A stretch of DNA of 64,000 nucleotides from Streptomyces sp. MMBL 11-1. Lineage in GTDB: Bacteria > Actinomycetota > Actinomycetes > Streptomycetales > Streptomycetaceae. The translations under genes and the position numbers were made by a program. The stretch spans positions 744,001 to 808,000 of the forward strand of contig NZ_CP117709.1 in the NCBI RefSeq assembly GCF_028622875.1, in the 5' to 3' direction. The notes under the pieces are model-generated. The model had not been told where the DNA came from. It made no database searches and was given only the letters and a program-made list of their open reading frames with translations. Shown one piece after another: positions 1 through 64,000 of this stretch (the first letter of the stretch is position 1; every line of letters begins with the position of its first letter).

Positions 1-2
1 AC

Positions 3-1019
3 ATCCTCACCCTGGGGACCCACCCGCTCGCGCAGGGGACCGTCGACGAGTTCCTGCTGCGGGCCCCGGCCTCGCTCCAGGCGCGGGAGCTGTCACGGGA
101 GATCGCGGCCGCCGGCGGCGCCTCCACGTGGATCGAGCGGGCGGACGCCCACGATCTGGTCGACATCCCGACCCGGGTGCTGTCGCTGGCCACGCGGACG
201 GCGCTCGACGCGGCCGAGCTGCCGCTCGCCCTGCGCCAGTTGCTCGGCCGGTGCACCATCCACTCGCTTCCCGCCGTCTCCGTCACCGGACGCCCGACCG
301 GGGAGAGCGCCCCGGTCGAGGGCGTACTGGAGGAGACGGTGATGCGGCTGCGGGACCCGTCCGGTGGGGTGATCTCCGTCGAGCGGCCCGGTCTGCCCTT
401 CACCCCGACCGAGTTCGCGCGGGCGCGCGCCCTGGTCGAACTCGACGCCCGGCTGGGCCCGCGGCTGCCGCGCGGCAAGGACGTCCTCACCCTGCCCGAG
501 GGCAACGAGATCACCGTGCGCCGCGCGGGCGGCGGCGATCTCGCCGCCGCCCGCGCCCTGCACGACCGCTGCTCGCGGCGCACCCTGGGCCTGCGCTACC
601 ACGGCCCGGTCGCGGACGCGGACCGCTATCTCGACCACCTGCTGAGCCCTCGCTTCGGCCGCACCCTGGCGGCGCAGACGGCCTCCGGCAAGCTGGTGGC
701 GCTGGGCCACCTCCTCTGGGACGGCGACGAGACCGAGGTCGCCCTCCTCGTCGAGGACGACTGGCAGCGCCGGGGCATCGGTTCCCAGCTGCTCGGCCGC
801 CTGGTCGCTCTCGCCGTGGAGGCGGGCTGCGACAGCGTGTACGCGGTGACGCAGTCCCACAACACCGGCATGGTGGCGGCGATGCGCGCGCTGGAGCTGC
901 CCCTCGACTACCAGATCGAGGAGGGCACGCTCGTCATCACCGCCCGGCTGACGGCCGACCGGCCGACGACTGAAGGGGCCGCTCGTCCGTCCGCGCCGGC
1001 GGAAGGGGCCCGTCGCTGA
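3..1019 (+). CDS. GNAT family N-acetyltransferase, 5'-truncated by window start
   Basis: The reading frame is open from the first bases, so the N-terminus lies outside the window. The C-terminal half is a GNAT (Gcn5-related) fold: beta strands around NEITVRRAGGGDL, then the acetyl-CoA pyrophosphate loop in motif A (VEDDWQRRGIGSQLL, an R/Q-x-x-G-x-G/A type loop), then a helix with SVYAVTQSHNTGM as motif B. It is expected to transfer an acyl group from acyl-CoA to an amine, in the cytoplasm. The upstream roughly 170 residues show no motif I recognise and may be a second, degenerate GNAT or a regulatory domain. The last 83 bp overlap the 3' end of the convergent trans-sulfuration gene, so the C-terminal tail is probably dispensable. 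The fold is secure; the substrate is unknown. Confidence 0.8.
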   Translation: MLTLGTHPLAQGTVDEFLLRAPASLQARELSREIAAAGGASTWIERADAHDLVDIPTRVLSLATRTALDAAELPLALRQLLGRCTIHSLPAVSVTGRPTGESAPVEGVLEETVMRLRDPSGGVISVERPGLPFTPTEFARARALVELDARLGPRLPRGKDVLTLPEGNEITVRRAGGGDLAAARALHDRCSRRTLGLRYHGPVADADRYLDHLLSPRFGRTLAAQTASGKLVALGHLLWDGDETEVALLVEDDWQRRGIGSQLLGRLVALAVEAGCDSVYAVTQSHNTGMVAAMRALELPLDYQIEEGTLVITARLTADRPTTEGAARPSAPAEGARR

Positions 1020-2166
1020 GCGCCTGGCACAGGTCCGCCCACAGGTCCTCGACGTCCTCCAGGCCGACCGACATCCGCAGCAGCCGGTCGCCGACACCGG
1101 ACGCCCGCCGGTCTCCCTCCTCCACGATGCGGTGACTGATGGAGGCCGGGTGCTGGATCAGCGAGTCCACGCTGCCGAGGCTGACGGCGGGCGTGATGAG
1201 CCGCACCCCGGAGATCACCCGGTGCGGGTCCCCGTACACCTCGAAGGAGATCATCGCGCCGCCGACGCGCGGGTAGTGCACCCGGGCGACGCGCGGGTCG
1301 GCGGTGAGCCTGCGGACCAGTTCGGCCGCGCTCGTCGAGGCCGCCCGTACGCGTACCGGGAGCGTGGACAGGCCGCGCAGCAGGAGGTAGCCGGCCAGTG
1401 GGTGCAGCACTCCGCCGGTGGCGAACCGGACCTGACGCAGTGTGGCGGCGAACTCCTCGTCGCAGGCGACGACGCCGCCCATGACGTCCCCGTGGCCGCC
1501 GAGGTACTTGGTGGCGCTGTGCAGGACGATCCGCGCGCCGTGTTCGACGGGACGCTGCAGGACGGGCGTGGCGAAGGTGTTGTCGACCAGCAGCGGGACG
1601 GTTCCGCAGGCGTGGGCGACGGCCCGGATGTCGATCTCGGCCAGCGTCGGGTTGGCCGGCGTCTCGACCATCACGAGCCCGGTGTCCGGGCGGATCGCGT
1701 CGGCGATGCCCGCCGGGTCGGTCCAGGTCACCTCGGTGCCCAGCAGCCCCGCGCCGAGCAGATGGTCGCTGCAGCCGTAGAGCGGGCGGACCGCGACGAC
1801 GTGGCGCAGTCCCTGGCTCGCGCGGGCGAGCAGGACCGCGGTCAGCGCCGCCATCCCGCTGGCGAAGGCGACGGCGCTCTCGGCGCCCTCCAGCCGGGCC
1901 AGCGCCGTCTCGAAGCGGCCCGTGGTGGGGTTGTCCAGCCGGGCGTAGACGGGCGGCCCGTCCGGGCGGGCCCCGGTGGTGGCGAAGGCGTCGATCCGCA
2001 TCGCCTCGCCGCGCGAGTCGTAGGAGGGGTAGGTGGTGGACAGGTCGATCGGCGGTGCGTGCACGCCGAGGGAGGCGAGGTCGTCGCGTCCGGCGTGCAC
2101 GGCTTCGGTGGCGAGAGCCCTGGCCGGGGTGGGGGCAGGGGGCGTCATCGAGACTTCATTGTCCAT
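937..2166 (-). CDS. Trans-sulfuration PLP enzyme (cystathionine gamma-synthase / methionine gamma-lyase family)
   Basis: This is a 409-residue Cys/Met-metabolism PLP enzyme (fold type I). Visible family motifs are the substrate and cofactor segment [31 protein letters not shown], the aspartate-bearing [15 protein letters not shown], and the Schiff-base lysine in [11 protein letters not shown] (K220). The C-terminal block [17 protein letters not shown], with its S-x-G-x-x-x-x-L-x-x-x-P pattern, is standard for the family. The reaction is gamma-elimination or gamma-replacement on a sulfur amino acid; sequence alone does not decide between lyase and synthase. The divergent Lrp/AsnC regulator 59 bp away favours a degradative or salvage role (methionine gamma-lyase type) switched by amino acid levels. 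The start used is the first ATG; an in-frame ATG lies six codons later. The 3' end overlaps the convergent GNAT gene. Confidence 0.9.
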
Positions 2167-2225
2167 GCCGTCACTCTGAACAGTTACCGGTCCGTAGTGG
2201 CATTGTCCCGTGCTACGTTCGCCAC
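2167..2225. promoter_or_regulatory. Divergent promoter/operator between trans-sulfuration enzyme and Lrp regulator
   Basis: This 59-bp gap separates two divergent starts and is richer in A/T than its flanks. A regulator of the Lrp/AsnC type placed head-to-head with one enzyme gene normally binds such a gap and controls both directions. No precise operator was resolved by eye. Confidence 0.5.
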
Positions 2226-2741
2226 ATGTCCGATTCCGTCGCTCTCGATCCGGTGGATCTGCACCTTCTGAAGCTTCTGCAGAACGATGCGCGGACCACG
2301 TACCGGGAGCTCGCGGCCGAGGTCGGCGTGGCCGCTTCGACCTGCCTGGACCGGGTGGCCCGGCTGCGCCGCTCCGGGGTGATCCTCGGGGACCAGTTGC
2401 GTCTCGATCCGGCGAAGCTCGGCCGGGGTCTCCAGGCGCTGCTCCTGGTGCAGGTCCGGCCGCACCGCCGGGAGCTCATCGGGCCGTTCGTCGACCGCGT
2501 CAGGTCCCTGCCGGAGTCGCGCGCTCTCTTCCATCTCACCGGTCCCGACGACTATCTGGTGCAAGTCGCGGTGGCCGACGCGGCGGATCTGCAGCGGCTG
2601 GTGCTGGACGAGTTCACCTCGCGCCGGGAGGTGGCCCGGGTGGACACCCGGCTGATCTTCCAGCAGTGGGACTGCGGGCCGCTGCTGCCGCCGTCCGGGA
2701 ACCGAGGACCGGCAGACGGGCCGGAGACGCACCGGGTGTGA
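2226..2741 (+). CDS. Lrp/AsnC family transcriptional regulator
   Basis: This is a 171-residue DNA-binding regulator. The N-terminal winged helix-turn-helix (residues about 5-60) reads LDPVDLHLLKLLQNDARTTY then the AsnC recognition region VGVAASTCLDRVARLRRSG. The C-terminal RAM/AsnC ligand domain (about 70-150) has LVQVRPHRRELIGPFVDRV and HLTGPDDYLVQVAVAD, the amino-acid-sensing beta-alpha-beta-beta-alpha-beta fold. The start at MSDSVALD puts the HTH at the usual N-terminal position; longer in-frame openings run back into the neighbouring gene. It lies divergent to the trans-sulfuration enzyme and most likely senses a sulfur or branched-chain amino acid and controls that gene. The ligand is inferred, not shown. 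Confidence 0.9.
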   Translation: MSDSVALDPVDLHLLKLLQNDARTTYRELAAEVGVAASTCLDRVARLRRSGVILGDQLRLDPAKLGRGLQALLLVQVRPHRRELIGPFVDRVRSLPESRALFHLTGPDDYLVQVAVADAADLQRLVLDEFTSRREVARVDTRLIFQQWDCGPLLPPSGNRGPADGPETHRV

Positions 2742-2808
2742 TCGTCTTTCGGACGTCCGGAGGTCCGGGATGATGACGGGACACGTGCCGCCGTACGAGG
2801 ATGTCCGC

Positions 2809-4497
2809 ATGTCAGACACTTCGAGCAGCGCGCTGCCCCGTCAGGTCGCCGACGCCTACGTCGACGCACTCATCGAACTCGACCCCATCACGGGCACCTA
2901 TCTGGGTGTGCCCGAAAGCTCGCGCCGACTGCCCGACTTCTCACCGGCCGGTCAGGCGGAGTCCGCCGACCTCCTCCGCGCGACGCTGCGGAAGCTGGAC
3001 GCCGCCGAGCGGCTTCCCGGCGCGGACAGCGATGCCGAGCGGCGCTGCGGACGGCTCCTGCGGGAGCGCCTGACGGCGGAACTCGCCGTGCACGAGGCCG
3101 AGGAGGGCCTGCGGGCGATCTCCAACCTGTCGTCGCCCGCCCACAGCGTCACCGAGGTCTTCACCCTCACGCCGACCGCGACGGACGAGGACTGGGCGGC
3201 GGTCGTGGAGCGCCTGCGCGCGGTGCCCGCCGCGTACGAGGGGTACCGCGCCTCGCTCGCGCTCGGTCTGGAGCGCAAGCTGTACGGCGGCCCGCGCGCG
3301 ACCGCCACCTTCGTCGGGCAGCTCACGGAGTGGGGCGGGCAGGGCAAGGGCCAGGGGTTCTTCACCGAGTTCGTCGCGCCGGGACCCGCGTCCCTGCGGG
3401 CCGAGCTGGACGAGGCCGCCGGGCGGGCGACGGCTTCCGTGCTCGCGCTGCGGGACTGGATGCGCGACGTGTACGCCCCGGCGATCGAGGGCGCCCCTGA
3501 CCCGGTCGGCCGGGAGCGCTACGCCCGCTGGTCGCGGCTGTACAACGGCACCGACCTGGATCTCGACGAGGCGTACGCGTACGGCTGGTCGGAGTACCAC
3601 CGGCTGCTCGCCGAGATGAAGACCGAGGCCGAGAAGGTGCTGCCCGGGTCCGGGCCGTGGGAGGCGCTCGCCCACCTCGATGTGCACGGCAAGCACATCG
3701 AGGGCGTCGACGAGGTCCGCGAGTGGCTGCAGGGCCTGATGGACGAGGCGATCGAGGCCCTGGACGGCACGCACTTCGACCTCGCCGAACGCGTACGGAA
3801 GGTGGAGTCCCGGATCGCGCCGCCCGGCGGGGCCGCCGCGCCGTACTACACCAGCCCCTCCGAGGACTTCTCCCGCCCCGGGCGCACCTGGCTGCCGACC
3901 ATGGGCGAGACCCGCTTCCCGGTGTACGACCTGGTCTCCACCTGGTACCACGAGGGCGTCCCCGGCCACCACCTGCAGCTGGCGCAGTGGACGCACGTCG
4001 CCGACACCCTCTCCCGCTACCAGGCGTCGGTCGGGATGGTCAGCGCGAACGCCGAGGGCTGGGCGCTGTACGCGGAGCGGCTGATGGACGAGCTGGGCTT
4101 CCTGCCCGACCCGGAACGGCGGCTCGGCTATCTGGACGCCCAGATGATGCGCGCCTGCCGGGTGATCGTCGACATCGGCATGCACCTGGAGCTGGAGATC
4201 CCGGCCGACTCCCCCTTCCACCCGGGCGAGCGCTGGACACCCGGTCTGGCCCAGGAGTTCTTCGGCAACCACAGCGGCCGTCCCGCCGACTTCGTGGAGA
4301 GCGAGCTGACCCGCTATCTGTCGATGCCGGGCCAGGCCATCGGCTACAAGCTCGGGGAGCGGGCCTGGCTGCTCGGCCGGGAGAACGCGCGCGCCGCGCA
4401 CGGCGACGCGTTCGATCTGAAGGCCTGGCACATGGCGGCGCTCTCCCAGGGGTCGCTGGGCCTGGACGATCTGGTGGACGAGCTGTCGCGGCTCTGA
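2809..4497 (+). CDS. DUF885 family protein (predicted zinc metallopeptidase-like)
   Basis: This is a 562-residue protein of the DUF885 family. The family hallmark is the metal-site motif HEGVPGHHLQLAQ (about residue 382), with a downstream glutamate in NAEGWALYAERLMDE; together these give an H-E-x(4)-H-H plus E arrangement like gluzincin metallopeptidases. No signal peptide is visible, so it probably acts in the cytoplasm. ATG 2809 was chosen because GAGG sits eight bases upstream; an in-frame ATG 13 codons earlier (2770) lacks a good ribosome site. Peptide substrates are unknown. It is monocistronic or loosely linked to the ATP-grasp gene downstream (55-bp gap). Confidence 0.88.
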   Translation: MSDTSSSALPRQVADAYVDALIELDPITGTYLGVPESSRRLPDFSPAGQAESADLLRATLRKLDAAERLPGADSDAERRCGRLLRERLTAELAVHEAEEGLRAISNLSSPAHSVTEVFTLTPTATDEDWAAVVERLRAVPAAYEGYRASLALGLERKLYGGPRATATFVGQLTEWGGQGKGQGFFTEFVAPGPASLRAELDEAAGRATASVLALRDWMRDVYAPAIEGAPDPVGRERYARWSRLYNGTDLDLDEAYAYGWSEYHRLLAEMKTEAEKVLPGSGPWEALAHLDVHGKHIEGVDEVREWLQGLMDEAIEALDGTHFDLAERVRKVESRIAPPGGAAAPYYTSPSEDFSRPGRTWLPTMGETRFPVYDLVSTWYHEGVPGHHLQLAQWTHVADTLSRYQASVGMVSANAEGWALYAERLMDELGFLPDPERRLGYLDAQMMRACRVIVDIGMHLELEIPADSPFHPGERWTPGLAQEFFGNHSGRPADFVESELTRYLSMPGQAIGYKLGERAWLLGRENARAAHGDAFDLKAWHMAALSQGSLGLDDLVDELSRL

Positions 4498-4552
4498 CCC
4501 GAGCCGTGCGTACGGTCCGGAGCCCCCGTCGGTGGAAGTGAGGCAGCCTGTC

Positions 4553-5431
4553 ATGAACGAGCGGAACGGATTCCTTTTCTGCGCCGACCCGTTGCGGCTC
4601 TCCCGGCCCGATCCGCAGTTCGCCGGCGAGCTCGCGGCGGCGCGCGCGGCCGGCGGGCGGATCGCGCTGGTCGATCATGACGCGCTGCTCGCGGGGGACG
4701 CGGCCGGGGCGGTGGCCCGGGTCGCCCGGGACTCCGGACCGTACTGGTACCGGGGCTGGATGATCCCCTCCGCCCGGTACGCGGAGCTGGAGGCGGCGCT
4801 CGACGCGCGGGGCTGCGCCCTGCTCACGGGCGCCGCCGACTACCGGCGGGCGCATGAACTCCCTGGCTGGTACGAGGAGTTCGAAGGACTCACGCCACGC
4901 AGCGTCTGGTGCGCCATGGCTCTGGGGGCGCCGGCGCCCACCGCCGACGAGCTGGCCGGGCTCGCGGCGCCCCTGGGCCCCGGGCCCGGCATCGTGAAGG
5001 ACTTCGTGAAGTCCCGCAAGCACGAGTGGCACGAGGCCTGTTACGTGCCCGAGCTGGCGGACCGGGAGCGACTCGCCGCGGTGGTGGGCCGGTTCGTGGA
5101 GCTGCAGGGCCCGTTCCTCGCGGGCGGCCTGGTGCTGCGGTCCTTCGAGCCGTTCGTCGCGGACGGCGAGGCGCGGGTGTGGTGGGTGGACGGGGAGGCG
5201 GTGCTCGTCACCGCCCACCCCGACACCCCCGGCCCGGTCTCCGTCCCCGGACTGGCCGCCCTGCGGGAGGCGGTGGGCCACCTCGGACTGCGCTGGGTCA
5301 CCACCGACCTGGCGGTGCGCGAGGACGGGGTGTGGCGGGTGGTGGAGGTCGGCGACGGCCAGGTCAGCGGGCTTCCCGCCGGGGCGGAGGCCGGGGCCCT
5401 GTTCGCCGCGCTGGCCGGCGTCGAACGATGA
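4553..5431 (+). CDS. ATP-grasp domain protein (R2K-like)
   Basis: This is a 292-residue protein whose C-terminal half resembles the R2K clade of ATP-grasp enzymes: GIVKDFVKSRKHEWHEACYV supplies basic nucleotide-binding residues, LVLRSFEPF carries the second conserved basic/acidic pair, and LRWVTTDLAVREDGVWRVVEVGDGQVSGLP matches the ATP-grasp strand that carries the Mg-binding acidic residues (D...E-x-G-D). ATP-grasp enzymes ligate a carboxylate to an amine, thiol or hydroxyl through an acyl-phosphate; the substrate here is unknown. The start follows GTGAGG at good spacing; a GTG 21 bases earlier is possible. The stop overlaps the start of a 34-codon reading frame (ATGA), hinting at translational coupling. 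Confidence 0.72.
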   Translation: MNERNGFLFCADPLRLSRPDPQFAGELAAARAAGGRIALVDHDALLAGDAAGAVARVARDSGPYWYRGWMIPSARYAELEAALDARGCALLTGAADYRRAHELPGWYEEFEGLTPRSVWCAMALGAPAPTADELAGLAAPLGPGPGIVKDFVKSRKHEWHEACYVPELADRERLAAVVGRFVELQGPFLAGGLVLRSFEPFVADGEARVWWVDGEAVLVTAHPDTPGPVSVPGLAALREAVGHLGLRWVTTDLAVREDGVWRVVEVGDGQVSGLPAGAEAGALFAALAGVER

Positions 5432-5532
5432 AGCATCCGGCGGAGACCACCGGGCGGATCGGCGCGGTGGTCTCCGTCACCACCGGCGTCGGGTACTCCT
5501 CGCCGCTCCTCCGCCGGGCGATCGGCCGCTGA
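5428..5532 (+). CDS. Candidate 34-residue small protein coupled to the ATP-grasp gene
   Basis: A 34-codon frame starts in the ATGA overlap with the ATP-grasp stop and ends 30 bp before the convergent sbcC stop. The peptide begins MKHPAETTGR, has a hydrophobic V/G/T/S-rich middle (IGAVVSVTTGVGYSS) and a basic tail ending RRAIGR. Overlap-coupled short frames are real genes in some actinobacterial operons, but high-GC DNA also gives them by chance. With a single acidic residue it is a poor fit for a graspetide precursor. It is reported because of the coupling only. Confidence 0.3.
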   Translation: MKHPAETTGRIGAVVSVTTGVGYSSPLLRRAIGR

Positions 5533-5562
5533 CCCGGCGGGGCGTCCGCGGGGCCGGACCGG

Positions 5563-8500
5563 TCACAGGCGGTGGCGGACGGAGGAGCCCTGACGCTCCT
5601 TCACCACCTCGAGCCGGACCGGGATCCGGCGGCGCAGGTCGGCCACATGGCTGACAATGCCCACGCTGCGGTCCCGCTCGCGCAGGGAGTCGAGCACGTC
5701 GAGCACCTCGTCCAGGGTCTGGTCGTCCAGGCTGCCGAACCCCTCGTCGATGAAGAGGGTGTCCAGGCGCACGCCGCCGGCCTCCTCGGTCACGACGTCG
5801 GCGAGGCCGAGCGCGAGCGCCAGCGAGGCGAAGAACGTCTCTCCGCCGGAGAGCGTCGCGGTGTCCCGTTCGCTGCCCGTCCAGGCGTCCACCACATGCA
5901 GCCCCAGCCCGGCCCTTCGTCCGCCGGTGCGGGCGTCGGAGTGGACCAGGGTGTAGCGGCCGGAGGACATCCGGCGCAGCCGGGCGGTGGCGGCCGCCGC
6001 CACCTGTTCGAGGCGGGCGGCCAGGACGTACGCCTCCAGGCGCATCTTGCGCTCGTTGTCGGCGGAGGTGCCCGCCGCCAGACCCGCGAGGCGGGCGATC
6101 CGCTCGTACTCCTGGCGCACCGGGCCCAGCCGCCGCACCTCGTCGGCGGCCTGGCCGGAGAGGCGGGTCAGCTCTCCGCAGCGCTCCTCGGCGGCGGCGC
6201 GTGCGGAGGTCGCCTCGCGCAACAGCCATTCCGCTGTCCCGAACTCGCTCTGGGCGGCCGCCGGCCGAGCGGGGGGCTGCTCGGCGGCCTCGCGGGCGTC
6301 GCGTTCGGCGCGGCGGTCGGCGACCGCCGCGGCCTCGGCCTGCCAGGCGTCGACGCGGTGCTGCAGGTCGCGTTGGGCGGCGGCGTCGAGGAGGGCCGCC
6401 GCCGCGGCCTGCGGGGTGTCGAAGCCGGCCCGGAACGCCGCGTCGGAGAGTCGGCCGTCGGCCTCCTTGCGCCGCCGGGCCGCGTCCTGTTCGGCGCGCA
6501 CCGCCTCGACGGCCTCCGCGAGCAGCGCCACCCGGCGGGTGAGGCGTTCCGCGTAGGCGGCGACGGACCCGGACTCGCCTTGGAACACGGCGAGTTCGTC
6601 CCGCAGCACGGCCTGCTCGCGGTCGAGCGCCTCCCGTCGGGACGTGCGGGCCGCGGCCCTCCGCTCGGCCTCCTGCCGGAGTTCGAGCCGCCCGAGGTGC
6701 TCGCGCTCCGCGGCGTCGAGGGCCTCGCGGGCCGCGTGCGTCCCGGCGGCGAGGCGGTGCTCCTCGGCATGCTCGGCGGCCAACCGGTCGACGGTGTCGC
6801 GCAGTTCGTCGACGGACGGGCCGGGGTCCGGCTGTGTCCCGTCCTCGCCCGCGCCCTCGACGGGCGCCGCTTCGACGGCTGCCGGGAGATCCGCGTCGCG
6901 GGCCTCCGCCTGTGCGGCGGCGTGGCGTTCGCGGACGAGCCCGAGGGCCTGCTCGGCGCGGGCGCGGGCGTTCTCGGCGCGGCGGTGGGCGGTGAGGGCG
7001 GCCTCCTCGGTGGCCCGGTCGACGTGGCCGTCGCCCTCGGTGGCGGGGGCCGGGTGCTCGGCGGAGCCGCAGACGGTGCAGGGCGCGCCGTCGACGAGTT
7101 GGGCGGCCAGCTCCGCCGCGATGTCCCGCAGCCGCCGCTCCCGCAGCCCGAGCCAGGTCTCGTGGGCGTCGAGGGCACGTTCGCGGGCCTCGGCGAGGGT
7201 CTGCCGGGTTGCCAGGACCTCGGCGGCCAGCGCGTCGCGGCGGCGGGCGGCCTCCAGCCTGCGGCGGGCCGGGGCGAGGAGTCCGGCGAGCCGCTCGGCG
7301 CGGGTCGCGGCCTCCTGGGCCGTCGCGATGCGTTCGCGGAGCCCGGCGTGGACGGCGTCCCAGCCGGCGAGCCAGGCGTCCGCGTCCCGGACGGTCGCGT
7401 CGTCGGCCCGGGACTCGCGCTCCAGCCGGTCCCGTTCCTCGTCGATCGCGGCGCTGCGCGCCTCGGCCCGGCGGGCCGACTCCAGGCCGCCCAGCTCCTG
7501 CCGGAAGCGGCGCTCCAGCTCGGCGAGCTGGTCGGGGCCGGCGTCGGCGAGGTCGGGCGGCAGCTGCGCCCGGGCCCGGTCGAGGGCGTCGCCCGCCCTG
7601 CGGTGGGCGCGCTCCGCCTCCTCGCACAGGTCCAGCGCGGGGGCGACCCGGTCGGCCTTGCGGGCGCGTTCCAGCCTCTCCTGGCAGCGGTCGTGTTCGG
7701 GCCGCCGCTCCTCCAGCGCCTCGGCGCGGCGCGCGGTCTCCTCGTACCGCTGCTGAAGGCGGGCGAGTTCGCGCTCGGTGTCCAGGGCGTGGCGGGCCGC
7801 GCGCTGTCGGCCCTCGGCGCCCGTCACGACGCAGTGGGCGATGCCGAGCCGTTCGCGGGCCGTGGACCGGGCGATCGCGGCCCACTCCAGAACGGCTTCG
7901 GCGAGGCCCGGTTCGCCGGGCCGGGCGGCGACCGGCGTGGCCTCGGCCCCGACGGGCCCGGCCGCCTGCGCGATGCGCTGGGCAAGGGCGAGGATCCGCT
8001 CGTCGGCGGCGATGACCCTGGCCTCCGCGCCCCGGCGCAGCTCGGCGAGGCGTTCCTCGACGGCGGCGAAGCGGCGGGTGTCGAAGAGCCGGCCGAGGAG
8101 CTTGCCACGGGCTTCGGCGTCCGAACGCAGGAAGCGCGCGAAGTCGCCCTGCGGCAACAGGACCACCTGGCAGAACTGGTCCCGGCTCATGCCGATGAGC
8201 TGGGTCAGCTCCTCGCCGATCTCCTGGTGCGACTTGCTGAGCGCCTGCCAGCCGCGCTCGGGGTCGTGACCGCGCAGCCTGCTCTGGGCCTTCTCCACGG
8301 TGAAGCCGTCGCCGCGCTTCTTCGGGCGGGGCTGGGCGGGGCGGCGGGTGACTTCGAGGCGTCGGCCGCCGACGGTCAGCTCCAGCTGGACCTCGGTGGG
8401 CAGGTCCGGTGGGGCGTGGTCGCTGCGCAGGGAGGCGCCGGGGCTCTGCCGGGCGCCGGGGACGGCTCCGTACAGGGCGAAGCAGACGGCGTCCAGAACG

Positions 8501-8628
8501 GAGGTCTTCCCCGCGCCGGTGGGGCCGTGGAGCAGGAAGAGGCCGGCGGAGGAGAGGGCGTCGAAGTCGACTTCCTGGGTGGCGCCGAACGGACCGAAGG
8601 CGGTGATGCTCAGGCGGTGCAGTCTCAC
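5563..8628 (-). CDS. sbcC: Exonuclease subunit SbcC (SMC-like ATPase)
   Basis: This is the 1021-residue large subunit of the SbcCD (Rad50/Mre11-type) nuclease, which opens hairpins and processes DNA ends. The N-terminal half-ATPase starts RLHRLSITAFGPFG and has Walker A GPTGAGKTS (about residues 33-41) and the FCQVVLLPQGDFARFL Q-loop region. Long A/E/R-rich coiled coils follow, broken by the zinc-hook APCTVCG near residue 517 (C-x-x-C). The C-terminal half has the ABC signature TLSGGETFFASLALALGLAD, then Walker B and D-loop (LDTLFIDEGFGSLD). The GTG start overlaps the sbcD stop (GTGA), so the two are translationally coupled in the usual sbcD-sbcC order. Longer in-frame openings upstream lie inside sbcD and are not real. 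Confidence 0.95.
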   Translation of the reverse strand: MRLHRLSITAFGPFGATQEVDFDALSSAGLFLLHGPTGAGKTSVLDAVCFALYGAVPGARQSPGASLRSDHAPPDLPTEVQLELTVGGRRLEVTRRPAQPRPKKRGDGFTVEKAQSRLRGHDPERGWQALSKSHQEIGEELTQLIGMSRDQFCQVVLLPQGDFARFLRSDAEARGKLLGRLFDTRRFAAVEERLAELRRGAEARVIAADERILALAQRIAQAAGPVGAEATPVAARPGEPGLAEAVLEWAAIARSTARERLGIAHCVVTGAEGRQRAARHALDTERELARLQQRYEETARRAEALEERRPEHDRCQERLERARKADRVAPALDLCEEAERAHRRAGDALDRARAQLPPDLADAGPDQLAELERRFRQELGGLESARRAEARSAAIDEERDRLERESRADDATVRDADAWLAGWDAVHAGLRERIATAQEAATRAERLAGLLAPARRRLEAARRRDALAAEVLATRQTLAEARERALDAHETWLGLRERRLRDIAAELAAQLVDGAPCTVCGSAEHPAPATEGDGHVDRATEEAALTAHRRAENARARAEQALGLVRERHAAAQAEARDADLPAAVEAAPVEGAGEDGTQPDPGPSVDELRDTVDRLAAEHAEEHRLAAGTHAAREALDAAEREHLGRLELRQEAERRAAARTSRREALDREQAVLRDELAVFQGESGSVAAYAERLTRRVALLAEAVEAVRAEQDAARRRKEADGRLSDAAFRAGFDTPQAAAAALLDAAAQRDLQHRVDAWQAEAAAVADRRAERDAREAAEQPPARPAAAQSEFGTAEWLLREATSARAAAEERCGELTRLSGQAADEVRRLGPVRQEYERIARLAGLAAGTSADNERKMRLEAYVLAARLEQVAAAATARLRRMSSGRYTLVHSDARTGGRRAGLGLHVVDAWTGSERDTATLSGGETFFASLALALGLADVVTEEAGGVRLDTLFIDEGFGSLDDQTLDEVLDVLDSLRERDRSVGIVSHVADLRRRIPVRLEVVKERQGSSVRHRL

Positions 8629-9794
8629 CGGGACACCTCGCGCACGGTCCCGTCCACCCGGACGTCGTCGAACGCGCCGCGCAGCACGGTGCGTTCGAGG
8701 TCGCTGGGGCCGCTGCCGCCGCGGACGTGGGCGACGAAGTCCTCGGCGATCTGGTGGTCGTCGCGGCCCTTGAGGCGCTGGGCGTAGGAGGCGAGCGGAT
8801 CCTCTGGGGGCCGTTCGGGGTCGAAGACGAGGCTGAGGGTGTGCGGGAAGCGCCGGGCGAGGCGGGCCATGGGCTCGGCGGGGCGTACCGGGTCGGTGAG
8901 GGTGGCCTCGACCCAGGCGTGCTCGTGGCGGTCCAGCGCGGGGTCCTCCAGGAGGGTGTCGAGGCGGCCCCGGAGCCGGGCGAGGGGCCGCTCCACGGGG
9001 CAGTCGATCCGCTCCTCGGCGGCGATGTCCCCGTCGGCGTCGAGGTCGATGAGCCACATGGTCTTGCGGTGGTCGGCCTCGGAGAAGGAGTAGGCGAGCG
9101 GCGAGCCGGAGTAGCGGACCCGGTCCGTGACCCGCTGGGAGCCGTGGAGATGGCCGAGGGCCGCGTAGTCGACGCCGTCGAAGACCCCGGCCGGGACGGC
9201 GGCGACCCCGCCGACGGTGATGTCGCGTTCGCTGTCGCTGGGCTCCCCGCCCGCCACGAAGGCGTGCGCGAGGACGACGGAGCGGGTCCCCCCGGGGCGG
9301 GTGGCGAGGTCGGCGCGGACCTTGTCCATGGCGGCGGTGAGGACCGCCTCATGGCCGGCCCCGGCGGCCCGGAGGGCGTCCTTGACCAGGGCAGGTTCCA
9401 GGTAGGGCAGCCCGTAGAACGCCACGTCGCCGTGGTCGTCGGCGAGCACGACGGGGGTGGCGCAGTTCTCCGGGTCGGTCCGCAGGTGGATCCCGGCCCG
9501 TTCGAAGAGCCCGGCTCCGACGCCGAGCCGGCGGGCCGAATCGTGGTTGCCGGAGATCATGACGGTGGGGACGCCGGCGGCGGCGAGCCGGTGCAGCGCC
9601 CGGTCGAACAGCTCGACGGCGGTGAGCGGCGGGACGGCCCGGTCGTAGACGTCGCCCGCGACGAGGACGACGTCCACCTCGCGCTCCCGGACGGTCGCCA
9701 CGAGATGGTCGAGGTAGGCGGCCTGGGCGTCGAGGAGGGAGACGCGGTGGAAGGACCGGCCCAGGTGCCAGTCCGAGGTGTGCAGGATTCTCAC
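8625..9794 (-). CDS. sbcD: Exonuclease subunit SbcD (Mre11-like nuclease)
   Basis: This 389-residue metallophosphoesterase is the nuclease partner of SbcC. Motif I is at the very N-terminus (RILHTSDWHLGR, metal-binding D and H), then VVLVAGDVYDRA (motif II), MISGNHDSARR (motif III, GNHD), LAHAFVAGG and the GHLHG-type YAALGHLHGSQR (motif V). The C-terminal capping domain with HAWVEATLTDPVRP is typical. The GTG start is preceded by GGAG at seven bases and puts motif I at the expected place. Immediately upstream is a 27-bp tandem repeat whose unit carries another copy of the same GGAG-GTGACGGC string. The stop overlaps sbcC. Confidence 0.94.
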   Translation of the reverse strand: MRILHTSDWHLGRSFHRVSLLDAQAAYLDHLVATVREREVDVVLVAGDVYDRAVPPLTAVELFDRALHRLAAAGVPTVMISGNHDSARRLGVGAGLFERAGIHLRTDPENCATPVVLADDHGDVAFYGLPYLEPALVKDALRAAGAGHEAVLTAAMDKVRADLATRPGGTRSVVLAHAFVAGGEPSDSERDITVGGVAAVPAGVFDGVDYAALGHLHGSQRVTDRVRYSGSPLAYSFSEADHRKTMWLIDLDADGDIAAEERIDCPVERPLARLRGRLDTLLEDPALDRHEHAWVEATLTDPVRPAEPMARLARRFPHTLSLVFDPERPPEDPLASYAQRLKGRDDHQIAEDFVAHVRGGSGPSDLERTVLRGAFDDVRVDGTVREVSR

Positions 9795-9847
9795 GCCGTC
9801 ACTCCAGCGGGTCCGTCCGCCGCCGTCACTCCAGCGGGTCCGTCCGC
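9794..9847. repeat. 27-bp tandem direct repeat duplicating the sbcD ribosome-binding region
   Basis: Two perfect 27-bp copies (9794-9820 and 9821-9847) stand head to tail just upstream of the sbcD start, with a third decayed copy continuing to about 9875. On the sbcD strand each unit contains CGCTGGAGTGACGGC, i.e. the Shine-Dalgarno plus the bases preceding the start. The period is a multiple of three, so the frame stays open through it. Confidence 0.85.
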
Positions 9848-10086
9848 CGTCGTCGCTCCGCGGGCTCCGGTCCGCACCGTCGCTCCGTCGCCCTCCGCCC
9901 GCACCGTCATTCCACCGGTCCCCGCCCGCATCGTCGTCGTCCTCCACCCCGTGGGCCGCGCGCCTGCGGCCCCTGATCCCGCTCGGCACCGACCACGCTA
10001 ACGCCGCCGGGCCGCCGAACCCGCATCGATCATGAAGGTACGGCCGTGGGATTGCCCTCATCACGCGCGTTCGCGCCACGGCGTCG
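9848..10086. other. Intergenic region upstream of sbcD, no gene supported
   Basis: This region lies between sbcD and the yigZ-like gene. It holds the decayed repeat and C/G-rich sequence with serine/arginine/proline-rich spurious frames on both strands. A less GC-rich stretch near 10000-10050 (ACGCTAACGCC, CATCGATCATGAAGG) is the most plausible place for the sbcDC promoter; no -10/-35 pair was convincing. Confidence 0.5.
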
Positions 10087-10713
10087 TCACACGTCGCCGT
10101 ACGCCTCGCCGCCCAGCTCCAGCACGGCGGTCCCCGCGGTCGCGTCGGCGAGCCAGGCGGTGAACGCCTCGACGTCGCCGTCCGGCAGCCCGATGTCGAT
10201 GGTGACGGCCTCGGCGTACCGCACCTCGCGGACGTCCCGCCCGGTGGCCCGCAGATCGTTCTCCAGCTTTCCGGCCCGTTGGTGGTCGACCCGGATCGTG
10301 GCGAGCCGGAAGCGCTGCCGGGTGAGGGTGCCGAGGGCGTCGAGGGCTTCACCCACCACTCCCCCGTACGCCCGGATCAGCCCGCCCGCGCCGAGTTTGA
10401 CCCCGCCGTAGTAGCGGGTGACGACCGCCACGGCGTACCGCACCTCCCGCCGCATGAGCATCTGGAGCATCGGGACGCCCGCGGTCCCGCCGGGTTCGCC
10501 GTCGTCGCTCGCCTTCTGCACGGAGGCGTCGGCGCCGATCACATACGCGAAGCAGTTGTGGGAGGCGGTCGGGTGCTCCTTGCGGACGCGGGCGACGAAG
10601 TCCTGCGCTTCCTGTTCGGTGGCGGCGGGGGCGAGGGAGCAGAGGAAACGGGATCGGTTGATCTCGCTCTCGTGCACACCCGCGCGGGCGACGGTCCGGT
10701 ACTGCTCCTGCAT
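10087..10713 (-). CDS. YigZ/IMPACT family protein
   Basis: This 208-residue protein is a member of the UPF0029/IMPACT family (E. coli YigZ). The N-terminal domain has the family block SEINRSRFLCSLAPA, HNCFAYVIG, SDDGEPGGTAGVPMLQ and VVTRYYGGVKLGAGGL (about residues 15-130). A C-terminal DUF1949-like ferredoxin-fold domain follows. Members are linked to translation control and binding of nucleic acid or Gcn1-like partners in eukaryotes; the bacterial role is not settled. It is divergent from the CoA-binding protein gene with a 75-bp gap that must hold both promoters. Confidence 0.93.
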   Translation of the reverse strand: MQEQYRTVARAGVHESEINRSRFLCSLAPAATEQEAQDFVARVRKEHPTASHNCFAYVIGADASVQKASDDGEPGGTAGVPMLQMLMRREVRYAVAVVTRYYGGVKLGAGGLIRAYGGVVGEALDALGTLTRQRFRLATIRVDHQRAGKLENDLRATGRDVREVRYAEAVTIDIGLPDGDVEAFTAWLADATAGTAVLELGGEAYGDV

Positions 10714-10788
10714 CCGTCCACCCTATGCGCCGCCGGGAGGGCGGGTTCCGGTGGGAATGGGCGGGGCGGGGTCCAGGGTTGTCCCGGC

Positions 10789-11220
10789 ATGAACGCAGAC
10801 GGCACGTACACGGACCCCGCGACGATCAGGCGGATCCTCCAGGACACGGGCGACACCTGGGCGGTGGTGGGCCTGTCCGGCAACCGTTCCCGGGCGGCCT
10901 TCGGGGTGGCGGAGGTCCTCCAGCGGTTCGGCAAGCGGGTGGTGCCCGTGCACCCGAAGGCCGAGACGGTGCACGGGGAGCAGGGGTACGCCTCGCTCGC
11001 GGACATCCCCTTCCCGGTCGACGTGGTGGACGTGTTCGTCAACAGCGCGGCGGCGGGCGGGATCGCCGACGAGGCGACGGCGGTGGGCGCGAAGGCGGTG
11101 TGGTTCCAGCTCGGCGTCGTGGACGTGGACGCCTTCGAGCGGACGCGTGCGGCGGGTCTGGACATGGTGATGGACCGGTGCCCGGCGATCGAGATCGGGC
11201 GGCTGAGTGGCCCCGCCTGA
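10789..11220 (+). CDS. CoA-binding (Rossmann) domain protein, YccU-like
   Basis: This small 143-residue protein consists only of the CoA-binding domain seen at the N-terminus of succinyl-CoA synthetase alpha: DTWAVVGLSGNRSRAAFGVAEVLQ is the dinucleotide loop, KRVVPVHPKAETVHGEQGYASLADIP is the family signature, and VVDVFVNSAAAGGIADEA and AVWFQLGVVD follow. It is expected to bind CoA or an acyl-CoA; no catalytic histidine is present as in full ligases. The stop overlaps the upstream part of the AAC(3)-like frame, but with the chosen GTG start for that gene the two are 46 bp apart and likely co-transcribed. Confidence 0.9.
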   Translation: MNADGTYTDPATIRRILQDTGDTWAVVGLSGNRSRAAFGVAEVLQRFGKRVVPVHPKAETVHGEQGYASLADIPFPVDVVDVFVNSAAAGGIADEATAVGAKAVWFQLGVVDVDAFERTRAAGLDMVMDRCPAIEIGRLSGPA

Positions 11221-11266
11221 GCGGACCGGGTGTGCGGGACGCCCCGGGGCGGGAAGGATCCCCGCC

Positions 11267-12088
11267 GTGGACGACGTACGCGATGTGGACGTGCTCGACG
11301 GGGCCCGGACGACGGCCGCTCTGACCGCTCTGGGCGTACGGCCCGGCGATGTGCTCCTGGTGCACGCCTCGCTGCGGTCGCTCGGACCGGTGGCGGGCGG
11401 TGCGCGGGGGGTGCTGGGCGCGCTGCGCCGGGCCGTGGGGCCAGGGGGGACCCTGGTGGTCCCCGCCTTCACCCCGGAGAACTCCGACACCTCCCCGCAT
11501 TACCGCGCGCGGGTACGAGGCCTGGACGCGGACGCCGTCGAGGCCGTGCGCGCCTCGATGGAGCCGTACGACCCGTCGCTGACCCCCGCGCCGTCGATGG
11601 GCGCGCTGGCCGAGACCGTACGGACGGCTCCGGGGGCCGGGCGCAGCGCGCATCCGCAGACCTCGTTCGCCGCGCTCGGCCTGCGGGCGGCGCGTCTGCT
11701 CGCCGGGCACCGGGCCGGCTGCCACCTCGGGGAGGACTCGCCGCTGGCCCGGCTGTACGAGGCGGATGCCCGGATCCTGCTGCTCGGCACCGGCTACGCC
11801 ACGTGTACGGCGTTCCATCTCGGCGAGTACCGGATGCCCGGTCCGCCGCGCCGGAACTACCGCTGCGTGGTGGCGTCGCGGGGGGTGCGCCGATGGTGGG
11901 AGTACGAGGATGTCGCCCTGGACGACGGGGACTTCGCCGCCCTGGGCGCGGCGTTCGAGGGTGCCGCCGCCGACGGTGACGTACGTGCGGGACACGTGGG
12001 CGCGGCCAGCTGCAGGCTCCTCCGGCTGCGCCCCGCCGTCGACTTCGCCACGGCCTGGCTCACGGAGCACCGGGCGACCGCGCGCTGA
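11267..12088 (+). CDS. AAC(3)-family aminoglycoside N-acetyltransferase-like protein
   Basis: This 273-residue protein is of the FmrO/AAC(3) type ('antibiotic NAT' fold). Recognisable blocks are VRPGDVLLVHASLRSLGPVAGGA near the N-terminus, the acetyl-CoA contact GPGGTLVVPAFTPENSD, the catalytic-histidine region GRSAHPQTSFAALG, and EDSPLARLYEADARILLLGTGYATCTAFHLGEYR. True AAC(3) enzymes acetylate the 3-amino group of 2-deoxystreptamine aminoglycosides. Many Streptomyces carry non-resistance paralogues, and the absence of aminoglycoside biosynthesis genes nearby means resistance cannot be assumed. GTG 11267 follows GGAAGG at suitable spacing. A 17-bp tandem duplication straddles the stop codon. 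Confidence 0.85.
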   Translation: MDDVRDVDVLDGARTTAALTALGVRPGDVLLVHASLRSLGPVAGGARGVLGALRRAVGPGGTLVVPAFTPENSDTSPHYRARVRGLDADAVEAVRASMEPYDPSLTPAPSMGALAETVRTAPGAGRSAHPQTSFAALGLRAARLLAGHRAGCHLGEDSPLARLYEADARILLLGTGYATCTAFHLGEYRMPGPPRRNYRCVVASRGVRRWWEYEDVALDDGDFAALGAAFEGAAADGDVRAGHVGAASCRLLRLRPAVDFATAWLTEHRATAR

Positions 12089-12111
12089 CCTCGGTCGCGC
12101 GCTGACCTCGG
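12079..12111. repeat. 17-bp tandem duplication across the AAC(3)-like stop codon
   Basis: CGCGCGCTGACCTCGG occurs at 12079-12094 and again at 12096-12111. The first copy contains the stop TGA of the acetyltransferase gene; the second repeats the last codons and stop out of context. Confidence 0.85.
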
Positions 12112-12181
12112 GCGGGCGTCCCGGCGGGCGGGCGTCTCAGCGGACGGGCGGGCGTCCCGGCGGGCGGGCGTCTCAGCGGAC
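12111..12181. repeat. 36-bp-period tandem duplication across the XRE-cupin gene stop codon
   Basis: A 35-bp unit at 12111-12145 is repeated perfectly at 12147-12181. The second copy contains the last codons and stop of the minus-strand XRE-cupin gene, so the 3' tail of that gene has been duplicated into the intergenic gap. The unit itself is built from GGGCGGGCGTC-type sub-repeats, which favours slippage. Confidence 0.85.
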
Positions 12182-12745
12182 GGGCGGGATGGCGACGGCC
12201 ATGGTGAACTCGGCCGGTTCGCCGCCCTCGTTGCGGTAGCCGTGCGGCACGTGCGCCTCGAAGGTGGCGGAGGTCCCGGCGGGGACGGGATGGGTGCGGC
12301 CGTCGACGACGAGGGCCAGTTCGCCCTCGGTCACATGGAGGAGTTCGACCGTGCCCTCGGGGTGCGGGTCGGAGGTGGTGCCCTCCCCCGGCATCAGCCG
12401 GCAGGCCCACAGTTCGAGCGGGCCTCGGGCCTCGGCGCCGACGAGCAGCGTGGTGGAACTGCCCGCGTCGGTGGACCACATGCGGACGGCCCGGCCCTCC
12501 GGGACCAGCCGGACCTGGGCGCCCTGCTCGTGATCGAGGAGGGTGGTGATGCTGACGCCGAGCGCGTCGGCCAGTTTGACCGTGGTGCCGACGCTCGGGT
12601 TCGTGCGCGCCTGCTCGATCTGGATGATCATCCCGCGGCTGACTCCGGCGCGGGCCGCGAGGGCGTCGAGGGTGAAGCCGCGCTCCCCCCGCCAGCGCTT
12701 GAGGTTGCGGGCCAGCGACTGGGTGAGCTGGTCGAGGTCGGACAC
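12173..12745 (-). CDS. XRE family regulator with C-terminal cupin domain
   Basis: This is a 190-residue two-domain regulator. The HTH_3 domain (about residues 8-65) reads LARNLKRWRGERGFTLDALA, AGVSRGMIIQIEQARTNPSV, TVKLADALGVSITTLL. The C-terminal cupin_2 domain (about 100-185) has the metal/ligand-binding strands HPEGTVELLHVTEGELALVV and PAGTSATFEAHVPHGYRNEG. Proteins of this layout repress small metabolic or efflux operons and sense a small ligand through the cupin barrel. The neighbours on either side point away or converge, so the target may be its own promoter or an unlinked gene. The GTG start precedes the HTH by seven residues as usual. Upstream, on its own strand, TTGACC (12847-12852) is a possible -35 element. 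Confidence 0.92.
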   Translation of the reverse strand: MSDLDQLTQSLARNLKRWRGERGFTLDALAARAGVSRGMIIQIEQARTNPSVGTTVKLADALGVSITTLLDHEQGAQVRLVPEGRAVRMWSTDAGSSTTLLVGAEARGPLELWACRLMPGEGTTSDPHPEGTVELLHVTEGELALVVDGRTHPVPAGTSATFEAHVPHGYRNEGGEPAEFTMAVAIPPVR

Positions 12746-12913
12746 GTACCGTCCCTGCGGTGGATGGCGGAGTGCGAGTGGCGGAGTGCCGCGTGCGGAG
12801 ACGGCGGGCTGAGCACGGTGTGCTGAGTCGCGTACGGCGCGTGCCGGGTCAAGAATATTGCACTGCCGTGCGGTGCGGTCCCGGCTCCGCCCGGGCGTAC
12901 CGCCGCCACCGCC

Positions 12914-13663
12914 TCACGGAGCTTCGCGTGCCCCGTCCAGCCCCCCGAGGGCCAGCAGTTGCTCGGGCGTGACGCCTTCGGGGATCGGCACGGGCGCGGG
13001 CGTGCGCAGCGGCGGCTGCCACCCCGCCTCCGGGTCCCAGCGGCGGACGACGCGGGCGGGCGCCCCCGCGACCACCGCGTGGTCGGGGACCTCGCCCCGG
13101 ACGACCGCGCCCGCGGCGACCACCACGTTGCGGCCGAGCCGGGCCCCCGGCAGGATCACCGCGCCGGTGCCGATCCAGCAGCCGGGCCCGATCGCCACCG
13201 GTTCCATCCGGGGCCACTGTTTGCCCACGGGCTCGTGCGGGTCGTCGTAGCTGTGGTTGGTGGAGGTGATGTAGACGTACGGGCCGCAGTACGTGTCCGG
13301 GCCGATCGTCACCGTCGTGTCCGCGATCACATGGCTGCCGCGCCCCAGCACCACGCCGTCGCCCAGGGTGAGGACGGTGTCGGGACCGAGGTCCAGGTCC
13401 GGCATCATCCCGGCCGTGAGCGTGACCTGCTCGCCGATGACGCAGTGCGCGCCGAGCTCGATCCAGGGCTCCCCGAACACCGTCCCCTGCGGAAAGGCGA
13501 GCCGGGTCCCCGCGCCGATCGCGCCGAACCGCAGCCGCCCGGGATGCTCGGCGGTGACCGCGCCCGCCCGCTGCGCCCAGGCCCAGCCGCGGTGGACCGC
13601 GCGGGAGGCGGCACGGCGCGGCCAGCGGGCCAGGAAGGAGAACGTGTTTCGGTTCTTCGGCAC
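12914..13663 (-). CDS. Hexapeptide-repeat acyltransferase (LbH family)
   Basis: This is a 249-residue left-handed beta-helix protein. Repeats of the [LIV]-G-x-x-x-x form are clear: IELGAHCVIGEQVTL, LTLGDGVVLGRGSHVIADTT, TIGPDTYCGPYVYITSTNHSY (the acceptor-site NHSYD), VAIGPGCWIGTGAVILPGARL then GRNVVVAAGAVVRGEVPDHA with VVAGAPARVVRRWD as the classic terminal block. It is predicted to acetylate a sugar or similar acceptor using acetyl-CoA. A basic N-terminal segment (residues 5-30, PRRAASRAVHRGWAWAQRAG) may be a membrane-surface helix. GTG (VPKNRN) was chosen; an in-frame start 21 codons upstream is possible. Confidence 0.86.
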   Translation of the reverse strand: MPKNRNTFSFLARWPRRAASRAVHRGWAWAQRAGAVTAEHPGRLRFGAIGAGTRLAFPQGTVFGEPWIELGAHCVIGEQVTLTAGMMPDLDLGPDTVLTLGDGVVLGRGSHVIADTTVTIGPDTYCGPYVYITSTNHSYDDPHEPVGKQWPRMEPVAIGPGCWIGTGAVILPGARLGRNVVVAAGAVVRGEVPDHAVVAGAPARVVRRWDPEAGWQPPLRTPAPVPIPEGVTPEQLLALGGLDGAREAP

Positions 13664-13840
13664 ACACTCACGGTAGTCGGCGGCGCGGTGGGCGATCCGT
13701 GCGATGACCTGTGATGTTCGCCCCACCGGGCGGTGTGCGCCGGGGGTCGTCCCCTACCGTGTGAGGCGGCCCGGTCCGGCGGATCCGATCGATGCGGCGG
13801 GAAGGCCCGGGAGCACCACACCGGCGCGAAGGAGCAGGCG

Positions 13841-14371
13841 ATGGCGGAGCAGGCGTTGATCACGGGCATGGGCGGCAAGGAGCCGGACATCGACGTGGAC
13901 GCGTTCGTGGCCCCGACCTCCGTGGTGATCGGCGAGGTGACGCTCGCCCCGGGCTCCAGCGTCTGGTACCAGGCCGTGCTGCGGGCCGACTGCGGTCCCA
14001 TCACGCTCGGCCCCGACAGCAACATCCAGGACAACTGCAGCGTGCACACCGACCCCGGGTTCCCGCTCACCGTGGGCGCCCGGGTCTCGGTCGGCCACAA
14101 CGCGGTGCTGCACGGCTGTGTGATCGAGGACGACGTGCTGGTGGGGATGGGCGCCACGGTGCTCAACGGGGCGCACATCGGGGCGGGTTCACTGGTCGCG
14201 GCGCAGGCCCTCGTGCCGCAGGGGATGCGGGTGCCGCCGGGCTCGCTCGTGGCGGGGGTGCCCGCGAAGGTGAAGCGGCCGCTGACCGCCGAGGAGCTGG
14301 AGGGCATCCGCTTCAACGCGGCCGGGTACGTGGAGCTGGCGAAGGCCCACCGCGAGGCGCACGGAGGCTGA
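13841..14371 (+). CDS. Gamma carbonic anhydrase family protein
   Basis: This 176-residue left-handed beta-helix protein is of the gamma-CA/YrdA type. The family signatures are SSVWYQAVLRADCGPITLGPDSNIQDNCSVHTD (equivalent of the R-D-D...Q-D region), then the zinc histidines in SVHTD, VSVGHNAVLHGCVIEDDVLVGMGATVLNG and the closing QGMRVPPGSLVAGVPAKVKRPLT. Three histidines are in the positions expected for a trimer-interface metal site, so hydration of CO2 is possible, although many family members have other or no activity. A strong AAGGAG precedes the ATG. Confidence 0.92.
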   Translation: MAEQALITGMGGKEPDIDVDAFVAPTSVVIGEVTLAPGSSVWYQAVLRADCGPITLGPDSNIQDNCSVHTDPGFPLTVGARVSVGHNAVLHGCVIEDDVLVGMGATVLNGAHIGAGSLVAAQALVPQGMRVPPGSLVAGVPAKVKRPLTAEELEGIRFNAAGYVELAKAHREAHGG

Positions 14372-14392
14372 GGCCCGGATTCGGCCGGCCGA

Positions 14393-14446
14393 CGCACCCG
14401 GGCCGCTGTCCCTCCCCGAACCGGACGGGACAGCGGCCCGGGTGCG
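14393..14446. terminator. Perfect 20-bp hairpin between convergent genes
   Basis: Arms 14393-14412 and 14427-14446 are exact inverse complements with a 14-nt loop. It lies 21 bp past the gamma-CA stop and 12 bp before the stop of the convergent thioesterase, so it can serve both strands. There is no U-tract, as is usual in Streptomyces. Confidence 0.9.
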
Positions 14447-14457
14447 TACCGCGGTTC

Positions 14458-14910
14458 TCAGCTGTTGGGGCGCAGGGTCCAGACGACGGTCATCTCGCCG
14501 GTGACCGCGCCGTCGGCGCGCCGGATCTCGATGGCGACGGGGAATTCCGGCCGCTGACCGGCGTCCAGCTCGGCGACGACGTCGGCTATGGGGCGGCCGA
14601 GGGTCGCGGTCGCGGTGACCTCGCCCTTGGCGAGCTTCCTGTAGCCGATCTCGGCCTTCACGGCGAGCGGCACGGCGCGTGACATCTGGTCCCCGAAGGC
14701 GGCGATGACGATCGCGCCACTGGCGGACTCGGCGAGCGTGAACATCGCTCCGGCGTGGGGGCCGCCCAGGTGGTTGTGGTAGTCGGCCTGGTCGGGCAGC
14801 CGGACGACGGCGCGCTCCGGCGTCGTCTCCAGGAAGTCGAGGTTGAGGGTCCGGGCCATCGGGACCGTCGCGGCGAGCATCTCGCCCACGGTCATCTGTT
14901 CAGCGCTCAT
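14458..14910 (-). CDS. Hotdog-fold thioesterase-like protein (DUF4442/PaaI type)
   Basis: This 150-residue single hotdog domain protein contains ADYHNHLGGPHAGAMFTLAESASG, which matches the H-G-G-x-x-x-x-L-x-D/E region of PaaI/DUF4442 proteins: the N-H-L-G-G-P-H-A-G loop plus an acidic residue on the long helix. Later strands SRAVPLAVKAEIGYRKLAKGEVTATA and FPVAIEIRRADGAVTGEMTVVWTLR complete the sheet. It probably hydrolyses an acyl-CoA or acyl-ACP; the substrate is unknown. It is divergent from the membrane-anchored protein gene across a 106-bp gap. Confidence 0.85.
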   Translation of the reverse strand: MSAEQMTVGEMLAATVPMARTLNLDFLETTPERAVVRLPDQADYHNHLGGPHAGAMFTLAESASGAIVIAAFGDQMSRAVPLAVKAEIGYRKLAKGEVTATATLGRPIADVVAELDAGQRPEFPVAIEIRRADGAVTGEMTVVWTLRPNS

Positions 14911-15016
14911 ACCCGAAGGTTACTCACCAGTAGAACCGTTTGGCCATCCCCTTGTGACGGCTCTGGGACAGGGCGGCCGTAGAAGTGGCCGGGCGCCCCA
15001 TCTATGGTTACTGGCC

Positions 15017-16114
15017 ATGTGGCCAGGAACGCAGCCGCCCGGGGGCGAGCAGAACCCGCAGGACCAGAACCAGAACCCGTACCAGCAGCCGGGGTACCAG
15101 CAGCCGAATCCCTACCAGCAACCGGGATATCCGCCGCAGGGCCAGTCCGGGCAGCCCACGGAGCCGGGCTACGGATACCCGCAGGGCCCGCCCGGCGGGC
15201 AGCCGGGGTACCAGCAGCCCAATCCCTACCAGCAGCCGACGGTGCCGCAGTACGCCGTCCCGGGTCCGCCCGGCGGGCCCAAGCCCGGCGACGACAAGAA
15301 GAAGACGACGATCGTGGCGATCGTCGCGGCGACCGCGGTCGTGATCGCGGCGGGCGTCACCGGTTTCCTCGTGCTCGGCAAGGACGACGAGGGCGGCAAG
15401 TCCGTCGCCGGCGGCGGCGAGAAGTCCGCGTCGCCGAGCGCCAAGCCCAGCGAGACGGCCACCGGCTCCGCACCGCCCGTGGAGAACCCGCGGGGCTCCG
15501 AGAACGACCCCAAGCCGGTCGTGCCGGGCTGGAAGGTCGTCACCAACCCCAAGTGGGGCACGCAGTTCGACGTCCCCGGTGACTGGGAGGTCGCCAGTTC
15601 GGGCATGTTCTCCGGCTTCGAGGACGCCAAGGAGCCCACCGGTAAGCCGGTCGCCGGTTTCTCCGCACCCGCCTACTACAAGAGCAAGTGGTGCGTCGAC
15701 GACTCCGACGGGGACGGCAGCGAGGAGGACACCGGGCTGGCCGGCGTCGGGACGAAGGGCGCCCAGGGCGCCAAGAACACCGACGAGGCCGCGACCAACG
15801 AGGCCGCCAACTGGGTGTGGGCCGCCTACGCCCAGCTGGACCCCAAGGACAAGGTCAAGATCGGCAAGCCCAAGGCGTACACCACCGAGTCGGGTCTGTC
15901 CGGCAGCGTCGTCCAGGCCACCGCGCTGGGCCTCGCCAACAAGGAGAAGTGCGACAGCGACGGGAAGTCGATCGCCTTCTCCTTCAAGAACTCCAAGGGC
16001 GACTTCTCGACCTGGGTCCTCTACGCCGCCGCCGGCGTCAAGGACGAGCTTCCCGACACCACCATCCAGAAGATCCTGAGCACGGTCCGCCTCTCCGGTC
16101 AGCCCACCGGCTGA
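15017..16114 (+). CDS. Membrane-anchored protein with Pro/Gln/Tyr-rich cytoplasmic repeats and extracellular domain
   Basis: This is a 365-residue protein. Residues 1-90 are low complexity with repeated N-P-Y-Q-Q-P and P-G-Y-x-x-P motifs. A lysine stop-transfer (DDKKK) precedes one membrane helix (TTIVAIVAATAVVIAAGVTGF, about 97-118). A Ser/Gly/Pro/Glu linker follows, then a globular extracytoplasmic domain (about 165-360) starting at PGWKVVTNPKWGTQFDVPGDW. Two cysteines in the outer domain (SKWCVDD, EKCDSDG) could form a disulfide. This is a common Streptomyces architecture of unknown function; the outer domain resembles small lipoprotein/PknB-substrate domains only in general layout. It is followed by a strong hairpin terminator and is likely monocistronic. 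Confidence 0.85.
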   Translation: MWPGTQPPGGEQNPQDQNQNPYQQPGYQQPNPYQQPGYPPQGQSGQPTEPGYGYPQGPPGGQPGYQQPNPYQQPTVPQYAVPGPPGGPKPGDDKKKTTIVAIVAATAVVIAAGVTGFLVLGKDDEGGKSVAGGGEKSASPSAKPSETATGSAPPVENPRGSENDPKPVVPGWKVVTNPKWGTQFDVPGDWEVASSGMFSGFEDAKEPTGKPVAGFSAPAYYKSKWCVDDSDGDGSEEDTGLAGVGTKGAQGAKNTDEAATNEAANWVWAAYAQLDPKDKVKIGKPKAYTTESGLSGSVVQATALGLANKEKCDSDGKSIAFSFKNSKGDFSTWVLYAAAGVKDELPDTTIQKILSTVRLSGQPTG

Positions 16115-16139
16115 CCCGCGCGCCCGTACGTTCCCGCCC

Positions 16140-16194
16140 CCGAACCGCCCGACGGAGCCTCAGCCGACGCTGAAGGCTCCGTCGGGCGGTTCGG
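16140..16194. terminator. Perfect 20-bp hairpin, one arm inside the next gene
   Basis: Arms 16140-16159 and 16175-16194 are exact inverse complements with a 15-nt loop. The second arm encodes the C-terminal residues of the convergent spermidine-synthase-like gene (…EPPDG), so coding sequence has been fitted to a terminator for the plus-strand gene. Confidence 0.88.
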
Positions 16195-17005
16195 GCGAGG
16201 CGACCGCGTCCCCGTCCGCCACCGGGCGGGCCCCGCCGATGAACCGGGTCAGCGCGGGGCCGTGGGTGACCCGTGCGGGGAAGGCGTCGGCGGCGCAGGC
16301 GCGGACGAGCGGAGCCACGTCGAGGGGCGCGTACGAGGCGAGCAGGACGATGTTGCCGAAGCGCCGCCCGCGCAGCACGGCCGGTTCCCCGATCAGCGCG
16401 AGCTCCGGGAAGACCTCGGCGAAGTTCGCCAGCTGGGAGCGGAGGAAGGCGAACGGCGCGCTGTCGGCCAGGTTGGCGGCGTAGATCCCGTCCCCGCGCA
16501 GCGCCCGGCCGGCGGCCCGCGCGTACTCGACGGAGGTCAGGTGCGCCGGAACGCGGGAGCCGCCGAAGACGTCCGCGATCAGGAGGTCGGCGGAGCCGGG
16601 GGCCGTCGCCTCCAGCCACTCCCGGGCGTCGGCCGCGTGCAGCCGGACGCCGCTCCCGTCGGGCAGCGGCAGATGCTCCCGGACCAGCCGCAGCAGCCCC
16701 CGGTCCGTGTCGACGACGTCCTGCCGCGAGCCGGGGCGGGTCGCGACGACGTAGCGGGGCAGGGTCAGCGCCCCGCCGCCGAGGTGCAGGACGTCCAGGG
16801 GCGCGCCCGGTCCGGCCGCGCCGTCCACGACGTGGGCGAGCCTGCGTACGTACTCGAACTCCAGGTGGGACGGCTCGTCGAGGTCGACGTAGGACTGGGG
16901 CGCGTCGTCGACCGTCAGCAGCCAGGCCCGGTCGCGGTCCACGTCGGGCAGCAGCCGGGCGGTGCCGCAGTCGACCTCGCGGATGACGGGTATCGGCTCG
17001 TTCAC
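16160..17005 (-). CDS. Spermidine synthase-like methyltransferase-fold protein
   Basis: This is a 281-residue Rossmann-fold protein of the spermine/spermidine synthase superfamily. It has the early beta-strand region QSYVDLDEPSHLEFEYVRRL (a Q-S-Y-V-D variant of the Q-S-x-x-x substrate loop), the nucleotide loop LDVLHLGGGALTLPRYV and acidic motif RQDVVDTDRGLL. VRLHAADAREWLEA and DLLIADVFGGSRVPAHL match the D-A-x-x-x and D-x-F family motifs. The canonical polyamine-synthase catalytic DSSDP is replaced by IADVFGGS, so aminopropyl transfer is doubtful; it may act on another small molecule. GTG 17005 was chosen on alignment grounds; longer frames run into the EF-Tu gene's downstream region. Confidence 0.82.
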   Translation of the reverse strand: MNEPIPVIREVDCGTARLLPDVDRDRAWLLTVDDAPQSYVDLDEPSHLEFEYVRRLAHVVDGAAGPGAPLDVLHLGGGALTLPRYVVATRPGSRQDVVDTDRGLLRLVREHLPLPDGSGVRLHAADAREWLEATAPGSADLLIADVFGGSRVPAHLTSVEYARAAGRALRGDGIYAANLADSAPFAFLRSQLANFAEVFPELALIGEPAVLRGRRFGNIVLLASYAPLDVAPLVRACAADAFPARVTHGPALTRFIGGARPVADGDAVASPEPPDGAFSVG

Positions 17006-17075
17006 GCCTCCATTGTCGCCTCCCGCGCCCCGCTGCCCGCCACCCCGGGAAGGGGGCGACGGGCGGCGGAGGTGC

Positions 17076-18251
17076 TCAGAGCAGCGCGGTGACCGTGCCC
17101 GCGCCGACCGTGCGGCCGCCCTCGCGGATCGCGAAGCCGAGACCGGACTCCAGTGGCACGTCACGGCCCAGCTCCACGGTCATCGTGACCGTGTCGCCGG
17201 GGCGCGCGACCGCCGGCTCTCCGAGGTCGACGTCGCCGACGACGTCCGCCGTACGGATGTAGAACTGCGGCCGGTAGCCGGTGGTCACCGGGGTCGACCG
17301 GCCGCCCTCCCTCGTCGACAGGACGTACACCTGGGCGGTGAACCGGCGGCTCGGCACCACACTGCCGGGCGCGGCCACGACGTGGCCGCGGCGGACCCGG
17401 TCGCGCTCCACCCCGCGCAGCAGCAGCGCGACGTTGTCCCCGGCCTCGGCGGACTCCATCGGCTTGCCGAAGGTCTCCAGACCGGTGACGACCGTCTCGA
17501 TGTCCGCGCCCAGCACCGCGACCCGGTCGCCGACGCGGACGGTGCCGCGCTCGACGGCGCCGGTGACGACGGTGCCCCGGCCGGTGATGGTCAGGACGTT
17601 CTCGACGGACAGCAGGAACGGCGCGTCGGTGTAGCGCACCGGAATCGGTACGTACGTGTCGACGGCGTCCAGCAGCCCCTCGATCGCCGCCGTCCAGCGG
17701 GGGTCGCCCTCCAGCGCCCTGAGCCCGGAGACCCGGACCACGGGCACGGTGTCGCCGCCGTACCCGTGCGCGGAGAGCAGCTCGCGGACCTCCAGCTCGA
17801 CCAGGTCGGTCAGCTCGGGGTCGCCCGCGTCCGCCTTGTTGAGGGCGACGACGATGTGGTCGACGCCCACTTGACGGGCCAGCAGGACGTGCTCGGCGGT
17901 CTGCGGCATGATCCCGTCGAGCGCGGAGACGACGAGGATCGCCCCGTCGAGCTGCGCCGCACCGGCAACCATGTTCTTGATGTAGTCGGCGTGACCGGGC
18001 ATGTCGACGTGCGCGTAGTGGCGGGTGTCGGTCTCGTACTCGACGTGCGCGATGTTGATGGTGATGCCGCGCTGGGCCTCCTCGGGGGCCCGGTCGATCC
18101 GGTCGAAGGACACGTAGGAGGTGCCGCTCCCGCCGCGCTCGCTGAGGACTTTGGTGATGGCGGCGGTGAGGGTGGTCTTGCCGTGGTCGACGTGGCCCAT
18201 GGTGCCGATGTTGAGGTGCGGCTTGGTGCGCACGTATGCCGTCTTGGACAT
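17076..18251 (-). CDS. tuf: Divergent elongation factor Tu (EF-Tu3 type)
   Basis: This 391-residue GTPase is slightly shorter than the usual 397. Domain 1 has [10 protein letters not shown] (G1), the switch I region [41 protein letters not shown] (G3), NKADAGD (G4, NKAD) and a G5 region around [12 protein letters not shown] where EF-Tu1 usually has SAL. Domains 2 and 3 follow ([28 protein letters not shown]). Differences from housekeeping EF-Tu include E-A-Q-R-G-I-T-I for E-R-x-R-G-I-T-I, a shortened domain 1 and many substitutions in domains 2-3. From memory, Streptomyces EF-Tu3 is a poorly expressed paralogue induced under amino acid starvation. It sits alone, away from the ribosomal protein operon, with an unusual structured leader upstream. 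Confidence 0.95.
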
Positions 18252-18307
18252 GGCTCGATCCTTCTGAAGAACGCGAAGCTGCGAAGAGAAGACCCCAGGG
18301 CCCCGCC

Positions 18308-18350
18308 GACCCTCCCCTTACGGGGTCCGCCGGACTGTCGGGGGAGGGTC
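18308..18350. promoter_or_regulatory. Stem-loop in the EF-Tu3 leader
   Basis: Inverted arms GACCCTCCCC (18308-18317) and GGGGAGGGTC (18341-18350) pair perfectly over 10 bp; an alternative small hairpin CCCC-TTAC-GGGG overlaps the first arm. It lies 57-99 bp upstream of the EF-Tu3 start, on the transcript leader, and is a candidate attenuator or terminator of upstream transcription. Confidence 0.6.
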
Positions 18351-18531
18351 AGCTTCGGGCGCCGCCGATGGGTGCCGCGGCTGCGGTGGGCGCTGCGGCT
18401 GCGGTGAGCGCTGCCGCTTGCGCGGTGACGGCTGCTGCCACAAGGAGCGCCTCGTTCACGGCAGCCTTCGGCGCGTCCGCGACTGCGGACGGCGCTGCGG
18501 GGAAGGCGTACCGGAACATGCCCCCGATCAT
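18349..18531 (-). CDS. Possible 60-residue alanine-rich small protein upstream of EF-Tu3
   Basis: A frame beginning MIGGMFRYAFPAAPS and continuing with an Ala/Val/Leu-rich stretch (NEALLVAAAVTAQAAALTAA) ends in the EF-Tu3 leader hairpin. The Ala run is encoded by GCTGCGGTG-type DNA sub-repeats. The composition would suit a membrane helix, but there is no clear ribosome site, and repetitive GC-rich DNA gives Ala runs by chance. It is listed as a weak candidate; the rest of the 341-bp gap between EF-Tu3 and the AlkD-like gene shows no other gene. Confidence 0.2.
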   Translation of the reverse strand: MIGGMFRYAFPAAPSAVADAPKAAVNEALLVAAAVTAQAAALTAAAAPTAAAAPIGGARS

Positions 18532-18592
18532 GGCCGGGCGGGGCGGTGCCGTCGAATGGTTTTCCCGGCCTTCGCGCGGCATTGCCTCCGCC

Positions 18593-19315
18593 TCAGAGGT
18601 TCTTGAGCGCCTCGCGCGCGGAGAGCGGCGACAGCCGGGTCCCGGGTCCGTGGACGAAGTCGCGTACGGCGGTGGGGTCGGTCCTGGCGTACTCCCGCAG
18701 GGCCCAGCCGATCGCCTTGCGGATGAAGAAGTCGGGGTGGTCCGCGCGGCGCAGGCAGTAGCCGAAGAGGCGGTCGGTGTCGGTGGCTTCCCGGTAGCGC
18801 AGCTGGTGCAGGAGGGCGGTCCTGGCCGCCCAGAGGCTGGGGTCGTCGATCCACCGGTCCATCTCCCGGGCGAGCGCCGGGTCGGCGGCGACCAGAGGTC
18901 CCGCGACATGTGCGGCCAGCAGGTCGACCGTGTCCCACCAGGGGACGGTCGTCACGAGGTGGTGCAGGACGGGCAGGAAGCCCGAGGTGCAGCGGCCCAC
19001 GTACCGGCGCAGGTAGTCGGCGGCGAAATACTGGTACTCCCGCTCCGGCAGCCGCCAGCAGCGCAGCGCGATCGCCGTGCAGTCCGCCTCGTCCGGCCGC
19101 CCGGTGCCCGCCAGCACGGTCCGCGACAGGGCCCGGCGTTCGGGGGTGGGGATGCCGAGGAAGGGGGCGACGTGCTTCATGTACGCGGCGGCTCCCTCGG
19201 CCCGTACGGGGTCCGCGGCCGGGGCGTAGACGGCGACGAGCCGCTCCAGGACGGTGTCGGCGAGGGTGCTGTGCGGCGGGGAGGGGGTGTCGGCGGCGGC
19301 GTTCACGCGAGGCAC
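18593..19315 (-). CDS. DNA alkylation repair protein (AlkD-like)
   Basis: This 240-residue protein is all-alpha, with HEAT-like repeats of the AlkD/DUF1061 family. Typical blocks are AAYMKHVAPFLGIPTPERRALSR, REYQYFAADYLRRYVGRC, LVTTVPWWDTVDLLAAHVAG (the W-W-D-x-V-D signature), DRWIDDPSLWAARTALLHQLRYR and HPDFFIRKAIGWALREYARTDP (the F-I-R-K-A-I-G-W-A-L-R motif). AlkD excises bulky N3/N7 alkyl purines without base flipping. The GTG start has an alternative GTG three codons later. It is upstream of, and on the same strand as, EF-Tu3, but the gap is large and structured, so a shared transcript is not implied. Confidence 0.93.
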   Translation of the reverse strand: MPRVNAAADTPSPPHSTLADTVLERLVAVYAPAADPVRAEGAAAYMKHVAPFLGIPTPERRALSRTVLAGTGRPDEADCTAIALRCWRLPEREYQYFAADYLRRYVGRCTSGFLPVLHHLVTTVPWWDTVDLLAAHVAGPLVAADPALAREMDRWIDDPSLWAARTALLHQLRYREATDTDRLFGYCLRRADHPDFFIRKAIGWALREYARTDPTAVRDFVHGPGTRLSPLSAREALKNL

Positions 19316-19355
19316 ATTACGGCGATCACACAGGGTTTTCGGTTACTCTCCCCGA

Positions 19356-20078
19356 ATGTTCGACCCCGTCCCCGCCGCGCGGCCCGCCACCGGTCCCGCC
19401 CCGCGCCTCTCCAGGGCGCTGTTGTCGCCGTGGTCCCGGTTCTCGCTGCTCGTGGTCGTCCTGCTGGGCGCCGCGTCGACGATGCTGCTGTTCGAACCGC
19501 AGCGGCTGCTGGCGTCGGGCTGGCCTCCCCAGCTGACCGGGGGCACGGCCGCGATGCTCTTCGGGCTGGCGTACGGGGCGCTGACGGTGGCGTTCGTGCC
19601 GCGCCCGCTGCTCAACATCGCCGCGGGCGCGTTGTTCGGCGCGCAGACGGGCCTGGCGGCGGCGCTGGCGGGCACGGTGCTCGGCGCGGGTGTGTCGTTC
19701 ATGCTGGGCCGGGTCCTGGGCCAGGACGCGCTGCGGACCCTGCTGCGCGGGCGGCTGCTCACCGCCGCGGACGGGGTGCTGAGCCGGCACGGCTTCCGGT
19801 CCGTCCTGGCGCTGCGGCTCTTTCCCGGGATCCCGTTCGCCGCCGCCAACTACTGCGCGGCGACCTCCCGGATGGGCGCTCCGCCGTTCCTTCTGGCCAC
19901 CGGGCTCGGGTCGATCCCGAACACGGCGGCGTACGTGATAGCCGGCAGCGAGGCCGCGTCGCCGACCTCGCCGGTCTTCCTGGCGGCCATGGGCTTCATC
20001 GTGCTGTCCGCTCTCGGCGGGGCGCTGGTCGCCTGGCGCAAGCGCCACCGGATCGGCCGGGACACGCCGAAGGGCTGA
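19356..20078 (+). CDS. TVP38/TMEM64 (DedA-related) membrane protein
   Basis: This is a 240-residue integral membrane protein with about six hydrophobic segments. The VTT/SNARE-associated family core is visible: FVPRPLLNIAAGALFGAQTGLAAALAGTVLGAGVSFMLGR (the G-x-x-F/L-G-x-x-x-G re-entrant region) and RSVLALRLFPGIPFAAANYCAA (the R-x-x-P-x-x-P/x-x-x-N motif), then helix and basic tail WRKRHRIGRD. DedA/TVP38 proteins are implicated in lipid scrambling, including undecaprenyl phosphate recycling. That fits the next gene, uppP, which supplies undecaprenyl phosphate; the gap is 187 bp. Confidence 0.9.
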   Translation: MFDPVPAARPATGPAPRLSRALLSPWSRFSLLVVVLLGAASTMLLFEPQRLLASGWPPQLTGGTAAMLFGLAYGALTVAFVPRPLLNIAAGALFGAQTGLAAALAGTVLGAGVSFMLGRVLGQDALRTLLRGRLLTAADGVLSRHGFRSVLALRLFPGIPFAAANYCAATSRMGAPPFLLATGLGSIPNTAAYVIAGSEAASPTSPVFLAAMGFIVLSALGGALVAWRKRHRIGRDTPKG

Positions 20079-20265
20079 GCGCACGACGGCACGTGGATGA
20101 CCGGTGCAGTCGGCCTGACGTTCACCTTCGGGCGATACGCTGCCCGCGACCCCGATGTCCTCGTTGTCCTCGTTGTCCTCGACCTCACTCCGCACCCCGC
20201 ACGCAGCCGACGGGCCCAGCCGTCCGTGGCCGATGCACGATCACCTCCGGGATGGCCAAAGCCCC

Positions 20266-21147
20266 ATGAGCTGGTTCGAATCATTCGTCCTGGGACTCGT
20301 TCAGGGACTGACCGAGTTCCTGCCGATCTCCTCCAGCGCCCATCTGCGGCTGACCGCCGCGTTCGCCGGCTGGCACGACCCGGGGGCCGCCTTCACCGCC
20401 ATCAGTCAGATCGGCACGGAGGCGGCGGTGCTCATCTACTTCCGCAAGGACATCGCCCGGATCCTGTCGGCCTGGTTCCGCTCGCTGACGGACCGTGCGA
20501 TGCGCGGTGACCACGATGCCCAGATGGGCTGGCTGGTCATCGTCGGCTCGATCCCCATCGGCGTGCTGGGCCTCACGCTCAAGGACCAGATCGAGGGGCC
20601 GTTCCGCGATCTGCGGCTGATCGCGACGACGCTGATCGGCATGGGCATCGTGCTGGGCATCGCCGACCGGCTGGCCGCGCGCGACGAGTCGGGCGGTAAG
20701 CACCGTGTGGTGAAGGAGCGCAAGACGCTCAAGGAGCTGGGGGTCAGGGACGGTCTGATCTTCGGGTTCTGCCAGGCGATGGCTCTGGTCCCCGGGGTCT
20801 CCCGGTCGGGCGCGACGATCAGCGGTGGTCTGCTGATGGGCTACACCCGGGAGTCGGCCGCCCGCTACTCGTTCCTGCTGGCGATCCCCGCCGTGCTCGC
20901 CTCGGGCGCCTACGAGCTCAAGGACGTGGGCGAGGGGCATGTCTCCTGGGGCCCGACGATCTTCGCGACGCTGGTGGCCTTCTTCGTCGGCTACGCCGTC
21001 ATCGCGTGGTTCATGAAGTTCATCACGACCAAGAGCTTCATGCCGTTCGTCATCTACCGCATCCTCCTCGGCGTCGTCCTCTTCGTTCTGATCTGGGCCG
21101 GGGTGCTCAGCCCGCACGCGGGTGAGTCGGCGGGCGTCACCCCGTAG
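20266..21147 (+). CDS. uppP: Undecaprenyl-diphosphatase
   Basis: This is a 293-residue polytopic membrane enzyme that dephosphorylates undecaprenyl pyrophosphate so the lipid carrier can re-enter peptidoglycan synthesis; the family confers low-level bacitracin resistance. Motif 1 is at the N-terminus (VQGLTEFLPISSSAHL, catalytic E17 and the S-S-S loop), the acidic/basic region is AISQIGTEAAVLIYFRKD, and motif 2 is LVPGVSRSGATISGG (the P-G-x-S-R-S-G-A-T block). Hydrophobic helices follow to the C-terminus. The ATG was chosen because it places motif 1 at residues 13-28; longer in-frame openings add only low-complexity residues. A hairpin terminator follows. Confidence 0.96.
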   Translation: MSWFESFVLGLVQGLTEFLPISSSAHLRLTAAFAGWHDPGAAFTAISQIGTEAAVLIYFRKDIARILSAWFRSLTDRAMRGDHDAQMGWLVIVGSIPIGVLGLTLKDQIEGPFRDLRLIATTLIGMGIVLGIADRLAARDESGGKHRVVKERKTLKELGVRDGLIFGFCQAMALVPGVSRSGATISGGLLMGYTRESAARYSFLLAIPAVLASGAYELKDVGEGHVSWGPTIFATLVAFFVGYAVIAWFMKFITTKSFMPFVIYRILLGVVLFVLIWAGVLSPHAGESAGVTP

Positions 21148-21157
21148 GCGTGGTGCG

Positions 21158-21187
21158 CGTCCCGCCCGGGAGCAGCCGGGCGGGACG
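21158..21187 (+). terminator. 12-bp hairpin terminator after uppP
   Basis: Arms 21158-21169 and 21176-21187 are perfectly complementary with a 6-nt loop, starting 11 bp after the uppP stop. Confidence 0.85.
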
Positions 21188-21281
21188 ATCCAGCAGCGCA
21201 GCAGCCAGCAGCGCGGACAGATGTCCCCACCGTACGGCGGGGGTCTGACAACGCCGGGGGCTCAGGCCGCCGGACGTCAGC

Positions 21282-21315
21282 CCTGCCGGGGCGTCAGGCC
21301 TGCCGGGGCGTCAGG
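21282..21315. repeat. 17-bp tandem duplication across a gene stop codon
   Basis: CCTGCCGGGGCGTCAGG occurs at 21282-21298 and 21299-21315. The first copy carries the stop (TCA on this strand, 21294-21296) of the minus-strand kinase gene; the second copy repeats it in the last codons. Confidence 0.85.
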
Positions 21316-21860
21316 CCGGTGGCTGACAGAACCGCGTCGACCGTCCCGTCCACGGTCAGCTCCGCGCTGTCGATCCAGATCTTCTCGTCGGCCAGTTCGG
21401 TGCGCAGGACGTCGTCCAGCGGGGACCAGTCCGTCGTGAGCGTCTTGTCCCGGGCGAGGTTGCGCTCCATGGCCTTCGCGGCGCCCGGGGCCAGGACCAC
21501 GCAGTGCAGCGGTACGCCGGTGAGCGTGGCACGGTAGAAGTCGAGGTGGGCGCGGCGCACGACGACGTCGTCGATGACCGGGAGGAAGCCCGCGGCGACG
21601 AAACTGCCCGCCAGCAGGCAGGCGTTGCGGGCCCGGAGGAAGATCTGCCGGTCCGCCTCCTCGTCCCGTTCGGGCGAGGGCCACCGGCCGCCGGAGACGA
21701 TGAGTTCCTGGAGGGCGTCCACCTCGATGTGGGCGGAGGCGGTGAATCGGGCGGCGAGAGCCGCGGCCACCGTGCTCTTGCCGCTGCCGGGGATGCCGGT
21801 CAGCAGGACGGCGCCCGCCGCCGCCGGTCCGGTGTCCACCGGCACCTCTGTCCACGCCAC
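21294..21860 (-). CDS. P-loop phosphotransferase (AAA_33/zeta-toxin-like kinase)
   Basis: This 188-residue small kinase fold has Walker A LLTGIPGSGKSTVAAALAAR at the N-terminus, followed by HIEVDALQELIVSGG (the acidic residue after strand 2 typical of small-molecule kinases), DEEADRQIFLRARNACLLAGSF, PVIDDVVV (Walker B D-D) and a lid-like segment ERNLARDKTLTTDWSPLDD. It is similar in layout to chloramphenicol phosphotransferase and zeta-toxin kinases; the substrate is unknown. GTG 21860 follows GAGGGAG; an ATG ten codons earlier would overlap the nitrate reductase stop. The 16-bp gap suggests co-transcription with the nitrate reductase fusion. Confidence 0.84.
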   Translation of the reverse strand: MAWTEVPVDTGPAAAGAVLLTGIPGSGKSTVAAALAARFTASAHIEVDALQELIVSGGRWPSPERDEEADRQIFLRARNACLLAGSFVAAGFLPVIDDVVVRRAHLDFYRATLTGVPLHCVVLAPGAAKAMERNLARDKTLTTDWSPLDDVLRTELADEKIWIDSAELTVDGTVDAVLSATGLTPRQA

Positions 21861-21876
21861 GGCCGCTCTCCCTCGT

Positions 21877-24800
21877 TCAGTACACGTCACGCATATATCT
21901 GCGCTCCGAGGCTAGCTGCTTCACCTGGGCGGCCGCGGCGTCGGGATCGAGTCCCCCGTGGGCGACGGCGATGTCGCGCAGAGCCCGGTCGACGTCCTTG
22001 GCCATGCGGGAGGCGTCGCCGCAGACGTAGAGGTGGGCGCCGTCGCGGAGCCAGGACCAGAGCTGGGCTCCGTGCTCGCGCATGCGGTCCTGGACATAGA
22101 TCTTGGCCCGCTGGTCGCGGGAGAAGGCGGTGTCCAGCCGGGTGAGGGTGCCCGAGCGGCGCAGCGCGTCGAGTTCGTCGCGGTAGTAGAAGTCCGTGGC
22201 CCGGTGCTGCTCGCCGAAGAACAGCCAGGTGGCACCGGAGTGACCGAGTGCCCGGCGTTCCTCCAGGAAACCCAGGAACGGGGCGACTCCCGTGCCGGGC
22301 CCGACCATGATCATCGGGGTGGCCGGGTCGGCGGGCGGGCGGAAGCGTTCGTTGCGCTGCACGAACACGGACAGGGGGCTGTCCGGTTCGGCGTCGGCGA
22401 GGAACGTGGAGGCGACGCCCTTGCGCGTCCGGCCGCGGTGGCTCTCGTAGCGGATCACGGAGACGGTCAGGCGTATCCGGTGGGGGTCCACGAGCGGGCT
22501 GGAGGCGATGGAGTACAGCCGGGGCCGGAGCGGGCCCAGCACCTCGGCCCATGCGGCGGCCGTGGCCCGTACCGGGTGTTCGGCGAGGACGTCGACGGCC
22601 TGCCTCCCCCAGACCCACCGGTCCCTCTCGCCCTTGTTGTCGGGGCGCAGCAGCTTCTTCAGGGACCGGTCCCCCGTGTGGTCGGCGACCAGGCGCAGCA
22701 GGTCCGGGGTGACGCGGGCGATGTCGAGGTGGCGGTGGAGTGCCTCGTCGAGGGCGACGGTGCCGTGCCCGGGGACGTCCACCTCGTCGGCGGGGTCGAG
22801 TCCGGTGACGGCGAGCCATTCGGCCACCAGGTCCGGCGAGTTGAGGGGCTGTATGCCCAGCGCGTCCCCGGCGGTGTACGTCAGGGGGGTGCCGGCGCCC
22901 CGCGTGTCGATCGTGAAGGCGCGGACCTCCTTCGTCGCGCCGGGCAGGTTCAGGAGGCGGTTCCCGGTGAGGAGGGCGGTGACGGGAGCGGATCTGGAGG
23001 GGCGGCCGGGCGCCGTCCCGGACGGCGACACCGTCACCGAGGCCGACGGTGTGGCCGGTGCCCGTGCCGCCGCCGTCCCTTCCGGTGTGGTCGTCTCCAG
23101 TGCGGCCCGGACCTCCTTGAGCCACTGCTCGAAGGGCAGTTCGTAGTCCGGTTCGCAGTCGGCGCGCGGGACCAGCCGTTCCGCGCCCAGTTCGCCGAAG
23201 CGTTCGTCCAGCCGGCGGCCGTGGCCGCAGAAGTCGTCGTAGCTGGAGTCGCCGAGCGCGAGTACGGCGTAGCGGACGTCCTCCAGGCGGGGGGTCCCGG
23301 GGGCGTTCAGCGACTCCCAGAAGCCCGAGCCGTTGTCGGGAGCCTCTCCGTCGCCGAAGGTGCTGCTGACGACGAGGAGGTCGGCCGGGCTCGGCAGGGC
23401 GTCGGGCGTCCCGTCGTCCATGCAGAGGAGCGTGGTGCGATACCCCTCGGCGGCCAGTGTCCGGGCGGCCGTCGCGGCGGCCTCCTCGGCGTTGCCGGTC
23501 TGCGAGGCCCACAGCACGACGACCGGCCGGCCCCGTCCCCCCGGGGCGCCCGTGGGCGCCGCGGGCTCGGGCGTCCCCGCGATCCGCGAGTACGTGCCGG
23601 CCAGCACTCCGTTGACCCACAGCGCGTGGTCCGGGTCGAACGGGGCGCCCGCCGGAAGCACCGGGGTGCCCTCCGGCCGGGAGCCGAGGCCCGCGAGGAG
23701 TCCGGCCAGATAGCGGCGTTCCGTCGCCGTGAGGACCGGCGGGGCGAGGTCCACCAGCCCCAGCGTGCCCGCCAGCTCCGAGACGTCCACCGGCCCCGGC
23801 CCGCCCGTCCGCCCCGACATGTCCACCGGTCCCGACGTGCCCAGGAGTCCTGCCGGGACCACCGGGCCCGACGCGCCCACGAGTGCGGACGGGACCACCG
23901 GGTCCGAGGCGTCCGCAGGACCGGGGCCATCGGTGGACGTGGGCCGCCGCGCCTCGGCGGGTTCGTGGCGCGGCGCGGGTGCGGCGACCTTCGCCAGCCG
24001 GACCGCGCACGCCTTCAGCTCGGGCTGGAACGAGATCGGGTCGACCGCGTCGTTGGTCACGGCGTTCACGCCGAGGTACTCGCCGAACAGGTCGTTCCAG
24101 TGGAACGGGGCGAAGCACTCCCCCGCCCGTACCCGGTCGGTGATCCGGGCCGGGAGCACCGCGCGGCCGCGCCGCGAGGCGACCTCGACGCCGTCGTCCT
24201 CGCCGATGCCGAGGGCGGCGGCGTCGTCGGGGTGGATCTCCACGAACGGGCCGGGGTCCAGACGGTTGAGCCGGTCGATCTTCGCGGTCTTGGTGAGGGT
24301 GTGCCACTGGTGCTGGAGCCGCCCGGTGTTGAGGAGGAACGGGAAGTTCTCGTCGGGTATCTCGGCCGGCGGCAGGTGCGGGCGGGCGTGGAAGACGGCC
24401 CGGCCGCTCGGCGTGGGGAAGGCGAGCCTCGGGACACTCCCGTCGGGCCGCACGGTCAGCTCCTGGCTGACGCCGTCGTTGAGGTAGCGCACGGGGTTGC
24501 GGGCGGGGCCGTCCACCGTGGCGCTGGGCCACTGCACGGGGGTGTCGCGCAGCCGCTCGTACGTCACTCCGCGCAGGTCGTAGCCGGTGCGCGGGTTCCA
24601 GGCCCGCGTTATCTCGGCGAAGATCTCCTCGGCGCTCGTGTAGCCGAAGGCGTCCTCGTACCCCATGGCGCAGGCCACCGCCGCGATGACACGCCAGTCC
24701 GGCCAGGCCTCTCCCGGCGGGTCGGTGACGCGGCGGGAGAGGGTGAGGGTGCGCTCCGAGTTGATCATCACGCCCTCGGACTCGGCCCAGAGCGCGGCGG

Positions 24801-26181
24801 GCAGGACGATGTCGGCGTACGCGTTGGTCTCGGTGCCGGCGAACACGTCCTGGGTGACGACGAATTCGGCGGCCTCCAGGCCCTCGATGACGGTCCGGCG
24901 GTTGGCCACCGAGGCGACCGGGTTGGTGCAGATGATCCAGCAGGCCTTGATCTCCCCCTCGGCCATGCGCCGGAACATGTCGACGGTGCCGCTGCCCGAG
25001 CCGTCCGCACGCAGGGTGCCGGGCGGCACGCCCCACAGCTCCTCGGTGAAGGCGCGTTCCTCGTCGACCAGGACCGATCGCTGGCCGGGCAGCCCGGGGC
25101 CCATGTAACCCATTTCGCGCCCGCCCATGGCGTTGGGCTGGCCGGTGAGCGAGAACGGGCCGCTGCCGGGGCGGCAGATCGCTCCGGTCGCCAGGTGCAG
25201 GTTGACGATCGCGTTGGTGTTCCAGGTGCCGTGGGTGGACTGGTTGAGGCCCATCGTCCAGCAGCTCATCCAGGCGCCCGCCTCGCCGATCCAGCGGGCC
25301 GCCCGCCGGATGTCGTCCTCGTCGATGCCGGTGATCTCCGCCACGGCGGCGGGCGGGTAGTCGCGGAGGAAGGCGGGCATCGCCTCCCAGCCCTCGGTGT
25401 GCTCGGCCATGAACGCGGGGTCGGTGTGCCCGTTCTCGACGAGGAGGTGCAGCAGACCGTTGAGGAGGGCCAGGTCGGTGCCGGGCCGGATCCGGAGGTA
25501 CAGGTCGGCCTTGGCGGCGGTGGCGTTGCGCCGGGGGTCGACGACGATCAGCTTCGCGCCCGCCTTGACGCGCTCCATCATCCGCAGGAAGAGGATCGGG
25601 TGGCAGTCGGCCATATTGGCGCCGGTGACGAGGAAGACGTCGGCGTGGGCGAAGTCCTCGTAGGAGCCGGGCGGCCCGTCCGCGCCGAGGGACAGCTTGT
25701 AGCCGCTTCCCGCACTCGCCATGCAGAGCCGGGAGTTGGACTCGATGGTGTTGGTCCCGATGAAGCCCTTGGCCAGCTTGTTGGCGAGATACTGCGCCTC
25801 CAGCGTCATCTGGCCGGAGACGTAGAAGGCCACCGCGTCCGGGCCATGGGTGTCCAGCACGGACCGCAGCCGGCGCGCCGTCTCCGCGATGGCGGCGTCC
25901 CGGCCGAGTTGGGCGGGCTGCTCGCTGCGGTCGCGGCGGACCAGGGCGGTGGTCAGCCGTCCGGGGGCGGCGAGGAGGTCCGCTCCGGTCACGCCCTTGG
26001 TGCACAGCCGGCCGGCGTTCGACGGGTGTTCCTTGTCGCCCGAGGCCTTCACCACGGTGCGGCGGCCGTCGGGGCCGGCGGCGATGTCGAGGACGATCCC
26101 GCAGCCGACACCGCAGTACGAGCAGACCGTACGCACCCGGTCGGTGGCGGGAGCGTCCGGCGGCTGGGTCGGCACGGTCAT
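21877..26181 (-). CDS. Fused assimilatory nitrate reductase / CysJ-type flavoprotein reductase
   Basis: This is a 1434-residue fusion. Residues about 15-800 are a molybdopterin bis-MGD oxidoreductase of the NasC/NapA type: the [4Fe-4S] ligands in [13 protein letters not shown] and [10 protein letters not shown], then the molybdopterin core ([35 protein letters not shown]) and the MGD-binding domain ([19 protein letters not shown]). A Pro/Gly/Ser-rich linker (about 790-860) leads to a flavodoxin domain ([19 protein letters not shown], about 890), a CysJ-like FAD domain ([10 protein letters not shown], about 1223) and NADPH-binding ([35 protein letters not shown]), ending RRYMRDVY. Electrons would pass NADPH-FAD-FMN-FeS-Mo within one chain, reducing nitrate to nitrite in the cytoplasm. 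The BFD [2Fe-2S] tail of NasA is absent. ATG 26181 precedes the FeS motif by about 19 residues. Confidence 0.93.
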
Positions 26182-26543
26182 GGGGACCCTTCGGGGGCGG
26201 ACGTTCCCGGAGGAACGCGGTGCGGGCGGCGGTCGCCCTGATTCTAGGAACGGTCCGTTACCCGGGGATGACACATGGCGAACAACGGCGGTTACGTCGA
26301 CTGCACACCGCCCCGGGGCCGCCGGTGAGGCCCGCACGGTGGCGGGCGGTGCGGGGCCGCGGTCTGCGGCGCCGCCCGGGACCGCGCGGGAACTTCTCCG
26401 CCGGGGCGGCCGACTACTGGAAGGACGCCGGGCGCGGGAGGCCCTCCGGTGGCGGAAGCGGCGGCCGGTGACGTGTCACGGCCGCCGGGCGACGGCAGCA
26501 GGACACCCACGGGGCCCCCGGGCCCGGGAGGAGGCCGCGAGGC
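26182..26543. promoter_or_regulatory. Divergent control region: nitrate reductase fusion and methyltransferase operon
   Basis: This 362-bp gap has no supported gene. Near the nitrate reductase end, GTTAC (26257-26261), ATGAC (26268-26272), CGAAC (26279-26283) and GTTAC (26291-26295) recur at 11, 11 and 12-bp spacing, a degenerate match to the alternating GTnAC / GAAAC half-sites of the nitrogen regulator GlnR. The remaining part is GC-rich leader sequence of the methyltransferase gene, ending in GGGAGGAGG. Confidence 0.4.
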
Positions 26544-27284
26544 ATGCACTGGTACGAGGACGACGCGCTCTGGTCCGATTTCGCCCCGACGATGTTCCCC
26601 GCGGCGCGGGCCGAGTCCGCCGCCGCCCTGGTCGCGTCCTCCCCCCTGCTGGACTTCCCACCGGGGGCGAGAGTCCTGGACCTCTGCTGCGGGCCGGGGC
26701 TCTTCGTGGTGCCGCTGGCGGGGCGCGGGTACGAGGTGACGGGGGTCGATCTGTCGCCCTCGATGCTGGGGAGCGCCCGGGCCGCCTGCGACGCGGCGGG
26801 CGCCAAGGTCCGGCTGGAGCGTGCCGACATGCTGACGTTCCGGGAGCCGGGCGCCTTCGACGTGGTGCTGAACGTCTTCACCTCGTTCGGCTACTTCGAC
26901 GAGGCCGAGGACAACCTCCGGGTGCTGCGCAACGCGCACGAGAGCCTCGCGCCGGGCGGGCAGCTCCTGGTGGACGTGATGGGCAAGGAGGTGCTGGCGG
27001 GCTGGATCGGGCGGCCGAAGGCGGTCGACCTGCCCGACGGCGCCTACGTCGTCCAGCGCGACACCGTGCTCGACAGCTGGCGTCGACTGCGCACGGACTG
27101 GACGCTGGTGCGCGGCACGACGGCGCGAACGGCGTCCATCACCTCCTGGCTCTACTCGGCGGCCGAGCTGCACGCCCTCTTCGAGAGCGCGGGCTTCACC
27201 GACGTGGAGTGCTTCGGCGGGTTCGACGCGTCCGGCTACGACCAGCGCTCGGACCGGCTGATCGTGCGCGGGCGGCGCGCGTGA
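26544..27284 (+). CDS. SAM-dependent class I methyltransferase
   Basis: This is a 246-residue methyltransferase. Motif I is ARVLDLCCGPGLFVVPLAGRG (about residues 43-63), followed by the acidic strand-2 end VTGVDLSPSML, motif II/III VRLERADMLTFREPGAFDVVLN and motif IV FTSFGYFD; the SAM domain is followed by a beta extension (about 140-246, SWRRLRTDWTLVRGTTARTA, TSWLYSAAELHALFESAGF). This layout matches small-molecule O/N-methyltransferases. A strong GGAGG lies upstream. The stop overlaps the next GTG start (GTGA), making it the first gene of a tight four-gene transcript. Confidence 0.9.
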   Translation: MHWYEDDALWSDFAPTMFPAARAESAAALVASSPLLDFPPGARVLDLCCGPGLFVVPLAGRGYEVTGVDLSPSMLGSARAACDAAGAKVRLERADMLTFREPGAFDVVLNVFTSFGYFDEAEDNLRVLRNAHESLAPGGQLLVDVMGKEVLAGWIGRPKAVDLPDGAYVVQRDTVLDSWRRLRTDWTLVRGTTARTASITSWLYSAAELHALFESAGFTDVECFGGFDASGYDQRSDRLIVRGRRA

Positions 27285-28441
27285 GGGCCGGGGCGGACGC
27301 CCGGCCGCGCACCGCCGGACCGGACACGGTCCCCCGCGCACCCGCCGGGACGGACACCCGGCCGCTCCCGGCCGTCGCGAGGGTCCACGAGCACATCACC
27401 GACGCGGTGAAGGCCCCCGACCTGATCCGGCTGACCGGCGACGTCGTCCTCGCCCGCTTCGAGACGATGAAGGTGTACGCGGCGCTCGGCGCGGTCCGCT
27501 CGCTGCTGCGCCGGGGCCGGGTGGCCCCCGGGCAGACCCTGGTCGACAGCTCCAGCGGGATCTACGCGCTGGCGCTCGCCATGGCCTGCCACCGTTACGG
27601 GCTGCGCTGCCACATCGTGGCCTCCACCACCGTGGACGCCACCATGCGGGCGCAGTTGGAGATCCTCGGTGCGACGGTCGACGCGATGCCGCCCTCGCAG
27701 AGTCTGCGCCTGGACCAGGAGTCGCGGGTGCGCCATGTGCGCCGGCTGCTGGCGGAGCGGCCGGACTTCCACTGGATGCGGCAGTATCACGACCAGGTCC
27801 ACCACGAGGGCTACCGGGAGTTCGCCGAGCTGCTCACCGGGGCGTTGCCCGAGGGCCCGCTGACCGTGGTCGGCGCGGTGGGCACGGGTGCGTCGACCGG
27901 TGGGCTGGCCCGCGCGCTGCGGGAGTCGGGGCGGTCGGTGCGGCTGGTGGGCATCCAGCCGTTCGGCAGTGTGACGTTCGGGAGCGAGCGGTTCGAGGAC
28001 CCGGAGGCGATCATCGCGGGCATCGGCAGCTCGATACCGTTCGGGAACGTCCGCCACGAGCTGTACGACACCGTCCACTGGCTGGACTTCCGCCACGCGA
28101 TGGCGGGTGCGGTCGGACTGCTGCGGGAGCACGCGGTGTTCGCGGGGCTGTCCACCGGGGCGGCCCATCTGGCGGCGTCCTGGGAGGCGGCCCGCGATCC
28201 CGGGCGGCTGCATCTGGTGCTGGGCGCCGACACCGGGCACCGGTACGCGGAAAGGGTGTTCGCCCGGCATGCCGAGGCCCTGGACCCGGCCGGGCTGCGT
28301 CCCCGGACCATCGGGTCACCGGCCGAGCTGCGGCCGCCGTGGTCGGTGATGGAGTGGGCCGGTCGCGCCGCTCCGGAGGCCGCCAGGACCACCGAGGGCG
28401 ACGCCCCCTCCCCCGTACCGACCGTGGAGCTGCTGCCATGA
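27281..28441 (+). CDS. PLP fold-II enzyme (cysteine synthase/SbnA-like superfamily), atypical active site
   Basis: This is a 386-residue tryptophan-synthase-beta superfamily enzyme. The lysine-bearing segment is LARFETMKVYAALGAVRSLL rather than the usual N-P-T-G-S-x-K-x-R; the lysine in E-T-M-K is the likely Schiff-base residue. The phosphate and substrate loop VDSSSGIYALALAMACHRYG stands for S-S-G-N-x-G; the later Gly-rich loop is VGAVGTGASTGGLARALRESG (PLP phosphate clamp), and AVFAGLSTGAAHLAA is the C-terminal serine region. Such enzymes do beta-replacement on (phospho)serine or O-acetylserine, e.g. 2,3-diaminopropionate precursors in SbnA-type pathways. It is coupled at both ends: GTG overlaps the methyltransferase stop and its stop overlaps the ATP-grasp start (ATGA). 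The substrate is inferred only. Confidence 0.84.
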   Translation: MRAGADARPRTAGPDTVPRAPAGTDTRPLPAVARVHEHITDAVKAPDLIRLTGDVVLARFETMKVYAALGAVRSLLRRGRVAPGQTLVDSSSGIYALALAMACHRYGLRCHIVASTTVDATMRAQLEILGATVDAMPPSQSLRLDQESRVRHVRRLLAERPDFHWMRQYHDQVHHEGYREFAELLTGALPEGPLTVVGAVGTGASTGGLARALRESGRSVRLVGIQPFGSVTFGSERFEDPEAIIAGIGSSIPFGNVRHELYDTVHWLDFRHAMAGAVGLLREHAVFAGLSTGAAHLAASWEAARDPGRLHLVLGADTGHRYAERVFARHAEALDPAGLRPRTIGSPAELRPPWSVMEWAGRAAPEAARTTEGDAPSPVPTVELLP

Positions 28442-29661
28442 CCATCGCCGCACTGGAGTCCCTGTCCTTCGGCCTGGGCCGGATGGTGGAGGCCGCCGCC
28501 GGAGCGGGGCACCGGCTGTGCCTGCTGACCGGCGACCGTTCCGTCTACCGGCACGAGCTGGCGGTGCTGCCCCCGGACGCGCTGGACGTCGTGGACGTCG
28601 ACACGAAGGACGCGGAGGCGACCCGTCGGGCCCTGGCCGCCGTGCCCGGCCTGGCCGGACTGATCAACACGACGGACACCTGGAGCGTGCCGGCCGCCGA
28701 ACTGGCCGCCGGACTGGGGCTCCCGGGCGCGGATCCCGGAGCCGTACGGCTGCTGCGGGACAAGCGCCGGGTGCGGGAGACGCTGTACGCGCACGGGCTG
28801 AGCCGGGGTACGGCCGTTTCCGTCCCGCCGGGTCCCGAAGGCGCCGGGGAGGTGCTGCGGGCCGTGGGGCTGCCCGCGGTCCTGAAGGACTCGGCGGGCA
28901 CATCCTCGCGCTCCGTGTGGATCGTGCACGACGAGGAGGCCCTGCACCGGGCGCTGGCGGAGGCGGGCGAACAGCGCCTGGCCGGCGACCTGTTCGCCGA
29001 GGCGTTCCTCGCCGGCCCGCTGTACAGCGCGGAGACCGTCGGCTGGGACGGGACCACCCGGCTGCTCGGGGTGCTGAGCCGCCAGACGTCCCGGGCGGCG
29101 GTGGTACGGGAGGAGGCTGCGGCGTTCCCGGTGGCGCTGCCGGAGGAGGACCGGGCCGGGATCGAGGCGTGGGTGGGCCGAGTCCTCGCGGCGGCGGGGC
29201 ACACCCGCGGCTTCGCCCATGTGGAGTTCGTCCTGACGGCCGACGGGCCCGAGCTGGTGGAGATCAACCGCAGGATCGGCGGCGCGCTGGTCGGCGAGGT
29301 GCTGTGCCGGACGCTGCGGACCAACGTCTACACGGCCATGATGGACGAGGCGCTCGGCCGCCGTCCGGCGCTGCTGGAGGCCCCGCTCGACGCCACGGGG
29401 CCCGCGTACGGCTTCGTCCTTATCTACGCGGAGCGGCCCGGGGTGCTGAAGGGCTGGCACGGCCTCGACGAACTCGGGGCGTTCCCCGGGGCGGTGGAGT
29501 GGTTCCCGGTCCGCGAGCCCGGCGAGAGCGTGATCCACGTCGGCGACCAGCGGGGCTGCACGGGCATGGTGCTGGCCGAGGCGCGGACGGCGGAGCTGGC
29601 CCAGCACCGGGCGTGGAGCGCGGCCGTCCGGGTCCGCCCGGTCGTCGCCGGGGCGCCGTGA
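28438..29661 (+). CDS. ATP-grasp carboxylate-amine ligase
   Basis: This is a 407-residue ATP-grasp enzyme of the carboxylate-amine ligase class. It has an N-terminal Rossmann-like preATP-grasp domain (GHRLCLLTGDRSVYRHEL; LAGLINTTDTWSVPAAELAA), a central ATP domain with the lysine of VGLPAVLKDSAGTSSRSVWIV (glycine/serine-rich lid loop), DLFAEAFLAGPLYSAETV, and Mg-binding ends FAHVEFVLTADGPELVEINRRIGG (the E...E-x-N-R-R motif that binds metal and phosphates). It should activate a carboxylate as acyl-phosphate and join it to an amine, as in dipeptide antibiotic pathways. It starts inside the PLP enzyme's stop, indicating equimolar production. Confidence 0.9.
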   Translation: MTIAALESLSFGLGRMVEAAAGAGHRLCLLTGDRSVYRHELAVLPPDALDVVDVDTKDAEATRRALAAVPGLAGLINTTDTWSVPAAELAAGLGLPGADPGAVRLLRDKRRVRETLYAHGLSRGTAVSVPPGPEGAGEVLRAVGLPAVLKDSAGTSSRSVWIVHDEEALHRALAEAGEQRLAGDLFAEAFLAGPLYSAETVGWDGTTRLLGVLSRQTSRAAVVREEAAAFPVALPEEDRAGIEAWVGRVLAAAGHTRGFAHVEFVLTADGPELVEINRRIGGALVGEVLCRTLRTNVYTAMMDEALGRRPALLEAPLDATGPAYGFVLIYAERPGVLKGWHGLDELGAFPGAVEWFPVREPGESVIHVGDQRGCTGMVLAEARTAELAQHRAWSAAVRVRPVVAGAP

Positions 29662-29671
29662 GCCCGGGGAG

Positions 29672-30982
29672 GTGAGCCTCCGGCGGACGGACGGGGCTCC
29701 GGGGGCCGGCGCGGACCGCGGGCGGCCCGCCCCCGGGCGGAGGGGGCGGGCCCGGCGCGGGACTGCCCCTCGGCGGGCGGGGCGCCCGCCGCTCACCGGG
29801 CCCCAGCGGTTCCTGCTGGGGGGCTCGTTCCTGATCACGCTGGGCAGCTTCGCCGTGCTGCCCTACATGTCGGTGCTGCTGCACCAGCGGCTCGGCCTCG
29901 GGCTCGGCACGGTCGGCTTCGTGCTGGCCGTCGCGTCGCTGATCCAGTTCGCCGGGGGCGTGGTGGCGGGGCCCGTGGCCGGGCGGATCGGGCTGCGGCG
30001 CGCGATGCTGCTGGCGCTGGGACTGCGTACGGCGGGTTTCGCCGCTCTGGTCCCCGGGCTGACCAGTCCGGTCCTCGCGGTCGGGGCGCTGCTGCTGGTG
30101 TCGGCGGGCGCGGCGCTGTATCTCCCGGCGAACAAGGCGTACCTCGTGGAGGGGGCGTCGCAGGCGCAGCGCCCCCGGCTGCTGTCGGCGAGCGGTTCGG
30201 CGTTCAACGCGGGGATGGCCCTGGGCCCTCCGGCCGCCGCGCCGCTCGTCATGGGCTCCCCCGGTGTGCTGTTCTCCGGCGTCACCGTACTGTTCGCGCT
30301 CGTGGGCGCCGGGCACGCGCTGCTGCCGGCGGGCGCGGCGGACCGGCCCGCCGACGGGTCCTCCGCCGCGCCCGCCGCCGACCGGGCCCCGGAGTCCGGC
30401 GCACCGCGCTCCGGGCCCTCACCGTTCGTGGTGACCGTGCTGAGCGTGTACGCGTTCATGTTCTTCCAGCACTATCTGGCGCTGTACGCGGTCCCCCGGA
30501 CATCGGCGGCCTTCTACGGGGCCGTGCTGACGGGGTACGCGGCCCTTCTCGTCGTCGCGCAGCCGCTGCTGGCGGAACGGGTCGCCGCACTGGGCTACCC
30601 GGCCGCGCTGCGGTGGGGTTTCGGTGCGATGGCCGCGGGCATGGCGGCGATCGGGGCCGGGGGGCACGCGGGGATCGTGGTGGGCGGGGCGCTGCTGTGT
30701 CTCGGGGAGATCGTGCTCTTCCTCAAGAACGACCTGGAGGCGCTGGCCCGTTCGTCGGCCGCCCCGGCGAGCGTGTTCGGGCGTCAGCGGCTGGCGGCGG
30801 GCATCGGCGCGTTCGCCAGCGGGGTGGTGGGCGGGCAGTTGTACGGGGCGGCCGAGTCGGCGGGCTCGGCTCGGGGGTTCTGGGCGGCGGTCTGCCTCCA
30901 GTGCCTGCTGCTGCCGGTGTTCCTGCTCCGCCGACGGCGCACCGCCCGGGACCCGGAGGGATCGCGGGCGGGCGTCGGTTAG
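29672..30982 (+). CDS. Major facilitator superfamily transporter
   Basis: This is a 436-residue membrane protein with about 11-12 hydrophobic segments and a charged cytoplasmic loop between helices 6 and 7 (about residues 220-250). The helix 2-3 loop AGPVAGRIGLRRAML is the MFS motif A (G-x-x-x-D/G-R-x-G-R-R). As the last gene of the methyltransferase/PLP/ATP-grasp set it is the likely exporter of, or self-protection against, the product. The GTG start sits directly against GGGGAGG, so the true start may be slightly downstream; the first 40 residues are Arg/Gly/Pro-rich and not conserved-looking. Confidence 0.88.
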   Translation: MSLRRTDGAPGAGADRGRPAPGRRGRARRGTAPRRAGRPPLTGPQRFLLGGSFLITLGSFAVLPYMSVLLHQRLGLGLGTVGFVLAVASLIQFAGGVVAGPVAGRIGLRRAMLLALGLRTAGFAALVPGLTSPVLAVGALLLVSAGAALYLPANKAYLVEGASQAQRPRLLSASGSAFNAGMALGPPAAAPLVMGSPGVLFSGVTVLFALVGAGHALLPAGAADRPADGSSAAPAADRAPESGAPRSGPSPFVVTVLSVYAFMFFQHYLALYAVPRTSAAFYGAVLTGYAALLVVAQPLLAERVAALGYPAALRWGFGAMAAGMAAIGAGGHAGIVVGGALLCLGEIVLFLKNDLEALARSSAAPASVFGRQRLAAGIGAFASGVVGGQLYGAAESAGSARGFWAAVCLQCLLLPVFLLRRRRTARDPEGSRAGVG

Positions 30983-31040
30983 GGCGTCTCGTCGGGATCA
31001 ACCGAAGGCTCGCGGCATGGTCCCTCCGGAGGAAGGCCGA

Positions 31041-31892
31041 TCAGGCCGATGCGGGGAGCGGGCCCCGGTGGACGTCGGCCTGTTCCGCGCGCCACTGCCC
31101 GGCGAGTTCGCGGCGGGCGCGGGCCACGCGGGAGCGCACCGTGCCGATCGGGCAGCCCGCGGCGTCCGCCGCCTCCTCGTAGGAGACTCCGAGCAGTTGA
31201 GTGAGGACAAAGGCCTGGCGGCGCGCCGGGTCCAGTCGGCGCAGGGCGTCCAGCACCGCGACGGACTCCTCGAACCCGGGCAGCTGACGGGGCTGGGCTC
31301 GTTCCGCGGCGGTCTGCCAGTCCGCGGTGTCGGCGGTCCGGGGGCGTACGGCGGCGGCGCGGTGCCGGTCGATGACGACGCGCCGCGCGATCGACATCAG
31401 CCAGGTCCTGGCGCAGGAACGCCCCGCGAACCGGGCCAGGCCGCTCATCGCCCGGAGGTAGGTCTCCTGAGCCAGGTCGTCGGCCCCCGGGACGTCGGAG
31501 CTGAGATAGGCGACGAATCTGCGGACGTCCTCGTAGGTCGCCCGGACGAAGCGGTCGGCGGCCTCCCTGTCCCCACCGCCCGCGGCCAGCGCCCAGTCGG
31601 TGATCTGCCCGTCGTTCTGCCGGGCGGCCGGGACGCGGGGTTGGGGCGGGCGGGTGGCGGACACCCGGATGGCCGGGGGCCGGGAGGCGGGCGCCCGCAC
31701 GGGCGGCGGGACGGCCGGCGGCGGGGCGGCCGGTCGTGCGGTGGTGGGGCGCGCGGTGATGGGTAGCGGGGCGGCCGGTCGTGCGGCGGTGGGTGGCGCG
31801 GTAGTGGGGCGTGCGGCGGTGGGTGGCGCGGTAGTGGGTGGCGCAGCTGTGGGGCGCGCGGCGGTGGGTCGCGCGGGAGCAGGAAGTGTCAC
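31041..31892 (-). CDS. ECF-type RNA polymerase sigma factor with Pro/Ala/Thr-repeat N-terminus
   Basis: This is a 283-residue sigma-70 family protein. The core is ECF: region 2 in RFVRATYEDVRRFVAYLSSD, ADDLAQETYLRAMSGLARFAG and CARTWLMSIARRVVIDRHR (about residues 125-195), and region 4 in LDALRRLDPARRQAFVLTQL, SYEEAADAAGCPIGTVRSRVARAR (about 220-275). The first roughly 110 residues are a disordered repeat of T-A-A-R-P and T-T-A-P-P units absent from ordinary ECF factors. GTG 31892 was chosen for GAAGGA at six bases. No anti-sigma gene is recognisable; the upstream same-strand membrane protein is a candidate. It converges on the MFS gene. Confidence 0.9.
   Translation of the reverse strand: MTLPAPARPTAARPTAAPPTTAPPTAARPTTAPPTAARPAAPLPITARPTTARPAAPPPAVPPPVRAPASRPPAIRVSATRPPQPRVPAARQNDGQITDWALAAGGGDREAADRFVRATYEDVRRFVAYLSSDVPGADDLAQETYLRAMSGLARFAGRSCARTWLMSIARRVVIDRHRAAAVRPRTADTADWQTAAERAQPRQLPGFEESVAVLDALRRLDPARRQAFVLTQLLGVSYEEAADAAGCPIGTVRSRVARARRELAGQWRAEQADVHRGPLPASA
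31735..31880. repeat. Degenerate tandem repeats coding the sigma factor's N-terminal tail
   Basis: Units of the form GGTGGGTGGCGCGGTAGTG and GGGGCGTGCGGC recur about eight times with small changes. They encode the Thr/Ala/Pro/Arg repeats of the ECF factor and are prone to length variation between strains. Confidence 0.75.
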
Positions 31893-32060
31893 GGCAGTCC
31901 TTCGCGTCCTTGCGGAGCCGCGCAGCGGTCGCCCGGCTCCGGTGACCGGTCCCGGGCCCCCGTGAGGGCGACCCGGAGCACCGGCATGCCTGTCACGGGT
32001 GTGCGCGGGGCGCACACCCGTACCGCCCCCGGCGCGTCGCGGCCGAAGGGCGGATGGAGG

Positions 32061-32744
32061 TCAGAGGATGCGGAGGGAGAGCGGGGGCCCGCGCCGGGAG
32101 ATGGCGTGCAGGGCGAGGGGGTCCCGGGGGCCGCGGAGGGGGCGGCGGCGGACGCGCCGCCGGACGGGCGGCGCGGGCGCGGGCGGCGTCGCGGACCACA
32201 GCCGCCAGGCCGTGCGCAGCGGGGCGCGGACGAACAGCACCAGGCAGCGGCCCAGCCGGGCGAGGGCGACCTCGCCGCGCCACAGCCACCAGCCGCAGAC
32301 CAGCCCGGCCACCGCGTGGGCGGCGGCCATGCCGAGGGTGAACACCGCCCCGTCGAAAGCGGCCAGAACCCCCATCAGGTCCGAGGAGCCGCCGATCGGG
32401 ACCTCGTGCGCGGAGTGCTTCATCGCGCCCGACGCAAGGCGCCCGGTGCCCGAGTGGTGCGCGCCGAAGCCGGCCGGCGACCAGGACCCGGCGAAGGCGA
32501 AGAAGGCGTGCAGCCCCAACTGGCCCAGGACATGGGCCGTCACGGTCGCCGGAGCGCCGCGCTCCCGCGCGGCGAGCCACCACCCCGCCCCGCACACCGG
32601 CAGCAGCGCGGCGGCCTGGACGAGCAGAGGCAGGGGCGCGCCGGACATCAGCGCGTGGCCGAGTCCGGACACGGCGACGCACACCACCGCGAACAACGCG
32701 GTGCGTCCGAGTCGGAGTGCGGTTCCGGCCCCCATGGCAACCAT
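32061..32744 (-). CDS. Histidine-rich multi-pass membrane protein
   Basis: This is a protein of about 227 residues with four predicted membrane helices (TALFAVVCVAVSGLGHALM; LLVQAAALLPVCGAGWWLAA; FTLGMAAAHAVAGLVCGWW; ALARLGRCLVLFVRA region) and a long loop rich in histidine, GAHHSGTGRL then MKHSAHE, plus H residues inside helices. The C-terminus is Arg/Pro-rich. The histidine pattern suggests metal or heme binding. It is upstream of, and on the same strand as, the ECF sigma factor (168 bp), so could belong to its regulon or act as its sensor, and divergent from the ferric-reductase-like gene. The start is uncertain: ATG 32744, ATG 32735 or further upstream; no clear ribosome site. Confidence 0.7.
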   Translation of the reverse strand: MVAMGAGTALRLGRTALFAVVCVAVSGLGHALMSGAPLPLLVQAAALLPVCGAGWWLAARERGAPATVTAHVLGQLGLHAFFAFAGSWSPAGFGAHHSGTGRLASGAMKHSAHEVPIGGSSDLMGVLAAFDGAVFTLGMAAAHAVAGLVCGWWLWRGEVALARLGRCLVLFVRAPLRTAWRLWSATPPAPAPPVRRRVRRRPLRGPRDPLALHAISRRGPPLSLRIL

Positions 32745-32828
32745 CGTGCCAGTCGCACCCGCCCAGGAGAGAAGGGCACCAGATGCCGAAACAACGGGAG
32801 TTCGCCTCGTTTGCCCCATCGACAGCGT

Positions 32829-32848
32829 CATGTGATCCATGTCACATG
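32829..32848. promoter_or_regulatory. Palindromic operator, CRP/FNR-type TGTGA-N6-TCACA
   Basis: CATGTGATCCATGTCACATG is a perfect inverted repeat with 7-bp arms and a 6-bp spacer; the core TGTGA-N6-TCACA equals the textbook CRP-family site. It is in the gap between the divergent histidine-rich membrane protein and the ferric-reductase-like gene, 125-144 bp before the latter's start and about 85 bp before the former's. Confidence 0.65.
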
Positions 32849-32972
32849 GACATGTCGGGAACTTTTCCCTCGCCACGCCCGACTGCTCCAACAACGCGCC
32901 TGCGTACGCCTCGTGGCCCGGGGCCGCCGCATCCGCCCCCGCCAGCCGATGCCCCCGCCCCGAAGAGGCCGC

Positions 32973-34040
32973 ATGACGAACCCACCCCCCACCCCCGACC
33001 CGGCAGCGGCCACCGAAACGCCCCTAGGCGCCGTGCCGACCGCCGGAACCGGACCTGAAGCCGAGGCCACCGCCGCCGGCAGCGCCGCGCCGGACGACGG
33101 CCACGTCCCCGCCCCCCGGCGGCAGGGAGAGCCGAGACGGCCGACGCTCCGCTCCGACCTGCGGGCCTCGTGGCCCGACGGCCTGGTGGCGCTCCTCGTC
33201 ACCGCGGCGATCTTCGTCCTGCTCTACATACGCATCCGCAACAAGACCTCGTCCACGGTCACCGTGATGCCGTTCATGGCCGACGCGGGCGGCTTCTGGA
33301 TGTACTTCCTCAGCCAGGCCTTCGGCTGGTCCGCGCTGCTCTGGGCCTGGGGAACCGTCATCCTCGGGCTGATGCTGTCCGGCCCCCGGCCGGGCCGCCT
33401 GCCGCTTTCGGGCTCCCGGCTGGAACGCCTGCACCGCACCACGAGCCTCAACACCATCGCCCTGATCGTGGCCCACGCCCTGCTGTTCGGGGCCGAGCTG
33501 GTCCGGCACGACACCGCGTCCTGGAACTCCGCGGTCGCCACCGCCTTCGTGGAGGCCTTCGTCCCCGGCGGCTACGACTCGGGGACCGGCCGGATCGCCA
33601 TCCCCATCGGCCAGGCGGCCCTGTACCTCGCGCTCCCCCTCGGCCTGCTCTTCTACGTACGCCACCGCATCGGCCCCAAGACCTGGCGGGTCCTGCACCG
33701 CTGCGTGATCGTCGTCTACGTCCTCAGCGTCTGGCACACCCTGCTGTACGGAACCAACGTCTGGTACGACGGCTGGTTCCGCACCAGTGTCTGGCTGCTC
33801 CAGCTCCCGATCGCCGCGCTGCTTCTCCTGCGTCTGACGCGGCCCGCCCGCCGGTCCGAGAAGCTGCCCGGCCGGCCCGGAACGACCACCGGTGCCCGCA
33901 CCGGGTGGGCCCTGCGGGTCGGCGGCAGACTCTCCGTGGTGGCGGTTCTGGCGGCCCTGATCGCCGTCGTGGCCAGTGGCAGCGACGGTGGGCGCAGCAC
34001 AGCCCCCGAGGACACCTCCTCCACCCACAACCATGACTGA
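32973..34040 (+). CDS. Ferric reductase-like transmembrane protein
   Basis: This is a 355-residue membrane protein. The N-terminal roughly 65 residues are Pro/Ala/Thr-rich and cytoplasmic, followed by six helices of the ferric_reduct/YedZ fold: LVALLVTAAIFVLLYI, FGWSALLWAWGTVILGLML, LHRTTSLNTIALIVAHALLF (His pair across one helix), IGQAALYLALPLGLLFYV, VLHRCVIVVYVLSVWHTLLYG (second His pair), and a last helix near the C-terminus. The four histidines are placed to hold two hemes, moving electrons across the membrane. There is no FAD/NAD(P) domain, so a separate donor is needed; the C-terminal SSTHNHD is a short His tail. ATG follows a weak GAAGAGG. Confidence 0.85.
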   Translation: MTNPPPTPDPAAATETPLGAVPTAGTGPEAEATAAGSAAPDDGHVPAPRRQGEPRRPTLRSDLRASWPDGLVALLVTAAIFVLLYIRIRNKTSSTVTVMPFMADAGGFWMYFLSQAFGWSALLWAWGTVILGLMLSGPRPGRLPLSGSRLERLHRTTSLNTIALIVAHALLFGAELVRHDTASWNSAVATAFVEAFVPGGYDSGTGRIAIPIGQAALYLALPLGLLFYVRHRIGPKTWRVLHRCVIVVYVLSVWHTLLYGTNVWYDGWFRTSVWLLQLPIAALLLLRLTRPARRSEKLPGRPGTTTGARTGWALRVGGRLSVVAVLAALIAVVASGSDGGRSTAPEDTSSTHNHD

Positions 34041-34120
34041 GAGGCTGCCCGCCACCGCGGGTGCGCGTCGCCCGCCACCACAGGTGAGAGCCGTCCGCCC
34101 GGCGACGTACGCTCGGAGGC

Positions 34121-34990
34121 ATGACCACCAACGATCTTCCCGTGATCGCCGCAGTCGACGGCTCCACGCACAGCCGGCAGGCGCTCGACTGGGCCACCCA
34201 CGAAGCCGTGCGGCGGGGGCTGCCCCTGCTGATCGTCCACGTCCGCCCGCTCACCCGGCAGGTGGACGAGGAGACCGGACGGCGTGAGGCGGAGGCCCTC
34301 CTGGCCGAGTCCGTGCGCCGGAGCGCGGCCATCGCTCCGGAGCTGCGGCCCTCGACCCTGGCCCCGCTGGACTTCCCGTCGGCCGCCCTGGTCTCGCTCG
34401 GCCGGGACGCGTCGATGATCGTGGTCGGATCGCGCGGGCTCGGCGGCTTCCGCTCGCTGATGGTCGGTTCCAACAGCCTCGCCACCGCGTCGATGGCGAG
34501 CTGCCCCGTCATCGTCGTGCAGGAGGACCGCCCGGAGGGGGACGACGACCGGGCCGGGGACGCGGGGGCCTTCACCGACATCGTGGCGGGGGTGGCCGCG
34601 GACGAGAGCAGCGAGGCGGTCCTGGAGTTCGCCTTCGCCACCGCGGCTTCCCGGCCGGGCGCCCGGCTGCGGATCGTGCACGGCTGGACGATGTTCTCCT
34701 CCATGCTCGCGGGCGGCCCCGTCCTGGACCGGCAGGAGGCGGCGGGCTCGGCCGCCCGGACCCTGGCCGAGCTGACCTCGGGGTGGCACGAGAGGTACCC
34801 GCAGGTGGAGATCGTCCGGGAGCCGGTCAACGGTTCGGCCGCACGCACCCTGGTGACCGCGTCGGCGACGGCGGCCCTGACGGTGATCGGCCGCCGCAAG
34901 GGCGGCGAGTCGCTCGGGCTCGGGCTGTCCCCGGTGGCGCAGACGGCGGTCACGCACGCGCTGGGTCCGGTCGCCGTCGTGCCCTGCTGA
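34121..34990 (+). CDS. Universal stress protein, tandem UspA domains
   Basis: This 289-residue protein has two Usp domains. Domain 1 (about 5-140): PVIAAVDGSTHSRQALDWA (D at strand 1 and S-x-x-x-x-A-L), LLIVHVRPL, and the ATP-binding G-x-R-G-x-G-G-(x)-S-x-x-x-G-S-(N/T-S) form in IVVGSRGLGGFRSLMVGSNS. Domain 2 (about 155-289): DIVAGVAADESSEAVLEFAF, LRIVHGW, and a degenerate loop VIGRRKGGESLGLGLSPVA ending GPVAVVPC. It is typical of Streptomyces stress/dormancy-associated Usps. CGGAGG lies six bases before ATG. It is downstream of the ferric reductase-like gene (80 bp) and may share its redox control. Confidence 0.94.
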   Translation: MTTNDLPVIAAVDGSTHSRQALDWATHEAVRRGLPLLIVHVRPLTRQVDEETGRREAEALLAESVRRSAAIAPELRPSTLAPLDFPSAALVSLGRDASMIVVGSRGLGGFRSLMVGSNSLATASMASCPVIVVQEDRPEGDDDRAGDAGAFTDIVAGVAADESSEAVLEFAFATAASRPGARLRIVHGWTMFSSMLAGGPVLDRQEAAGSAARTLAELTSGWHERYPQVEIVREPVNGSAARTLVTASATAALTVIGRRKGGESLGLGLSPVAQTAVTHALGPVAVVPC

Positions 34991-35026
34991 GCCGCTCCTC
35001 CGTTTCCCGGCGACGGAGGCCGCTCC

Positions 35027-35088
35027 CCGGTCCGCGGTCTCCGGTCCGCGGTCTCCGGTTTTCGGTCTTCGGTCTTCGGTCTTCGGTG
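35027..35088. repeat. Short tandem repeats after the universal stress protein gene
   Basis: CCGGTCCGCGGTCT is directly repeated (35027-35040, 35041-35054) and is followed by three or more copies of the heptamer TCTTCGG. They lie in non-coding sequence between the Usp and SnoaL-like genes; no gene is supported in the roughly 215-bp gap. Confidence 0.8.
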
Positions 35089-35206
35089 AGCGTCTTCCCC
35101 GGCCCGTCCAGCGGTTCTCCCGTGCTCGGTGGAGTCGGCGTCGCGGCGGGCGTCCCGTCGGTGCGGCCCCCTTGGCCTGGCGGGCGGTGTGGCGGAGACT
35201 TGACCG

Positions 35207-35719
35207 ATGACACAGCGTGTGGCACTCGCGACCGTGATGGACCGGCTTGCCATCGATGCGGTGATCACCGGGTATGCGGTGGCCGTCGACGACGGGGCCT
35301 GGTCGGACTACGGAGCCCTGTTCACCCCGGACGGCCGCGCGGACTACCGGGGCGCGGGAGGCGTGGAGGGCCCGGCCGAGGAGACCGCCCGGTGGCTCGA
35401 CGAGTCCCTGCGCCTCTTCCCGGTGCGCCAGCACCTGATCGTCAACCGCCGGATCGAGCTGGAGGATCTGGGCGGCTATACGGGCGACCGGGCCGAGGTG
35501 CGGGCCGACTACCTCAATCCGATGTGCCTGGCACGGAAGACGGCGGGCGGCTCCGGAGCGGACGGGCCGGACCGGACGGACGACGGGCGGACGGGGAGCG
35601 CCGCGCCCGACTTCGTGGCCGGCGGCCGCTGCACCTTCGAGCTGCGACGCGCCGAACCGGGCTGGCTCATCCGTACGGTCACCGTTCATGAGAAGTGGCG
35701 CCGGACGCCAGGCGTGTAG
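35207..35719 (+). CDS. SnoaL-like / NTF2-fold protein
   Basis: This 170-residue protein belongs to the SnoaL_4/NTF2-like group: an N-terminal helix pair LATVMDRLAIDAVITGYAVAVDDGAWSDY then ALFTPDGRADY (the Y-x-x-L-F-T-P-D-G-x-x-D-Y signature), a mid helix ARWLDESLRLF and the sheet strands QHLIVNRRIELE, GDRAEVRADYLNPM, AGGRCTFELRRAEPGWLIRTVTVHEKW. Members are hydratases, isomerases or ligand-binding proteins. An acidic, low-complexity insert (SGADGPDRTDDGRTG) interrupts the sheet. The substrate is unknown; there is no operon partner. Confidence 0.85.
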   Translation: MTQRVALATVMDRLAIDAVITGYAVAVDDGAWSDYGALFTPDGRADYRGAGGVEGPAEETARWLDESLRLFPVRQHLIVNRRIELEDLGGYTGDRAEVRADYLNPMCLARKTAGGSGADGPDRTDDGRTGSAAPDFVAGGRCTFELRRAEPGWLIRTVTVHEKWRRTPGV

Positions 35720-35888
35720 GACCCCGGCCTCCACCGTCGTCGCCGCCCGGAGGGCACCGGTTCCGTCCGCCGTGCCCCGCCCGGCCCGCGTCCTGTGTCC
35801 GGCGGGGATCACCTCCCCCACACTGGGTATCCAGGGGTTGACGCGCTGACGGCGACCGCCCGCCCGCGCACGACCGAGGAGGCACGGC

Positions 35889-37577
35889 ATGCGAATCCGG
35901 GGTGGGCGTCGCGCGGTCGGCCGGAACGCGGCCGGCTCGTCCGGTGAAGGCGGCGGCGCCTCCGGTGGCGGGCCGGCGGCCGGCGGCCGGGTCTCCGCGG
36001 GCGCGGGAACGCTCTCGTCGCCCTGGGTCCGGGGCGCGGCGGCGCTGCTCGCCGGGGCGCTGCCCGCGCTCGCCTTCCCCGCGCCCGGACTCTGGTGGTT
36101 CGCCTACGGGGCGCTGGTCCCCTGGCTGCTGCTGATCCGCACCGCGCCCTCCCCCCGCAGGGCCGCGCTGGACGGCTGGATCGGCGGCATCGGCTTCGTC
36201 ATCGCGGTGCACCACTGGCTGATCCCGAGCCTCCACGTCTTCATCGTGCTGCTGGCCGCCCTGGTGGGGCTGCTCTGGGCTCCCTGGGGGCTGCTGGTGT
36301 CCCGGCTGCTCGGCGGGTCTCCCTCCGCGCCGCGTGCCGTCGCCGCCGTGGTCGTCGTGCCCTCCGGGTGGCTGATGATCGAGCTGGTCCGGTCCTGGGA
36401 AGGGCTCGGCGGGCCCTGGGGGCTCCTCGGCGCGAGTCAGTGGGAGGTCGCCCCCGCCCTGCGGGTCGCCTCGGTGGGCGGGGTGTGGCTGGTGAGTCTG
36501 CTGGTGCTCGCGGTGAACACCGGTACGGCGCTGCTCATCGCCGACCGCACGGCCCGGACGACCGCCGGCGTCCTGCTGGTGGTGTGCGCCCTGTCCGTCG
36601 CGGCGATGTGGGCCTGGGCGCCGGGGCCCACGCCCACGGGCACGGTCCGGATCGCCGTCGTGCAGCCGGGCGTCGTGGAGGGACCGGGGAGCGTCGCCCG
36701 CCGCTTCGACCGGGGCGAGGAGCTGACCCGTTCGCTGCGGGGCCGGAACGTGGACCTGGTCGTGTGGGGCGAGAGCAGCATCGGGGCGGGTGCCTGGGAG
36801 CGCCCGGAGACCGCGCGGCGGCTGGCCGGGCTGTCCCGGCTGGTCGGTGCCGATCTGCTGGTCAATGTGGACGCCCGGCAGACGGACGGCTCGGGGCGGT
36901 CGGGGATCTTCAAGTCGGCGGTGCTCGTGGGCCCGGACGGGCCGACCGGGGACCGCTACGACAAGATGCGTCTGGTCCCGTTCGGCGAGTACGTTCCGGC
37001 CCGCTCCGTGCTGGGGTGGGCGACCTCCGTGGGCAAGGCGGCGGGCGAGGACCGGCTGCGCGGCGACCGCCAGGTGGTGATGACCCTGCCGGACGGGGCG
37101 CGGGGGCTGCGGATCGGCCCCCTGGTCTGCTTCGAGACGGCGTTCCCCGACATGAGCCGCGGGCTGGTGCGCGACGGGGCGCGGGTGATCGTCGCCCAGT
37201 CCGCCACCTCGACGTTCCAGGACAGCTGGGCCCCCGCCCAGCATGCCTCGCTGGGGGCGCTGCGGGCAGCCGAGAACGGCCGTCCGATGGTCCACTCGAC
37301 GCTCACCGGGATCAGTGCGGCGTACGGGCCCCGGGGGGAGCGGGTGGGCCGCCCGCTCGGCACGGACGTGAGCGCGGCGGAGGTGTTCGAGCTGCCGCTG
37401 GCGCGCGGGAGCACGCTCTACGTCCGGCTCGGCGCCTGGCCGGTGTACGGGGCGCTGGCGGCGCTGGCCGTGCTGTGCGCCGTCGAGGGACTGCGGGCGC
37501 TCAGGAGGCCTGCGCCAGGGCCTCCCGGACCACCCGCTCGCACAGCTCATGGGTCGCCAGGGCGTCCCGGGCACTGA
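35889..37577 (+). CDS. lnt: Apolipoprotein N-acyltransferase
   Basis: This is a 562-residue Lnt. An N-terminal Gly-rich tail (about 45 residues) precedes six to eight membrane helices (AALLAGALPALAFPAPGLWW; WLLIPS...; LLAALVGLLWAPWGLL; VWLVSLLVLAVNTGTALL; TTAGVLLVVCALSVAAMWAW). The periplasmic-side nitrilase domain (about 255-500) holds the E-K-C triad: VVWGESS, YDKMRLVPFGEYVP and PLVCFETAFPDMS. It transfers an acyl chain from phospholipid to the N-terminal cysteine of lipoproteins. From memory, streptomycetes carry two Lnt paralogues and this is the one near ung. GAGGAGG precedes ATG. Its last 77 bp overlap the convergent oxidoreductase gene, so the tail is Gly/Pro/Arg-rich and unconserved-looking. 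Confidence 0.93.
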   Translation: MRIRGGRRAVGRNAAGSSGEGGGASGGGPAAGGRVSAGAGTLSSPWVRGAAALLAGALPALAFPAPGLWWFAYGALVPWLLLIRTAPSPRRAALDGWIGGIGFVIAVHHWLIPSLHVFIVLLAALVGLLWAPWGLLVSRLLGGSPSAPRAVAAVVVVPSGWLMIELVRSWEGLGGPWGLLGASQWEVAPALRVASVGGVWLVSLLVLAVNTGTALLIADRTARTTAGVLLVVCALSVAAMWAWAPGPTPTGTVRIAVVQPGVVEGPGSVARRFDRGEELTRSLRGRNVDLVVWGESSIGAGAWERPETARRLAGLSRLVGADLLVNVDARQTDGSGRSGIFKSAVLVGPDGPTGDRYDKMRLVPFGEYVPARSVLGWATSVGKAAGEDRLRGDRQVVMTLPDGARGLRIGPLVCFETAFPDMSRGLVRDGARVIVAQSATSTFQDSWAPAQHASLGALRAAENGRPMVHSTLTGISAAYGPRGERVGRPLGTDVSAAEVFELPLARGSTLYVRLGAWPVYGALAALAVLCAVEGLRALRRPAPGPPGPPARTAHGSPGRPGH

Positions 37578-38406
37578 GCGTCTCGCCCCGGCGCACGGCG
37601 TCGAGGAAGGTGTGCACGCAGGCTTCGATGCCGCGCTGCCGGGCCACGGGGACCCAGTCGCCGCGCCGCCGCACGCTGGGCTGCCCCTTGTGGTCGACGA
37701 TGTCCGCGAGGTTGAGGACCTGCCGCTTGGAGTCCTGTCCGGAGACTTCGAGGATCTCCTCGGTCGACCCGTTCAGCCGGTTCATCATGCCGATGGCGGT
37801 GAATCCGTCGCCGGACAGCTGGAGCACCACGTGGTGCATCAGCCCGTCCACGATCCGGGCCCGCACGGTGGTGTGGTCGACGGTGCCCGGGACCAGGAAG
37901 CGCAGGGTGTCGACGACGTGGATGAAGTCGTCGAGGACCATCGTCCGGGGGTCCTCGGGCAGTCCGACCCGGTTCTTCTGCAGGAGGATCAGCTCGCGCG
38001 GGTGCTCCGCGCACTGCGCGTAGCCCGGGGCGAGGCGGCGGTTGAAGCCGACGGCGAGACTGACGCCGCGTTCCTCGGCGAGGTTCACCAGCCGCTCGGA
38101 GTCGGCGTACTCATAGGCGATCGGCTTGTCGACATAGGTGGCGACGCCGGCTTCGACGAGCCGTTCCACGATCTGCGGGTGCACGGCGGTCGGGGCGTGC
38201 ACGAACGCCGCGTCCAGCCCGGCGGCGAGGAGGGAGTCGAGGGTCGTGTGACGTGCGCCGGCCGGAACGCGGTGGGTGTCGCCGACCGCGTGGAGCGTGG
38301 CGGGGGTGCGGGTCTGCAGATGCAGTTCGACCCCCGGTACGGCGCTGAGCACCGGCAGGTACGCCTTCCGCGCGATGTCGCCGAGCCCGATGCAACCGAT
38401 CTTCAC
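37501..38406 (-). CDS. Gfo/Idh/MocA family NAD(P)-dependent oxidoreductase
   Basis: This is a 301-residue dehydrogenase. The N-terminal Rossmann domain has KIGCIGLGDIARKAYLPVLS (G-x-G-x-x-x), LDSLLAAGLDAAFVHAPTAVHPQIVERLVEAGVATYVDKPIAYEYADSE split around the family motif Y-V-D-K-P (E/D-K-P), then AVGFNRRLAP. The C-terminal domain has IHVVDTLRFLVPG (the H-x-x-D catalytic pair). It probably oxidises or reduces a sugar or inositol-like alcohol. GTG follows GGAG at good spacing; upstream frame extension is low complexity. It is convergent with, and overlapping, lnt. Confidence 0.92.
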   Translation of the reverse strand: MKIGCIGLGDIARKAYLPVLSAVPGVELHLQTRTPATLHAVGDTHRVPAGARHTTLDSLLAAGLDAAFVHAPTAVHPQIVERLVEAGVATYVDKPIAYEYADSERLVNLAEERGVSLAVGFNRRLAPGYAQCAEHPRELILLQKNRVGLPEDPRTMVLDDFIHVVDTLRFLVPGTVDHTTVRARIVDGLMHHVVLQLSGDGFTAIGMMNRLNGSTEEILEVSGQDSKRQVLNLADIVDHKGQPSVRRRGDWVPVARQRGIEACVHTFLDAVRRGETLSARDALATHELCERVVREALAQAS

Positions 38407-38539
38407 GAGGTCTCCTGTCGCCGTGTCGCGCCGTGGTGCGCGGCTGTTCGCGCCCCGGCAGCATACGTCGCCGCCGTCTTTCGCCCTCCTGCCGGTCCGC
38501 TCGTGAATTCCCTGGCCAGGACCATGATCATGAGTCACG

Positions 38540-39061
38540 ATGGCCCCCATGACTTCTCCGGAACGCTCCGAACCCGCTCTCGACGCCGCCGAACGCCCCA
38601 TGCTGGAGGGCTGGCTCGACTACCACCGCGCGACCATGGCCATGAAGTGCGCGGGGCTGACGGACGCCCAGGTGCGCGAGGCCTCGGTGCCGCCGTCCGC
38701 CTTCACGTTGCTCGGGCTCCTGCGGCACATGGCCGAGGTGGAGCGCGGCTGGTTCCGTGAGGTGCTGGCGGGCGAGGAACTGCCGGACCTCTTCTGCACC
38801 GAGGAGGATCCCGACGGTGAGTGGCACGTGACGGAGTCGGACACCTGGGCCGAGGCGGATGCCGCCTGGCGGGCGGAGGTCGCGGCGGCCCGGAAGAACG
38901 CCGCCGCGTATCACCTGGACGACTTCTCCAAGGGCGTCGGCTCGGCGGGCGAGCCGTTCAATCTGCGCTGGATCTACACGCACATGATCGAGGAGTACGC
39001 ACGGCACAACGGCCACGCCGACCTGGTGCGCGAGCGCGTGGACGGCGCCACCGGCGACTGA
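38540..39061 (+). CDS. DinB/DUF664 family protein (putative mycothiol-dependent enzyme)
   Basis: This 173-residue four-helix-bundle protein of the DinB superfamily has an early helix DAAERPMLEGWLDYHRATMAMKCAGL, SAFTLLGLLRHMAEVERGWFRE (the metal histidine in L-R-H-M-x-x-V-E) and the C-terminal IYTHMIEEYARHNGHADLVRE (two further histidines, the H-x-x-x-E-x-x-R-H-N-G-H-A signature). The DUF664 subgroup includes mycothiol S-transferases. The first ATG (MAPM) or the ATG three codons later (MTSP) may be used. Confidence 0.92.
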   Translation: MAPMTSPERSEPALDAAERPMLEGWLDYHRATMAMKCAGLTDAQVREASVPPSAFTLLGLLRHMAEVERGWFREVLAGEELPDLFCTEEDPDGEWHVTESDTWAEADAAWRAEVAAARKNAAAYHLDDFSKGVGSAGEPFNLRWIYTHMIEEYARHNGHADLVRERVDGATGD

Positions 39062-39174
39062 CGGCCGCCGCCCCGGCGAGCGCGGTCCGGGCGCGCCGTC
39101 GACCGGGTCACCCGTGCGGGCCATTCCTCGCCCATCGGGCCCCCGACGGGCGGGCCGCACCGCAGAGTTACCGG

Positions 39175-39648
39175 GTGCAGAGAACCAGAATCGTCGCGAA
39201 ACTCCTGGTCGGGCTGACGGTCACGGCCGTCTCCGGCTGCGTCTCGGTGGAGCCCCGGGCCGTTCCCCCGCCGTATCCCGGCGCCACCGGGCCTGCCCAG
39301 GACGTGGCCCCGCAGATCGTGCGGCCACCCGCCCGTGAGGCGTTGGAGGCCGTGCCGGACCCGAGCCCGTCGGCGGCCCCGCCGCCCTCCCCCGCGCCCC
39401 CGGTGGCCGGCTCCCCTTCGGATTCCCGGCGCACCGGGCAGGCGGGGGTCTCCCGACCGAGAGGCCAGGCGGACCCGCCGGGGTCCCGGGAGCCTCGCCG
39501 GGTCCGGGGCGTCCCGTCCGTCACCGTGCCCGCCCTGCCGCGCGTCCCCGGTGTCGGGGCGGACGTCTGCGCGCTCGGCCGGGGGTACGGGGGCTGGCCC
39601 GCGGGCAGTCCGGAGTCCCGTATCTGCTCGGAGACGTACGGCCGCTGA
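39175..39648 (+). CDS. Putative small Pro-rich lipoprotein
   Basis: This is a 157-residue secreted lipoprotein candidate. A basic n-region (QRTRIVAK) and hydrophobic segment LLVGLTVTAVSGC end in a lipobox V-S-G-C with the cysteine at residue 22. The remainder is Pro/Ser/Arg-rich and apparently disordered until a short C-terminal block VGADVCALGRGYGGWPAGSP then ESRICSETYGR with two cysteines. The GTG start is inferred from the signal peptide; longer frames pass through the preceding gene's end. No family was recognised. It may be a substrate of the nearby Lnt only in the general sense. Confidence 0.65.
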   Translation: MQRTRIVAKLLVGLTVTAVSGCVSVEPRAVPPPYPGATGPAQDVAPQIVRPPAREALEAVPDPSPSAAPPPSPAPPVAGSPSDSRRTGQAGVSRPRGQADPPGSREPRRVRGVPSVTVPALPRVPGVGADVCALGRGYGGWPAGSPESRICSETYGR

Positions 39649-39677
39649 CGCTCCCGCCCTCGCGCGGGCGCCGGGGG

Positions 39678-40205
39678 TCACTGCTCCCGCATGCGGAGCT
39701 CCAGGCGGTCGATGGCGGCGCGGACCCCGCCGCCGTACCCGTCGTCCGCGAGCGACTCGGCCGCTTCGCGGGCCCGCCGGAGGTGGATCCGGGCCGAGTC
39801 GGGGCGCTGGAGTTTGAGGTAGTCCGCCGCGAGGTTGAGGTGCAGCGAGGGGTAGAACGCCCGGACGGCCGGGGTGTCGCGGTGTTCCGCCGACCGGGTC
39901 CCGCCGCGCCCCTCGCCGCCGTCCGGCCCGTCCCCGCCGTCCCGCTCCTCTGCGGTCCTCAGCCCCTCGGCGGCCGTCAGGGCGCGCAGGTCCCAGGCCA
40001 GCTCGTCGCCGGGGTCGTCCTGGGTGTCGGCCATGTAGTGCGCGAGGGTGCAGCGGTGCAGGGCGTCGCCGTCCGCTCCGAGCTCCGACCAGAGCGCGCC
40101 GAAGCGGTTGCGGGCTTCCTCCCGGTCACCTCCGTGGAGCAGCATGATCGCCTGGCCGATCCTGGTCATGACGGCGTCGTCGGACGCCTCCTGCTGCTCC
40201 ACCAC
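39678..40205 (-). CDS. TPR-like hypothetical protein
   Basis: This 175-residue protein is helical with tetratricopeptide-like pairs: AVMTRIGQAIMLLHGGDREEARNRFGALW, HRCTLAHYMADTQDDPGDELAWDLRALTAA, then an acidic/Gly insertion (about 85-110), and YPSLHLNLAADYLKLQRPDSARIHLRRAREAAESLADD. TPR domains mediate protein contacts; the partner is unknown. The start is GTG with GAGGAG upstream. It converges with the lipoprotein gene. Confidence 0.8.
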   Translation of the reverse strand: MVEQQEASDDAVMTRIGQAIMLLHGGDREEARNRFGALWSELGADGDALHRCTLAHYMADTQDDPGDELAWDLRALTAAEGLRTAEERDGGDGPDGGEGRGGTRSAEHRDTPAVRAFYPSLHLNLAADYLKLQRPDSARIHLRRAREAAESLADDGYGGGVRAAIDRLELRMREQ

Positions 40206-40294
40206 TGCGGTCTCCTCGTCGCCCGTCCAGCCGGTTGCCGTCGGTCCGACGCTAACGCGGAATTCCGCATAACCGGTCAGACACGGGCGTCGAG

Positions 40295-40333
40295 GCCCGT
40301 CGGCCGGGCCCGTCGGCCGGGGCTCGTCAGCCG
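40295..40333. repeat. 13-bp tandem repeats at the 3' end of ung
   Basis: GCCCGTCGGCCGG occurs at 40295-40307 and 40308-40320, and a decayed third copy (GGCTCGTCAGCCG) overlaps the ung stop codon. Confidence 0.7.
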
Positions 40334-41010
40334 AGTTCGGGGATCCGCCAGTCGATCGGCTGGTGCCCCTGGGCGGCCACCGCCTCGTTGATCTGCGTGA
40401 AGGGGCGGGAGCCGAAGAACTTCTTGGCGGAGAGCGGCGAGGGGTGCGCTCCCTTCACCACCACGTGGCGCTCCTCGTCGATCAGGGGCAGCTTCTTCTG
40501 CGCGTAGTTGCCCCAGAGCACGAAGACCGCCGGGTCGGGCCGGTCGGCGACGGCGCGGATCACCGCGTCGGTGATCTTCTCCCAGCCCTTGTTCTTGTGG
40601 GAGTTGGCCTCGCCGCCCCGGACGGTGAGCACGGCGTTGAGCAGGAGGACGCCCTGCTCGGCCCACGGCATCAGATAGCCGTTGTCCGGGATCGGCAGGC
40701 CGAGCTCCTGCTGCATCTCCTTGTAGATGTTGCGCAGCGACGGCGGTGTCCTGACCCCGGGGCGCACCGAGAAGCAGAGCCCGTGCCCCTGGCCCTCGCC
40801 GTGATACGGGTCCTGGCCGAGGACGAGGACCTTCACCTTCTCGTACGGAGTGGCGTCCAGGGCTGCGAAGACCTGCTCGCGCGGCGGATACACGGGGCCC
40901 TTGGCCCGCTCCTCCTCGACGAAGTCCGCCAGTTCCTTGACGTACGGCTTCTGGAGTTCTTCGCCGAGGACGGCGCGCCAGGACTCGGGCAGCAGGTCGA
41001 TATCGGTCAC
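40327..41010 (-). CDS. ung: Uracil-DNA glycosylase (family 1)
   Basis: This 227-residue family-1 UDG removes uracil from DNA. The water-activating motif VLGQDPYHGEGQGHGLCFSV carries the catalytic aspartate D67. PPSLRNIYKEM is the proline-serine loop, LLLNAVLTVRGGEANSH is the uracil-recognition strand with its asparagine, FVLWGNYAQKK follows, and GAHPSPLSAKKFFGSRPF is the leucine/histidine intercalation motif (H-P-S-P-L-S). GTG 41010 (VTDI) lies eight bases from GGAGG and matches the usual family N-terminus; a GTG two codons earlier is too close to that site. A palindrome lies just upstream. Confidence 0.96.
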   Translation of the reverse strand: MTDIDLLPESWRAVLGEELQKPYVKELADFVEEERAKGPVYPPREQVFAALDATPYEKVKVLVLGQDPYHGEGQGHGLCFSVRPGVRTPPSLRNIYKEMQQELGLPIPDNGYLMPWAEQGVLLLNAVLTVRGGEANSHKNKGWEKITDAVIRAVADRPDPAVFVLWGNYAQKKLPLIDEERHVVVKGAHPSPLSAKKFFGSRPFTQINEAVAAQGHQPIDWRIPELG

Positions 41011-41034
41011 GTCCACAACCTCCGGTGAGCAACA

Positions 41035-41053
41035 GGTTCTTGATCCCAGAACC
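41035..41053. promoter_or_regulatory. 6-bp inverted repeat upstream of ung
   Basis: GGTTCT-TGATCCC-AGAACC is a perfect inverted repeat in the ung leader/promoter, 25-43 bp before the start. The half-sites resemble, but are spaced differently from, the actinobacterial SOS box (GAAC-N4-GTTC), so the regulator is not assigned. Confidence 0.45.
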
Positions 41054-41101
41054 TACCGGGCTCCACTGACAACGGACCCGGGGGACCTTTCCGTACGGCC
41101 G

Positions 41102-42682
41102 CTACCAGCTGGCCTTGCGGTACAGCTCCCACAGTTGCATCACGGTCTGCGGGTCGAGTGCGCGCTCGGTGCCGCCGATGTCCTCGCCCGAGGCGATGTA
41201 CGGCTTGGCCTGCCACAGGGGCAGCAGGCGCACGTCCTCGACGAGGATCTCCTGGGCCCGCTCGAACTGCTTGCTGACCGCGCCCCGGTCGCTCTCCTGC
41301 CGCGAGGCGGGGATCAGCTGCTGGGTGATCTCCTTGTTGATGTACGGGGTGCCGGTGACGCTCTCCTTGCCCACGAAGGGCGCGATGAAGTTGTCGGGGT
41401 CCGGGAAGTCCGGGAACCAGCCGCGGCCGAAGACCGGGTACTCGCCCTTGTTGAAGCCCTTCTGGAAGGCCGTCCAGGGCTCGCCCCGCAGCGTGATCCT
41501 GAACAGTCCGGAGGCCTCCAGCTGCCGCTTGAGCTCCTCGAACTCGGGCTCCGTGGAGGAGCCGTACCGGTCGGTGGTGTACCAGAACGTCATCTTCACG
41601 GGCTCGGTGATGCCGGCCTTGGTGAGGATGTTCTTCGCCTTCTTGACGTCCGGGTCGCCGAAGGTGTCGAAGAAGCTCGTGGTGTGTCCGGCGATGCCCC
41701 TGGGGACCATGGAGTAGAGCGGCTCGGCGGTTCCCCGGTAGACCTTGGCGACCAGGGCGTCGCGGTCGACCACGTGGGCGATGGCCTTGCGCACGGCGGG
41801 GTTCCCGGCGGCCGGGTCGTTCGGGTTGAAGACCAGGAAGCGGATGTCCGAGCCGGTGCTCTCGACGACCTGGAGGCCGGCGTTGTCGTCCTTGTTGTCC
41901 TCCAGGCTGACGACCTCCTCGGCGGTCAGCCCCCGGTAGGTGGCGTCGATCTCGTCCGCCTTGAGCGCGCTCACCATGGCGGCGGACTTCTCGAAGTAGC
42001 GGATGGTGACCGCGTCGTTCTTGCGGTTGGCGAAGCCCTTGTAGTCCGGGTTCTTCTTCAGCTCGGCGGTGGCCCGGTCCTTGTAGGACTCCAGGAGGTA
42101 GGGGCCGGAACCGGTGACCTTGCCGTCGTCGCGGATCTTGTCCTTGCGGTAGTCGCCGGGGGCGACGAGCGACATGGCGGGCGTGGCCAGGATGAACGGG
42201 AACGTGGCGTCCGACTTGTTCAGGTGGAAGACGACCGTGTCGTCGCCCTTGGTCTCGATCCGGTCCAGGGAGTCGAGCATCCCGGCCGGTCCGCCCTTGA
42301 AGTGGATGTCCACGATGCGGTCGATGGAGTACTTCACGGCCTCGGCGTCGAGCTTCTCGCCGTTGGAGAACGTGAGGTTCTTCTTGAGCGTGCACCGGTA
42401 CGCCATGCTCGTGGCGTCGGTGAACTCGCAGGACTTCGCCGCGTCCGGCTCCGGGTTCGTGCTGCCTGAGGGGAAGCTCACCAAGGTCTGGTAAACGTTC
42501 CGCATCAGTTCCCAGGACCCGTCCCAGGCTGCCGCGGGATCGAGCGTGGACGGGGAGCTGGTCGTCCCGACGACTATCTTCTGGTCCGTTTCCGATCCGC
42601 TGTCGGAAAGGAGACCGCAGCCGGCCAGCAGAGAAAGGGAAGCTAGGGCTGCAGCAGCCTGCAGACTGGCCCGGTAGAACAC
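41102..42682 (-). CDS. ABC transporter family-5 substrate-binding lipoprotein
   Basis: This 526-residue extracytoplasmic solute-binding protein is of the peptide/nickel/oligopeptide (SBP_bac_5) family. The signal peptide ends in a lipobox (SLSLLAGC, Cys22), followed by the family start KIVVGTTSSPSTLDPAAAWD. YRCTLKKNLTFSNGEKLDAE, the signature DIRFLVFNPNDPAAGNPAVRKAIAHVVDRDAL, and the C-terminal LLPLWQAKPYIASG follow. It would deliver a peptide or similar ligand to an ABC permease, but no permease or ATPase gene is adjacent, so it is an orphan. GTG 42682 has GGAG at proper distance; a GTG two codons upstream is too close. Confidence 0.92.
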   Translation of the reverse strand: MFYRASLQAAAALASLSLLAGCGLLSDSGSETDQKIVVGTTSSPSTLDPAAAWDGSWELMRNVYQTLVSFPSGSTNPEPDAAKSCEFTDATSMAYRCTLKKNLTFSNGEKLDAEAVKYSIDRIVDIHFKGGPAGMLDSLDRIETKGDDTVVFHLNKSDATFPFILATPAMSLVAPGDYRKDKIRDDGKVTGSGPYLLESYKDRATAELKKNPDYKGFANRKNDAVTIRYFEKSAAMVSALKADEIDATYRGLTAEEVVSLEDNKDDNAGLQVVESTGSDIRFLVFNPNDPAAGNPAVRKAIAHVVDRDALVAKVYRGTAEPLYSMVPRGIAGHTTSFFDTFGDPDVKKAKNILTKAGITEPVKMTFWYTTDRYGSSTEPEFEELKRQLEASGLFRITLRGEPWTAFQKGFNKGEYPVFGRGWFPDFPDPDNFIAPFVGKESVTGTPYINKEITQQLIPASRQESDRGAVSKQFERAQEILVEDVRLLPLWQAKPYIASGEDIGGTERALDPQTVMQLWELYRKASW

Positions 42683-42800
42683 GTGCACGCTCCTCGATCA
42701 GCCATGGGTCGGCAGACCATACCGCAGCGCCCCACCGGGTCAATCCGCTGGCCCGGCGGGGCACTTGGCTCAATCAAGGCCAAACCGGTCCAGGCCGCTC

Positions 42801-43556
42801 TCAGCCCACGCCGGCGTTGAGGAAAATTCCCCCGTCGACCACGAGGGTCTGTCCGGTGATCCAGTCGGCCTGTGCGGAGGTGAGGAAGGCCGCCGCGCCC
42901 CCGATGTCCTCGGGCACGCCGAGCCGGCCCAGCGGATAGGCGGCGGCCGCCTCCGCTTCGCGGCCTTCGTAGAGGGCTTCGGCGAACCTGGTCTTGACCA
43001 CGGCCGGGGCAATGGCGTTGACCCGGACGACCGGGGCGAACTCGTGCGCCAGCTGGAGCGTCAGGTTGACCATCGCCGCCTTGCTCATGCCGTACGCGCC
43101 GATGAACGGCGAGGCGGAGACCCCGGCGACCGAGGCGATGTTCACGATCGACCCGCCGTTCTCCTTCTGCCAGGCCTTCCAGGTCTGCTGGGCGAAGCCC
43201 AGGGCCGAGATCACGTTGGTCTCGTAGACCTTGCGGGCGACGTTCAGGTCGAGCTCCGCCATGGGGCCGAAGACCGGATTCGTCCCGGCGTTGTTCACCA
43301 GGTGGTCGACCCGGCCGAAGGCCTCCATCGTGCGCTCGACCGCCGCGGCCTGGTGCGCCTCGTCGTGCGCCTTGCCCGCGATGCCGATCACCCGGTCGGA
43401 GCCGAGCCGCTCGACGGCTTCCTTCAGGGCGTCCTCGCCCCGCCCGGTGATGGCCACCCGGTCGCCGCGGGCGACGAACGCCTCGGCGATCCCGTAGCCG
43501 ATGCCCCGGCTCGCGCCCGTGACGAGGGCGACCTTTCCGCTGTCCTGCACCGTCAT
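42801..43556 (-). CDS. Short-chain dehydrogenase/reductase (FabG-like)
   Basis: This is a 251-residue classical SDR: GKVALVTGASRGIGYGIAEA (T-G-x-x-x-G-I-G), VDHLVNNAGTNP (N-N-A-G), catalytic serine SIVNIASVAGVSA, Y-x-x-x-K in GAYGMSKAAMVNLT, and the cofactor-proximal VNAIAPAVVKT; the terminal GGAAAFLTSAQADWITGQTLVVDGGIFL is standard. It likely uses NADP(H). Only 20 bp separates it from the upstream FabG paralogue, so they form one transcript; GAAGGG precedes its ATG. Confidence 0.94.
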   Translation of the reverse strand: MTVQDSGKVALVTGASRGIGYGIAEAFVARGDRVAITGRGEDALKEAVERLGSDRVIGIAGKAHDEAHQAAAVERTMEAFGRVDHLVNNAGTNPVFGPMAELDLNVARKVYETNVISALGFAQQTWKAWQKENGGSIVNIASVAGVSASPFIGAYGMSKAAMVNLTLQLAHEFAPVVRVNAIAPAVVKTRFAEALYEGREAEAAAAYPLGRLGVPEDIGGAAAFLTSAQADWITGQTLVVDGGIFLNAGVG

Positions 43557-43576
43557 GTTGTCCGCTGCCCTTCGGA

Positions 43577-44338
43577 TCAGTTGAGGGGTCCGCCGGCCAC
43601 GTACATGACCTGGCCGGAGACGAAGCCCGCGTCGTCGCCCGCGAAGAAGGCGATGGCGTTGGCGACGTCCTCGGGACGGCCGACGCGCTGGACCGGGATC
43701 TGGGTTGCGGCGGCCGCCTGGAACTCCTCGAAGCCCATGCCGACGCGGGCGGCCGTCTGCGCGGTCATCTCCGTGACGATGAAGCCGGGCGCGACCGCGT
43801 TGGCGGTGACGCCGAACTTGCCCAGTTCCTTGGCGAGCGTCTTGGTGAGGCCCTGGAGCCCCGCCTTGACCGCGGAGTAGTTGGCCTGGCCCCGGTTGCC
43901 GAGGGCCGAGGAAGAGGAGAGCGAGACGATCCGGCCGAACTTGGCCTCGACCATGTGGGCCTGGACGGCCTTCGCCATCAGGAACGCGCCCTTGAGGTGC
44001 ACGTTCATCACGAGGTCCCAGTCGGACTCGCTCATCTTGAACAGCAGGTTGTCGCGGAGCACGCCCGCGTTGTTCACGAGGATCGTCGGCGCGCCCAGCT
44101 CGGCGGCGACCCGCGCGACGGCGGCTTCCACCTGGCCGGCGTCCGACACGTCGCAGCCGACGGCGAGCGCGGTGCCCCCGGCGGCGGTGATCTTCTCGAC
44201 CGTGTCCTTGCAGGCCGCCTCGTCGAGATCGAGTACGGCGACGGAACGGCCCTCGGCCGCGAGACGTACGGCGGTGGCGGCGCCGATGCCCCGCGCCGCT
44301 CCCGTCACGATGGCGACGCGCTGCTCGGTGGTGGACAT
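43577..44338 (-). CDS. 3-oxoacyl-ACP reductase-like SDR (FabG family)
   Basis: This 253-residue SDR has QRVAIVTGAARGIGAATAVR, the NAD(P) selectivity strand VAVLDLDEAAC (aspartate after strand 2, favouring NAD(H)), ILVNNAGVLRDNLLFKM, RIVSLSSSSALGNRGQANYSAVKAGLQG (catalytic S, Y and K) and VNAVAP-type VTANAVAPGFIVTEMT. FabG motifs such as N-N-A-G-x-x-R-D-x-x-x-x-K-M/x are present, so reduction of a 3-oxoacyl thioester is plausible, though the acidic selectivity residue suggests a catabolic or NAD-linked role. It is first in the two-SDR transcript; AGGAG lies upstream of the ATG. Confidence 0.93.
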   Translation of the reverse strand: MSTTEQRVAIVTGAARGIGAATAVRLAAEGRSVAVLDLDEAACKDTVEKITAAGGTALAVGCDVSDAGQVEAAVARVAAELGAPTILVNNAGVLRDNLLFKMSESDWDLVMNVHLKGAFLMAKAVQAHMVEAKFGRIVSLSSSSALGNRGQANYSAVKAGLQGLTKTLAKELGKFGVTANAVAPGFIVTEMTAQTAARVGMGFEEFQAAAATQIPVQRVGRPEDVANAIAFFAGDDAGFVSGQVMYVAGGPLN

Positions 44339-44557
44339 GCTTGTTTCTCCTCGCCCTTGGATCGCGGCTCAGCGGACGTCGGGGCGTTTCCCTGACGGAA
44401 AGACGCCCGATCACTGAGCAACCGCTTAGTACCTTCAGCAGACGAGACGCTAGAAGCCCTGGCACCCGGTGTCAACGGCGCACGCCCCGGCGGGCCGCAC
44501 GTCACACCGGGCGGCAGCGCACGCCGCTGTGCCGTCGCGGTCCCGCCGGGGTGTGGA

Positions 44558-44941
44558 TCAGCGCACGAGGAGGTCGAGCAGCCGTTCCACCTCGCCGGCC
44601 GGGTCGGTGGTCAGGCCGCTGTGCACGGCGCCGGGCTGGACGACCGTGGAGCGCGGGGCGATCAGCCAGCGGAACCGCCGTCCGGCGTCGTCGCCCGCCG
44701 CCTGACCGGCGCCCTCGCCCCCGCCGCAGACCCCTTCGACGGCGCGCAGGGCGGCCCGCACCCCGGCGGCGTCGGCCCCCGGGTCCAGCGCGAGCAGCTT
44801 CGCCTCGTCGAGGTGCGTACGGGCGGCGACGAACGAGTGGGCCCGGCAGTAGACGAGCACCCCGGCGTTGAAGCATTCCCCCCGCTCGACCCGGGGCACG
44901 ACGCGCAGCAGCGCGTACTCGAAGACGTCGCGCCGCGTCAT
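44558..44941 (-). CDS. DUF3037 family protein
   Basis: This is a 127-residue protein. The N-terminal block FEYALLRVVPRVERGECFNAGVLVYC is the DUF3037 signature, and RRFRWLIAPRSTVVQPGAVHSGLT is the second conserved block. Its start overlaps the stop of the HipA-like kinase gene (ATGA), and the two families habitually co-occur. The biochemical role is unknown; it may modulate or be modified by the kinase. Confidence 0.88.
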   Translation of the reverse strand: MTRRDVFEYALLRVVPRVERGECFNAGVLVYCRAHSFVAARTHLDEAKLLALDPGADAAGVRAALRAVEGVCGGGEGAGQAAGDDAGRRFRWLIAPRSTVVQPGAVHSGLTTDPAGEVERLLDLLVR

Positions 44942-45813
44942 CGGCCGTCCTCCTCGGCGGCACCGGCGGCTGCCGCGGTCCGGCCGCCGCCGGGCTTCTG
45001 CCGGGGAGGCAGACGCTCGGTGAGCCAGCCGGGAGCCTGGGAGGGCCGGGTCGCGGCCGGCGCGTCCAGGGTGATCCGCTCGTGGATGTCGGCGGCCCGC
45101 GCGAGCAGCGGCGCGATGTAGGCCCGGCGCACCTCGTCGGCGGAGGCGAAGCCGGGCTCGTCGGCCAGCCAGACGTCGGGCACGTCGGCGGCCACCTCGG
45201 CGAGCAGTTCTTCGGTGACCAGCGGGGCGAGCTCGGCGGCCGCGGCCGCGATGTCCGGCCCGAAGGGCGCCAGGACGTGGTCCGAGGCGTTGTACGGCTT
45301 GGCGGCGGACGTCTGGGCGCCGGGCCAGTTGTGGTGCCAGATCATGGTCGCGCCGTGGTCGATGAGCCAGAGGTCGCCGTGCCAGACGAGCAGGTTGGGG
45401 TTGCGCCAGGAGCGGTCGACGTTGTTGATCAGCGCGTCGAACCAGACGACCCGCCCGGCCTCGGCCGCCCCGACCTCGTACGCGAGCGGATCGAACCCGA
45501 ACGAGCCCGGCAGGTAGTCCATCCCGAGGTTCAGTCCGCCGCTCGCGCGGAGCAGCTCCTGCACCTCCTCGTCGGGCTCGGCGAGTCCGATGACGGGGTC
45601 GAGCTCGATGGTCACCAGCTCGGGCACCCGCAGCCCCAGCCGACGGCCCAGTTCCCCGCAGATGATCTCCGCGACGAGCGTCTTGCGGCCCTGGCCCGCC
45701 CCGGTGAACTTCATGACGTACGTACCCAGGTCGTCGGCCTCGACGATCCCGGGGAGCGAGCCGCCCTCACGCAAAGGCGTGACATAGCGGGTCGCTACGA
45801 CCTCTTCCAGCAC
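44938..45813 (-). CDS. HipA-like kinase family protein
   Basis: This 291-residue protein has the HipA/PI3-4-kinase-like fold. GTYVMKFTGAGQGRKTLVAEIICGELGRRLGL (ATP-binding lysine and following acidic helix), MDYLPGSFGFDPL, WFDALINNVDRSWRNPNLLV (catalytic D with N: N-x-D-R) and LWLIDHGATMIWHHNW (metal-binding D-H-G) give a complete active site. Free-standing HipA-like kinases phosphorylate proteins or small molecules; the DUF3037 partner differs from the HipB antitoxin, and no HTH HipB gene is present, so this is not a classical toxin-antitoxin module. The C-terminus is low complexity. The start is GTG. Confidence 0.88.
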   Translation of the reverse strand: MLEEVVATRYVTPLREGGSLPGIVEADDLGTYVMKFTGAGQGRKTLVAEIICGELGRRLGLRVPELVTIELDPVIGLAEPDEEVQELLRASGGLNLGMDYLPGSFGFDPLAYEVGAAEAGRVVWFDALINNVDRSWRNPNLLVWHGDLWLIDHGATMIWHHNWPGAQTSAAKPYNASDHVLAPFGPDIAAAAAELAPLVTEELLAEVAADVPDVWLADEPGFASADEVRRAYIAPLLARAADIHERITLDAPAATRPSQAPGWLTERLPPRQKPGGGRTAAAAGAAEEDGR

Positions 45814-46188
45814 TTTCCCAGGCCACCTATCTGTTCATCCTTGCAATCCACGGACTGCCGCTCGGGGGCGTTGAGACGGGGATCGCCGGTCGACGGCGCT
45901 GGGGAGAATCCGGGGAGCTTCGGCGGACGAACCGGCGTCCCCGCTCCCCCAGCAGACCGTCGATGGTGCCGCGCCCCTCACCGCCTGCTTCCGGCATGAA
46001 GAGAACAGAGTAACCGAGGGTGATCGTCGGCGAGGAGGGCCCGGGCCACCGGGCAAGGGTCGCGACGGACCGTCCGACTTCGCGGCCCCGAACCGCGCGG
46101 AGGGCCCGCTCGCGCCCCGTGCGGCGGCGCCCTCGACGTTCCCGGTCCCGGTCGATCCACTCCCGCCGGGCCACGGGGCCCGCGACCT
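45814..46188. other. Intergenic boundary between conserved region and biosynthetic cluster, no gene supported
   Basis: This is a 375-bp gap. Spurious Arg/Ser-rich frames occur but none has coding-like composition. AACAGAGTAACCGAGGG (about 46004-46020) is the least GC-rich part and could hold the HipA promoter. GGGGAGC near 45912 and GCTCCCC near 45945 form a possible long-loop hairpin. Confidence 0.5.
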
Positions 46189-46587
46189 TCAGGCCTCCGC
46201 GCGCGGCGGTTCCGGGACGACGGCGCCCAGGGCCGGTTCGGCGTAGACGTACTCCTCGATCCGGTCGATGAGACCGTCCTGGAAGCGGAAGTAGACCGCG
46301 GCGTGGACATCGCCGCGGGACCCGTCGTTCCCGGTCAGGTGCAGCACGTGCTGCTGGAACACCTCGTCGGGATTGCGGAACCGGCGGATCACGTCGTAGC
46401 TCAGCGAGTCGACGCCCGCGGTGAAGGACCTGAGCCGCTCCAGGCTCTCCTCGATCGGCTGTTCGCCCTGGCCGTCGTTCTGCCGCACCGTGGCGGCCTC
46501 GGTGCACATCGTCCGAGCGGCGGTGAAGTCGAACGCCTCCAGACTCCGCAGAAACAGGTTCACCCGGTCGTCGATGTCGTGTGTCAT
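46189..46587 (-). CDS. SnoaL-like polyketide cyclase/NTF2-fold protein
   Basis: This is a 132-residue NTF2-fold protein: helices DRVNLFLRSLEAFDFTAARTMCTEAATVRQND then SLERLRSFTAGVDSLSYDVIRRFRN and the sheet EVFQQHVLHLTGNDGSRGDVHAAVYFRFQDGLIDRIEEYVY, the usual SnoaL-like finish (F-x-D-G-L-I-x-R-I-x-E-Y). In polyketide clusters this fold catalyses aldol cyclisation or related steps. It is 59 bp downstream of the carboxylic acid reductase on the same strand, so a role in closing the ring of the aldehyde product is attractive. AGGAAGGG precedes ATG. Confidence 0.82.
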   Translation of the reverse strand: MTHDIDDRVNLFLRSLEAFDFTAARTMCTEAATVRQNDGQGEQPIEESLERLRSFTAGVDSLSYDVIRRFRNPDEVFQQHVLHLTGNDGSRGDVHAAVYFRFQDGLIDRIEEYVYAEPALGAVVPEPPRAEA

Positions 46588-46646
46588 GGCGGTTTCCCTT
46601 CCTGATGTGGTGACGCAGGCGCTGTCGGCAGCCGGTCGCGGCCCGG

Positions 46647-49600
46647 TCAGGGACGGAAGAGGAGCCCGAGTGCGCGCAGGTCGGTGACGTACTTGCGGAT
46701 CAGGTCCGGCGACACCCGGGGGATGTCGCCCCCGGGGCCGACCCCCGCCGCCCTTACGGCGGCGTGGAAGCGCCCGGCGGGGAGCGGCGACCCCGGGGCG
46801 CCCTCGCCGGGTTGCGCGTAGGCGCCGAGCAGCGGGAGCAGCGAGTGCCTCCGGTGTTTCTCCGGCAGGGCGCGGAGCGCCGCGGTGAAGCGGGTGAGCC
46901 AGGCGCCGTGGTCGTCGATCCGCCTGATCGGGTGGCCGGCCTCGATGAGCCAGTCGACGAAGGTGTCCAGGGAGACGCCGTCGTCGTGCGGGTTGACCAC
47001 GTTGAAGGTCCGGTGGCCCTCGGTGGTCCGTGCGCCGAGCGCGACGACGGCCTCCGCGGTGAAGTCGACCGGCAGGCCGTCGTGGTGCGCACGGGACCCC
47101 GCCCGGTAGAACGAGCCGGGCGCGATGCCGGTGGCGACCAGGCTGAGCAGCAGGCGGGTGAGGACGTCGGGCACGTTGACCTGCCCGGCGTACGTGCTGT
47201 GCGCCAGGAGCAGGTCGGACCGGAAGACGGTGACCGGCAGGCCGTAGCGCTCGTGCGCTTCCCGGAGCAGGACCTCGCCGGCCCATTTGCTGGTCGCGTA
47301 CCCGTCGGCGTACCCCTGGCCGATGCTCCGTACCGGGCTGGTGGCGCGGATGTCGGCGTCCTCGGCAGGGGTTCCGAGGCAGACGGCGACCGTCGAGACG
47401 TAGGTGACGGGCTTCAGCCGCGCGGTGAGCGCCAGCCGGATCACTTCGGCGGTGCCGAGGACGTTGGGGCCGAACAGTTCGCTGTACGGCAGCAGGTGGT
47501 TGACCAGCGCGGCCGGGTGGACGATCAGGTCCACGGTGTCGGCCAGCTCCCGCCAGGTGTCCTCGCTCAGACCCAGCCGCGGTGCGCCGATGTCCCCCGC
47601 GAGCACCTCCAGGGTCTTCCCGGCCGCCGTGCGGTAGCGCCGGAGCAGCGCGGCGTCGCCGCTGTCGAAGGCTGCCTCCAGCCGCCTGGCCGCGACGGTC
47701 GCGTCGCTGCCGCGGACGAGGCAGATCAGCCGCCCGCCCGAGGACGCCAGCCGCTCCAGCCACTCCAGGCAGAGGAACCGGCCGAGGTAGCCGGTGGCTC
47801 CGGTCAGCAGGACCGTCCGTACGTCGCTGTCGGGGCGGGGCCTCGGCGGAACCGCGGCGAGCGTGGGCGCGTCGAGGAACTTCTCCAGGGTGAGGTCCCC
47901 GGCGCGGACTTCGGTGCGGTGCTCCCCGTGCACGGAGGCGAAGGTGGGCCGCCGCGTCCCGTCCGGCCGGCGGGCCGAAGCGATGTACCGCGCCACCTCC
48001 GCCAGATCATTGGCCGGGCTGATGATCACACCGACCGGGACGTCGACGTGGAAGATCTCCTTCATGAGCCCGGAGAACGACACGGCGGAGAGGGAGTCCC
48101 CGCCGAGGTCGGTGAAGTGCGCGCCGGGCCGGAGAGCGGTGCTCGCACATCCCAGCAGGGCCTGGGCGGCCCGGGTGACCGTCTCCTCCACCGGCCGGTC
48201 CGCCCCCGTGCGCCGCAGTTCGCCCAGCCGGCGGTCCTGGCCGTCGGCCAGCTGCTCGTACAGCAGCTCCAGGGCCGGCCCGTAGCGCTCCTTGAGGCGG
48301 GGGCGCAGGAGTTTGTGGCTCTCGGTGAAGAGGCCGTTTTCGGGGCTGAAGGGCTCGGTCTCGACGAGGATCCCGCGGGGGATCTCGTACGAGTTGAGTC
48401 CGGCCCCTCTGGCAGTGCTCCGGAGGGATTCCATGAGCAGCGGCCGGAGCGCTTCGGTGTCCCCGCCGCACCCGGCCAGCGCGGCCGGGGTGGGCACCAC
48501 CACCGCGAGCAGGTAGGCGCGCTCGCTGTTGCCGTACAGGTAGAGGTGCTGGACGAGAGGGCTGCCGAGGAGAACGGTCTCCAGGCGGGACACGGCCACG
48601 AACTCGCCCTGGGACAGCTTCAGGGTGTCCTTCGTACGGTCGACGTAGACCAGCCGGTCGGGCCCGGTCTCGGCGAAGACGTCACCGGTGCGGTAGTAGC
48701 CGTCCGCGTCGAAGACCGTGGCGGTGAGGTCGGGGCGCCGGTAGTAGCCGGGGATGAGCGTGTGCGACTTGAGAAGGAGTTCGCCGCGCGGATACGGCAG
48801 GTCGGTCGCGTAGTAGCCCAGTTCGGGGACGTCCACCAGCTTGTAGTCGGTGACCGGAGGGCGCTGGACCACCGTGTCCAGCAGCACGCCGCCCGCTTCG
48901 GTGGAGCCGTAGCCGGTGTAGAGGTGGAAACCGAGGACGGACTCGACGAACGCCGCGAGCTCGGCGGAGAGCGGGGCGGTGCCGACGAACGCCTTGGCGA
49001 CCCGTCCGCCCAGGAAGTCCTCCCGTATCGCCCTCCTGACCGCTGCCTCGGTGTCACCCGGCTCGCCGACCCGGCGGTCCAGCTCGCTCCGGTAGTGCTG
49101 GAGGAGCATGTCGCACAGGCGCGGGACCATGGTCAGCTCCGTGGGGCGGACCAGGGCGATGTCCTCGAACAGGGTGGACAGGTCGTCGGCGGCCGTGAAG
49201 TAGCCGGTGCCCCCCTTCAGGAGTGAGCCCATCACCGCGTAGCGGCCGGCGAGATGGCTCTGCGGAAGGTAGAGGACGCTGATCGCGGGGGTGTCGGCCG
49301 CCCCGTAGCTGAACCCGTACCACGCGGTGCTCAGGAGCCGTTGGGTGTACATGGCGCCCTTGGGTGCGCCGGTGCTGCCGGAGGTGTAGATGAGCAGGGA
49401 GAGCGGGTCCTCACCCGGGGCCGCGGTGTACAGGGGCGGGGGCGGCAGGGCGCTGCCCCGGTCGGTCAACTCGGCCAGTGTCTCCACGGCGACCGGGCTC
49501 CCGGCCCCGGCCAGGCGTTCCCGGGCGGCCGCCGCCCCGCGCGGGCCGGTGGCCCCCCGGCCGTGGTCGAAGACGACGAGGCGCCGGATCGTGCTCGACG

Positions 49601-50084
49601 CGAGGACCACGTCCACGGCGGTGTCCAGCCGGTCGACGCTCGCGGCCAGCACCGTCGGCTCGGACTCCGCGACGATCGGCGCCAGTCGGGACGGCGAGGC
49701 GTTGGACTGGAGCGGCACGGGCACGGCCCCCAGGTGGATGCACGCCAGGTCGAGCGTCGCGTAGTCGGTGCTGGTGAAGCCGAGGGTGCAGATCCGGTCG
49801 CCGGGGCCCAGGGGGTACTCCGGGTCGTGGTGCCACCGGCCGGCCAGCGCGCGGACACGGGACCACAGTTCGCGGTAGCTGATGGTGTCGAAGCGCGGGA
49901 GGAGCCGCCCGGTCTCCGGGTCCCGGGCGCGTTCGCCGAGGGCGGGCAGATCCCCGTGGCTCTCCAGTACGGACGCCATGACCTCGGCGAGCGCCCGGCC
50001 CGGGGCTACGGAGGCCAGGGCCTCGGCAAGCCCCTGGCCCGGGTCGCGCGCCGGCGCGGTGGCGGCGTCCAGCGGTTCGGCCAT
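46647..50084 (-). CDS. Carboxylic acid reductase (adenylation - carrier - thioester reductase)
   Basis: This is a 1145-residue CAR. The adenylation domain (about 1-640) has [20 protein letters not shown] (about 235, the P-loop-like A3 core), [33 protein letters not shown] and [20 protein letters not shown] (A8 to A10 region, with lysine in K-L-S-Q-G-E). The carrier domain has [17 protein letters not shown] (phosphopantetheine serine about 665). The reductase domain (about 755-1145) has [19 protein letters not shown] (NADP loop), [10 protein letters not shown] and the Y-x-x-x-K in [13 protein letters not shown]. It converts a free acid to an aldehyde using ATP and NADPH. In this cluster it would reduce the polyketide acid released by the TE domain. 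GGAGGATCC precedes ATG. Confidence 0.94.
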
Positions 50085-50182
50085 GGTGGATCCTCCGGTG
50101 GCGGTTCCGTGGTGGGGACGGTGCGGGGCGGGGCCGCTCGTGGGCGCGGCGGCCCGGTGGCCGGCCTCGGGCGGTACGGACG

Positions 50183-51376
<1,194 letters not shown>

Positions 51377-51472
51377 CGTGTCCGTCCTTTCCGGGCCGCC
51401 GAGCGGTCGGCCGCCGGTGTTCGGTGGTGTGCCGTCAGATGCCGGGGGCGTTCCGGACGGCGGCCGAGGGTC

Positions 51473-52261
51473 TCAGCACAGACTCGCGGTCTTCCCGCCG
51501 TCGATGACGACGTTGCTCCCGGTGATCCATGAGGCGCGGGGAGAGACCAGGAAGCTCACGGCGTCGGCGATGTCCTCGGGCTCCCCGAGCCGCCCGAGCG
51601 GGATCTCGGCGGCCCACTGTCCGGTGAGGTCGTCGGGATCTCCGCCGTGGAGTTCGACGATCCGGGTGCGGGCGATCTCCGAGGCCGGTGTCTCCACGTT
51701 GCCCAGGCAGACGGAGACGACCCGGATGCCGTCCGGCGCCAGCTCGGCGGAGAGGCCCTTGCTGTACGTCTCCAGCGCGGACTTGGCGGCGGCGTAGTGC
51801 AGGAGGTTCGGGTAGGCCGCGACGCTCGCGATCGACGACACGTGGACGATGGCGCCGCCGTTCTCGCGCATGGCGGGCACGAGGGCCGCGTTGAGCCGGA
51901 CGGCGGCGAGGAAGTTGATGTCCATCGTGTACTGCCAGTCGTTCTCCAGCTCCAGCACGCTCTGGAACGAACGGCAGCCGCCTGCGTTGTTGACGATGAT
52001 GTCCACCCCGCCCAGCAGCTTCAGCGCGGTGTCGGCGAAGTTCCGCACTCCGTCGGGGGTGCTGAGGTCGGCCGCGACGAACGCGGCGCCCCGCGGTGTG
52101 TGCGGGGTCTCGCTGCGGGCCGAGGTGACGACGGTCGCGCCGGCGTCGAGCAGGTTGCGCGCGATGGCCGCGCCGATCCCGCGGCTGCCGCCGGTGACCA
52201 CGGCACGTCGGCCCGCCAGCTCACCGGACGGTGTGGGGATGCGGCTGCTCTCCGTCGCCAT
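51473..52261 (-). CDS. Short-chain dehydrogenase/reductase, cluster ketoreductase
   Basis: This 262-residue SDR has GRRAVVTGGSRGIGAAIARN, VDIIVNNAGGCRSF, AIVHVSSIASVAAYPNLLHYAAAKSALETY (catalytic S, Y, K) and VSVCLGNVETPASEIA; the C-terminus is ASWITGSNVVIDGGKTASL. Arginine and serine after strand 2 (SARSE) suggest NADPH preference. By position it is the first gene of the leftward transcript, divergent from the ene-reductase. The likely role is reduction of a ketone on the polyketide, such as the C-alpha ketone that separates actiphenol from cycloheximide. Confidence 0.92.
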   Translation of the reverse strand: MATESSRIPTPSGELAGRRAVVTGGSRGIGAAIARNLLDAGATVVTSARSETPHTPRGAAFVAADLSTPDGVRNFADTALKLLGGVDIIVNNAGGCRSFQSVLELENDWQYTMDINFLAAVRLNAALVPAMRENGGAIVHVSSIASVAAYPNLLHYAAAKSALETYSKGLSAELAPDGIRVVSVCLGNVETPASEIARTRIVELHGGDPDDLTGQWAAEIPLGRLGEPEDIADAVSFLVSPRASWITGSNVVIDGGKTASLC

Positions 52262-52575
52262 GGGGCTCCACCATTTTCCCTTACGGGCCGTCATACGACC
52301 GAAATGGACTGGACGTTGCGTTTTCGCCGACCGGGTGACGCTGTTCCACCGGCCCAAATATCCATGGCCCGACCGGCACGGTCAAACGCATAGCGCCGAT
52401 GCAATGGATCGCCTTTCGCGATTCAGCGGCACTGTGGTCAACGAAGCGGATTCTCATGCACAATCGTCGGGCGGCCGGACCATTTCCCGAACCGCCTGAG
52501 AATTCCCCGCCGATGAGGAAACCAATAAACGTGCGGGATGCCGTCGCGACGGCTCCCGCGACCCGGGAGGACATC
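52262..52575. promoter_or_regulatory. Divergent promoter region of the cluster (SDR versus ene-reductase)
   Basis: This 314-bp gap is clearly richer in A/T than its surroundings (TTTTCCCTTACGG, CCCAAATATCC, ACCAATAAACG) and contains no credible gene. GATT-N9-AATC (52449-52465) is a dyad of the general LysR-box shape (T-N11-A type) and is a candidate site for the cluster's LysR regulator. Control of both directions from here would set the SDR-P450-CAR-SnoaL transcript and the ene-reductase together. Confidence 0.5.
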
Positions 52576-53670
52576 ATGGCCAGTCTGGATGAACCGTTCA
52601 CCGTGGGCGGCCTCACGCTCCCCAACCGGATCGTGATGGCCCCGATGACGAGGACGGCGTCTCCCGGCGGCGTACCCGGTCCGGACGTGGCGGAGTACTA
52701 CGCACGCCGGGCGGCACACCGCGTCGGGCTGATCATCACCGAGGGCACCTACATCGGCCACCCCACCGCCCCCGCGTACGACGGCGTGCCCGAGTTCCAC
52801 GGCGAACAGGCCCTCGCCGGCTGGGCCCATGTGCTGCGCCGGGTGCACGAGGAGGGCGGCCGGATCATCCCGCAGCTGTGGCACACGGGCGCGGCGCGCA
52901 CCGCGACCGACCCGCCCGCCGAGGGCCCCTCCGGGATCGGGCTGGACGGCGCCCCGGTGGGACGGGCCATGACGCGGAAGGACATCGACGCCGCGGTGGA
53001 GGCGTTCGCGGAGGCCGCCGCGCACGCCGCGCGGCTGGGGTTCGACGGGGTCGAGCTGCACGGCGCGCACGGCTATCTGATCGACGACTTCCTGTGGACC
53101 GGCACCAACCGGCGCACCGACCGCTACGGCGGCGACCCGGCCTCCCGGGCCCGGTTCGGCGCCGAGGTCGTGCGGGCGGTCCGCGCGGCCGTCGGTCCGC
53201 GGTTCCCGGTCTTCTTCCGTTTCTCCCAGTGGAAGCTCGGCGAGTACGGGGCCCGCACCGCGGCCAGCCCGGAGGAGCTGCGCCTGCTGCTGGAGCCCCT
53301 GGCCTCGGCCGGTGTCGACGTGTTTCACGCCTCGACCCGGCGCTACTGGCTGCCGGAGTTCGAGGACAGCGACAGCACGCTCAACCTGGCCGGCTGGATA
53401 CGCAAGCTCACCGGCAGGCCCACCGTGGCCGTCGGCTCGGTCGGGATGGACCGGCAGTACGGCGAGGGCGACTTCGCCCAGGGCTTCACGGGGCCGTCCG
53501 GCGTGACGGGCATCGACGAGCTGGTGGCCCGCCTGGAACGCGACGAGTTCGACCTGGTCGCCGTGGGCCGGTCGTTGCTGGCCAACCCGGACTGGGCGGC
53601 GCTGGCGCTCCGGGGTGAGCTGGACCGGGCCGTCCCCTACGACCCGTCCGTGCTGCGGACCCTGGTCTGA
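52576..53670 (+). CDS. Old Yellow Enzyme family NADH:flavin oxidoreductase (ene-reductase)
   Basis: This is a 364-residue FMN-binding (beta/alpha)8 barrel of the OYE/NemA type: PFTVGGLTLPNRIVMAPMTR at the N-terminus, EGTYIGHPTAPAYDG, IPQLWHTGAA, GFDGVELHGAHGYLIDDFLW (H-G-A-H-G-Y-L substrate/proton motif), TNRRTDRYGGDPASRARF and FDLVAVGRSLLANPDW (phosphate-binding G-R). It reduces activated C=C bonds with NAD(P)H. In the cluster it is the best candidate for saturating a dienone or phenol tautomer to cyclohexanone. GGGAGG precedes ATG by five bases; it is the only rightward gene of the cluster. Confidence 0.94.
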   Translation: MASLDEPFTVGGLTLPNRIVMAPMTRTASPGGVPGPDVAEYYARRAAHRVGLIITEGTYIGHPTAPAYDGVPEFHGEQALAGWAHVLRRVHEEGGRIIPQLWHTGAARTATDPPAEGPSGIGLDGAPVGRAMTRKDIDAAVEAFAEAAAHAARLGFDGVELHGAHGYLIDDFLWTGTNRRTDRYGGDPASRARFGAEVVRAVRAAVGPRFPVFFRFSQWKLGEYGARTAASPEELRLLLEPLASAGVDVFHASTRRYWLPEFEDSDSTLNLAGWIRKLTGRPTVAVGSVGMDRQYGEGDFAQGFTGPSGVTGIDELVARLERDEFDLVAVGRSLLANPDWAALALRGELDRAVPYDPSVLRTLV

Positions 53671-53969
53671 GGGACGGTGGCGCCGAAGGTCCCGGCGGAG
53701 AGCCGCGCCACCGGGTCCGGGGCTCCGCGGAAAGGGGGCTCGGGCACGGTGGCCCGCGCCCCTCATTTCCCCGGGGCGCATTCCCGATGACCGCGTCCCG
53801 GATATCCGCCGGGGCCGGCTCGGCGGCCCGGCCGCACAGACTCGCGTCGTACGTGAGAAATGTCCGCCGCCCTTCGCCCTCCCCGGAAGAACTTCCCGGG
53901 GAGGGCGAATTCAGCGACGTACGAAGGGCCATCGAAAGGCCGCATTTTCCCAGGCATTCCGGCCGGCCC
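53671..53969. other. Gap between ene-reductase and LysR gene (terminator, no gene)
   Basis: Apart from the hairpin at 53873-53909 no gene or repeat is supported in this 299-bp stretch. The DNA after the hairpin is comparatively AT-containing (GCGACGTACGAAGGGCCATC, then CGCATTTTCCC). Confidence 0.5.
53873..53909. terminator. 14-bp hairpin between convergent ene-reductase and LysR genes
   Basis: Arms TTCGCCCTCCCCGG (53873-53886) and its exact complement (53896-53909) enclose a 9-nt loop. It lies 60 bp past the end of the leftward LysR gene and 200 bp past the ene-reductase stop, suiting both directions. Confidence 0.85.
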
Positions 53970-54905
53970 TTACGGACCGCCCGGCCGGGGTCCGCTCCGG
54001 GCCGGCGGCACCGTCGAGCCGAGCACGTCCAGGAAGGCCATGGCGCGGCCGCTCATCGCCAGACCGGGCATCATGGCGACGCCGAGGGCGGCGGGAGGCA
54101 GGTCTCCGGCGATCTCGACCGTGCGGACCGTCCCGCCGTCGAGGGTCGTCGTCGCCTCGGTGCGCTGGTACATCAGGGCGAACCCGGAGTCGGCCGCCAC
54201 GAGCCCCCGTACCGTCTCGATGCTCGCCGCCCCGATCACGCGCGGCAGGGGGACGCCCGCGTTGGCGAACAGCTTCTCCGTGTGGCGGATGACGTCGGGC
54301 GCGTTCAAGGTGACCAGCGGGCGGGCGGCCAGCTCGGCCAGTTCCACCGGTCCGCTCCTGCCCAGGGGGTCGCCGTCGGCCAGCACGGCGTGGACGGGCA
54401 GCTCGGCCAGGGCGTGGAACCGGGCGTCCCCGGCCAGGAAGTCGTAGGTGACCGCCAGTTCGCAGCGTCCTTCCCGCAGGAGCGCCGCCAGCCGGTCGGG
54501 CGGCTCCTCGTGGACGGTCAACCGGATGTCCGCGTAACGCTGCCGGGTGAGCCGGTGGACGCCGGGCAGCAGGAACGGGGCGAGTGACGGGAGGAAGCCG
54601 ACGTCGAGCCGGCCGACGGCGTCCCCCGCCAGGGCGTCGCCCCGCGCCTTGAGACTCCTGGCCCGCCCCAGCAGTTCGCGGGCCTCCCGCAGCAGATGGC
54701 GCCCGCTCGGGGTGAGAGAGACCCCTCGGGCGTGATGCCGCAGGAGGAGCTGTACGCCGAGTTGGCGCTCCAGCCTCATCACGGCCGAGGAGACCGTCGA
54801 CTGCGAGGCGCACAACTGCTCCGCCGCCTCCGATATGTTGCCCACTTCGGCGGAGACGACGAAGTACCGCAGTTGCGCGAGGCTGAAGTTCAGGCCGTCG
54901 CTCAT
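53970..54905 (-). CDS. LysR family transcriptional regulator of the polyketide cluster
   Basis: This is a 311-residue LTTR. The N-terminal winged HTH reads LAQLRYFVVSAEVGNISEAA then QSTVSSAVMRLERQLGVQLL (about residues 8-60), followed by LTPSGRHLLREARELLGRAR, the linker helix. The C-terminal periplasmic-binding-like effector domain (about 95-300) has RLDVGFLPSLAPFLLPGVH and VRGLVAADSGFALMYQR. The ATG overlaps the PKS stop by one base (TGATG), so the regulator is made by translational coupling at the end of the PKS transcript. That is unusual for LTTRs, which are normally divergent to their target. The probable targets are the PKS promoter and the divergent region near 52.4 kb. Confidence 0.94.
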   Translation of the reverse strand: MSDGLNFSLAQLRYFVVSAEVGNISEAAEQLCASQSTVSSAVMRLERQLGVQLLLRHHARGVSLTPSGRHLLREARELLGRARSLKARGDALAGDAVGRLDVGFLPSLAPFLLPGVHRLTRQRYADIRLTVHEEPPDRLAALLREGRCELAVTYDFLAGDARFHALAELPVHAVLADGDPLGRSGPVELAELAARPLVTLNAPDVIRHTEKLFANAGVPLPRVIGAASIETVRGLVAADSGFALMYQRTEATTTLDGGTVRTVEIAGDLPPAALGVAMMPGLAMSGRAMAFLDVLGSTVPPARSGPRPGGP

Positions 54906-57900
54906 CACGCGCCTCCGGCCCGGTCCCGCAGGGTGTCCAGCCAGCGGTCGACCGTGAGCGCGGTCGACCCGGCGTGCTCCTCCAGCAGGGAGAAGTGGTC
55001 CCCCGCCACGTCGGCCCGCCGGTGCTCCAGGGGCCAGCCGGACCGGGCGTCCTCGCCGAGCAGTTCCAGCAGCGGCCCTTCCCGCTCGGCTCCCGCCAGC
55101 AGGGTCGGGGTGGTCACCGGCATCGGGCGCCAGCCGTCGAGCAGTTGCCCGTACCAGGCCATCGCCGTCACCTGTTCGTCGTCGAGGGGCAGGCGCGGGA
55201 ACCGCTCGATCAGCCGCCGCGTGATCACGGTCATGCCCGGGACCATCGCCGCTCCGGTCGTCCGCGGGGTGTCGAGCAGCACCAGCCCGGCGGGGGGTGC
55301 GCCGGCCGCCTCCAGCCGGCGCACCACCTCGTGGGCCAGCCAGCCGCCGGACGAGTAGCCCGCGAGCGCGAACTCCCCGTCCCCGAGCCGTCGGAGCACG
55401 GTGGCGGCCAGCCGTTCCGCCGCCGCCTCCAGGTCCGCGGGCAGCGGCTCCCCGGGACGGTAGCCGGGCAGGGAGACCGCCCAGACCCGGCGGCGGCCCC
55501 GGAGCGCGCCGGCGAAGTTCACGTACTGGTGGGCCCCGGTGGGGGCGATCAGTGACGGCAGGCAGACCAGGTCGGGCCCCTGCCGTCCGTCCGACAGCCT
55601 CAGCAGCTCCGGCTCGTCGCACGCTCCGGCCGCGAGGACCGGCCGGAGCCGGGCGGCCATCGACAGCAGGTCACCGGCCTGCTGCGGGGTTCCGGCCTCC
55701 AGCACCGTATGGAACAGGGTGGCGACGGAGCGGGGGGAGTCCGCCGACGGCCGCGGCGCGGGCCCAGGGGCGGGCCGGCCCCCCGCAGCCGGGTTCAGGC
55801 GCGCCACGAGGGCGTCCACGTGCGGGCCGCCGCTCGTGACGAAGTGATCGGCGAGCTCCTCGACGGACTCGGCGTCGAAGAGCAGGGTGGACGAGATCTC
55901 GCCGAGGTCCTCCCGCAGGGCGTTCGTCAACTGGAGCACGAGGATGGAGTCCATGCCGTAGTCGCTGAGCGGAGTGGAGAGGGCGATCCGGTCCGCCGGG
56001 ATACCGAGGGTCTCCGCGGCCCGATCACGGAGGTACCCGGCCAGGGACTCGGCCCGGCTCCCCGGTCCGGCGGCGGACAGGTCGACCGCTCCGCCGGCCA
56101 GGAGGTCGGCGGGGGCCTGGACGAAGGCGGGGGCGGAGGGCCGCGGGACGGCGACCGCACCGGGCGGGGGCGGGGAGCCCGCCGCTACCGGGGCCGCCGC
56201 TTCCCAGGCCGCCGCTTCCCGGTCCGTCGGTTGACGGTCCGTCGGTTGACGGTCCGTCGCTTTCCGAGCCGTCGCTTTCCGAGCCGTCGGCCGCCGGTCC
56301 GTCGGTTGCCCGCGGCCGGGCTTCCGGGCCGCGGGCGTGGCTTCGGCCCGCCGGCCCACGGACTGCCGGGCGAGCCCGTCGCTCTCGGCGGCGATGATCT
56401 GCTGCCCCAGCTCCCGTGCCTCCGGCAGGACGGGCACGACCGCCGCGAACCCCTCGCTCTCCAGCACCTTCCGCCAGTTCTCGGGCGACAGCGCCGGCGA
56501 ACCCGGAATGCGCAGCGCGTCGTCCTCGAAGAGCCACCAGCCCTCCAGCAGACCGAACGTGAGGTGGCTGGAGATGTCGAAGGCAGCGAGTTCGTTGAGC
56601 AGGAGCCACCCTCCGTCGCGCAGGGCCGCCTTCGCGTTGCGGATCGTGTTCCGGGTGTCGCGCGTCGCGTGCAGCACGTTGGCGGCGACGACCAGGTCGT
56701 AGCCCCCGCTCTCCACCCCCTGCTGCCCGGCCAGCGGCCGCTCGGCGTCGAACCGGGCGTAGGAGAGGTACGGCACGCCGGGTCCGTACGCGGTACGGGC
56801 GTGGTTCAGGAACGCCTTCGAGAGATCGGTGTACGTGTAGGTCTCGATGTGGTCCTGGAAGGGGCGCAGCGCCGCGAACATGCCGACGCTGGTTCCGCCC
56901 GTGCCGGCGCCGATCTCCAGGACGCGGAGTCGTGCCGCGGGGTCCAGGCGCAGCCGTTCCCCGACGACGGCGACCGCGGCGTCGGCCATGGCGCGGTTGT
57001 ACAGGTCGGCGACCCGGTTGTCGCGGTAGGTTCCTTCGACGAGTTCGACGGAGCCGCGCGGGAACAGGATGTCGGTCGGCCTGGTCACACCGGTGAGGAT
57101 GCCGGGGAGCGCCCGGAGCGTGGCGTCGAGCAGGGCGAGTTCGGCCGCCTTGTCGGGGTCGGTGGACCAGCGGGCGCGGCTCTCGTCCCACTCGCGGAGG
57201 AGGACGTCCGGCGACGGGGCCGTGTCCGGCACGAAGCGGAGCGCGTGGTCGAGCCAGGTCGCGTACCGGTCCAGGATCCCGGCGCGCCGGCGGAGCCGGT
57301 CGATGTCGCCGGGGGACGTGGGAGTTCCGGGGCCGCGCAGCCCGCCGAGCGCCTGCAGGTGGCCGCGGACCATCCTCGCCAGGAGGGGATCGCGGTCATG
57401 GGCGCGCCACGCGGCGATCGCGCGCATCTCCCCCCACTCGGCGGGCAGGGCGGCGGCCGAAGCGACGAGGGCGGGCGCGACGCGGTTCCGTGCCCTGGGG
57501 TGGACGGTGATCCGCGTCGTCGCGTCGAGCGCCTCGATGGCGTCGAGGTCCTTCATCTTGATGAAGCTCAACTGGCGCTGGGGGCCGCCGAGCAGCGTGT
57601 CGAGCGCGTCCATCGCCTCCGGCGCCTCGATCGAGAGGAGGCCCCAGCGCGCCATGTGCTCCTTGTGCCGCTCGGTCGAGGCGCTGCCGACGCTCCCCCA
57701 CCATCCCCAGTTCATCACCTTGACCGGGCAGGGCCAGTGCCGGTCGAGGAAGTGGGCGTAGGCGTCGCCGAAGGTGCAGCCCGCCGCGTAGTTGCTCTGG
57801 CCCGCCGCCGTGGTGAACGACTGGACGGAAGAGAAGAACAGGGCGAAGTCCAGCGCCTCGTCCGCGAAGACCTCGGCCATGGCCACTCCGACGTCGACCT

Positions 57901-60900
57901 TCGCGGCGAGGCTCGCCCGCAGGGTCGCCTCGTCCATCCGTGCCAGGCTCTGGTCCCGCAGGTCGAGCGCCGCCTGGACGATGCCGTGGATGCGCGGGTG
58001 GCGGCGTTTGATCTCCTTGTGGGCGAGGCTCAGCGAGGCGGGGTCGGCGGCGTCGGCGGACAGGTAGCTCACCCGGCCGCCGGCCTCGGCCAGCCGTGCG
58101 TCGATCGACGCGTCCCGCGGTCGTCGGCCGATCCAGATCACGTGGGCGTCGTGGTTCCGCACGACGTGCCGGGTCCACTGGGCGCCGAGTCCGCCGGCGC
58201 CGCCGATCACGACGTAGACGCCGCTCTGCCGGTACGGGGCGGGCCGGGGGTCGCCGGGCTCGTTCGGCGCCCAGCGACGCGCCAGCCACTGGCCCGCGCG
58301 GTGGGCCAGGGGGTCGTCGCCGGTACGGCCGGGGGGCGTCAGGAGGTCGTCGGGCAGCTCGGCGGTGTCGAGGTCGGCCCGGCGGACGGACCAGTTCGCG
58401 TACTCCTGTGCGAGCGACCCGAAGAAGCCGTGCAGCCCGGCGTGGGCGGGTGCGGTCGGCTCGTCGTCGTACGTGGCGAGGGCGCGGCATGTGACCAGGG
58501 TGATGCGGAGCGGGCGCGCGTCGTGTCCGGTGCGGACGAGGGCCTTGGCCGTACGGAAGGCCGCGATGACACCTCCCTCCTGGGCAGCGGTGAACCCGGC
58601 GGTGTCGGTCGGCGGGAGAGCCGCCCCGTCATCCGGCCCGGCACCGGGCGCGATCCAGACGAGGTGGCCGACCGGCCCCGTGGACCGGAGCCGTACGGCG
58701 ATCTCGTCGGTCGTCGCGCCGGGGGCGAGGTCCCACGGGGTGGCGCCCGGGTGCCGGCCGACGAGTGCGGCCCGCTGTTCGGCCGTGCCTCCCACCACGA
58801 GGACGTGATCCGTGGGGTCCGGGGCGTGCTCGCCCGGGGCGTGCGTGGCCACGGGCTCCCAGACGGGTGCGAACAGGGAGGGGACCGGCGCCTTGAGGCG
58901 GCGCGAGGTGTAGCCGGTCATCCGTACGCAGACCCGGCCGTCGTGGTCGGTGATGTCCACGTCGAGCCGGCTCAGCGCGGTCGCCGGCCCGGCCCCGTCG
59001 GCGACGCGGACGACGGCCCGCGCCGAGGACGGGCACGGGGCGAGGAGTTCGAACCGGTCGAGCGCGAACGGCACCGCGGTCTCCGGGTCGGCCGGTCCGT
59101 CGGTGAGGTGCAGCGCGATGGACGCCTGGATGGCGGAGTCCAGGAGCGCCGGGGGAAGAACAGCTCCGCCGTCGGCGGGGTCCGCGCCTGCCGGGAGTTC
59201 CAGCTCGGCGAGGACGGTCCCGGTGCCGGTGTCGACGTACGCCTCGCGGATGGCCCGGAGCGACGGCCCGTGGACGATGCCCATCGACGCGAGCGCCTCG
59301 CGGACGCGTTCGGCGGACACGGTCGTCGTGCAGGCCGTACGGAGGGACGTGAGGTCGACGGGTGCGGGACGGGTCGTGCCGGTGCGGGACACACGCCCGG
59401 TGGAGAGGACGGTGGGGTCGGCGCCCCGGTCCGCCCGTGCGGTGATCTCGAAGGTGAGCTGGTCGTCGTCGCCGGGTTTCACCAGGACGTCGACGCCCAG
59501 GGGTCCTTCGCCCCCGGCGGTGGCCGGCCGTACCCAGGTGATGTCGCGCATCAGCAGGGGGGCCGTCGCGTCCGCGCCCCAGAGTCGCACCGCGGTCTCC
59601 CGCGCCAGTTCGAGGTGGACGACGCCGGGAAGGACGCGCTGTCCGCGCACCGTGTGGTCACGCAGGACGGGGGCGGCGTCCGTGAACACCGCGGAGGCGC
59701 GCAGTGCGCCGGGAGAGTCCGCTGCCTTCGATATCCGTTGGATCAGCGGGTGTCCCGCCGCCGGGCGTGGTCGGGAAGTGACGGGGACGGGCCGTGGCGC
59801 GGCGGGCGGCGGACCGGCCCAGTGGCTCTCCCGGGCGAACGGGTAGGTGGGCAGGGGGACCCGCCGGTGGGATCCGGCCGGGTAGAGCGCACCGTAGTCG
59901 AGTGCGGTGCCCCGGACGAAGCACTCGGCGAGGACGGTGAGGTCCGCACGGTAGCTCTCGACGTCCGCCCGGCGGTTCTCGGCGTCGGAGCCGTACGCGT
60001 CCGCCAGTGCGTTCCCGGCCTCCGCACCGTACTGCTCCGCTTCCGTTCCGGTGGCGGTGAATCGCGCGCAGCGCTCCAGGGATGCCTCGCCCCGGCTCGT
60101 GTCCGCGCCCGGCCGGCCCTCGCCCTCGGCCGCCCGGCCGGTGAACGCCCGCGTTCCGTCGAGCCCCGCGTCGAGGATCCGCAACAGCTCGGCGCGGTCC
60201 TTCGCCACGCAGGCGAACCGGTGGGGGAAGCGGTCCCTTCCCACCGTGAGCGTGTACGCGAGGTCGCCGAGGTCCGGGGCGTCCTCGTGGCGGATGCGCT
60301 CGGCCAGCCGGGAGACCTGCTGGGCCAGTTGCTCCCGCGAGTGCGCCGAGAGGACGACCAGCCGCATGGGCTCGGGCGTACGGGAGCCGGTCCGCGTGGT
60401 GTCGGGCGCCTCCTCGACGACGAGGTGGGCGTTGGTGCCGCTCGCGCCGAAGGAGCTGACGGCACCCCGGCGGGGCCCGCCGTCGGACGGCGGTTCCCAC
60501 GCGTGGTCGCGCGTGCTCAGGTAGAAGGGGCTGGTGTCGAGGTCGATGGCGCTGTTGGCCTTCTCGAAGTGCAGCGAAGCCGGGATCCGGCGGTGCCGCA
60601 TCGCGAGGAGGATCTTGAAGACCCCCGCGACGCCGGCGGCGAACTGGGTGTGCCCGAGGTTCGACTTGACGGAGCCCAGCGCGCAGTAGCCGGTCCTCTC
60701 CGGGCCGGCCCGGAAGACCCGGCTGAGCGCCGAGAACTCGATGGGGTCCCCGAGCGGGGTGCCGGTTCCGTGCGCCTCCAGGAGCTGGATGGACCCGGCG
60801 TCGATGCCGCCGGCCGCGTGGACGTCGCGGAGCAGGGCCTCCTGCGACACGGAGCTGGGCGCGGTGATGCCGTTGGTCGCACCGTCGTGGTTGCTGCCCG

Positions 60901-63900
60901 TGGCGCGGATGACGCCGTGGATGTGGTCCCCGTCGGCGATCGCGTCGTCCAGCCGCTTGAGCACGAGGACGCCGACGCCCTCACCGGGGACGAAGCCGTC
61001 GGCGCGGTGGTCGAAGGTGTGGCAGCGGCCCGTCGGCGAGAGCATCCCGGCCCGCCCGGCCAGCTCGTAGAGGCGGGGGGTCGTCTGGACGAAGACGCCG
61101 CCCGCCAGCGCCATGTCCGTCTCGCCCGACCGGAGCCCCCGGCAGGCGAGGTCGATCGCGATGAGCGAGCTGGAGCACGCCGTGTCCACCGCGAGCGCGG
61201 GGCCCTTCAGGTTGAGGACGTAGGAGACACGGGCCGGGATCAGCGATGCCATGTTCCCCCAGAAGGCATGGGCCGGACCGTTCTCCCCGACCAGCTCGTG
61301 GTAGTCGCCGTTCCAGCAGCCCACGTACACGCCGCAGCGGGACCCGCTCAGCTGCCGCCCGGCGTGGCCCGCGTCCTCCAGGGCCTTCCACGCCTCTTCC
61401 AGGAGCAGTCGCTGCTGGGGGTCCATGACGGCGGCCTCGACGCCCGAGATGCCGAAGAAGAGCGGGTCGAACCGGTCGATGCCGTCGAGGAAGCCTCCCC
61501 GCGTGCAGCGCGCGGATCCGTCGGCTCCGGTGGCCGGGAGGTCCCAGCGGGTCGCTTCGGTGATGAGGTCGTCGCCGTTCGCCAGATGGGTCCACAGCTC
61601 GTCGAGGGTGTCGGAACCGGCGAACCGCCCGCTCATCCCGACCACGGCGATCGGTGCGGGGCCGGTCGACGGCCCGACGGGAACGGTGCCGCCGGCGGTC
61701 GCCGGGCGGGCGGCGGTGACACCGCTCCGTTCCCGGGCCGGGGCGGCAGCCGGGGCCGGGGCGGGAGCCGGGGCCACGGGGGCCGGAGGAACGGGGGCGG
61801 GGACGGGGTCCGCCACGGGCCCGTACTCCGCGAGCAGATGCGCGGCGAGGCGGTCGGCGGAGCTGTGGTCGAAGACGACATCGGTCGAGAGGTCGGTTCC
61901 CAGCTCCTCGTTGAGCACATGGACGAGCCGGACGGCGAGGATGGAGTCGAGGCCGTAGTCGGCGAAGGCGAGCCGGCCCTCGATCTCGTCCGGCGGCATG
62001 GCCAGGACGTCCCCGATCTTCGCGCGTACCAGCCGCGCGACCCGTTCGCCGGGTGCGGTTGCGGCCGGCTCCTCGGGTGCTGTCGCGGTGCGCGGCGCGG
62101 CGGGAGCGTCGGCCGGGGCGCCGGTGGGCGCACCCGTGCGGACACCGGCGCCGGTCGCGTCCCCGGCCGGCTCCAGGTCGCCGATCCAGAACCGGTCCCT
62201 CGCGAACGGGTACGTCGGCAGGGAGATCCGGCGGGGCGGCGGCACCGCCCCGGGGAGTGCCCGCCAGTCCAGGTCCATCCCGCCCGCCCAGAGCGCGGCC
62301 AGCCTGTCGTGCCCGCCCTCGCGGCCCCACCGTTCGGCGAGGAGTTCCCGGAGGTCGTCGTCGGCCCGGATCCCGGGGCCCGCGCCCCGGTCCTGCCCGG
62401 CGCTGCCCCGGTGCAGTCCAGGTGCGGTCCCGTCACCGGTCTCGGCGAACGCGCCGAGCACCCGCCGGAGTTCGCTCAACGAGAGCACCGTCACCGCCAG
62501 GCGCTCCTTCATCGCCTCGCGTCCGGACCGCAGGGTGAACGCGAGGTCCGCCAGGCGGACCGTCCGCCCCTGCGCCTCCTCCTGTTCGAGGAAGGCCACC
62601 AGGCGCGCGGCGCAGTGCCGCAGCCCCTCCGAGGTCCGTGCCGACAGGACGACGAGCTGCTCGCCGTCGTCGGCGCGCTCGGCGGGGGCGGTGTCCGCCA
62701 CGTACTCCTCGATGATCACGTGCGCGTTCGAGCCGCCGGCCCCGAAGGAGGAGACCGCCGTGACGCGCGGCCGTACGGACTCCCAGGGCGCGAGGGTCCG
62801 TTGGAGGCGGAACGGCGTCTCCTCGAAGCTGATGCCGGGGTTCGGTTCCTCGGCGTGCAGGCTCGGGACGAGGGTGCGGTGCCGGAGCTGGAGGACGGCC
62901 TTGGTGACACCGGCGATGCCCGCGGCTGCCTCCAGGTGTCCGATCACCGACTTCACGGAGCCGATCGCGCAGAACTGCCGGTCCCCGGTGAACTTCTCGA
63001 AGGCGAGCGAGAGCCCCTTCACCTCGATCGGGTCGCCCAGTTCCGTGCCGGTGCCGTGCGCCTCGACGTAGCCGACCTCGCGCGCCGAGATCCCGGCCCG
63101 GGTCAGCGCGTCGCCGATCAGTTCCGCCTGGGCGGCCGGGCTGGGCACCGTGTAGCCGTTGGACCGGCCACCGTGGTTGATGCTCGTGCCCCGGACCACG
63201 GCGAGCACCCGGTCCCCGTCCGCGAGTGCGCGCGTCAGCGGTTTCAGCAGCACCGCGCCGACGCCCTCACCGGGGACGAACCCGTCGGCGCCGCTGCCGA
63301 AACTCCGTACCCGGGACTGCGCGGACAGCATGCCGGAACGGCAGAGTTCGACGTAGTCGGACGGGTGCAGATACAGGTTCACGCCCCCGGCGACGGCCAG
63401 CTCGCAGGAGCCCCGGCGCAGATGCTCGCAGGCTTCGTGGATCGCCGTGAGCGAGGACGAGCACATGGTGTCGATCGTCAGGCTGGGGCCCCGGAGGTCG
63501 AGGACGTAGGAGGTACGGGCGCTGAGCGAGGCGAACGAGAGCGCGGGGGCGACCCGCTCGCCGGACGGCAACCGGGCCTCGCCGTGCCGTGCGTGGCCGG
63601 ACTTGGTCACACCGGCGAAGACGCCGACGCGCCGCTGGTGCCGACGGGCCAACTCCTCGCGGGTGTAGCCCGCGTCCTCGATCACTTCCCAGGACGCCTG
63701 GAGGAACAGGCGCTCCTGCGGGTCCATGGCGTACGCGTCGCGCGGCGCGATCCGGAAGAAGTGCGGGTCGAACGCGTCGAATTCCTCCAGGAATCCACCC
63801 CACTTGCTGTAGCTGCGTCCGGTGGCGACGGCGGTGGCGCGGTCCGGCTCGTAGAAGCCGTCCAGCGGCCACCGGTCCCGGGGGATCTCGGTGATGCGGT

Positions 63901-64000
63901 CGCGTCCGGCCGTGAGACGCTGCCAGAACTCGTCGGTGTTCCGCGCGCCCGGATAACGCCCGCTCATCCCGATGATCGCGATGGCGTCGTCCCGTGCGGG
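54905..64000 (-). CDS. AT-less (trans-AT) type I polyketide synthase, KS-ACP-KS-DH-KR-MT-ACP-TE, N-terminus beyond window
   Basis: The frame is open through the right edge, so the visible 3031 codons are the C-terminal part. Numbering from the ATG at 63967: KS1 to about 422 (Cys169 in TMCSSS, His304 in HGTGT, GHLEAAAG); a post-KS linker without any AT; ACP1 (Ser675 in DYGLDSI); KS2 about 745-1185 (Cys931, His1066, LGHTQFAAG); DH about 1405-1690 (H1438 in DHTVRGQRVLPG, D1610 in LLDSAIQ); KR (GGAGGLG about 1922, Tyr2060 in SNYAAG); C-methyltransferase (VLEIGAGTGGTS about 2350); ACP2 (Ser2674 in DYGMDSI); TE (Ser2872 in GYSSGG, His in GDHFSLL). All active sites look intact. Extender units must come from a discrete acyltransferase. 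Chain release is by hydrolysis or cyclisation at the TE. The stop overlaps the LysR start. Confidence 0.95.
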   Translation of the reverse strand, partial: PARDDAIAIIGMSGRYPGARNTDEFWQRLTAGRDRITEIPRDRWPLDGFYEPDRATAVATGRSYSKWGGFLEEFDAFDPHFFRIAPRDAYAMDPQERLFLQASWEVIEDAGYTREELARRHQRRVGVFAGVTKSGHARHGEARLPSGERVAPALSFASLSARTSYVLDLRGPSLTIDTMCSSSLTAIHEACEHLRRGSCELAVAGGVNLYLHPSDYVELCRSGMLSAQSRVRSFGSGADGFVPGEGVGAVLLKPLTRALADGDRVLAVVRGTSINHGGRSNGYTVPSPAAQAELIGDALTRAGISAREVGYVEAHGTGTELGDPIEVKGLSLAFEKFTGDRQFCAIGSVKSVIGHLEAAAGIAGVTKAVLQLRHRTLVPSLHAEEPNPGISFEETPFRLQRTLAPWESVRPRVTAVSSFGAGGSNAHVIIEEYVADTAPAERADDGEQLVVLSARTSEGLRHCAARLVAFLEQEEAQGRTVRLADLAFTLRSGREAMKERLAVTVLSLSELRRVLGAFAETGDGTAPGLHRGSAGQDRGAGPGIRADDDLRELLAERWGREGGHDRLAALWAGGMDLDWRALPGAVPPPRRISLPTYPFARDRFWIGDLEPAGDATGAGVRTGAPTGAPADAPAAPRTATAPEEPAATAPGERVARLVRAKIGDVLAMPPDEIEGRLAFADYGLDSILAVRLVHVLNEELGTDLSTDVVFDHSSADRLAAHLLAEYGPVADPVPAPVPPAPVAPAPAPAPAAAPARERSGVTAARPATAGGTVPVGPSTGPAPIAVVGMSGRFAGSDTLDELWTHLANGDDLITEATRWDLPATGADGSARCTRGGFLDGIDRFDPLFFGISGVEAAVMDPQQRLLLEEAWKALEDAGHAGRQLSGSRCGVYVGCWNGDYHELVGENGPAHAFWGNMASLIPARVSYVLNLKGPALAVDTACSSSLIAIDLACRGLRSGETDMALAGGVFVQTTPRLYELAGRAGMLSPTGRCHTFDHRADGFVPGEGVGVLVLKRLDDAIADGDHIHGVIRATGSNHDGATNGITAPSSVSQEALLRDVHAAGGIDAGSIQLLEAHGTGTPLGDPIEFSALSRVFRAGPERTGYCALGSVKSNLGHTQFAAGVAGVFKILLAMRHRRIPASLHFEKANSAIDLDTSPFYLSTRDHAWEPPSDGGPRRGAVSSFGASGTNAHLVVEEAPDTTRTGSRTPEPMRLVVLSAHSREQLAQQVSRLAERIRHEDAPDLGDLAYTLTVGRDRFPHRFACVAKDRAELLRILDAGLDGTRAFTGRAAEGEGRPGADTSRGEASLERCARFTATGTEAEQYGAEAGNALADAYGSDAENRRADVESYRADLTVLAECFVRGTALDYGALYPAGSHRRVPLPTYPFARESHWAGPPPAAPRPVPVTSRPRPAAGHPLIQRISKAADSPGALRASAVFTDAAPVLRDHTVRGQRVLPGVVHLELARETAVRLWGADATAPLLMRDITWVRPATAGGEGPLGVDVLVKPGDDDQLTFEITARADRGADPTVLSTGRVSRTGTTRPAPVDLTSLRTACTTTVSAERVREALASMGIVHGPSLRAIREAYVDTGTGTVLAELELPAGADPADGGAVLPPALLDSAIQASIALHLTDGPADPETAVPFALDRFELLAPCPSSARAVVRVADGAGPATALSRLDVDITDHDGRVCVRMTGYTSRRLKAPVPSLFAPVWEPVATHAPGEHAPDPTDHVLVVGGTAEQRAALVGRHPGATPWDLAPGATTDEIAVRLRSTGPVGHLVWIAPGAGPDDGAALPPTDTAGFTAAQEGGVIAAFRTAKALVRTGHDARPLRITLVTCRALATYDDEPTAPAHAGLHGFFGSLAQEYANWSVRRADLDTAELPDDLLTPPGRTGDDPLAHRAGQWLARRWAPNEPGDPRPAPYRQSGVYVVIGGAGGLGAQWTRHVVRNHDAHVIWIGRRPRDASIDARLAEAGGRVSYLSADAADPASLSLAHKEIKRRHPRIHGIVQAALDLRDQSLARMDEATLRASLAAKVDVGVAMAEVFADEALDFALFFSSVQSFTTAAGQSNYAAGCTFGDAYAHFLDRHWPCPVKVMNWGWWGSVGSASTERHKEHMARWGLLSIEAPEAMDALDTLLGGPQRQLSFIKMKDLDAIEALDATTRITVHPRARNRVAPALVASAAALPAEWGEMRAIAAWRAHDRDPLLARMVRGHLQALGGLRGPGTPTSPGDIDRLRRRAGILDRYATWLDHALRFVPDTAPSPDVLLREWDESRARWSTDPDKAAELALLDATLRALPGILTGVTRPTDILFPRGSVELVEGTYRDNRVADLYNRAMADAAVAVVGERLRLDPAARLRVLEIGAGTGGTSVGMFAALRPFQDHIETYTYTDLSKAFLNHARTAYGPGVPYLSYARFDAERPLAGQQGVESGGYDLVVAANVLHATRDTRNTIRNAKAALRDGGWLLLNELAAFDISSHLTFGLLEGWWLFEDDALRIPGSPALSPENWRKVLESEGFAAVVPVLPEARELGQQIIAAESDGLARQSVGRRAEATPAARKPGRGQPTDRRPTARKATARKATDRQPTDRQPTDREAAAWEAAAPVAAGSPPPPGAVAVPRPSAPAFVQAPADLLAGGAVDLSAAGPGSRAESLAGYLRDRAAETLGIPADRIALSTPLSDYGMDSILVLQLTNALREDLGEISSTLLFDAESVEELADHFVTSGGPHVDALVARLNPAAGGRPAPGPAPRPSADSPRSVATLFHTVLEAGTPQQAGDLLSMAARLRPVLAAGACDEPELLRLSDGRQGPDLVCLPSLIAPTGAHQYVNFAGALRGRRRVWAVSLPGYRPGEPLPADLEAAAERLAATVLRRLGDGEFALAGYSSGGWLAHEVVRRLEAAGAPPAGLVLLDTPRTTGAAMVPGMTVITRRLIERFPRLPLDDEQVTAMAWYGQLLDGWRPMPVTTPTLLAGAEREGPLLELLGEDARSGWPLEHRRADVAGDHFSLLEEHAGSTALTVDRWLDTLRDRAGGA

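Follow-up and report, generated by a model that had tools for sequence, protein, structure and literature searches.

A probably complete cycloheximide/actiphenol (chx) gene cluster in Streptomyces and a SnoaL-like gene tied to its cassette

The DNA analysed here (the window, 64,000 nucleotides, G000:C1:744001-808000) comes from a genome of 8.5 Mb in five contigs. Its right-hand part, followed into the adjoining chromosome, very probably represents a complete cycloheximide/actiphenol (chx) cluster, as judged from gene content and order. It adds another example of a known cluster and is mostly ordinary. Its one point of specialist interest is a gene for a SnoaL-like protein, which is statistically tied to chx clusters and for which action at ring closure is a candidate role.

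Cycloheximide serves as a standard inhibitor of protein synthesis in eukaryotes. It is made by strains bearing the chx cluster (PMC7546818; PMC8866825), and S. griseus XylebKG-1 and Streptomyces sp. YINM00001 are described as carriers of the cluster that produce it (PMC4853412, PMC7546818, PMC8866825); an actiphenol variant comes from a more distant cluster (PMC11199612). According to PMC4853412, the chx cluster is composed of a core and the genes chxF (regulator), chxG (enoylreductase), chxH (ketoreductase), chxI (P450) and chxJ (a three-domain carboxylic acid reductase, CAR).

All these positions are filled in the DNA analysed here (Table 1). Read from right to left, the order is AT, ACP, amidotransferase, PKS, LysR-type regulator, Old Yellow Enzyme-type ene reductase (OYE), SDR, P450, CAR and SnoaL-like gene. 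Ahead of the PKS, sequence reading and position identified a discrete AT, an ACP and an asparagine-synthetase-type amidotransferase, each of which pairs one for one with a gene in the relatives. The PKS is AT-less and ends in a TE, and one of its five modules is a branching KS-X-ACP module; the chxF, chxG, chxH, chxI and chxJ places follow without a gap in the set. A sequence-only reading of the window had listed an AT-less PKS with a C-terminal TE, a LysR protein, an OYE, an SDR, a P450, a CAR and a SnoaL_2 protein, and we found all of them. It had also named an amidotransferase, a discrete AT and ACPs as genes to look for to the right of 64 kb, and an amidotransferase, an ACP and an AT lie there at 75544-78856.

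Table 1. Cluster genes and a neighbouring regulator, from right to left; positions above 64000 carry the window numbering on into the adjoining chromosome (extended coordinates)
Feature	Position	Strand	Basis or remark
SARP-like regulator	79165-82506 (extended)	+	sequence reading and position
Discrete AT	77858-78856 (extended)		sequence reading and position
ACP	77597-77854 (extended)		sequence reading and position
Amidotransferase, asparagine-synthetase-type	75544-77580 (extended)		sequence reading and position
PKS (chxE), AT-less, five-module	54905-75547	-	modules 4 and 5 with TE inside the window (54905..64000)
LysR-type regulator (chxF position)	53970..54905	-	PF00126 and PF03466
Old Yellow Enzyme-type ene reductase (chxG position)	52576..53670	+	PF00724 (1e-60); solved OYE family relatives
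SDR ketoreductase (chxH position)	51473..52261	-	PF13561, PF00106; TGGSRGIG and YAAAK motifs
Cytochrome P450 (chxI position), 397 aa	50183..51376	-	PF00067; haem motif
Carboxylic acid reductase (chxJ position), ~1179 aa	46647..50186	-	PF00501, PF00550, PF07993
SnoaL_2 / NTF2-like protein, 132 aa	46189..46587	-	PF12680, 30.0 bits (cut-off 27)

The PKS (6880 aa) extends beyond the window. Pfam pieces together with motif checks yielded the modules KS-DH-KR-ACP, KS-X-ACP, KS-KR-ACP, KS-ACP and KS-DH-KR-MT-ACP-TE. The active-cysteine motif was kept in all five KS domains by motif check, the HxxxGxxxxP and D-Q motifs in both DH domains, and GYSSGG in the TE. An AT domain was sought along the whole PKS at an E-value of 1e-5, and none matched. 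Module 2, which lies outside the window, aligned over query residues 6-1013 of 1021 with the RhiE branching structure 8oii and over residues 6-664 with the RhiE branching structure 4kc5; the best stretch of the higher-scoring PKS entry 7zma reached residue 593 only. The amidotransferase and this branching module, in a gene set that matches the published chxA-J, bear out the cycloheximide/actiphenol type that had been proposed from the window, and module 2 corresponds to the branching module expected in the PKS. As a separate observation, PKS DNA at the right edge of the window has 72-75% likeness to G000:C1:7412658-7413007 in the same genome, and another modular PKS is therefore probably present.

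Several gene boundaries were revised. The CAR reading frame as listed (46647-50951) overlaps the P450 gene by ~770 nt. A CAR of 1434 aa with an extra N-terminal domain was rejected, as the first 255 codons of the frame are the P450 gene in another frame; the likely start is the GTG at 50186, which overlaps the P450 stop as GTGA and gives a product of ~1179 aa. Its relatives among solved structures are 5msc, 5msp and 5mso. The OYE frame was listed from 52399, probably upstream of the true start; the Pfam match starts only at residue 64, and a start near 52576 (MASLDEP) is likely. This gene is divergent from the SDR gene, for which we estimate a start near MATESSR. The ATG of the LysR gene shares one base with the PKS stop (TGATG), and 59 bp separate the CAR stop from the SnoaL-like gene, whose ATG is preceded by an AGGAAGG stretch.

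To survey such clusters, we searched 392 genomes of the genus for the amidotransferase. Seventeen carried a glutarimide-type protein (>800 bits; 59-100% identity), and the next match below them scored 286 bits; the remaining 172 of the 189 matching genomes were set aside as carrying other asparagine synthetases (33-46% identity among the matches listed). In a second draw, which comprised 394 genomes from the family, 11 had a match at an E-value of 1e-150; the repeats G000 and G066 were counted once, so that both draws together comprise 26 genomes with a glutarimide-type amidotransferase. Genomes with a CAR of at least 66% identity were defined as chx-type. This applied to 14 of the 26 (G000, G066, G115, G100, G075, G358, G149, G225, G175, G019, G606, G528, G556 and G506) and not to the other 12. 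CAR, OYE, SDR and P450 occurred in all 14, which were chosen by the CAR, with the other three beside it. The first KS-DH region of the PKS was 55-88% identical to those of the 13 other chx-type loci.

The chx-type loci differ at the PKS end. In G175, G606, G528, G556 and G506 (L137-L139, L158-L165) a C-domain stretch follows the PKS methyltransferase and no TE match was found; in G175 this stretch shares the PKS reading frame. G100, G149 and G019 have a TE and, between LysR and OYE, a separate C-domain gene whose first 160 residues are PKS-like. Both C-domain forms have already been described, as the extra C-domain gene orfX and as the chx-like PKSs of S. noursei ATCC11455 and strain 769 that end in a C domain (PMC4853412). 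Core and cassette are on different contigs in G019, resembling Streptomyces sp. 2AW, in which the cycloheximide core and cassette are apart (PMC4853412). G225 (L134-L136) is rearranged: its cassette is on the opposite side and is read in the direction of the PKS end. Some 18-19 kb separate AT and LysR from ACP and amidotransferase, and the SnoaL-like gene lies in this gap.

The CAR was also searched against genome contigs, giving 123 loci with a relative, of which the best 80 were kept. Among these best 80 of 123, query residues 1-1434 were matched only in S. anulatus JCM 4721 and S. griseus NCTC13033, and no locus but these two carried two or more further cassette genes at >35% identity. Within a comparison that spans 10 kb from the CAR and covers PKS end and cassette, identities to the two loci were 82-84% for the PKS end, 87-92% for LysR, 91-92% for OYE, 90-91% for SDR, 94-95% for P450, 88% for CAR and 84% for the SnoaL-like protein. 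The gene order across this stretch, PKS end through SnoaL-like gene, is not due to chance, since it recurs in these named loci. G115 has the core as well as the cassette.

All members of the glutarimide family have the five-module core (PMC4853412), which by itself therefore leaves the product unnamed. The DNA might thus encode another glutarimide type, like that of streptimidone, lactimidomycin or iso-migrastatin, standing by chance beside an unrelated CAR-P450-SDR-OYE set. We regard this as very improbable, given that core and cassette are near each other on one contig in 13 of the 14 chx-type genomes (G019 has them on separate contigs), that PKS end and cassette recur at 82-95% identity in S. 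griseus and S. anulatus, and that module 5 is the PKS end, terminated by the TE, with no PKS module after it. The sequence-only reading had left room for a close unreported relative of the known clusters; this option is unsupported, because the gene set is identical to the published chxA-J and the S. griseus and S. anulatus loci show the identities just given. As for its suggestion that the LysR coupling may not have been discussed for known loci, the gene occupies the place of the published chxF, a transcriptional regulator, in the gap between PKS and chxG; the word LysR is missing from the main text of PMC4853412.

At the other end, the window genes past the SnoaL-like gene (HipA_2, DUF3037 and SBP) had no counterpart in the chx loci of nine relatives, and the conserved block thus appears to stop at the SnoaL-like gene. 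The HipA_2-like kinase gene and the DUF3037 gene adjoin each other at 44558-45813 of the window (minus strand), just beyond the cluster.

By analogy with established chx and glutarimide biosynthesis, module 1 would extend malonamyl-ACP to an enoyl chain, and module 2 would put malonate on the beta carbon, after which the amide would close the glutarimide. Module 3 would set the hydroxyl, module 4 would leave the ketone, which stays as this module is without a reductive domain, and module 5 would make the methylated alkene that adjoins the terminal carboxyl. The module that would carry the second ring methyl is without an MT, suggesting that the MT of module 5 acts twice or across modules. The TE would then release the acid and the CAR would make the aldehyde, which the carbon alpha to the ketone would attack, closing the six-membered ring. 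This agrees with the earlier retro-assembly of the ring from the last three units: modules 3, 4 and 5 fit, with module 4 unreduced and module 5 bearing KR, DH and MT.

OYE, SDR and P450 would set the redox level, leading to cycloheximide with actiphenol as an intermediate or by-product. The 2014 chx paper reportedly left unsettled whether ring formation proceeds by way of the phenol actiphenol. Actiphenol could be a shunt product, with the OYE reducing the 2-methyl enal before ring closure and the phenol never being reduced. The modules predict a 2-methyl enal after the CAR, 2-methyl enals are classical OYE substrates, and OYE and SDR accompany the CAR throughout the chx-type genomes (14/14); we consider the shunt route an evenly balanced proposition. 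Some mechanisms of cycloheximide biosynthesis are still termed mysterious (PMC8866825).

A SnoaL-like gene was found in 13 of the 14 chx-type genomes and in none of the 12 other glutarimide genomes (E-value 0.001); Fisher's test gave p = 2.7e-6, a value that is too small because the 14 chx clusters share ancestry and the counts are not independent. Twelve of the 14 have the gene inside the cluster, beside the CAR in ten and elsewhere in G225 and G606. In G019 it accompanies the cassette rather than the PKS. A match was sought in G175 at the same E-value and none was obtained, and the sole match of G149 is on another contig (L133, G149:C2:372001-392000). The gene may therefore be helpful rather than essential, and its absence from G175 rejects it as a universal chx marker. 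We also rejected the idea that a C-domain PKS ending replaces the gene, as four of the five C-ended genomes retain it.

Nor is the gene exclusive to chx genomes. At an E-value of 1e-6, 23 of the 392 genomes had a relative, 14 of them non-chx, and these non-chx relatives are more distant and adjoin other genes where their surroundings were inspected. We built a tree with 14 of the 20 listed non-chx copies, leaving out four in G165 and one each in G150 and G372. The 13 chx copies, with that of G149 among them, formed one side of a branch and the 14 outside copies the other (support 93/89); the chx branch was recovered in 92% of 200 bootstrap trees, and a smaller tree with nine chx copies gave a support of 95/94. 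Among the copies in the tree, then, what is confined to chx is a sub-group of the SnoaL-like proteins. At residue 36 each of the 13 chx copies has Q and each of the 14 outside copies in the tree has H. In 22 relatives from the protein database, whose genomic context was not seen, this residue was Q in 19, K in one and H in two, and Q36 is thus not invariant.

The AF2 model of the SnoaL-like protein is an NTF2-like alpha+beta barrel (pLDDT 89.1). Foldseek returned 600 matches at an E-value of 0.001, of which 50 were listed together with 50 VIA rows. Among the matches listed, the fold is common to isomerases, epoxide hydrolases, cyclases and binders, and so does not show the reaction. At an E-value of 0.001 the protein matched PF12680 (SnoaL_2) only and not PF07366, which we take to be the classical SnoaL cyclase family. 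A sequence search of solved structures with the protein and its alignment gave no significant match. The suggestion that such a protein had not been discussed for known loci held within the open-licence full texts, where we found no SnoaL-like gene or cyclase named for chx; the 2014 primary paper and its supplement may list one. In those open-licence texts that contain both 'cycloheximide' and 'SnoaL', the passages draw no link between the two.

We propose, tentatively and at somewhat less than even probability, that the SnoaL-like protein is a dedicated NTF2-fold enzyme of the cycloheximide pathway. It would act on the CAR-made aldehyde, promoting the enolisation for an aldol ring closure or isomerising the enal before closure, and would thereby steer between cyclohexanone and phenol; Q36, in a QNDG motif, would mark the recruited form. 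There is about an even chance that it is instead an NTF2 protein for self-protection or binding, or a passenger at the edge of the cluster, with ring closure being spontaneous or carried out by CAR, OYE or P450. The functional breadth of the NTF2 fold, the lack of a PF07366 match, the missing gene in G175 and the unlinked one in G149 are all consistent with such a protein, as are the DUF1684-like, alpha/beta-hydrolase and cupin genes (named by sequence reading, not by family search) near distant relatives. A passenger, however, would not be expected to survive rearrangement, and the gene does so within the clusters of G225 and G606 and alongside the split cassette of G019; the genes beyond it in the window, unmatched in the nine relatives, also argue against a passenger. 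For the proposed pathway enzyme, this link of the gene to the cassette, together with the lack of a match in the glutarimide genomes that have no such cassette, offers a handle on ring closure.

SnoaL2, IdmH and other NTF2-fold polyketide enzymes share ~12-17% identity with the SnoaL-like protein over the aligned part. To our knowledge, the streptimidone, lactimidomycin and iso-migrastatin clusters are without the ring-forming CAR-OYE-SDR-P450 cassette. They have the same loading genes and five-module glutarimide core as the cluster described here (PMC4853412). The split cluster of Streptomyces sp. 2AW and the C-ended clusters of S. noursei ATCC11455 and strain 769 hold the same two gene sets; by contrast, our cluster has core and cassette together, a TE end and no orfX between LysR and OYE. 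Closest are the chx clusters of Streptomyces sp. YIM56141 and S. griseus, with the same core genes, a TE-ended five-module PKS and the chxF-J cassette order (PMC4853412). The SnoaL-like gene is not among the chxA-J gene names used in that paper. It is nevertheless present in the S. griseus and S. anulatus loci (84% identity), from which our cluster differs, as far as seen, solely by sequence divergence.
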